Positions 1 to 22,914 of a stretch of 22,914 nt of DNA are shown piece after piece. The stretch's first letter is position 1. Every line of letters begins with the position of its first letter. Source of the stretch: a virus; IMG/VR virus record IMGVR_UViG_3300017969_000161, positions 1 to 22,914 of that record; one strand, given 5' to 3'. The notes under the pieces are model-generated. The model had not been told where the DNA came from. It saw nothing but the letters and a program-made list of their open reading frames with translations, and did no database searches. The translations under genes were made by a program, and so were the position numbers.

Positions 1-243
1 AAAAGTAACTAGTAAATCGCCAAAGTTGATAGTATCACCAGGAACAGGTGTATCTTTCATTCGTGTCATCTGTATTGATGACCCCATAGAGATATTAGGT
101 AAATTTGCTGTTTGACATGTAAAGGATACACCCTCAAGTCTTTGCATTGTAAATACAAACTGAGCAGGTGTAAGAAAGTTTAAATTGGTAGCGGCAATGC
201 TATCAGTCCAATTTGTATATGTAATATTTTCATCGTATGCCAT
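1..243 (-). CDS. Tail-tube-like virion protein, N-terminal 81 residues (cut by window edge)
   Basis: The reading frame is open from an ATG at 243 to the left edge, giving exactly 81 codons. The protein begins MAYDENITYTNW and continues through FTMQRLEGVSFTCQTANLPN to a segment with PVPGDTINFGDLLVTF. The pattern F-x-C-x-x-A-x-LP, then G and F-x-x-x-x-VT, is also seen in the gp19 tube protein at 7596-8165, so I infer the same beta-barrel tail-tube fold. Marine T4-like phages carry several such proteins (tube, tube initiator, baseplate/tail proteins), and which one this is cannot be decided from the N-terminus. It follows the gp23 terminator and has its own GATAAATA late promoter. An AGGA ribosome site lies 8 nt ahead of the ATG. 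A second ATG at 233 is less well placed. Confidence 0.7.
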   Translation of the reverse strand, partial: MAYDENITYTNWTDSIAATNLNFLTPAQFVFTMQRLEGVSFTCQTANLPNISMGSSIQMTRMKDTPVPGDTINFGDLLVTF

Positions 244-267
244 AGTAGATTCCTTTATCTATACTAC

Positions 268-275
268 TATTTATC
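268..275 (-). promoter_or_regulatory. Late promoter (GATAAATA variant)
   Basis: On the minus strand the site reads GATAAATA, one base off the T4 late consensus TATAAATA. It sits 25 bases upstream of the tail-tube-like start at 243 and directly downstream of the gp23 terminator. The 12-base string GGATAAATAGTA recurs exactly upstream of gp19 at 8187-8198. Confidence 0.6.
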
Positions 276-280
276 CATTA

Positions 281-306
281 AAAAAGGGGAGCATTTCTGC
301 TCCCCC
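281..306 (-). terminator. Intrinsic terminator after gp23
   Basis: In the transcribed direction there is an 8-bp perfect stem (TGCTCCCC at 293-286 pairing with GGGGAGCA at 305-298) with a 4-base GAAA loop, followed by six T residues at 285-280. It starts 28 bases past the gp23 stop codon. GC-rich stem, GNRA-type tetraloop and T-run make this a textbook rho-independent terminator. It would end the very abundant capsid message. Confidence 0.88.
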
Positions 307-333
307 TTCTAAGGTTTCTCCCTTAATGCAATC

Positions 334-1614
334 TTACATCAGGTTAGTAACAGTTACCAATCTGTAGTATGAGTTGCTATCTGCAGAGATAGAAGTGAAT
401 GGGTTAGATACTAGACCATAACGGGTCTTGAAACCAATCTTAGGTTGGAAAGTATTCTCGCCCACTGCACGAACCATCTGCAGAGGTACATAAGGACAGT
501 AGAACAGACCAGCGTCATAAGCGTTTGAACCCTTATAACCAACACAGTAGAACTGGTTGCTATCTGAACTGTTTGCTGAGTACGGATCGATGTACACTTT
601 AATCTTACCGTTGATGGTACCAGCGAATGTGTTGCCAGTATCGTCTACATTCAGATTAGTCTGAAGTGCAGGTGCGTAATCAAGAACGCCTGCCATTGAG
701 AGAGCAGATGCAACATCACTTGAAGTGATGATGAAGTTACCCTTACCACGGCGAGTGTCTTGTGCGATTGTGTTAGCATCACGCTCAATCTGGAACAGAA
801 GTCCCTTGAAACGCTCAACTGACCAACGACCGTTACTATCAACGTCAAGGTCGAAAGTACCAGCACTTGCTACTGCGCCAGACTGTGCGCCTGCTTTAGC
901 AGAAGTGTAGATAGTACGAACAACTTCGCGGTTGATTTCAGCAAGAATTTCTGCTGAAAGGATGTTAGCGAGTTCAGTTTCAGCATCAAGACCATGAACT
1001 GCTTTCAAGTCTTGTGCAAGTTCAAGAGTGTATTCTGCTTTCAACGCTCTTGTCTTTGCTGTTACTGAAGTCTTTTCGATGGTGAATGCCATCTCGTTGA
1101 ACTGACCAGAGTTACCCATTGAGACTGCACCATCTCCAAGTGCTTCACCAGTACCTGTACCAGCGCCTTGACCAGTTGTGAATGGTGATTCCACTGGGTT
1201 ACCACCAGCATGTGCAGGTGTGACACCAGAGAAGTCTGTGTCTGCTTCGTTGAACAATGCTTCTGTACCACCCTGTGAAGAGTAGTTAGACTTCATTGCA
1301 AAAATCAGACCAGTTGGACCAGTCATTGGTTGCACACCACAGATGTCGTATGCGATAAGATTTGGCATTGCACGGCGTACAAGCGAAATCAGGATTGGGT
1401 CAAACTTTGCGATACCGCCAGTGTCTGGCATAGTATCAGCATGGTTTGTTGGGATTGCTTCGTGAAGCATTCCGCGCTCTTCTTTCATTGCTTTTTCTTG
1501 GTTTTCCAAGATAACAGTTGTGACTGCCTTCTTGTACGAATCCTGAATTTGTGGCATATCAGGATGGTCAAGAACAGGACCCCACTTCTGCTGAAGGTTT
1601 TCTGTTAAAAACAT
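334..1614 (-). CDS. gp23: Major capsid protein gp23
   Basis: The 426-aa protein is the hexameric building block of the prohead shell. It is recognised by T4-family gp23 sequence along its length: an N-terminal segment with KWGPVLDHPDMPQI, then KFDPILISLVRRAMPNLIAYDICGVQPM split by GxTG at about residues 70-105, and the C-terminal PLQMVRAVGENTFQPKIGFKTRYG region. It is shorter than T4 gp23 (521 aa), as in many marine relatives. The N-terminus should be removed by the gp21 protease at an LxE/IxE site. Candidates are LHE at residues 50-52 (better, just before a Pro/Thr-rich linker) and ILE at 35-37. An AGGAG ribosome site lies 8 nt before the ATG. A TATAAATA promoter lies upstream and a strong terminator downstream, which fits a heavily expressed single unit. 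Confidence 0.97.
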   Translation of the reverse strand: MFLTENLQQKWGPVLDHPDMPQIQDSYKKAVTTVILENQEKAMKEERGMLHEAIPTNHADTMPDTGGIAKFDPILISLVRRAMPNLIAYDICGVQPMTGPTGLIFAMKSNYSSQGGTEALFNEADTDFSGVTPAHAGGNPVESPFTTGQGAGTGTGEALGDGAVSMGNSGQFNEMAFTIEKTSVTAKTRALKAEYTLELAQDLKAVHGLDAETELANILSAEILAEINREVVRTIYTSAKAGAQSGAVASAGTFDLDVDSNGRWSVERFKGLLFQIERDANTIAQDTRRGKGNFIITSSDVASALSMAGVLDYAPALQTNLNVDDTGNTFAGTINGKIKVYIDPYSANSSDSNQFYCVGYKGSNAYDAGLFYCPYVPLQMVRAVGENTFQPKIGFKTRYGLVSNPFTSISADSNSYYRLVTVTNLM

Positions 1615-1632
1615 TTTATTATCTCCTCGTTG

Positions 1633-1648
1633 TTTAACGTATGTTAAA
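1633..1648 (-). other. Small hairpin in the gp23 mRNA leader
   Basis: TTTAAC at 1648-1643 pairs with GTTAAA at 1638-1633 around a 4-base loop. It lies between the expected late start site (about 1654) and the gp23 ribosome site at 1623-1627, so the late mRNA would begin with this weak 6-bp hairpin. A role in 5'-end stability is inference. Confidence 0.4.
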
Positions 1649-1659
1649 TATTACAATAT

Positions 1660-1667
1660 TATTTATA
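1660..1667 (-). promoter_or_regulatory. Late promoter for gp23 (TATAAATA)
   Basis: This is an exact match to the T4 late promoter octamer on the minus strand, in the gap between the gp22 stop (1672) and the gp23 start (1614). It lies inside an AT palindrome (AATATTAT / ATAATATT). Confidence 0.85.
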
Positions 1668-1671
1668 ATAT

Positions 1672-2970
1672 TTATTTGCCCACTGTTCTGGAGATTGCAG
1701 AAACGTAGTCTTTCATCTCACTGGTTAAGTTGACTGCTTCTGTAAGTTCATCTACAGCAACCTCATCCTCTTCGATTGTTTTGGCAATCTTTGGAAAGTA
1801 ACTCTCCTTGAGTGTTTCCAATTCTTTTGCAAATGATTCCTCATCTGAGAACTCAAGACCTTCTACAAGACCAGAGAACTTCTCTTTTTGAGTATCAGTC
1901 AAATCTTTTGCAGATTCCTCGATAGCAACTTGCTTCTTTGCTTCGTTTACCATCTTAGATGTTTCAGCATTTGCTTCGATTTGCTCATTGAGTTTTTGCT
2001 CAAGTTCTGCAATCTTGTCTTGCTGTTCTGCTACCACATCATACTTGTCTTCTGGAACATCAATGTAATGCTCTTCGAAAACTTTCTTCAGTGATACGAT
2101 AAAGTCTTCTGTGATTTCAGACTTGAGACCACGCTCAACAGCGAGTTCATTGTCTTTAGACCACTGCTCGACAACATATGAAAGATATGTGTCAACCTTA
2201 TCTGTCAAATCTTCTGCAATCTTTGCAGTCTCTTCATCGATTTGTGTTTCGTAATGCTCTTCAAGTTCAACAATCTTGTCTGCAACTTTAGAGTTTACTG
2301 CCGCTTCGAATACAGTCTTTGCTCTTGCTTTGAATTCAGCATCGAACTCACCGCCTTCAGTCAATGCATTTACGTCATCTGACATATCTACATCTTCTTT
2401 CTTCGCGGCGTATGATGACTTCATGTAACCATAAGATGCTTTCATATGCTTCATTTCTTTCATCTTATCGACTTGAGCATGAAGTTTTTTCTTCATCTCT
2501 TCCATTTCTTTGTCTTCATCGTCATCGTCATCGGACTCTTCTTCGTCATCGGACTCTTCTTCGTCATCTTCCTCATCCATATCCTTTTCGCCATTTTTCT
2601 TTTTGGCGTCCATTGCTTTTTTGAGGGCAGGTGGCAGTTCGCCTTCCGCGACTTCTTCTTCAGAGACTACTTCTAAATCTTCGTCTTCTTCGTCTTCTTC
2701 TTTAACAGGTGTAGCACCTGGTTTGATTGACTGCTCACCCTTGTTTGCTTCACCACCTGGAACTGCCGCTTTCTTGACTTTCTTAGTCACTTCAGCAGGA
2801 CCATTCTTATCGTCTGGTGATACAACAGCGGCACCGGTATCATCTACCTTACCGTCTGCATCTGCATCTAACTTAGGCATAGGGTCTGCTTTACCGCCAC
2901 CCTTTCCAGGAGCAGTTGCTTCGTGCATTGATGCTTCAAGCAATTCTTTAATTTTATCTTCTACAGACAT
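1672..2970 (-). CDS. gp22: Prohead core scaffolding protein gp22
   Basis: The 432-aa scaffold forms the core around which gp23 assembles and is later degraded by gp21. Assignment rests on its place between gp21 and gp23 and on composition: a very acidic, coiled-coil-rich protein, with a Gly/Pro/Lys-rich N-terminal linker, a D/E-rich block at about residues 90-160, and long amphipathic helices to the C-terminal SAISRTVGK. It is much longer than T4 gp22 (269 aa), the extra length being the acidic low-complexity N-terminal third. LLEA near residue 13 is an LxE candidate cleavage site. I start it at the ATG at 2970, 8 nt after AAGGAG. The in-frame GTG at 2979 overlaps that ribosome site, so it is unlikely to be the start. 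Confidence 0.9.
   Translation of the reverse strand: MSVEDKIKELLEASMHEATAPGKGGGKADPMPKLDADADGKVDDTGAAVVSPDDKNGPAEVTKKVKKAAVPGGEANKGEQSIKPGATPVKEEDEEDEDLEVVSEEEVAEGELPPALKKAMDAKKKNGEKDMDEEDDEEESDDEEESDDDDDEDKEMEEMKKKLHAQVDKMKEMKHMKASYGYMKSSYAAKKEDVDMSDDVNALTEGGEFDAEFKARAKTVFEAAVNSKVADKIVELEEHYETQIDEETAKIAEDLTDKVDTYLSYVVEQWSKDNELAVERGLKSEITEDFIVSLKKVFEEHYIDVPEDKYDVVAEQQDKIAELEQKLNEQIEANAETSKMVNEAKKQVAIEESAKDLTDTQKEKFSGLVEGLEFSDEESFAKELETLKESYFPKIAKTIEEDEVAVDELTEAVNLTSEMKDYVSAISRTVGK
2527..2568 (-). repeat. 18-bp tandem repeat in gp22, about 2.3 copies
   Basis: The 18-base unit gtcatcggactcttcttc (plus strand) occurs at 2527-2544 and 2545-2562, with a partial third copy to 2568. It encodes the repeated acidic peptide ESDDEE. 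Unit length is a multiple of three, so copy-number change would keep frame and alter only the acidic block. Confidence 0.85.
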
Positions 2971-2998
2971 GTTGGACACTCCTTATTTGTTTGTCTAA

Positions 2999-3006
2999 TA
3001 TTTATA
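2999..3006 (-). promoter_or_regulatory. Late promoter for gp22 (TATAAATA)
   Basis: Exact T4-type late octamer on the minus strand, in the short gap between the gp21 stop (3011) and the gp22 start (2970). Confidence 0.85.
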
Positions 3007-3010
3007 TGTT

Positions 3011-3658
3011 TTACAGTTTTGACAAGAAATTATTAAATGCATTTAACTTTGCTTCTTGTAAAGAATTAAGTTTTGCTTTAGCAATGTCTTGCTTATATCT
3101 TTCGATATTCACTTCTTTGATGATGCCATTATCCCAAATCCATTCTGCGCCTTCCATGATGCCATTTACGAAAGCATCAGGAGCAGATGGGTCTGCAACA
3201 ATGTCGGCGGCGGTTGCAAGATAAAAATCACCTTGCACTTCTTGGGCACCTGAACGACCCGGTTTAAGCGAACCCATTCCCCTAGAAGATACCCCCAATG
3301 TAGCGCCCTCATCCATCAAATTCTTAACAATCTTACCGTATGGAGTATCCATAATTTTTGCTTTGCCCATGACATTAGAACCATCCATTGACAATTCTGT
3401 AATCATGTGCGATACTCTTTCAAGATTGATTGTCGGACCATCAGGATGACCCAACTCACCAAACGCACGTTTGCGGTCGATATTTTCTTTTGTATATCTC
3501 TTAACTTCAGTTTCCATAACTGACTTCGGATATACTCGACCGTTTCTATTCTTGAGGTCGGATTGCATAAACACGCCCTCAATGAAATATTGTTTTGCGC
3601 CACCCTTCTCTTCTACGAGAAAGTTAGCGTCTGAAATTTCTTCTCTAATCAGTTTCAT
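3011..3658 (-). CDS. gp21: Prohead core serine protease gp21
   Basis: The 215-aa enzyme is the T4-type prohead maturation protease, which cleaves head proteins after LxE/IxE motifs. The length matches T4 gp21 (212 aa). Visible active-site features are GELGHP with His71, and GVSSRG with the nucleophile Ser124 or Ser125. The NGRVYP segment near residue 39 and AFGELGHP are typical of the family. I choose the ATG at 3658, one base past the stop of the upstream 118-aa gene (TAACATG) with an AGG ribosome site 8 nt away. The ATG at 3673 would overlap that gene and has AGG only 2 nt upstream. Its likely substrates in this window are gp23, gp22, the 59-aa core protein and the 599-aa core protein. Confidence 0.95.
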   Translation of the reverse strand: MKLIREEISDANFLVEEKGGAKQYFIEGVFMQSDLKNRNGRVYPKSVMETEVKRYTKENIDRKRAFGELGHPDGPTINLERVSHMITELSMDGSNVMGKAKIMDTPYGKIVKNLMDEGATLGVSSRGMGSLKPGRSGAQEVQGDFYLATAADIVADPSAPDAFVNGIMEGAEWIWDNGIIKEVNIERYKQDIAKAKLNSLQEAKLNAFNNFLSKL

Positions 3659-3659
3659 G

Positions 3660-4016
3660 TTAGATACCTGCATAACCTGTTAATTTTTTAAGCACTAGAA
3701 CTGCGGTACCGCCTGTTGTGATAGTCACTTTAATATCTTCATCACTATCTGTAACTTCTAGTGCAGGTAAAATCCAATGACCTGATGTACCAGTTGCACC
3801 GCTATCAAATTTTACAGTTCCGGTTATAGCACTCTCAATAACTACATCTCCTGACCAGTAGATTTCTTTAATACCAACTGTAGGTGATGAAGCAGTTTGG
3901 TTTGTCACAAGAAATGAAGCACCATCAATATCGATAGTAGTATTTCCCGCTCCTCCTGTCACACTGACTACATTAGTCGTTTTGGTGACCTTTAGAAATT
4001 GTTGACCTATTGCCAT
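3660..4016 (-). CDS. Small beta-rich protein of unknown function in the head cluster
   Basis: The 118-aa protein begins MAIGQQFLKVTKTTNVVSVT, has no signal peptide or membrane segment, and is composed of alternating hydrophobic/Thr/Gly stretches typical of a beta sandwich. Its C-terminal half (GDVVIE... to KVTITTGGTAVLVLKKLTGY) resembles the C-terminal half of the 123-aa protein at 12481-12852, which ends RVFIEDGTVTITLKKVSGF. I infer two diverged copies of one family. It is the first gene after a TATAAATA promoter and abuts gp21, so it is probably co-transcribed with the protease. A minor virion or decoration role is plausible but unproven. The ribosome site is AAGGG, 8 nt from the ATG. Confidence 0.8.
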   Translation of the reverse strand: MAIGQQFLKVTKTTNVVSVTGGAGNTTIDIDGASFLVTNQTASSPTVGIKEIYWSGDVVIESAITGTVKFDSGATGTSGHWILPALEVTDSDEDIKVTITTGGTAVLVLKKLTGYAGI

Positions 4017-4041
4017 TGCTTATACCCTTTTTACTTACTTA

Positions 4042-4049
4042 TATTTATA
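4042..4049 (-). promoter_or_regulatory. Late promoter for the 118-aa gene and gp21 (TATAAATA)
   Basis: Exact T4-type late octamer on the minus strand between the 599-aa gene stop (4055) and the ATG at 4016. Confidence 0.82.
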
Positions 4050-4054
4050 AAAGT

Positions 4055-5854
4055 TTAATCTTCGTTTTTTGCCATCTTAGTAATAGTAGCATAAAAAACT
4101 GCTTTACCCTTTTCTTCACCATATCTATCGGTGAAGTCTTTCATAGGCACTTCTTTTTCCAACTTCTTCATCTTATCTTTTTCTGCAGTTGTTAGTTCTC
4201 TTTCAGAAAAATCTTTTAAACTTAAATCTTCATTTTGTCTGCGTAGAACAGCGGCAACTTGCTTGTCTTTTGAAAGACCTCTTGCAATCTTTTCAATTGC
4301 TTTTACTGCACCTGTCATGTTACCACCTTTGTAACGCTTGTCAGATGCTACACCAATCGCCATCTTTCTTTGCTTCGGTGTAAATCTTTCATCAAGTTCT
4401 TCTTCTTCTTTGAGTTGTGACTTATCTACTTTGTCACCAATTGCTTGTGCAGTTTTTAATCTTGCCATTTTTAGTGGTGCAACATCTTTAAAACGCTTTT
4501 CAAGACTTCTGCGATCCAATCTCAAATCTCTCTCATCACTACCCATTGAATAGATTTTCATATCTGTTCCAACAAGAGCATATCTCATCTTTGGTGCTTC
4601 ATCAAGTTCAATTTCTTCTTTCACTCCTGCTAATTTATATGCCGCATTGGCAAGTTGAGTGACTTTCATTTTTCTCATTCTGTCTTGATTTTGTTTGTTT
4701 ACTTTCTTAAAAATTTTCATAATTAATGATGCAGTAAACATATCAACCATTACACCATCAATCTTCGTTGCTTGTTTGTCATCAACAACTTTTTGAATTT
4801 TATCAATCGTTCCACCAAATGCAGAACCACCTACTTCATCAAGTTCAACTTCTTCTGGGATAACTCTCATGTTACCAGAAATGTAAGCAGGATGCATCTT
4901 CAATGCTCTCTGAGCATCTTTCTCATCGTTGCTGTCAACATAAACTTTAACTGTTTTCTTTGCGCTATCAGCATCTACACGAAACTTAATACGACCCATC
5001 TTCTGAGCAATCTCTTTACCAATACCATCGCCCATCATTCTGTTGAAGATTTTTTGTTTCTTAGGGTCTTTGAAGTTACCGTCTTTGTCAAATAACTTTG
5101 CTAGATGTGGAGGAAGACCTGCTTCGATAAGTTCTACACTTTCTTTCATCAACTCTTTAACTGATGACAAATCAAGTTTAAGTGCTTTAGCAATTTGTTC
5201 TGCAGTCTTTCCAGAATCCATCATCATATGAAACTGCTTCATTTTACCTTCGTTGATATCCTCATCAAAGTACTCATTGATTTTTAGTTGTTTAACTGCG
5301 TTATCGAAATCTCTTTTTGATTTAGCAAGTACTGTTTGTAATTGCATTTTCGATGCTGGTTTTAGACCTTGATACATTGTAAGTAACTTATCAGCAACTT
5401 TAGGATCAACCTTTGCTTTTTTACCATCAGCAAACTCAATAGGTTTCATGCCTCTAAGTGATACTGCTTTTCTTAATTGCATCATAATATTTTTGTCTGC
5501 CGCTTTTCTGTCATCGTCAGTGGCAGTGTTATCGATGTCTGCGGCGTCTTTACCTGTTCTTCGACCCATTGCTTTAAACGCATCACGCTTTGCACGATTT
5601 TCTTGCAACTCTTCACCCACAAGTTTCAAGTAATCATTAATAATTTTGTCTGTATCTTTTTCACTACGATATGAACCGGCATACTTTTCTTTATCAAAGT
5701 ATACAAAGTACTTACCACCTTTTGTAGTAACAGTAACTTCGATGTTCTTCTTACGACCTACTTTCTCGGTCTTTACTATCTTTTCGCCACTGTCTACTTT
5801 GATTTTTTCAGCGAGGTTGATAGTCTGTTTTAATTGGGTGAATGTTACAGACAT
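4055..5854 (-). CDS. Prohead core / internal head protein with repeated LxE cleavage motifs (gp68 position)
   Basis: The 599-aa, lysine- and glutamate-rich protein lies between gp67-like and gp21, where T4 has gp68 (141 aa), but is four times longer. Modules seen: a beta-rich segment (residues 35-65), a helix-turn-helix-like stretch (about 204-236, GKTAEQIAKALKLDLSSVKEL), a VKVYVDSNDEKDAQRALK segment (about 302-318), and a basic module (490-541) with KRYKGGNMTGAVKAIEKIARGL. Four acidic linkers each end in an LxE motif: ELIE (to 244), ELDE (340), ELDE (419) and ELDE (489). T4 gp21 cleaves after LxE/IxE, so the protein looks like a precursor cut into peptides of about 70-110 residues. I infer a core or DNA-associated internal head protein. 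Homologous modules are recalled from marine myoviruses, but no function is established here. GGAG of the ribosome site abuts the stop codon of the upstream gene. Confidence 0.85.
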   Translation of the reverse strand: MSVTFTQLKQTINLAEKIKVDSGEKIVKTEKVGRKKNIEVTVTTKGGKYFVYFDKEKYAGSYRSEKDTDKIINDYLKLVGEELQENRAKRDAFKAMGRRTGKDAADIDNTATDDDRKAADKNIMMQLRKAVSLRGMKPIEFADGKKAKVDPKVADKLLTMYQGLKPASKMQLQTVLAKSKRDFDNAVKQLKINEYFDEDINEGKMKQFHMMMDSGKTAEQIAKALKLDLSSVKELMKESVELIEAGLPPHLAKLFDKDGNFKDPKKQKIFNRMMGDGIGKEIAQKMGRIKFRVDADSAKKTVKVYVDSNDEKDAQRALKMHPAYISGNMRVIPEEVELDEVGGSAFGGTIDKIQKVVDDKQATKIDGVMVDMFTASLIMKIFKKVNKQNQDRMRKMKVTQLANAAYKLAGVKEEIELDEAPKMRYALVGTDMKIYSMGSDERDLRLDRRSLEKRFKDVAPLKMARLKTAQAIGDKVDKSQLKEEEELDERFTPKQRKMAIGVASDKRYKGGNMTGAVKAIEKIARGLSKDKQVAAVLRRQNEDLSLKDFSERELTTAEKDKMKKLEKEVPMKDFTDRYGEEKGKAVFYATITKMAKNED

Positions 5855-5860
5855 TTTTTA

Positions 5861-6040
5861 CTACTCCGTTGTTTCGATTTCTAGTTCACCTTTATCGTTA
5901 AAAAGTGTTTTAGCAAATGTTTCTTTTGCTGTTGCTAATTCATGCGCTACTTTATCATTCATTACTGATTGAAATTTAACTTCAGCATTTACAAAATCTT
6001 TGTTGTTAATATCGTTAATCATTGCGTTAATTTTATTCAT
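5861..6040 (-). CDS. gp67: Small prohead core protein, gp67-like
   Basis: This 59-aa reading frame starts at the ATG at 6040, sharing one base with the gp20 stop (TAATG), and stops with TAG at 5861-5863. The product begins MNKINAMINDINNKDFVNAE and continues VKFQSVMNDKVAHELATAKE, a charged helical protein ending in acidic residues (GELEIETTE). T4 has the prohead core protein gp67 (80 aa) in exactly this place, between gp20 and gp68. The pattern F-x-x-A-x-x-x-F-x-x-x-M-x-x-K is what I recall of marine gp67 homologues. The stop-start overlap implies translational coupling to the portal gene. LEIE near the C-terminus contains a possible gp21 site. Confidence in the gene is high; the gp67 name rests mostly on position. 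Confidence 0.82.
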   Translation of the reverse strand: MNKINAMINDINNKDFVNAEVKFQSVMNDKVAHELATAKETFAKTLFNDKGELEIETTE

Positions 6041-7554
6041 TAGAATTGATCCTCTTCTTCACCGTCTTCTCCGCCAGATGCTTCCGCTTCTGCTTCTATT
6101 TCACTATTTATCTGCTCAATATCATCATCATTTTGCTTGAGAATATTCTTACGAATCCACAAGTTACTATAATATTGACCAGCATATTCAGCGGCATCTC
6201 GTACTAAAGCAAGACGTTCTCTTAATATTTCTTGGTCTTTCAGTTCTGAGAACTGATTATCTTTTACATAATCATAACGAATATCTTCTTTCATAAGTTC
6301 CCAGTCTTCTTCAGTTATAACGCCTTTAAGCAATAACTGTGTGCGTAATAAGTCTTGAAATAGTTCATTGAACTTCTTACGCAATCTACCCACAAACTTA
6401 GTAAACTTCAATTCATCACGATTAATCTCTGTTGCTCGACCTAACTGAAAACCACTTTCAGGTTGCATACGAGACTGAGGTACATTGAGTGCTAAGAACA
6501 TCTTCTTCTTAAAATACTCAATATCTTCAATCTCACCGAGGTTTTGACCACCACCTAGTGTAGTAATCTCTGTACCTCTACCACCTTCTCTGCGAGGCAT
6601 CCAGAAGTCTTCTAGCATGTTCATAAACTTACGGTCGTCTTTTACTTCACCTGTATCACCATCATAAACTAACTTATTCTTAAAGTTATTCATAATGTCT
6701 TTTAGATACTGTTCTGCTTTCTGCTTAGGTAAGTTACCAACATCTACATAAAATACTCTACGCTCAGGTGCCCTTGCAATACGATAGATAACAAGAGCAT
6801 CTTCCATCATACGCAACTGATTGACTGGTTTGATTGCTTTGTGTAAATAACCCACAACCATATTGTTATTCATATCAGTCATACCAGAAGGCACATATGT
6901 TACGCTATCTTTAGTGAGAGCAATTGCATTTGCAGTTTTCATCTGCGTTACATTTGTCGCCACCGATCCTTCAGTGTATAGGAAGTATTCTTTAATCTTT
7001 TTAATACCACTGACGCCCTTTGTAATTTCTTGCTGTTCGTCTTTAATAACTTCACGAACAAATTTTATTGAACGAGGGTCGACAATTCTGAGTTTTTGTA
7101 TGCCTTCTTTTGGATTACTGCTATCAACTACTTTATGAAAATATAGTCTTCCATCAATATACCAACGCTTAAATAGTTCATGAGACCTCTTATTGAAGTC
7201 AAGCATTCTTAGAACTTGTTTAAACTCTTCATTAATTTTCTTTTTAATAGATGATGAAACCTGCACATCGTCTAAAGTTATAGATACTTGCCTATCACTG
7301 TCAGATACGATTGCTTCATTGATAATATCATCAATCGCCGCTTCGCATTCTGGGTGCATAGAAATTTCACGATACTTCTTAATTAAGTCGTATTCGTTCT
7401 TCGCTCTATAATCTTGATTAACAAAAGTGCCGTACGCGCCACCAGAAACAGTAGACACGCCATCGTCTGGAGAAGGAAGAATTATATCCTGCTTTGGTAA
7501 ATTCTTCTCCCCTCCATTACGACTGATTTCAAATCCGAATAGTTTTACTGCCAT
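6040..7554 (-). CDS. gp20: Portal protein gp20
   Basis: The 504-aa protein (T4 gp20 is 524 aa) forms the dodecameric ring at the unique head vertex, initiating prohead assembly, passing DNA for gp17, and later joining the neck. Typical T4-portal segments are visible: KKYREISMHPECEAAIDDI at residues 59-77 (an early helix signature), FKRWYIDGRLYFHKVVD at about 127-143, the KLRIVDPRSIKFVRE region, RAPERRVFYVDVGNLPKQKA, and FWMPRREGGRGTEITTLGGG followed by LGEIEDIEYF. The C-terminus is very acidic (EAEAEASGGEDGEEEDQF). The TAATG overlap with the next gene couples it to gp67. A GGTGGAG ribosome site precedes the ATG. Confidence 0.97.
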   Translation of the reverse strand: MAVKLFGFEISRNGGEKNLPKQDIILPSPDDGVSTVSGGAYGTFVNQDYRAKNEYDLIKKYREISMHPECEAAIDDIINEAIVSDSDRQVSITLDDVQVSSSIKKKINEEFKQVLRMLDFNKRSHELFKRWYIDGRLYFHKVVDSSNPKEGIQKLRIVDPRSIKFVREVIKDEQQEITKGVSGIKKIKEYFLYTEGSVATNVTQMKTANAIALTKDSVTYVPSGMTDMNNNMVVGYLHKAIKPVNQLRMMEDALVIYRIARAPERRVFYVDVGNLPKQKAEQYLKDIMNNFKNKLVYDGDTGEVKDDRKFMNMLEDFWMPRREGGRGTEITTLGGGQNLGEIEDIEYFKKKMFLALNVPQSRMQPESGFQLGRATEINRDELKFTKFVGRLRKKFNELFQDLLRTQLLLKGVITEEDWELMKEDIRYDYVKDNQFSELKDQEILRERLALVRDAAEYAGQYYSNLWIRKNILKQNDDDIEQINSEIEAEAEASGGEDGEEEDQF

Positions 7555-7595
7555 ATTTTCTCCACCTAAACATTATACCATTATCTTGAAAGTTA

Positions 7596-8165
7596 TTAAG
7601 CAGTTGTATCTGCGGTTGTTACACCACCGAAACGACCACCAAGACTTTCAAAGAACTGGTAAGTAAATTCACAAGTAAACTCTGCAATTGCATCGTTTGT
7701 TCCAAAGTCTAGAGCAATCTCACCAATGTTGGTTGGATATGCGTCTTTGATTATATATGACTTGAGAACATCATCATTTCTGTCTAGATGGTCAACTCGT
7801 AAATCAACGAGATATTCACTAGGCAGGACTCTACCTCGATTAGTTACTACGTTGTTGATACCATTCTGCCAGATTTCAAAGGCATCGCGGATTGCGAATG
7901 ATGTGTCATTGTACACTGTTACAGTCCATGGAGTGAAAGTTCTTTCACCGCCAAAGTTTACAACACGACCCCTATAGTTGACTGGAGTGTTACCGATTGT
8001 TGAACCAGGAAGTGCGGCGCCTCGGCAGAGAAATTCTGCATCTCTGCCTGCTACGCCCGCTACTGCTCCAGAAACGTATTCTGGAAATGATAGCGTTACT
8101 CTGAACTGGTTTGCTCTCGCACCCCCACCAATCATACGGGATTTAAAGTCTGAAATTGTTGCCAT
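7596..8165 (-). CDS. gp19: Tail tube protein gp19
   Basis: The 189-aa protein (T4 gp19 is 163 aa) polymerises into the inner tube of the contractile tail. It begins MATISDFKSRMIGGGARANQ, followed by a beta-rich core with FLCRGAALPGSTIG (about residues 45-58), VYNDTSFAIRDAFEIWQNGIN at about 84-104, and FTYQFFE near the C-terminus, all typical of the gp19 family. It lies between sheath gp18 and portal gp20, as in T4. It has its own GATAAATA promoter and an AGGAG ribosome site. The partial gene at 1-243 appears to share the fold. Confidence 0.96.
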   Translation of the reverse strand: MATISDFKSRMIGGGARANQFRVTLSFPEYVSGAVAGVAGRDAEFLCRGAALPGSTIGNTPVNYRGRVVNFGGERTFTPWTVTVYNDTSFAIRDAFEIWQNGINNVVTNRGRVLPSEYLVDLRVDHLDRNDDVLKSYIIKDAYPTNIGEIALDFGTNDAIAEFTCEFTYQFFESLGGRFGGVTTADTTA

Positions 8166-8189
8166 TTTTATATGCTCCTATTATCTTAC

Positions 8190-8197
8190 TATTTATC
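8190..8197 (-). promoter_or_regulatory. Late promoter for gp19 (GATAAATA variant)
   Basis: GATAAATA on the minus strand between the gp18 stop (8200) and the gp19 start (8165), within the 12-base string GGATAAATAGTA that also precedes the tail-tube-like gene at the left edge. Confidence 0.65.
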
Positions 8198-8199
8198 CC

Positions 8200-10116
8200 T
8201 TATACACCAGTCTCTTCAAAAGAGATACCAGTTCTTGTTGCTACGAATGTAAGCGTGATAAAGTTAATTGACCTTGCAGGTTTAATAAAGATATCTGCTC
8301 TAAACTCGTTTGCATCAATGACTGCAGGAGTATTATTAGTTTCGTCACAAACAACTTTAAAATCAAAGATGCCTCTGCGACCTTGAATATCTCTCAAGAA
8401 CGGTTCGACTAGATTTCTAAAGTTTGCTCTAGTGAAAGTGTCGTTGAATTCAAACAACTGAAACTTCGCCGCTGTAGCAATTGCTTTTTCTAGAATGATG
8501 AACAATCTACGAACATTAATTCTATCAAATGCACTTGGTGCAGTCAGCATAGTTTTATCACCAAAGAGTGTGATGCCTTGTCCAGGGAATGCTACAACTG
8601 GATTAACTTGACTTCTATAGAGGGAATCTCTATCTGCTTTATCTGGTGAGAATGCGACTTTTACTGCATTCTTAATCTGCCCGCGGTTGAAACCAGCAGG
8701 TGAGAAGAATGGATCAGCAACTAAGTCAGTTCTTACACAGCATCCAGCAACATCAGCATTCAAAGGAATCCAACGATATACATCGTTGTATCTGTCATAC
8801 TGATATTTCCAACCACTATCCATTACTGCGAATGAAGAGTTGATATTTGCCGAAACATCTCTGAAATCTACAATATCTGTTGCGGCAGTTGTTGAAGTTG
8901 CATCAGCAAGTTCTGGTGATAAGAATACCATACAGTCTTTTCTGATTTCAGCAACATTGTCTACAACGTATTTTGCTGTCGCTCCGTCTGCAGGTCCCAT
9001 GACAATAAGAGAGATATCGAATTGCTCATCGTTTGCAAATTTAGCATATGCAGTCTGTAGTTCTCCTGCTGAAGGCGCGGCACCATTTGCGGCACCTGAC
9101 AGAGAAACGTACTGTGGTTCTCTACTTGTGTGTGCAAAAGCATTACTCAAAATACCTGTCGCTGTACCTACGTCACTATCAAAGTTTGAACCGTGGTCAC
9201 CGAACCAAATATAATTTGAATACTGATTAATATGCTCTACATAGTAATTTACTGTTCCATCTGACTTCTTTGCATCAGTTGCGACAGATAAATTTGAGAA
9301 CTTTTCAAGTATTGTGTTTGCAGTTCCAGTAATATCTCCATCTTCATCGATGACGATTACATGAAGTTCATCATTAGAACCGCCTCTTGCCGTTGCTTGT
9401 GCAGATGTTCCTGGTGCATTATCGAATTCTGCATGATAGTACCACTTGACAGTTACATTAACAGGTGTAACTGTTCCATCAACTGCAGTAGTTAGACCAG
9501 TAGTCTTACCCTTTTCGTTGATAGTCAAGGTATTTGTTGATATTGCTGTTACTTCATATTCAGTATTGTGTCCAGCAAATACAATCAAGTCTCCTACAAA
9601 GATATTTGATGCAGATACAACTGTTACTGTTTTTGCATCTAACGCATTAGAGGTTACACATGTAGTAGTATTAGTACTTGTGTAAGCACCTGCAGTGTGA
9701 CATACTGATACTTTAAGTGAGTTACCCAGAGTACCTGGATACTTTGCCGCCCAATCGCCAACTCCTGTTGAGATTGCAGAAGCACCTAGATTATCGTATT
9801 GTGTTTCGTTTTTAATTAAGAATCCTGAACCGTCTTGTGTCGCATTCAGCATACTTGCTTTTTCTGCTCTAACAACTTGAAGATTAGAACCATAACTCAG
9901 AAAGTTTGCCGCAGAGAAGAAATATTCGTATGTATCAGCATTAGGTTCACCGAAAACGGAAACCAATTCATTTTCTGAAGATACATTGATTACATCGTCT
10001 ACAGGTCCCCACTGAAAGTTGCCCGCATATGCTCCCGGTGAGGTTGCTACTGCTGGCACAACCTGTGTTAAGTCCACTTCACGAACTAGAACGCCTGGTG
10101 AAATTTGAAATGCCAT
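8200..10116 (-). CDS. gp18: Tail sheath protein gp18
   Basis: The 638-aa protein (T4 gp18 is 659 aa) forms the contractile sheath. The N-terminus MAFQISPGVLVREVDLTQVV and the segment PGAYAGNFQWGPVDDV are classic sheath features. The C-terminal region has KNAVKVAFSPDKADRD, a VVAFPGQGITLFGDKT segment, INVRRLFIILEKAI, and the closing FIKPARSINFITLTFVATRT. The central region (about residues 120-330) is Thr/Ala/Gly/Asp-rich and probably forms the surface-exposed protease-resistant domains that vary among sheath proteins. I start it at the ATG at 10116, preceded by GGGAG at 8 nt. An in-frame TTG at 10143 extends it by nine residues but lacks that spacing and does not fit the family N-terminus. Confidence 0.97.
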   Translation of the reverse strand: MAFQISPGVLVREVDLTQVVPAVATSPGAYAGNFQWGPVDDVINVSSENELVSVFGEPNADTYEYFFSAANFLSYGSNLQVVRAEKASMLNATQDGSGFLIKNETQYDNLGASAISTGVGDWAAKYPGTLGNSLKVSVCHTAGAYTSTNTTTCVTSNALDAKTVTVVSASNIFVGDLIVFAGHNTEYEVTAISTNTLTINEKGKTTGLTTAVDGTVTPVNVTVKWYYHAEFDNAPGTSAQATARGGSNDELHVIVIDEDGDITGTANTILEKFSNLSVATDAKKSDGTVNYYVEHINQYSNYIWFGDHGSNFDSDVGTATGILSNAFAHTSREPQYVSLSGAANGAAPSAGELQTAYAKFANDEQFDISLIVMGPADGATAKYVVDNVAEIRKDCMVFLSPELADATSTTAATDIVDFRDVSANINSSFAVMDSGWKYQYDRYNDVYRWIPLNADVAGCCVRTDLVADPFFSPAGFNRGQIKNAVKVAFSPDKADRDSLYRSQVNPVVAFPGQGITLFGDKTMLTAPSAFDRINVRRLFIILEKAIATAAKFQLFEFNDTFTRANFRNLVEPFLRDIQGRRGIFDFKVVCDETNNTPAVIDANEFRADIFIKPARSINFITLTFVATRTGISFEETGV

Positions 10117-10165
10117 GTTATTTACTCCCGTATTTAAAATCAAAGGTTTTAGTCATTTACGATAA

Positions 10166-10173
10166 TATTTATA
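10166..10173 (-). promoter_or_regulatory. Late promoter for gp18 (TATAAATA)
   Basis: Exact T4-type late octamer on the minus strand, just after the gp17 stop (10177) and about 50 bases before the gp18 ATG. Confidence 0.85.
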
Positions 10174-10176
10174 AGT

Positions 10177-11802
10177 TTACCAATTTGTACTATCGACTAC
10201 AACCCATCTGTCACCATCTGCATCGACAAAGGATTCGGCACCAGCGCCTTCTTCTTGACTTACAAAACCAAATGGTGTTAATTCATCTTCTATTGCTTGC
10301 ATTTTCTCTTTATATAATTTTTGTCGTATATCATTCTCGGTTAATTCTTTGAAATACGGTTGTCCACTTAACCATGCAAACATCACCAAGCACATTGCTA
10401 AATCATCGTGACTACCTTCTTCTGCTTCGTAAGAACCTTTTCTTGCTACAAAAGTAGATAGTTCGTTGATAATATCGAAATCTTGAATTATCAACTTGTT
10501 TTCTTCTATTAGATTTTTGAGATTACTACAACCCAATCTTTTCAGTTGACCCGTAGTTCTAGCACCTAATGTGGTGCCTCCTCCAAAACCTCCTCCTAAA
10601 ACTTGTCCTGCTCTACCTTTCCATGTGGTAGACAATAAGTTTTCGTATTCTATATCATTATTTAGAATATCCGCGACTTGTTGACCTATATCATTTATCT
10701 CAACAAGTATATATGCATCGTTATAATGAGAACACATTCTATTAATAACAGTTGGATACATTAAAGGTGAAATTTCATTTGAACGATACTTACATACAAC
10801 TTTAAAAGGCATCTTTGTTACATCTAGTATCACAAACGCACTGTAGTCGATTCCTACGCCCCTTGAGACATCAACTGTGCAAATATATGTGTTACCTTCT
10901 TGTGCTTTTTCATATACTGTTACACCTTCTTTATCATATTCGGGTTGCTTGTATGCCATATTACGCAATGAATTAGGGTTGATAAGTGTATTACTTGACC
11001 CCAAGAACTGACATTCAAATTCTTGATCCCACTGTTCTTGAGAAGTATTTTTAATCGTTTCTTCTTTAAAGCGAATACCACGACCAGGAATATCATTCCA
11101 CTCAACTTCAATAGTTGCATAATTACTACGTTTCTCTTCAGCATCAACCCACATCTTATAAAAATGGTTCATACCTTTAGGTGTAGAGACAACCATCACT
11201 TTTGTATTTTTACCAGAAGTAATTGTGGGATATACTGACCTAAAAAACTCTTCTGCTAGATTATTTGGAACGAATGCAAATTCGTCTAGAAATACTAGAT
11301 TGAATGAACCACCACGAACCGCGCTAGATGATGTTGATGATGCAATAATTTTACTGTCATTCTCTAATACAATAGAACCTTTGTTCCATTCTTTGATACC
11401 TTGCTGTAAGTAAGGCGGAAGTGCTTCATACGACATATGAATTTTTGCAAGCAAATCTCTTGCAAGGGAACCTTTGTTCGCAAGAATAGCACAGTTTACT
11501 GTTGGATTGAATAACGCAAACCACAGAATGTATGAACACACAGTAGTTGATTTACCTGACTGTCTAGGAATTTTACATATAGAAAATCTGTTCTTATGAA
11601 ATGTTTTAATCATCTTCTTTTGAAACGAATACATTTCAAAAGGAATAAAACCTTCATCCAGATTAACAATCTTAATATACCTTTCGATAAAATATGATGG
11701 GTCCTTAGAACACTTTACATACTCTTCGATTTGTTCTGCAGTAAACTCTTGCTGAACATTAGTTTTTTTAAGATTAGGATTTCCTAGATAATTATCACTC
11801 AT
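10177..11802 (-). CDS. gp17: Large terminase subunit gp17 (packaging ATPase and nuclease)
   Basis: The 541-aa motor (T4 gp17 is 610 aa) pumps DNA into the prohead and cuts the concatemer. ATPase domain: Walker A PRQSGKST at residues 79-86, Walker B LVFLDE at 169-174 with the catalytic Glu174, and coupling motif VSTP at 205-208. RNase H-like nuclease domain: TVDVSRG with Asp311, VEIND with Glu368/Asp371, and SHDD with Asp466/467. A glycine-rich loop (GGGFGGGTTLGA) lies at about residues 403-414 in the nuclease domain. The ATG overlaps the stop of the 85-aa gene by ATGAGTGA. No strong Shine-Dalgarno sequence is seen here, so coupled translation is likely. Confidence 0.97.
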   Translation of the reverse strand: MSDNYLGNPNLKKTNVQQEFTAEQIEEYVKCSKDPSYFIERYIKIVNLDEGFIPFEMYSFQKKMIKTFHKNRFSICKIPRQSGKSTTVCSYILWFALFNPTVNCAILANKGSLARDLLAKIHMSYEALPPYLQQGIKEWNKGSIVLENDSKIIASSTSSSAVRGGSFNLVFLDEFAFVPNNLAEEFFRSVYPTITSGKNTKVMVVSTPKGMNHFYKMWVDAEEKRSNYATIEVEWNDIPGRGIRFKEETIKNTSQEQWDQEFECQFLGSSNTLINPNSLRNMAYKQPEYDKEGVTVYEKAQEGNTYICTVDVSRGVGIDYSAFVILDVTKMPFKVVCKYRSNEISPLMYPTVINRMCSHYNDAYILVEINDIGQQVADILNNDIEYENLLSTTWKGRAGQVLGGGFGGGTTLGARTTGQLKRLGCSNLKNLIEENKLIIQDFDIINELSTFVARKGSYEAEEGSHDDLAMCLVMFAWLSGQPYFKELTENDIRQKLYKEKMQAIEDELTPFGFVSQEEGAGAESFVDADGDRWVVVDSTNW

Positions 11803-12052
11803 TTATAATCTTCTGTAATACCACTTCAAACTGGTCAATTTTTAGCGTACGGTTAGGCCAATAGATATAATCTTTTTCTGGATTCGCTTTTAGATTGTTC
11901 AGCAAAGGAACAACAGCGGCATATAGTTTTGATAATTTATCTTGTAGTTTCTGAACTTCTTCTGATGAAGATGTAGCAGTTTGTGCAAGTTGCTGAACTG
12001 CTTCTAGTTCATTCTCATCTACTGCGGTGAAACCAAAATCGAAATCACTCAT
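11795..12052 (-). CDS. Small helical protein between the terminase subunits, function unknown
   Basis: The 85-aa protein begins MSDFDFGFTAVDENELEAVQ. It has a central heptad-like helix (about residues 17-55, with SEEVQKLQDKLSKLYAAVVP) and a C-terminal NPEKDYIYWPNRTLKIDQFE motif. I recall a small protein of this type next to gp17 in marine T4-like phages, without an established role. It overlaps gp16 upstream and gp17 downstream, each by the same eight bases ATGAGTGA, so all three should be translated together. That placement suggests a packaging or terminase accessory role; this is inference. The ribosome site (GAGGAGAAGG) is strong. Confidence 0.85.
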   Translation of the reverse strand: MSDFDFGFTAVDENELEAVQQLAQTATSSSEEVQKLQDKLSKLYAAVVPLLNNLKANPEKDYIYWPNRTLKIDQFEVVLQKIINE

Positions 12053-12470
12053 GGTCGATTACCTTCTCCTCTTTCTCACCCTTGATTAGTTTCTGCAGTT
12101 CTGCAGTTGAACCAACGAATAGTGCATTAGTCACATTCTGAGGTGCTTTTTCGTCTACTTTGTTTAAGTCTTTCATATTTTTCTGTAGTCTCATCAAATC
12201 TTGAGTTACATCACTAACTGTTTTAATTAATTGACCTGCTACTTCATATGAACGAGGGTTCTCTGCTTCTCTTGCTAATTGAAGAATACCTTCGATTGCT
12301 GTATTACCCTTTTCGATGAGCATATGAAAGTTTTGTCGTGCAATTTCATAGTCTGCATCTGCATCTGCTTTATTAGGGTCAGGTGCTGGTAGATGGTCAG
12401 ATGCTTGAACTTCTGTCGGTAACTGTTCTGCTATATCAAATACTCGATTTAATTTTTCATCAATACTCAT
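12045..12470 (-). CDS. gp16: Small terminase subunit gp16
   Basis: The 141-aa protein (T4 gp16 is 164 aa) recognises viral DNA and stimulates the gp17 ATPase as an oligomeric ring. The diagnostic segment is LAREAENPRSYEVAGQLIKT (residues 65-84) followed by VSDVTQDLMRLQKNMKDL, the central coiled-coil oligomerisation region of T4-type small terminases. The N-terminus is short and acidic, the C-terminus charged (KGEKEEKVIDHE). Gene order with gp17 supports the call. An AAGGAG site lies 6 nt before the ATG. It shares the ATGAGTGA stop/start overlap with the 85-aa gene. Confidence 0.93.
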   Translation of the reverse strand: MSIDEKLNRVFDIAEQLPTEVQASDHLPAPDPNKADADADYEIARQNFHMLIEKGNTAIEGILQLAREAENPRSYEVAGQLIKTVSDVTQDLMRLQKNMKDLNKVDEKAPQNVTNALFVGSTAELQKLIKGEKEEKVIDHE

Positions 12471-12480
12471 ATCACACTCC

Positions 12481-12852
12481 TTATAGTTGTGTGAATCCGC
12501 TTACCTTTTTCAAAGTAATCGTCACAGTTCCATCTTCAATAAAAACTCGTAAATCTTTACTTGGTTCTGCTGAAAGACCAAGTTGTCCTGTATTTGTAAT
12601 AGCACCTACTCCTGCTCCACTGAAAGTAAACACTGGTGTTAGATTTGGTTCAGTAACACGATAAATCTCAATGTCTCCCACATTATTGTCATAATCAATT
12701 TGTAGAATAATACACTCTGGATTTTCTGCAGTTTCATCTCTACCTAAAGTATCGACATCCATATCAAAATCAACTGAACCAGGAGTGAAGTCTCCCGATA
12801 CTGCAAAAGTTGCTCTAGTTTCTGTAGTTGCTAATATTGTCTTAGTTGCCAT
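12481..12852 (-). CDS. Small beta-rich protein, relative of the 118-aa head-cluster protein
   Basis: The 123-aa protein begins MATKTILATTETRATFAVSG and is Asp/Thr/Gly-rich with alternating beta-strand patterns and no membrane segment. Its second half (GDIEIYRV..., VFTFSGAG, LGLSAEPSKDLRVFIEDGTV, ITLKKVSGF) parallels the 118-aa protein at 3660-4016 (GDVVIESA..., VKFDSGATG, LEVTDSDEDIKVTITTGGTA, LVLKKLTGY). Small proteins of this pattern occur in marine myovirus structural regions, probably as virion components. That role is inferred from context: it sits between tail terminator gp15 and small terminase gp16. Only 16 bases separate it from gp15. Confidence 0.8.
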   Translation of the reverse strand: MATKTILATTETRATFAVSGDFTPGSVDFDMDVDTLGRDETAENPECIILQIDYDNNVGDIEIYRVTEPNLTPVFTFSGAGVGAITNTGQLGLSAEPSKDLRVFIEDGTVTITLKKVSGFTQL

Positions 12853-12868
12853 TTTATAATCTCACTTA

Positions 12869-13645
12869 TTATGTTACTGGATTATCAGTCCACGTTTCAC
12901 TAAATCCAAAATCATCATCTGCATCTGCAGAAGTTGGGTCTGGAGTTGTCACCAATCTACTAGTAGGTGTAATTGATGTTCCTATAGTAGGAGAGTTGTC
13001 TAAGAAAGCATCTGCTTGCACAGTCTTAATGATACCTTGCTCGGAAATAGGTCCATAGAAATTCATCTTTACAGTAAATGTCATAGTATATATGATACTT
13101 CTGCGAGAAGCAAAATCACCTTCATAATCATCCTCATATGTTAGACTTTCTAGTATAAGAGGAAAGTCATCTTTAATACCCATCTCAGGAACAGCATTAA
13201 TAGTTAAAGTATATGCTGGTGTGAAAAATGGTAATATTTGTTCAACAACTTGAAGTGCATCTTCTTGGTTTTTTGCCATAATAAACAGACTGAAATTCAA
13301 GTTGTAAGGTACAGATTGATATTGTCTTTTAATCTCTGTGCTAGTAGTACCAACTGTTTTACGAACATTCATTTTGTTTACTTTACGTTGACCATCATAA
13401 TTAAATCCACTAATTTCAAAACCCATTCTTGGTAAAGTTAGTTGATGTGTATTTGTTAGTTGAGGATTTTCATATAGTCTAGCAAGAAATTTTTGTTTTG
13501 GTCCATATGCAAGAGGCACTTTCAGTGATTGTATTGCATTACCGTTTGCATCTTTTCTACGAATGTCGATATCATTGAATACGCTACCAAATGCGATAAC
13601 ACTTCTGCGAATTGTTTCATGATAAAAATGATTTTGTCCTAACAT
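12869..13645 (-). CDS. gp15: Tail terminator / proximal sheath stabiliser gp15
   Basis: The 258-aa protein (T4 gp15 is 272 aa) caps the tail tube and sheath and connects to the neck. Family features are an N-terminal HFYHETIRRSVIAFGSVFND with IDIRRKD (residues 6-32), LKVPLAYGPKQKFLARL (41-57), LPRMGFEISGFNYD (71-84), QVVEQILPFFTP at 132-143, and SRRSIIYTMTFTVKMNFYGP near residue 190-210. The C-terminal tail (after about 225) is Thr/Asp-rich and likely disordered. Its ATG overlaps the gp14 stop (TAATG), indicating coupled translation with the neck protein. Confidence 0.95.
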   Translation of the reverse strand: MLGQNHFYHETIRRSVIAFGSVFNDIDIRRKDANGNAIQSLKVPLAYGPKQKFLARLYENPQLTNTHQLTLPRMGFEISGFNYDGQRKVNKMNVRKTVGTTSTEIKRQYQSVPYNLNFSLFIMAKNQEDALQVVEQILPFFTPAYTLTINAVPEMGIKDDFPLILESLTYEDDYEGDFASRRSIIYTMTFTVKMNFYGPISEQGIIKTVQADAFLDNSPTIGTSITPTSRLVTTPDPTSADADDDFGFSETWTDNPVT

Positions 13646-14427
13646 TATCTTTGTACCTCACCAAATGGATTGCTTGTGCTAAAGTCTATGATATCTTCTG
13701 CATTCAAACTAAAGTCGTTGTTTCTTGAAAGAGGTTCAATACTTGCACCAATTGTTGTCGCATTAGTTGTTGTTGAAAGTGTATAATCTTCTTTGATAAT
13801 CTTAAATCCATTTTCAAGCAACAATGAACCTGAACTATCTTCAAGTGATATTTCATAGTTAAACATGTCAGTTGAACGTGCATCTTCAATAGCATCAATC
13901 GCTGATACACCAGTATCAATCTTCTCTGAACTGTATACAAATCTTTCAACATCTAATCTGTATGTGTAGATATTATTTGCTTGATAGAAAATATTCTCAT
14001 GTTCAACAAATGTGATTTCAAATAAACCTTTTGTCATAGGAAAGTATAGTAAGTCACCTTCGTTTGGTCTGCCTTCTACAATTAAAGATGCGTTATCATC
14101 AACTGCAGTAGACCAACGTGATTTAACAACAACAAAACTTGCCCTGTCTCGTATCTCAACACCAAATTTCGACAAGAAGTCACCTTCACCCTCAAATCCA
14201 TCTACTGATTGTAGATACATCTCTATAGAGTGTGCAGACGTAAATTTAGATAACTCATCTTCATTGAAGATTGTGTCTACGTTTACTAATGTGCGAGGAA
14301 TGTAATAGATGTCAAAACCATAAATCTTAATTGCTTCTGTATAAAGATTTTCAATTAGGGTTTGCTCTAAAGAATAACCTGTACTATCTAATCCGCCGCC
14401 TTGGTCGAAATACGCATTAAGTGCCAT
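13645..14427 (-). CDS. gp14: Neck protein gp14
   Basis: The 260-aa protein (T4 gp14 is 256 aa) forms, with gp13, the neck that seals the filled head and joins it to the tail. The N-terminus has EQTLIENLYTEAIKIYGFDI followed by YYIPRTLVNVDTIFNEDELS (residues 22-61), a strong gp14 signature, then AHSIEMYLQSVDGFEGEGDF with LSKFGVEIRDRASFVV, and the typical EGRPNEGDLLYFPMTKGLFE. The TAATG overlap couples it to gp15. Four bases separate it from the gp13 stop. Confidence 0.95.
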   Translation of the reverse strand: MALNAYFDQGGGLDSTGYSLEQTLIENLYTEAIKIYGFDIYYIPRTLVNVDTIFNEDELSKFTSAHSIEMYLQSVDGFEGEGDFLSKFGVEIRDRASFVVVKSRWSTAVDDNASLIVEGRPNEGDLLYFPMTKGLFEITFVEHENIFYQANNIYTYRLDVERFVYSSEKIDTGVSAIDAIEDARSTDMFNYEISLEDSSGSLLLENGFKIIKEDYTLSTTTNATTIGASIEPLSRNNDFSLNAEDIIDFSTSNPFGEVQR

Positions 14428-14431
14428 GTAA

Positions 14432-15373
14432 TCATCCTACCATCATGTCAACTGGTAATTCATATCTGAGTGACATTTCTTCTTCGATTTTTGCAATCTC
14501 TTCCATTGCTTCTTGCATAATACGAACACCATCAAGTGTTACACCACCTGGCATTTGTACTCCAGCAAATTTACTTAGATTGTTACCCCATTGCAATTTG
14601 ATTAGTGCGGTAAGATATTTCTTTAAGAACATATCGTTATACACATCAGCATAAGTTGCAGGGTCTAAAATTCTATATGCTTCAAATACAAGATACTCAT
14701 CTGCTTTAATATCATTGTTCCAGTCCATGTCTACAAAAATTCTATCAGAATGACGATTAAATCTAATTGGTTTTTCACCAACTAAAAGTTCATCAATTAA
14801 CGATAGATGTTGCTGTATCATGTTATAGTATAGCACAGATGTACTTGCTAAGTCAAATAATTCATTTAATCTTAGTTGATAGCGAACATCAAACATATCT
14901 ATCTGTGTGTTATTTGTGAAAGGAAATACTCGTTCTACTCCTGTAATAGCATCAGTTACAGGAACATAACCGTTCTTAATATCACCTACTGTGATTGCTG
15001 TGATTGTATCTGTCGCTGATGATGATGCACCTGTAATTGCTTCAGTAGTCAAATCACCAACTTCTTTATAAAGTCTTAGTGTAGTTGATGTTGGAGCATC
15101 ATATATGTAAGCGACTGCACTAGATGTGCCTCCAGTAATTTTCTCGCCAATAGTAAATTGCGAGGAATCTGAAACTGTTATTGTTGTTGCTGTTACTTTG
15201 TGCTTGAGATATGTTTTCTCTACACCGTCAAAGTGATATTCTTGAAAGAACTGAATTGCTTCATCTGTTCTATCATCTATCTGGTCAGTTGACACATTAA
15301 TATCAATGACGCCTTTACCTAGACGGCGCAAGCAATATTCTTGTAACTCGCTTCTGCTTGTTGGGTTCGCCAT
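14432..15373 (-). CDS. gp13: Neck protein gp13 with an inserted beta module
   Basis: The 313-aa protein (T4 gp13 is 309 aa) is the portal-proximal neck component. It is recognised by NPTSRSELQEYCLRRLGKGV at residues 3-22, IDINVSTDQIDDRTDEAIQF (23-42), YHFDGVEKTYLKH (46-58), and a C-terminal half with YQLRLNELFDL, IRFNRHSDRIFVDMDWNND and GVTLDGVRIMQEA. Between KHKVTA and DIKNGYVPV (about residues 61-130) sits a Thr/Ser/Gly-rich beta insert with ITGGTSSAVAYIYD, resembling modules that recur in marine phage structural proteins. The ATG follows directly on a hairpin whose 3' arm holds its GGAG ribosome site (see the hairpin entry), so its translation may be regulated. Confidence 0.94.
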   Translation of the reverse strand: MANPTSRSELQEYCLRRLGKGVIDINVSTDQIDDRTDEAIQFFQEYHFDGVEKTYLKHKVTATTITVSDSSQFTIGEKITGGTSSAVAYIYDAPTSTTLRLYKEVGDLTTEAITGASSSATDTITAITVGDIKNGYVPVTDAITGVERVFPFTNNTQIDMFDVRYQLRLNELFDLASTSVLYYNMIQQHLSLIDELLVGEKPIRFNRHSDRIFVDMDWNNDIKADEYLVFEAYRILDPATYADVYNDMFLKKYLTALIKLQWGNNLSKFAGVQMPGGVTLDGVRIMQEAMEEIAKIEEEMSLRYELPVDMMVG

Positions 15374-15379
15374 AAAAAA

Positions 15380-15419
15380 TCTCCAAGGTATGTTCTTATT
15401 AGTATTTATACCTTGGAGA
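15380..15419 (-). terminator. Hairpin that combines terminator, late promoter and sequestered ribosome site upstream of gp13
   Basis: On the transcribed strand TCTCCAAGGTAT (15419-15408) pairs perfectly over 12 bp with ATACCTTGGAGA (15391-15380), with a 16-base loop, followed by TTTTTT and then the gp13 ATG at 15373. Read-through RNA from the 131-aa gene could terminate here. If it did not, the stem would hide the GGAG ribosome site (15384-15381). The late promoter TATAAATA lies at 15410-15403, so its transcripts should start near 15397 and lack the 5' arm, leaving GGAG free. The hairpin is seen directly; its action is inferred by analogy with T4 gene e and soc. Confidence 0.75.
15403..15410 (-). 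promoter_or_regulatory. Late promoter for gp13, embedded in the hairpin (TATAAATA)
   Basis: Exact T4-type late octamer, its first bases in the 5' arm of the hairpin at 15380-15419 and the rest in the loop, 30 bases before the gp13 ATG. Confidence 0.85.
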
Positions 15420-15452
15420 AAATAGAGTTTAAAATTTTGACGTTTTTTATTG

Positions 15453-15848
15453 TTATGCTAGAACTGCTTCAACTTCTCCATGTTGTTTTGAGTTTGTTGT
15501 AATAGCAAGTGCTTTCACATTTTCAAACGAGGCGGCGTTATCTGTTGTCAACATTCCTTTATAATCAGATAATACTAGAGTATCACCCTTTGCTACAGTA
15601 CCACGAACTTTGACAATACAACGACCAGACATTGCTACATATGGATTATTAGTTCTATCTAGTGAATAGACAACACCAAATGCTTTGTTGTCGGATGCAC
15701 CTGTTGTAACTGCAATTTCATAATCTCCTGAAGTTGCAAGTCTCACAAAGGTTCCTACTGACAATAAATTGGCAGGATCAACAGTAAATCTTTCTGCAAA
15801 GTCTGATACTTCTCTTTGTAGGATTAATCTTCCGTTTTTAATTGGCAT
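15453..15848 (-). CDS. Small beta-rich virion-type protein, function unknown
   Basis: The 131-aa protein begins MPIKNGRLILQREVSDFAER and continues as alternating beta strands, with CIVKVRGTVAKGDTLVLSDY at about residues 76-95 and a short C-terminal EVEAVLA. There are no signal peptide, membrane helix or catalytic motifs. The VxVxGTVxxGDxLVxSDxxG pattern resembles capsid decoration or head/tail fibre proteins, which I cannot separate by eye. It lies between the fibre-type genes and the neck genes and is followed by the gp13 hairpin/terminator, so it is probably the last gene of the upstream unit. The promoter is probably the tandem pair at 16767-16784. Confidence 0.8.
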   Translation of the reverse strand: MPIKNGRLILQREVSDFAERFTVDPANLLSVGTFVRLATSGDYEIAVTTGASDNKAFGVVYSLDRTNNPYVAMSGRCIVKVRGTVAKGDTLVLSDYKGMLTTDNAASFENVKALAITTNSKQHGEVEAVLA

Positions 15849-15859
15849 ATCTTATCTCC

Positions 15860-16726
15860 CTACTCTTCTGATGCATCAGTAGCATTTACGTCAATACCTG
15901 CCGCTTCTAATTGTGCCGCTTTAGCATCAACATCAGCGAGAGTGACAGTTGTATCTACGCGCTCTTCTTTCCCCATACCTCTTACAGCAATAACTTTTTC
16001 AATTCTTTCTTCAAGTGAAAGTTTTGTTGATAGAGGTAATGCATCTGCCGCTTCAAGATGAGGATTAAATGCAATCTTCTTTGCAGTTTCTTCATCAATG
16101 TCTCTAAGAATATCTTCTGGAGAATTAGGCATAATTCTCATATACTCTTCTGACTGAACCATCCAGTGCTTGTTTTCTGGTTTAGGAAAACGCTTCTTAA
16201 CAGCAAGTCTTCTTGCTTGTAGTGCGTTCACGCCTTCATCATTACCTTCCATGATGTATTCCCACAATGCTCTAATCATCGCATCTTCTCTTGGATAGTT
16301 TGCCGCTCTCAAATCAATGTATGCTTGCTGGTCAAGAATATCTTGAACATAAGGACGCATCTTTGTCAATTCTGCAAATGTTGGTTTAGGTAGTGGATTA
16401 TCTTCATCCCATTCTAGTGCTTCAACCGCACCAGGATGTAATCCGCTGTCTGCTACATTCCAATCTGCTCCTGGCACTGTATTAAGTGACCATTCACATG
16501 TTGGATATAGAATATTTAATATAACTGAGAGATTATCTGCTCTGCGAATTCTAGAATGATATTCTGTTAAGATTGCTTGCTCTTCATCAGTAGCAACCAA
16601 ACCCATAGCACCTTTTTCCATAATTGCTTCGATTTCATCTCTAGTAGGAGGACCTTTTCTAATCAGTTCATCTACTGATTTTGGTCCTGCAGTTTTTCTC
16701 ACTGCGGTTACTAAATCGTCTGCCAT
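15860..16726 (-). CDS. Fibre-associated protein with a possible XkdW/chaperone-like segment
   Basis: The 288-aa protein is acidic and helical. The N-terminal ~60 residues have a KSVDELIRKGPPTRDEIEAI helix. Residues 62-120 (NLSVILNILYPTCEWSLN, then ALEWDEDNPLPKPTFAEL) recall the small XkdW-type domain near tail-fibre genes, in which YP, W, and a PxPT turn recur. Residues 135-182 (AYIDLRAANYPREDAMIRAL, then WEYIMEGND, ending VKKRFPKP) recall a second module common in marine phage fibre-linked proteins. No catalytic motif is evident. Its position directly after five adhesin-like paralogs supports a role in fibre assembly or as a virion component; this is inference. The ribosome site is AGGAG, 9 nt from the ATG, with two late promoters upstream. 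Confidence 0.78.
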   Translation of the reverse strand: MADDLVTAVRKTAGPKSVDELIRKGPPTRDEIEAIMEKGAMGLVATDEEQAILTEYHSRIRRADNLSVILNILYPTCEWSLNTVPGADWNVADSGLHPGAVEALEWDEDNPLPKPTFAELTKMRPYVQDILDQQAYIDLRAANYPREDAMIRALWEYIMEGNDEGVNALQARRLAVKKRFPKPENKHWMVQSEEYMRIMPNSPEDILRDIDEETAKKIAFNPHLEAADALPLSTKLSLEERIEKVIAVRGMGKEERVDTTVTLADVDAKAAQLEAAGIDVNATDASEE

Positions 16727-16766
16727 TTTTTTAAACTCCTGTTAAAATTTTATTAGATAACATCTA

Positions 16767-16774
16767 TATTTATA
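16767..16774 (-). promoter_or_regulatory. Late promoter, proximal of a tandem pair (TATAAATA)
   Basis: Exact T4-type late octamer on the minus strand in the 59-base gap before the 288-aa gene, 10 bases from a second copy, i.e. about one helical turn away. Confidence 0.8.
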
Positions 16775-16776
16775 TC

Positions 16777-16784
16777 TATTTATA
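16777..16784 (-). promoter_or_regulatory. Late promoter, distal of a tandem pair (TATAAATA)
   Basis: Second exact octamer, directly after the stop codon of the 188-aa gene (16786-16788). Confidence 0.75.
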
Positions 16785-16785
16785 A

Positions 16786-17352
16786 TTAAACACCATCAAA
16801 GGTTACTGAACCTGATTGCACCCCATCTTCTGCTATTGCAATTTCTTTTGCAATCATAAAAAAGTCTCTTACCTCAAAATCTCTATCATTATTATTATTC
16901 TTAACTCTCACATCAAATGTAATTTGATTTGTTGACCTAGGTATATATGCATGATTGATTCCAATTGCACTTCTAAAGTTTCTAGAATGACCTAATCTTC
17001 TAGTTGGAGCAATTCTATCGTTTCTTCCACCACTATGTGAATATTCATTACCATAAGGTTGTAATCCATTATATCCAGATTGTTCATATTCCATTTCTCC
17101 GTTTGCAAATAATGCTGACGAATATCGGTCACTTGAGTTGTCTGTACTGCTACTGTCACCTAATGTAAAAGAACAATTTATCTCCACAATACTTTCTGGA
17201 TATTGTGGAGTTATAAGTAAAGTTTTATTATTAATAATAGCATATGAGTTTGAACTTGAACTATGAGTCCAAGCACCTTCATTTTCAACAAATTTAAATT
17301 GAACTAATAGAGAACCCTTAACTGCTCTTTTTGTAATTTTTTGAAGTGCCAT
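16786..17352 (-). CDS. Adhesin-like paralog 5 (188 aa), subfamily B, HxH motifs lost
   Basis: This is the last member in transcription order of a five-gene family. Shared family features are MAL-x-K-x-T near the start, GSLLVQF (residues 13-19), TPQYPESIVE (48-57), NGEMEY (84-89) and a C-terminal FFMIAKEIAI. It is closest to the 180-aa neighbour: PYGN, HSGGRNDR, AP-x-RR and GINHAY align one to one. Where the neighbour has HSH and HGH, this one has YSH (104-106) and LGH (120-122), so the first His of each HxH is replaced. I infer a beta-sandwich fibre-tip or adhesin fold, function unproven. A 10-bp hairpin lies inside the gene at 17182-17210. The ribosome site is AAGGG. Confidence 0.82.
   Translation of the reverse strand: MALQKITKRAVKGSLLVQFKFVENEGAWTHSSSSNSYAIINNKTLLITPQYPESIVEINCSFTLGDSSSTDNSSDRYSSALFANGEMEYEQSGYNGLQPYGNEYSHSGGRNDRIAPTRRLGHSRNFRSAIGINHAYIPRSTNQITFDVRVKNNNNDRDFEVRDFFMIAKEIAIAEDGVQSGSVTFDGV
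17182..17210 (-). repeat. Perfect 10-bp inverted repeat inside the 188-aa gene
   Basis: CTCCACAATA at 17182-17191 and TATTGTGGAG at 17201-17210 pair perfectly around a 9-base spacer. It covers the codons of the conserved TPQYPESIVE motif. The 180-aa paralog encodes the same motif without the repeat. No T-run follows, so it is not an obvious terminator. Confidence 0.7.
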
Positions 17353-17379
17353 ACTATAATCCCTTGTAGATTGTATACT

Positions 17380-17922
17380 CTACTGGGCGCCAGATGTTGC
17401 TAATCCAATAGAAATTTCCTTTGCAATAAAAAAGAAGTCACGAATACGAATACTTCTCGTTGTACTATTTTTTACGCGAATATCCATATCTAGTTCATTT
17501 GTAGTCGCAGGAGTATAAGCATGATTGATGCCCATAGCGGCAGTAAAGTTCGTTACATGACCATGTCTTCTTGATGGTGCTGTTCTATCGTTTCTTCCAC
17601 CAGTATGAGAATGGTCATTACCATAAGGGTTTACACCTCTAATTCCGGTTTCTTCATATTCATTACTTCCATTCACAAACAATGCACAAGAAAAACTGTC
17701 AGTAATGTTCTGACTATCAGAAATATCTCTAGATGTCATGCTTGCTTGATTTTCAATAATGGAATCCGCATATTGTGGTGTCATTAGAATATTCTTACCA
17801 TTAATTTCTGTGTATGTATCTTGTGATGCTGTTAAGTCCCAATCGCCCGCGTTTTCAGTATACTTAAATTGGACTAAGAGAGACCCATGTACGATATGTT
17901 TTGTTACTCTTGTTAATGCCAT
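17380..17922 (-). CDS. Adhesin-like paralog 4 (180 aa), subfamily B
   Basis: The protein begins MALTRVTKHIVHGSLLVQFK and carries the family motifs TPQYADSIIE (48-57), NGSNEY (84-89), PYGNDHSHTGGRNDR (99-113), GINHAYTPATTN (131-142) and FFFIAKEISIG. HSH at 104-106 and HGH at 120-122 are HxH motifs, of the kind that coordinate metal in the T4 gp37 fibre tip; metal binding here is inference. A 20-base DNA block (17583-17602) is identical to one in the 188-aa neighbour (17013-17032), so the pair diverged recently or exchanges sequence. No signal peptide or transmembrane segment is seen. The ribosome site is AGAGGG. Confidence 0.83.
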   Translation of the reverse strand: MALTRVTKHIVHGSLLVQFKYTENAGDWDLTASQDTYTEINGKNILMTPQYADSIIENQASMTSRDISDSQNITDSFSCALFVNGSNEYEETGIRGVNPYGNDHSHTGGRNDRTAPSRRHGHVTNFTAAMGINHAYTPATTNELDMDIRVKNSTTRSIRIRDFFFIAKEISIGLATSGAQ

Positions 17923-17933
17923 TTTTTTCCCTC

Positions 17934-18464
17934 TTACGTTAAGTTGTAATGCTCGCCAGCAATCTCAGAAATTGTCAGAAATCCTTCAGCAAAAGTAATT
18001 GAAGGACCATCGTTCTCGACTGCTACCATACACTGTACAGACTGTGCGTTAGTTGATCCTGGAGCATGAATATGGTTCATGTAGATTGCTGATCCAAAAC
18101 CATAGTGTCTCCAATTCTGGCGACCATTACCCTCACCAAACTGTTGATTTTGATGACTATGCCCACCTGCCCTGTTAGGATTGTTTCCTATAATACCTCT
18201 ATAAAAATATTCATCAGAACCATTAACAGTAAACTTTGCCGCGCCAGAATGATATCCGGTAGTAATTCCAGAGGAGTTTTGATATGCCGAACCAGTACAT
18301 ACTATTTCTAAGTGACTATCAGAGTATTGTGGCGTCACAGATGAAGCACTGCCCCAATTCTCGTATGTTGAACTGGTCTGTGTTTTATCTGATAAATCTG
18401 CTCCGTAGTGTGCTATTAGAACCGATCCATACACAATGTGTTTTGTTACTTTTGTTAATGCCAT
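17934..18464 (-). CDS. Adhesin-like paralog 3 (176 aa), subfamily A
   Basis: The protein begins MALTKVTKHIVYGSVLIAHY and shares GADLSDK, TPQYSDSHLE (44-53), NGSDEY (81-86), HSHQNQQ (102-108), NGRQN (113-117), NHIHAPGSTN (130-139) and a closing GFLTISEIAG with the 174-aa neighbour. HSH (102-104) and HIH (131-133) are HxH motifs. Strand-rich composition, and the similarity of the TPQ-x-SDS and C-terminal GFLTISEIA patterns to a common phage fibre C-terminal domain, suggest a free-standing fibre-tip or adhesin domain; the role is inferred. The gene follows the 174-aa paralog by 25 bases. The ribosome site is AAAGGG. Confidence 0.83.
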   Translation of the reverse strand: MALTKVTKHIVYGSVLIAHYGADLSDKTQTSSTYENWGSASSVTPQYSDSHLEIVCTGSAYQNSSGITTGYHSGAAKFTVNGSDEYFYRGIIGNNPNRAGGHSHQNQQFGEGNGRQNWRHYGFGSAIYMNHIHAPGSTNAQSVQCMVAVENDGPSITFAEGFLTISEIAGEHYNLT

Positions 18465-18489
18465 TTTTTAACCCTTTATCTATATCTAT

Positions 18490-19014
18490 TTATGTAAGAT
18501 TATATCCTTCACTTGCAAGTTCGGTTACAGTCATAAATCCTTCAGCAAATGTTACATTTAGTGAGTTACTAGTTGCAACTTCACATTGAAAAGTTTGTTC
18601 ATTGGTGGTTCCTGGTTGATGTATATGATTTACATAAATTGCAGTTCCGCTTCCATAAATTCTAAAATTCTGGCGACCATTATTCTCACCATACTGTTGG
18701 TTTTGATGGGAGTGGTCACCACTGTATTGCTGATATCCACCAATCAAATTATCTAACATATACTCTTCTTGTCCATTTATCATTATTCTAAGTCTACCAT
18801 AACTAGTTCCAGACGGCATGTTTGATCCAATTCTTGCGCTACCAGTTAGAATAATTTCTAAAAAACTATCACTAAACTGTGGCGTTAAAATAACAGAATC
18901 GCCCCATGAAGCAAATGTTGAACTAGACGTACTTTTATCCGATAAATCTGCTCCGTAGTGCGCTACAAGAACCGATCCAAATACAACTGTTTTTTTTACT
19001 TTTCTCAGCACCAT
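18490..19014 (-). CDS. Adhesin-like paralog 2 (174 aa), subfamily A
   Basis: The protein begins MVLRKVKKTVVFGSVLVAHY, slightly diverged from the MALTK start of its sisters, then has GADLSDK, TPQFSDSFLE (44-53), NGQEEY (80-85), HSHQNQQ (101-107), NGRQNF (112-117), NHIHQPGTTN (129-138) and a closing GFMTVTELA. HxH motifs are at 101-103 and 130-132. The DNA retains blocks identical to the 176-aa gene, for example 20 bases at 18941-18960 versus 18391-18410. No clear promoter precedes it. The GAGAG/AGGG ribosome site is farther from the ATG than in the sisters, so expression may be lower. Confidence 0.82.
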   Translation of the reverse strand: MVLRKVKKTVVFGSVLVAHYGADLSDKSTSSSTFASWGDSVILTPQFSDSFLEIILTGSARIGSNMPSGTSYGRLRIMINGQEEYMLDNLIGGYQQYSGDHSHQNQQYGENNGRQNFRIYGSGTAIYVNHIHQPGTTNEQTFQCEVATSNSLNVTFAEGFMTVTELASEGYNLT

Positions 19015-19034
19015 TATATTAAATCTCTCACCCT

Positions 19035-19562
19035 TTAGTTTACATAGTTATTAGAAGGAGTACCTGTTGTGATACCACCTGCAACTTCTTTCACCATTAA
19101 AAATCCGTCTCTACCTTCTAAGTTTCCTCCAGCATTATTGTTATCTCTCTGAACTTGTACAGTTGCAGTCTGTTGATTTGTAGTTCCAGGTAAATGTCTA
19201 TGATACATATTCACTGATTTACCTTCTCTACGACCAGCGGCGCTATTATATGACCTATCGAATACTGAAACTGAAGCGGCATCATTAACTGTATATTCTG
19301 TACTTCCATTTATTTCTAGAAATAAATGACATCTAGGACTATCGTAAGTACCATCATTCGGCGCAGAACTGTCTGCTTGATTTGACATAGTTCCGCTCAT
19401 ACGAACTTCCATAATCGAATCGGCGTACTCAGGTGTCAATGTGATACTATCCCAGTCCACCACACTCGTGGATGATGAATCCACATCACCCATATCTTTA
19501 TAACGAACTTGAACGATAGTCGCTCCATATACAATGTGTTTAGTTAATTTTGTCAGTGCCAT
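19035..19562 (-). CDS. Adhesin-like paralog 1 (175 aa), divergent member
   Basis: This is the first of the five in transcription order. It begins MALTKLTKHIVYGATIVQVR and keeps TPEYADSIME (43-52), NGSTEY (85-90), HRHLPGTTNQQ (121-131) and GFLMVKEVAGG, but lacks the longer HSH loop of subfamilies A and B. It carries a single HxH at 121-123. Its C-terminus has a distinct tail (TTGTPSNNYVN). A 22-bp perfect palindrome lies within the gene at 19307-19328. It follows the 792-aa fibre-like gene by 12 bases, suggesting a transcriptional unit with it. Function is inferred as for the sisters. The ribosome site is AAAGGG. Confidence 0.82.
   Translation of the reverse strand: MALTKLTKHIVYGATIVQVRYKDMGDVDSSSTSVVDWDSITLTPEYADSIMEVRMSGTMSNQADSSAPNDGTYDSPRCHLFLEINGSTEYTVNDAASVSVFDRSYNSAAGRREGKSVNMYHRHLPGTTNQQTATVQVQRDNNNAGGNLEGRDGFLMVKEVAGGITTGTPSNNYVN
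19307..19328 (-). repeat. Perfect 22-bp palindrome inside the 175-aa gene
   Basis: CATTTATTTCT at 19307-19317 is followed immediately by its exact reverse complement AGAAATAAATG at 19318-19328, centred on CTAG, with no spacer. It encodes part of the HLFLEING segment. With no loop it would favour a cruciform or dimeric protein site over an RNA hairpin; no role is known. Confidence 0.75.
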
Positions 19563-19574
19563 TTTTATTACCCT

Positions 19575-21953
19575 TTAAATAAATCTTACAACTTCAAGTT
19601 TTGTTTCATTGACAGGTATAGTTGTCAAATATAACTTATTACCCACAATTACATATTGAGTTGGATCTTGCAATTCACCCTCTAAGAACACTAGAAGTTT
19701 TTGTTCGTTATATGTATCTTGCACAGTTCCGAATGAATGCTTCTCAAATACAAGTTCTCCCATATCAAAAATCTGCTGTGAACCATTACACTTGAATACT
19801 AGTTTCTTCGTTTCTAAGTCAGTCTCACTTGAAGTTCCTGAGTATGTTGTAATATCAAAGATACCTTGCACTTCAATAAACGCATCTTGAGCAGGTGCAG
19901 TATTAAATGTCAGTGTAGTTCCACTCAAAGCATATTCTTCATCTCTAAGTACTTTACCATTGATTACTACAAGAACACCAAAGTCGTTAGGTGTAGTTGT
20001 TGAGGTGAACGGAATTGTGAATTGCGTAGCAGAACCAGTTCCTCTTAATACTACTTTTCTTCTATTCGTTGCCGCGACTTCTGTACACTTCAATACTTTA
20101 CAATCAATAACAGAACCGAATGCTGGATGTTCATCAAAGAAACATAACTTATTTTTCTCTACAAAATAGGAATCATCATTCTGATACACACCATCAATAT
20201 GAACAATAACACTATCGTCAGATGATGGATGTAATTCGATAAGACCAGTTGCTTCATCTAAAAGTCGAATAAACATGTGGTCACCAGCACCAGTTGATGC
20301 AATACCAGTCATTGTTACTGTCTTAGCGTCTTGTGTATTATGTCCGGCGCCAGGAGTAAGTGTTTCAAACATAATCAATTCGACTTTTACTGATTGGTCA
20401 GTTGAACCAGGATTTCCCCCTAGTGTCAAAGTTTGACCAGATATTGACCATGTGTCTCTTGCCTGAATAATACCATCAACAATAACTAAGAACATTTCTT
20501 CATTTGCGGCATTAGCAGACTGAGTTGAGAATGTTCCATGTCTGCTTGTATAACCAGATGCGGTTGTAAATGTATTTGATGAACCGTTCGATACCCATGT
20601 TGCACGACTAATTGCTGTGTCTGCTAATAGTGAAACATCATCATTACCTATCAGACCTTGCAAATCTCTGATTTCAACTTTAGGTGCTTGGTCATCAACG
20701 CCAACTCTAGAACCAATATTTACTACTTGATTTGATGCTCCAGAACCTTCATTGAAGTCTGCGGAAACTACAGTGTACTCATCAAACGGTTGAATAATAC
20801 CATCAATAGCAACAATCAAATCTGCTTCATCAGTTGATAAGTCATAAGTTGTTTCTTTTTGATATACGTTATTCGTAGTGTCCCAGTGATGATTATTTAC
20901 ATCAAAGTATTGTTGACCTTCATTATCTGTGATTGCAGTGATAGTCAATGTCGCATCGTTAGTTGAACCTGATTGAATAATTGTCAATACTTCGTTATTT
21001 TGATAGTTGTATGCAAATTCACCGTTTGCTAAGTCGGTATTGATTGTAACACCAGTCACCTGACCACCAGATGCGGTGATATTTACTCTGAATCCTTGTC
21101 CAGACCCGCCTCTTGCTTCTAGATTGTTTGCTGTTGTATATCCTGAAGTACCTACGCTTGTTGGTCCACTAATAGTTGTTGGTTGACCATTAATGTTTTT
21201 ACCCATCAGAACTCTTCGGTTAAGATTGGTATACATTGTGCTTTTAAGACCTCTAAATTCAATTGGTGTATTTTCAGTCAATACACTTTCATGAACATAC
21301 TTATATTCGTTTACAAGAGCATACTCATTATGATTTGACATTACAGATGCACTTGCACCGCCTCTAAAGACGAGAAGATTGTTTTCAGCATCAGTCTTTT
21401 GATGCATAGGAACAATATTCTGCAATCCATCGGTGATTGCTCTCGTTCTTACAATTGCCAGACTGTTTGATGCTTGCACATTACCAGATGGATCAATAAC
21501 ATCATAGATACCTCTGATTTCAAGTTCAGTATTAATTGACGGAATTTGTGTCAAAACTACTTTATTTGCAACTAGAACATAATCTTTATCTTGAAGAATA
21601 TCACCATTTTTAGTAACAATAATTGAATACTCATCAGGCGGTGTAAATCCACAATCAAATATTCTTGTTGAACCATCACATAAATATGTTTTGCTTCTTA
21701 CAGATTGAAACTCGGATGCTTTCAGTGCTTGAATAATTACTTCTGCGCCGCTTGCTGGTGCATCTGAAAGAAGTACTTTATTAGGATGTTTGAATACAAA
21801 ATCTTGGTCGTTTAGATACACACCATCAATATACACCGACATTTGATTGTCGCTGAGTGGTATGAATTCTGTTGTAAATATCTTACGAACCCCATCGGCA
21901 ATAAACCTTTGAGTTCTGATATTATTTCCTTTAGTTCTTCCGATGTAAGGCAT
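19575..21953 (-). CDS. Large tail-fibre-like protein of repeated beta modules
   Basis: The 792-aa protein begins MPYIGRTKGNNIRTQRFIAD. About seven copies of a 60-80 residue module can be seen (roughly residues 13-75, 89-149, 379-430, 451-530, 562-621, 633-700, 717-792). Each has the pattern V-x-x-D/N-G-x-x-x-x-x-x-x-Y followed by L-x-F/L-x-x-x-P and a closing strand, for example VYIDGVYLNDQDFVF and VHIDGVYQNDDSYFVEKNKL. An insert at about 260-345 (GGSGQGFRVNITASGGQVTG, then VTI) resembles another module common in marine phage structural proteins. I infer a virion fibre or spike protein, possibly carrying the adhesin-like paralogs encoded just downstream. No enzymatic motif is seen. Confidence 0.85.
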   Translation of the reverse strand: MPYIGRTKGNNIRTQRFIADGVRKIFTTEFIPLSDNQMSVYIDGVYLNDQDFVFKHPNKVLLSDAPASGAEVIIQALKASEFQSVRSKTYLCDGSTRIFDCGFTPPDEYSIIVTKNGDILQDKDYVLVANKVVLTQIPSINTELEIRGIYDVIDPSGNVQASNSLAIVRTRAITDGLQNIVPMHQKTDAENNLLVFRGGASASVMSNHNEYALVNEYKYVHESVLTENTPIEFRGLKSTMYTNLNRRVLMGKNINGQPTTISGPTSVGTSGYTTANNLEARGGSGQGFRVNITASGGQVTGVTINTDLANGEFAYNYQNNEVLTIIQSGSTNDATLTITAITDNEGQQYFDVNNHHWDTTNNVYQKETTYDLSTDEADLIVAIDGIIQPFDEYTVVSADFNEGSGASNQVVNIGSRVGVDDQAPKVEIRDLQGLIGNDDVSLLADTAISRATWVSNGSSNTFTTASGYTSRHGTFSTQSANAANEEMFLVIVDGIIQARDTWSISGQTLTLGGNPGSTDQSVKVELIMFETLTPGAGHNTQDAKTVTMTGIASTGAGDHMFIRLLDEATGLIELHPSSDDSVIVHIDGVYQNDDSYFVEKNKLCFFDEHPAFGSVIDCKVLKCTEVAATNRRKVVLRGTGSATQFTIPFTSTTTPNDFGVLVVINGKVLRDEEYALSGTTLTFNTAPAQDAFIEVQGIFDITTYSGTSSETDLETKKLVFKCNGSQQIFDMGELVFEKHSFGTVQDTYNEQKLLVFLEGELQDPTQYVIVGNKLYLTTIPVNETKLEVVRFI

Positions 21954-21970
21954 GTGTTACTTCTCTCTCT

Positions 21971-22306
21971 TTACGGTGTAAATTCTAGTGCATTGACAAC
22001 AACATCAAGAGAATTCGCTCTAGATGCTTTCACCTTTACAATCTCTCCATCGTTCAAGTTAATAGGTCGCTCTAATATTGCTCCTAAGTTTGCTTGAACT
22101 GGATAAAGATATGCTACATGAAACTCATTACCTGCGCCATCGTCAATAACAATATTAACGTACAAGTCTTCTAGGTTATATGTGTTTGTAATGTAGATTG
22201 AGTGAATGACCGCATACTTACCACTAGGTACCGTGTATAAAGTACTTCCTGAACCTGTGGATGATGCTCCACTCACTTTTGTATTTTTAAATATACCTGT
22301 TGCCAT
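21971..22306 (-). CDS. Small virion-type protein, function unknown
   Basis: The 111-aa protein begins MATGIFKNTKVSGASSTGSG and has a beta-rich core with LYTVPSGKYAVIHSIYITNT (23-42), LYVNIVIDDG (48-57) and a closing LDVVVNALEF. The VPSGKxAVIxSIxITN pattern is common to small phage neck, head-fibre or tail proteins of marine phages; an exact role is not recognisable. It is the first gene behind a TATAAATA promoter and precedes the 792-aa fibre-like gene by 17 bases, so they probably form one unit. Confidence 0.8.
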   Translation of the reverse strand: MATGIFKNTKVSGASSTGSGSTLYTVPSGKYAVIHSIYITNTYNLEDLYVNIVIDDGAGNEFHVAYLYPVQANLGAILERPINLNDGEIVKVKASRANSLDVVVNALEFTP

Positions 22307-22328
22307 TTTTACTTCCTATCTATATTCA

Positions 22329-22336
22329 TATTTATA
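22329..22336 (-). promoter_or_regulatory. Late promoter for the 111-aa and 792-aa genes (TATAAATA)
   Basis: Exact T4-type late octamer on the minus strand between the stop of the partial fibre-like gene (22341) and the ATG at 22306. Confidence 0.83.
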
Positions 22337-22340
22337 ATAC

Positions 22341-22914
22341 TTATGACATTGCAATTGCAAAGAAACCCAAGTCTTCGCCAAGTGCAGGTGGCGCAACTAG
22401 ACTTCTTGCAAGTTTCTTCAATGCCCCACCATCTGACGCATCTGCGATAATCAAGTCATCAGCATTTTGAACTGTTGTTGCTCTTGGTAGACCATTTACA
22501 AGGTTAGTAACAGAACCAGTTTGGTCTAGTGAAGATGCCACTACTGAACCTGACGCGATACTTGTTGCAACTGACATTGTAGTATCTTGTAAGTCTGTCA
22601 TAGTTGATGATACTGTACCAGTCACATCACCAGTCAAAGTAACTGTGAGTGATGGATCATTCAATGCAACGTCAAGGTAAAATCTGTTATTAGCATCATC
22701 ATGATTTAGTGTAATGGTATTACCAGCACCCGGAAATGAACCGCCTGTATTAGATGTATTTTCGAATGAACCAATGTAGTCATACAATGCTTCAACACCA
22801 GTTGCGGTAAGATTATCAAAGTCACGATTTGTCTTTGCATCAATCAGACCAGTAATTGTTGTGTAGAAGTTTGCATCATCGTTAATAGCGGCGGCAAGTT
22901 CATTCAGTGTATCA
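22341..22914 (-). CDS. Fibre-like structural protein, C-terminal ~190 residues (cut by window edge)
   Basis: The frame is open to the right edge, with one leftover base at 22914. The earliest visible residues, DTLNELAAAINDDANFYTTI, are a repeat typical of marine T4-like fibre or structural proteins. They are followed by a Thr/Ser/Val-rich region with SLTVTLTGDVTGTVSSTMTD and a C-terminal DDLIIADASDGGALKKLARS. The true start lies outside the window; a TTG at 22787 is not a credible start because the frame continues upstream. A TATAAATA promoter for the next gene follows its stop by five bases. Confidence 0.82.
   Translation of the reverse strand, partial: DTLNELAAAINDDANFYTTITGLIDAKTNRDFDNLTATGVEALYDYIGSFENTSNTGGSFPGAGNTITLNHDDANNRFYLDVALNDPSLTVTLTGDVTGTVSSTMTDLQDTTMSVATSIASGSVVASSLDQTGSVTNLVNGLPRATTVQNADDLIIADASDGGALKKLARSLVAPPALGEDLGFFAIAMS

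Follow-up and report, generated by a model that had tools for sequence, protein, structure and literature searches.

The window, by which we mean the whole stretch of DNA analysed here, is a virus record fragment of 22,914 bases from an uncultured T4-like phage. Its minus strand encodes a 313-aa neck protein, gp13 (head-tail adaptor Ad2; 14432..15373, minus strand; phrog_211, E 4.8e-39), the gene that we propose to be gated, and gp14 (head closure Hc2; 13645..14427, minus strand; PHROG match), the next gene of the gp13 unit. A co-directional ORF of 131 aa lies upstream (15453..15848, minus strand, from the ORF list) and is the putative source of read-through RNA; a PHROG search with it gave no match. 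The upstream unit has two copies of the late-type promoter TATAAATA at the gene two upstream of gp13 (16767..16784, minus strand, by motif count). Beyond these, the interval 16786-19562 (minus strand) holds five tandem ORFs of 174-188 aa that look like paralogues by eye, with common starts such as MALTKVTKHIVYGS; a PHROG search with one of them (16786-17352) likewise found no match.

Direct reading of the minus strand in front of gp13 gives, in order, TCTCCAAGGTAT, a 16-nt loop (15392..15407, minus strand), ATACCTTGGAGA, TTTTTT and the ATG (15373-15371). A repeat search places the two arms at 15380-15391 and 15408-15419, each 12 nt long, 100% complementary and 16 nt apart. The 5′ arm (15408..15419, minus strand) contains the anti-ribosome-site CTCC, and the 3′ arm (15380..15391, minus strand) holds the gp13 ribosome site GGAG (15384-15381), 7 nt 5′ of the ATG. 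The T6 tract between stem and ATG (15374..15379, minus strand) is a possible terminator U-tract. A copy of TATAAATA (15403..15410, minus strand) spans the end of the 5′ arm and the loop, its first three letters being the last three bases of the arm. The first-pass annotation had described this arrangement of a 12-bp stem, a GGAG in the 3′ arm, a T6 running into the ATG and a nested promoter, and both the direct reading and the repeat search confirm it. If transcription starts 13 nt after the first T of the promoter, a T4 rule that we presume to hold here, the late RNA would begin inside the loop at about 15397, in agreement with the start that had been proposed, and would lack the 5′ arm.

The window contains eight copies of TATAAATA, all on the minus strand and, by coordinates, all between minus-strand ORFs, where 1.7 copies are expected and none of 100 shuffles reaches eight; the first copy downstream of the gp13 promoter is at 10166-10173. 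Sigma-70-like sites are no more frequent than chance predicts (57 versus 66.7 expected). The gp13 leader RNA has a folding energy of -16.8 kcal/mol, whereas its shuffles average -6.64 (sd 2.27; z -4.48) and 0 of 200 fold as low. Opening the start region is predicted to cost 12.0-15.8 kcal/mol in RNAs whose 5′ ends lie at 15419 or upstream, and 6.0-6.1 kcal/mol in those with 5′ ends at 15410-15394. The cost is nearly the same throughout the latter range, so the argument does not depend on the exact late start. Some structure is left in the short leader, as opening it still takes about 6 kcal/mol. Two features of the T4-type hairpin-gated class are thus present: in silico, the ribosome site lies within a stable read-through hairpin, and the late promoter is so positioned, by sequence and the T4 rule, that its RNA would drop the 5′ arm.

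The gain in accessibility from starting at the late promoter is 10.1 kcal/mol at gp13, versus -0.7 to 1.9 kcal/mol at the ten further window promoter/start pairs that we tested. The promoter before the major head gene (1660) forms a 6-bp ATCTCC/GGAGAT long-range pair in the minimum-energy fold, with a gain of just 1.5 kcal/mol. Gating as a general late-promoter feature of the window phage was rejected on the basis of these ten pairs and because other genes in relatives rarely pass. A known Rfam RNA was also rejected, as curated covariance models searched at gathering thresholds gave 0 matches across the whole window.

A homology scan of viral contigs with the window gp13 found 263 that encoded a relative, and 80 gp13 loci were kept. 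The 24 nearest of these share 67-100% identity with the window protein, and 23 are readable upstream. All 23, several of which are copies of nearly one virus, keep the stem, TATAAATA, GGAG and the T-tract, which directly follows the stem as T6 in this window clade; the loop varies in length and sequence. The stem sequence is nearly invariant within the clade. Pairing-preserving changes include a C to U in L005 that produces a G-U pair, and a U-A to A-U exchange at the base of an extended stem in L020-L024. An alignment of 12 rows (11 distinct) has 1 of 12 pairs altered on both sides, which 52 of 500 shuffles also reach, and this weak covariation means that the window clade alone is no proof of RNA pairing. 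Among the loci of about 50% identity from the same scan, a late promoter within 90 nt occurs only in L053; in the remainder the upstream stop codon mostly falls just before gp13. Loss of the stem among relatives had been named beforehand as an observation that would speak against the first-pass annotation; all 23 nearest relatives readable upstream retain it, and in distant relatives the arms still pair although their sequence is different.

Those distant relatives were reached in two ways. A DNA pattern scan of all viral contigs used the skeleton CTCC, TATAAATA, GGAG and T-run and was not based on gp13. It returned 79 distinct sites, 57 of which are followed, at ribosome-site spacing, by an ORF of 60 aa or more; GGAG is paired in 56 of the 57. 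By profile search, 34 of these 56 strong sites belong to gp13, and their stems are mostly unrelated to that of the window. A relaxed version of the scan gave, among the matches listed, which are a sample, 5 gp13 sites in 25 strong ones. Homology scans with the window gp13 and three gp13 proteins from the pattern scan yielded 295 loci with 186 distinct upstreams after merging identical ones. We excluded loci whose match started inside the gene or at the edge of a contig (L006, L245, L259, L269-L271, L398, L401), as well as those with an upstream of less than 60 nt or with no start located. Groups A-D denote the scan that brought a locus and are not taxa. A late promoter nested in a ribosome-site hairpin is present in 12/43, 30/49, 17/55 and 29/39 loci in the four scans, and the gp13 proteins of all four types match PHROG 211 (head-tail adaptor). 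Distantly related T4-like viruses also carry a hairpin-nested late promoter 5′ of gp13, with stems of unrelated sequence. Because the stems differ between clades, the idea of one mobile hairpin that was copied from site to site finds no support. A scan of MAG contigs gave 4 gp13 loci with mixed labels, no such stem by eye and no usable host hint.

The turnover of sequence between clades also bears on the idea that the leader works as a regulated RNA switch to which a protein (such as gp13 itself or a RegA-like repressor) or a small molecule binds, with the late promoter serving as a bypass. Repressors are described, in the parts of the literature consulted, as binding many phage leaders, and a near-invariant stem such as that of the window clade is what a binding site might look like. 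Stem and loop sequences that are unrelated between clades fit a conserved binding site poorly, however, and the search at Rfam gathering thresholds produced no match; we regard such a switch as distinctly improbable.

The strong sites of the two pattern scans outside gp13 fall before several kinds of gene. Hairpin-nested TATAAATA copies precede baseplate hub/tail lysozyme genes (L176 by PHROGs; L194, L489 and L506 by eye). Other carriers are a GIY-YIG-like homing endonuclease (L097) and an HNH endonuclease (L099), which repeat a known T4 theme and so provide a useful internal check of the scan. In L104, L138 and L182, a strong hairpin with nested TATAAATA and T6 lies 5′ of a gene whose nuclease-like product (110-147 aa read) begins like a signal peptide, and in L086, L151 and L184 a hairpin-nested TATAAATA precedes a small protein family that starts with MATVRNIVIDQNADYSEQF or similar.

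Single sites of this kind can arise by chance or through base composition, and a strict classifier passes 6 of 87 genes other than gp13 from these loci, compared with 83 of 141 late-promoter gp13 upstreams. For quantitative comparison, 213 promoter-bearing upstreams of at least 95 nt were thinned at >80% ungapped identity within class to 142, comprising 93 gp13 leaders and 49 others. The median opening cost of the 93 gp13 leaders is 12.8 kcal/mol in read-through RNA versus 3.4 kcal/mol from the predicted late start; for the 49 other late-promoter genes it is 3.7 (long) versus 3.2 (short) kcal/mol, with a gain above 4 kcal/mol in 4 of 49. Promoters of gp13 lie nearer to the ATG (median 21 nt versus 44 nt in other genes), and a distance-matched comparison was made for this reason. 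In this comparison a gain of at least 4 kcal/mol is found in 75 of 93 gp13 leaders and in 3 of 19 other genes (p 9e-8). The effect is not uniform: 12 of the 27 group D leaders gain 4 kcal/mol or less, and 41 of the 93 gp13 leaders fail to beat all 20 shuffles of their own upstream, partly, we think, because the promoter belongs to the 5′ arm and stays unshuffled.

Exchanging arms between phages provides the strongest evidence for joint evolution of the two arms, with the qualification that related rows are not independent. Own arms of gp13 leaders pair with a mean of -14.3 kcal/mol and swapped arms with -8.0 kcal/mol, and 0 of 20,000 permutations are as good as the natural pairing. By group, the corresponding counts are 191 of 20,000 for A and 0 for each of B, C and D; for other genes the count is 2,748 of 20,000. 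Compensatory stem changes, which the first-pass annotation had proposed to look for, amount to weak covariation within the window clade; across clades, own arms outperform swapped ones. Shuffles, distance-matched genes and arm swaps together reject chance for gp13 as a group, and we find it scarcely credible as an explanation. Anatomy, conservation, matched turnover of the arms across clades and accessibility in the folding model are all shown computationally.

The builds that achieve this pairing differ. Many loci of group C pair the start-codon region ATGGC with a 5′ arm of GCCAT, the CAT of which forms the beginning of the promoter CATAAATA. Complementarity in this start-codon variant extends over at least 5 bp in 33 of 34 cases, and a Watson-Crick pair occupies position six in 31 of 34, versus 21.3 expected from base frequencies. 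In L307, L313, L316 and L325, GGCCATAAATA stands a few nucleotides 5′ of ATGGCC, which leaves the predicted late RNA with almost no leader, and in read-through RNA the start codon would be paired; a 6-nt rule dropped these four from the thinned set, and they are counted in the start-codon analysis. A further arrangement, seen by eye in L246, L247, L255, L258 and L263-L267, has the promoter just 5′ of the anti-ribosome-site arm and the predicted start directly after the arm. On a gp13 tree of 109 representatives, 70 are occluded, 12 have a promoter without occlusion and 27 have no promoter by rule, some of the last being nearly leaderless. The occluded state needs 19 changes on this tree, compared with a mean of 32.2 for shuffled labels (0 of 500 as low), and is far from having a single origin.

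These variants bear on whether the element chiefly ends transcription of the upstream unit, on DNA that it has in common with the following late promoter, and whether the ribosome site is hidden as a by-product of compactness. The T6 right after the stem and its retention in the window clade speak for a terminator, as do the cyanophages S-PM2 (L441) and ACG-2014j (L455), in which a strong hairpin with a T-run, and with GATAAATA or CTAAATA in the loop, ends 17-18 nt 5′ of the gp13 ATG and hides no clear ribosome site. The window element has a 12-bp stem with 5 G-C pairs and T6, but its 16-nt loop is long for a terminator and lies outside the range of our terminator pattern scan, which allowed loops of 3-8 nt. 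Termination needs no ribosome site inside the stem, one clade pairs the start codon instead, and a U-tract is found in 23 of 75 occluded gp13 leaders and absent in the other 52. A role mainly in termination is therefore unlikely. The variants, and the minority of leaders with a U-tract, indicate that the common denominator is hiding of the start site in RNA entering from upstream, not termination. Termination at the gp13 stem is possible and compatible with the sequence, as an optional extra and not a general component.

The same comparisons bear on whether the inverted repeat acts as DNA, for example as a protein-binding palindrome or a cruciform at the late promoter. A perfect 12-bp inverted repeat around a promoter might suggest as much, but the arms stay registered on the ribosome site or start codon while promoter distance and sequence vary, and a G-U pair is tolerated (L005), making a DNA-level role very improbable.

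We consider it likely that gp13 has a hairpin-gated late translation start, with the mechanism of T4 e, soc and I-TevI acting on a neck gene. From the features above we infer promoter use, start position, a block to translation, termination and purpose. RNA reading through from the upstream genes would contain both arms, fold and hide the gp13 ribosome site. RNA begun at the nested late promoter would lack the 5′ arm, leaving the ribosome site open and gp13 translated. Such a gate would couple gp13 supply to the gene's own late promoter, irrespective of upstream transcription; in the window, some of the read-through RNA may in addition be terminated by the stem and T6. Of the e/soc-type interpretation combined with termination that was offered at the outset, the hairpin, ribosome site and nested promoter stand as a conserved unit with accessibility of the kind required, and termination as a general part does not.

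A co-directional gene ends within 150 nt upstream in all 71 checkable occluded leaders (median gap 45 nt), and does so in 14 of 17 non-occluded promoter-bearing gp13 leaders and 36 of 39 other genes. With shares so similar, co-directionality permits read-through and does not favour insulation, and we dropped it as support for the latter.

An early/late timing switch at gp13 is no more than a possibility. As the gene two upstream has two late-type promoters, read-through RNA in the window may itself be late. The gated T4 cases are described, in the portions of PMC3014915 and PMC2988022 that we draw on, as late genes carried on long RNAs of early or middle class. This difference from the late-type promoters upstream of gp13 leads us to prefer insulation of neck-protein supply from read-through, over a pure clock, as the most likely purpose. 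According to parts of a T4 preprint, gp13 and the portal protein form aggregates without gp14, and gp13 and gp14 assemble together before docking (PMC12270204). The aggregation suggests that mistimed or excess gp13 would be harmful; the tie to the leader is our own.

A broader reading, which we put forward tentatively and rate a little short of an even chance as one joint claim, is that in much of the uncultured T4-like metagenome phages neck gene 13 is a preferred site for a hairpin-nested late promoter. Pairing would be selected while the letters turn over, and the builds would be interchangeable: the stem may enclose either the ribosome site or the start codon (in the latter case at times with a late RNA that is almost leaderless), or a terminator may be added. 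The element would then be a translational insulator limiting gp13 to its own late RNA, since unpartnered or excess gp13 would misbind portals. If so, dosage or order control of head closure would be a general rule in these phages. Gating is known from a few T4 genes, several of which encode lysis proteins or homing endonucleases, and here it appears to be repeated on one essential assembly gene. Differing stems with kept pairing before gp13 suggest that neck-protein supply needs shielding from read-through. The leader may thus offer a testable handle on the order of head filling, neck docking and tail joining, and the pattern a sequence rule for locating gated late genes in metagenomes.

We compared these leaders with 28 named records, chosen from listings and not a random sample: T4, Mosig, HTVC008M, DLP_6, phiN3, phiM12, Cr30, Melnitz-2, P-SSM2, AG-345-E02, AG-345-F15, S-SRM01, pf16, S-PM2, BUCT608, MED4-213, S-RIM8, ACG-2014f, S-SSM4, D528, S-CAM3, phiA8-29, S-CAM9, ACG-2014j, RHph_Y68, V05, DSL-LC03 and Bellamy. 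The gated leader is mostly absent from these 28, and by rule 22 of them have no usable copy of NATAAATA, which has been described as the cyanophage late promoter (PMC2984593, consulted in part). HTVC008M is counted among the 22 because its CATAAATA is too near the ATG. Only BUCT608 of the six with a usable copy reaches a gain of 4 (4.3 kcal/mol), although by eye it has no clear stem with a ribosome site nested in it; Mosig gains 3.7, and S-PM2 (0.8), S-CAM9 and Bellamy gain below 1. Upstream of gp13 in Caulobacter phage Cr30 (L435), a 7-bp predicted stem covers an AAGG ribosome site, with no TATAAATA in the stem. Five gp13 queries against phage records gave matches that were all below 60% identity. 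With no isolate above 60% identity to the gated gp13 types in that phage collection, we know of no cultured carrier.

Within the titles and openings of abstracts searched, which leave most subscription journals uncovered, a late promoter combined with a hairpin or ribosome site at gp13 or another neck gene is undescribed, in line with the earlier claim that its placement on a neck gene was new. The sections consulted of PMC5780444 and PMC2864571 contain nothing bearing on gating of the gp13 leader.

The nearest structures at gp13 itself in named phages differ from the window element. The cyanophage hairpins of S-PM2 and ACG-2014j resemble it in strength, T-run, loop motif and position just 5′ of the gene; they conceal no clear ribosome site, and ACG-2014j is without NATAAATA. 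T4 also has a hairpin (GGGGCCGCAAGGCCCC) just 5′ of gene 13, with no late promoter inside and the ribosome site outside the stem.

The closest functional likeness is to genes elsewhere in T4. The mechanism is established for T4 e and I-TevI in the available portions of PMC3014915 and PMC2988022, which name soc, 49, 25, 26, 39, I-TevII, I-TevIII, segB and mobE as further cases. At T4 e, as predicted at the window gp13, read-through RNA folds over the ribosome site, and RNA from late promoters lying in the 5′ strand of this fold is free of it (PMC3014915, in part). T4 e is a lysis gene following early or middle transcription, whereas the window gene encodes a neck protein, its upstream unit carries late-type promoters, and its stem is followed by a T-tract. 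T4 soc, 49, 25, 26 and 39, compared by description (PMC3014915, PMC2988022, in part), share a ribosome site or AUG held in a helix of the long RNA and are genes other than gp13. I-TevI, I-TevII, I-TevIII, segB and Aeh1 mobE share a ribosome-site hairpin and a promoter whose RNA drops the 5′ part (PMC2988022, in part); they are homing endonucleases, and the window gene is structural. What appears to be new, and is well supported by sequence comparison, is that a known T4-type control acts on the neck gene gp13.
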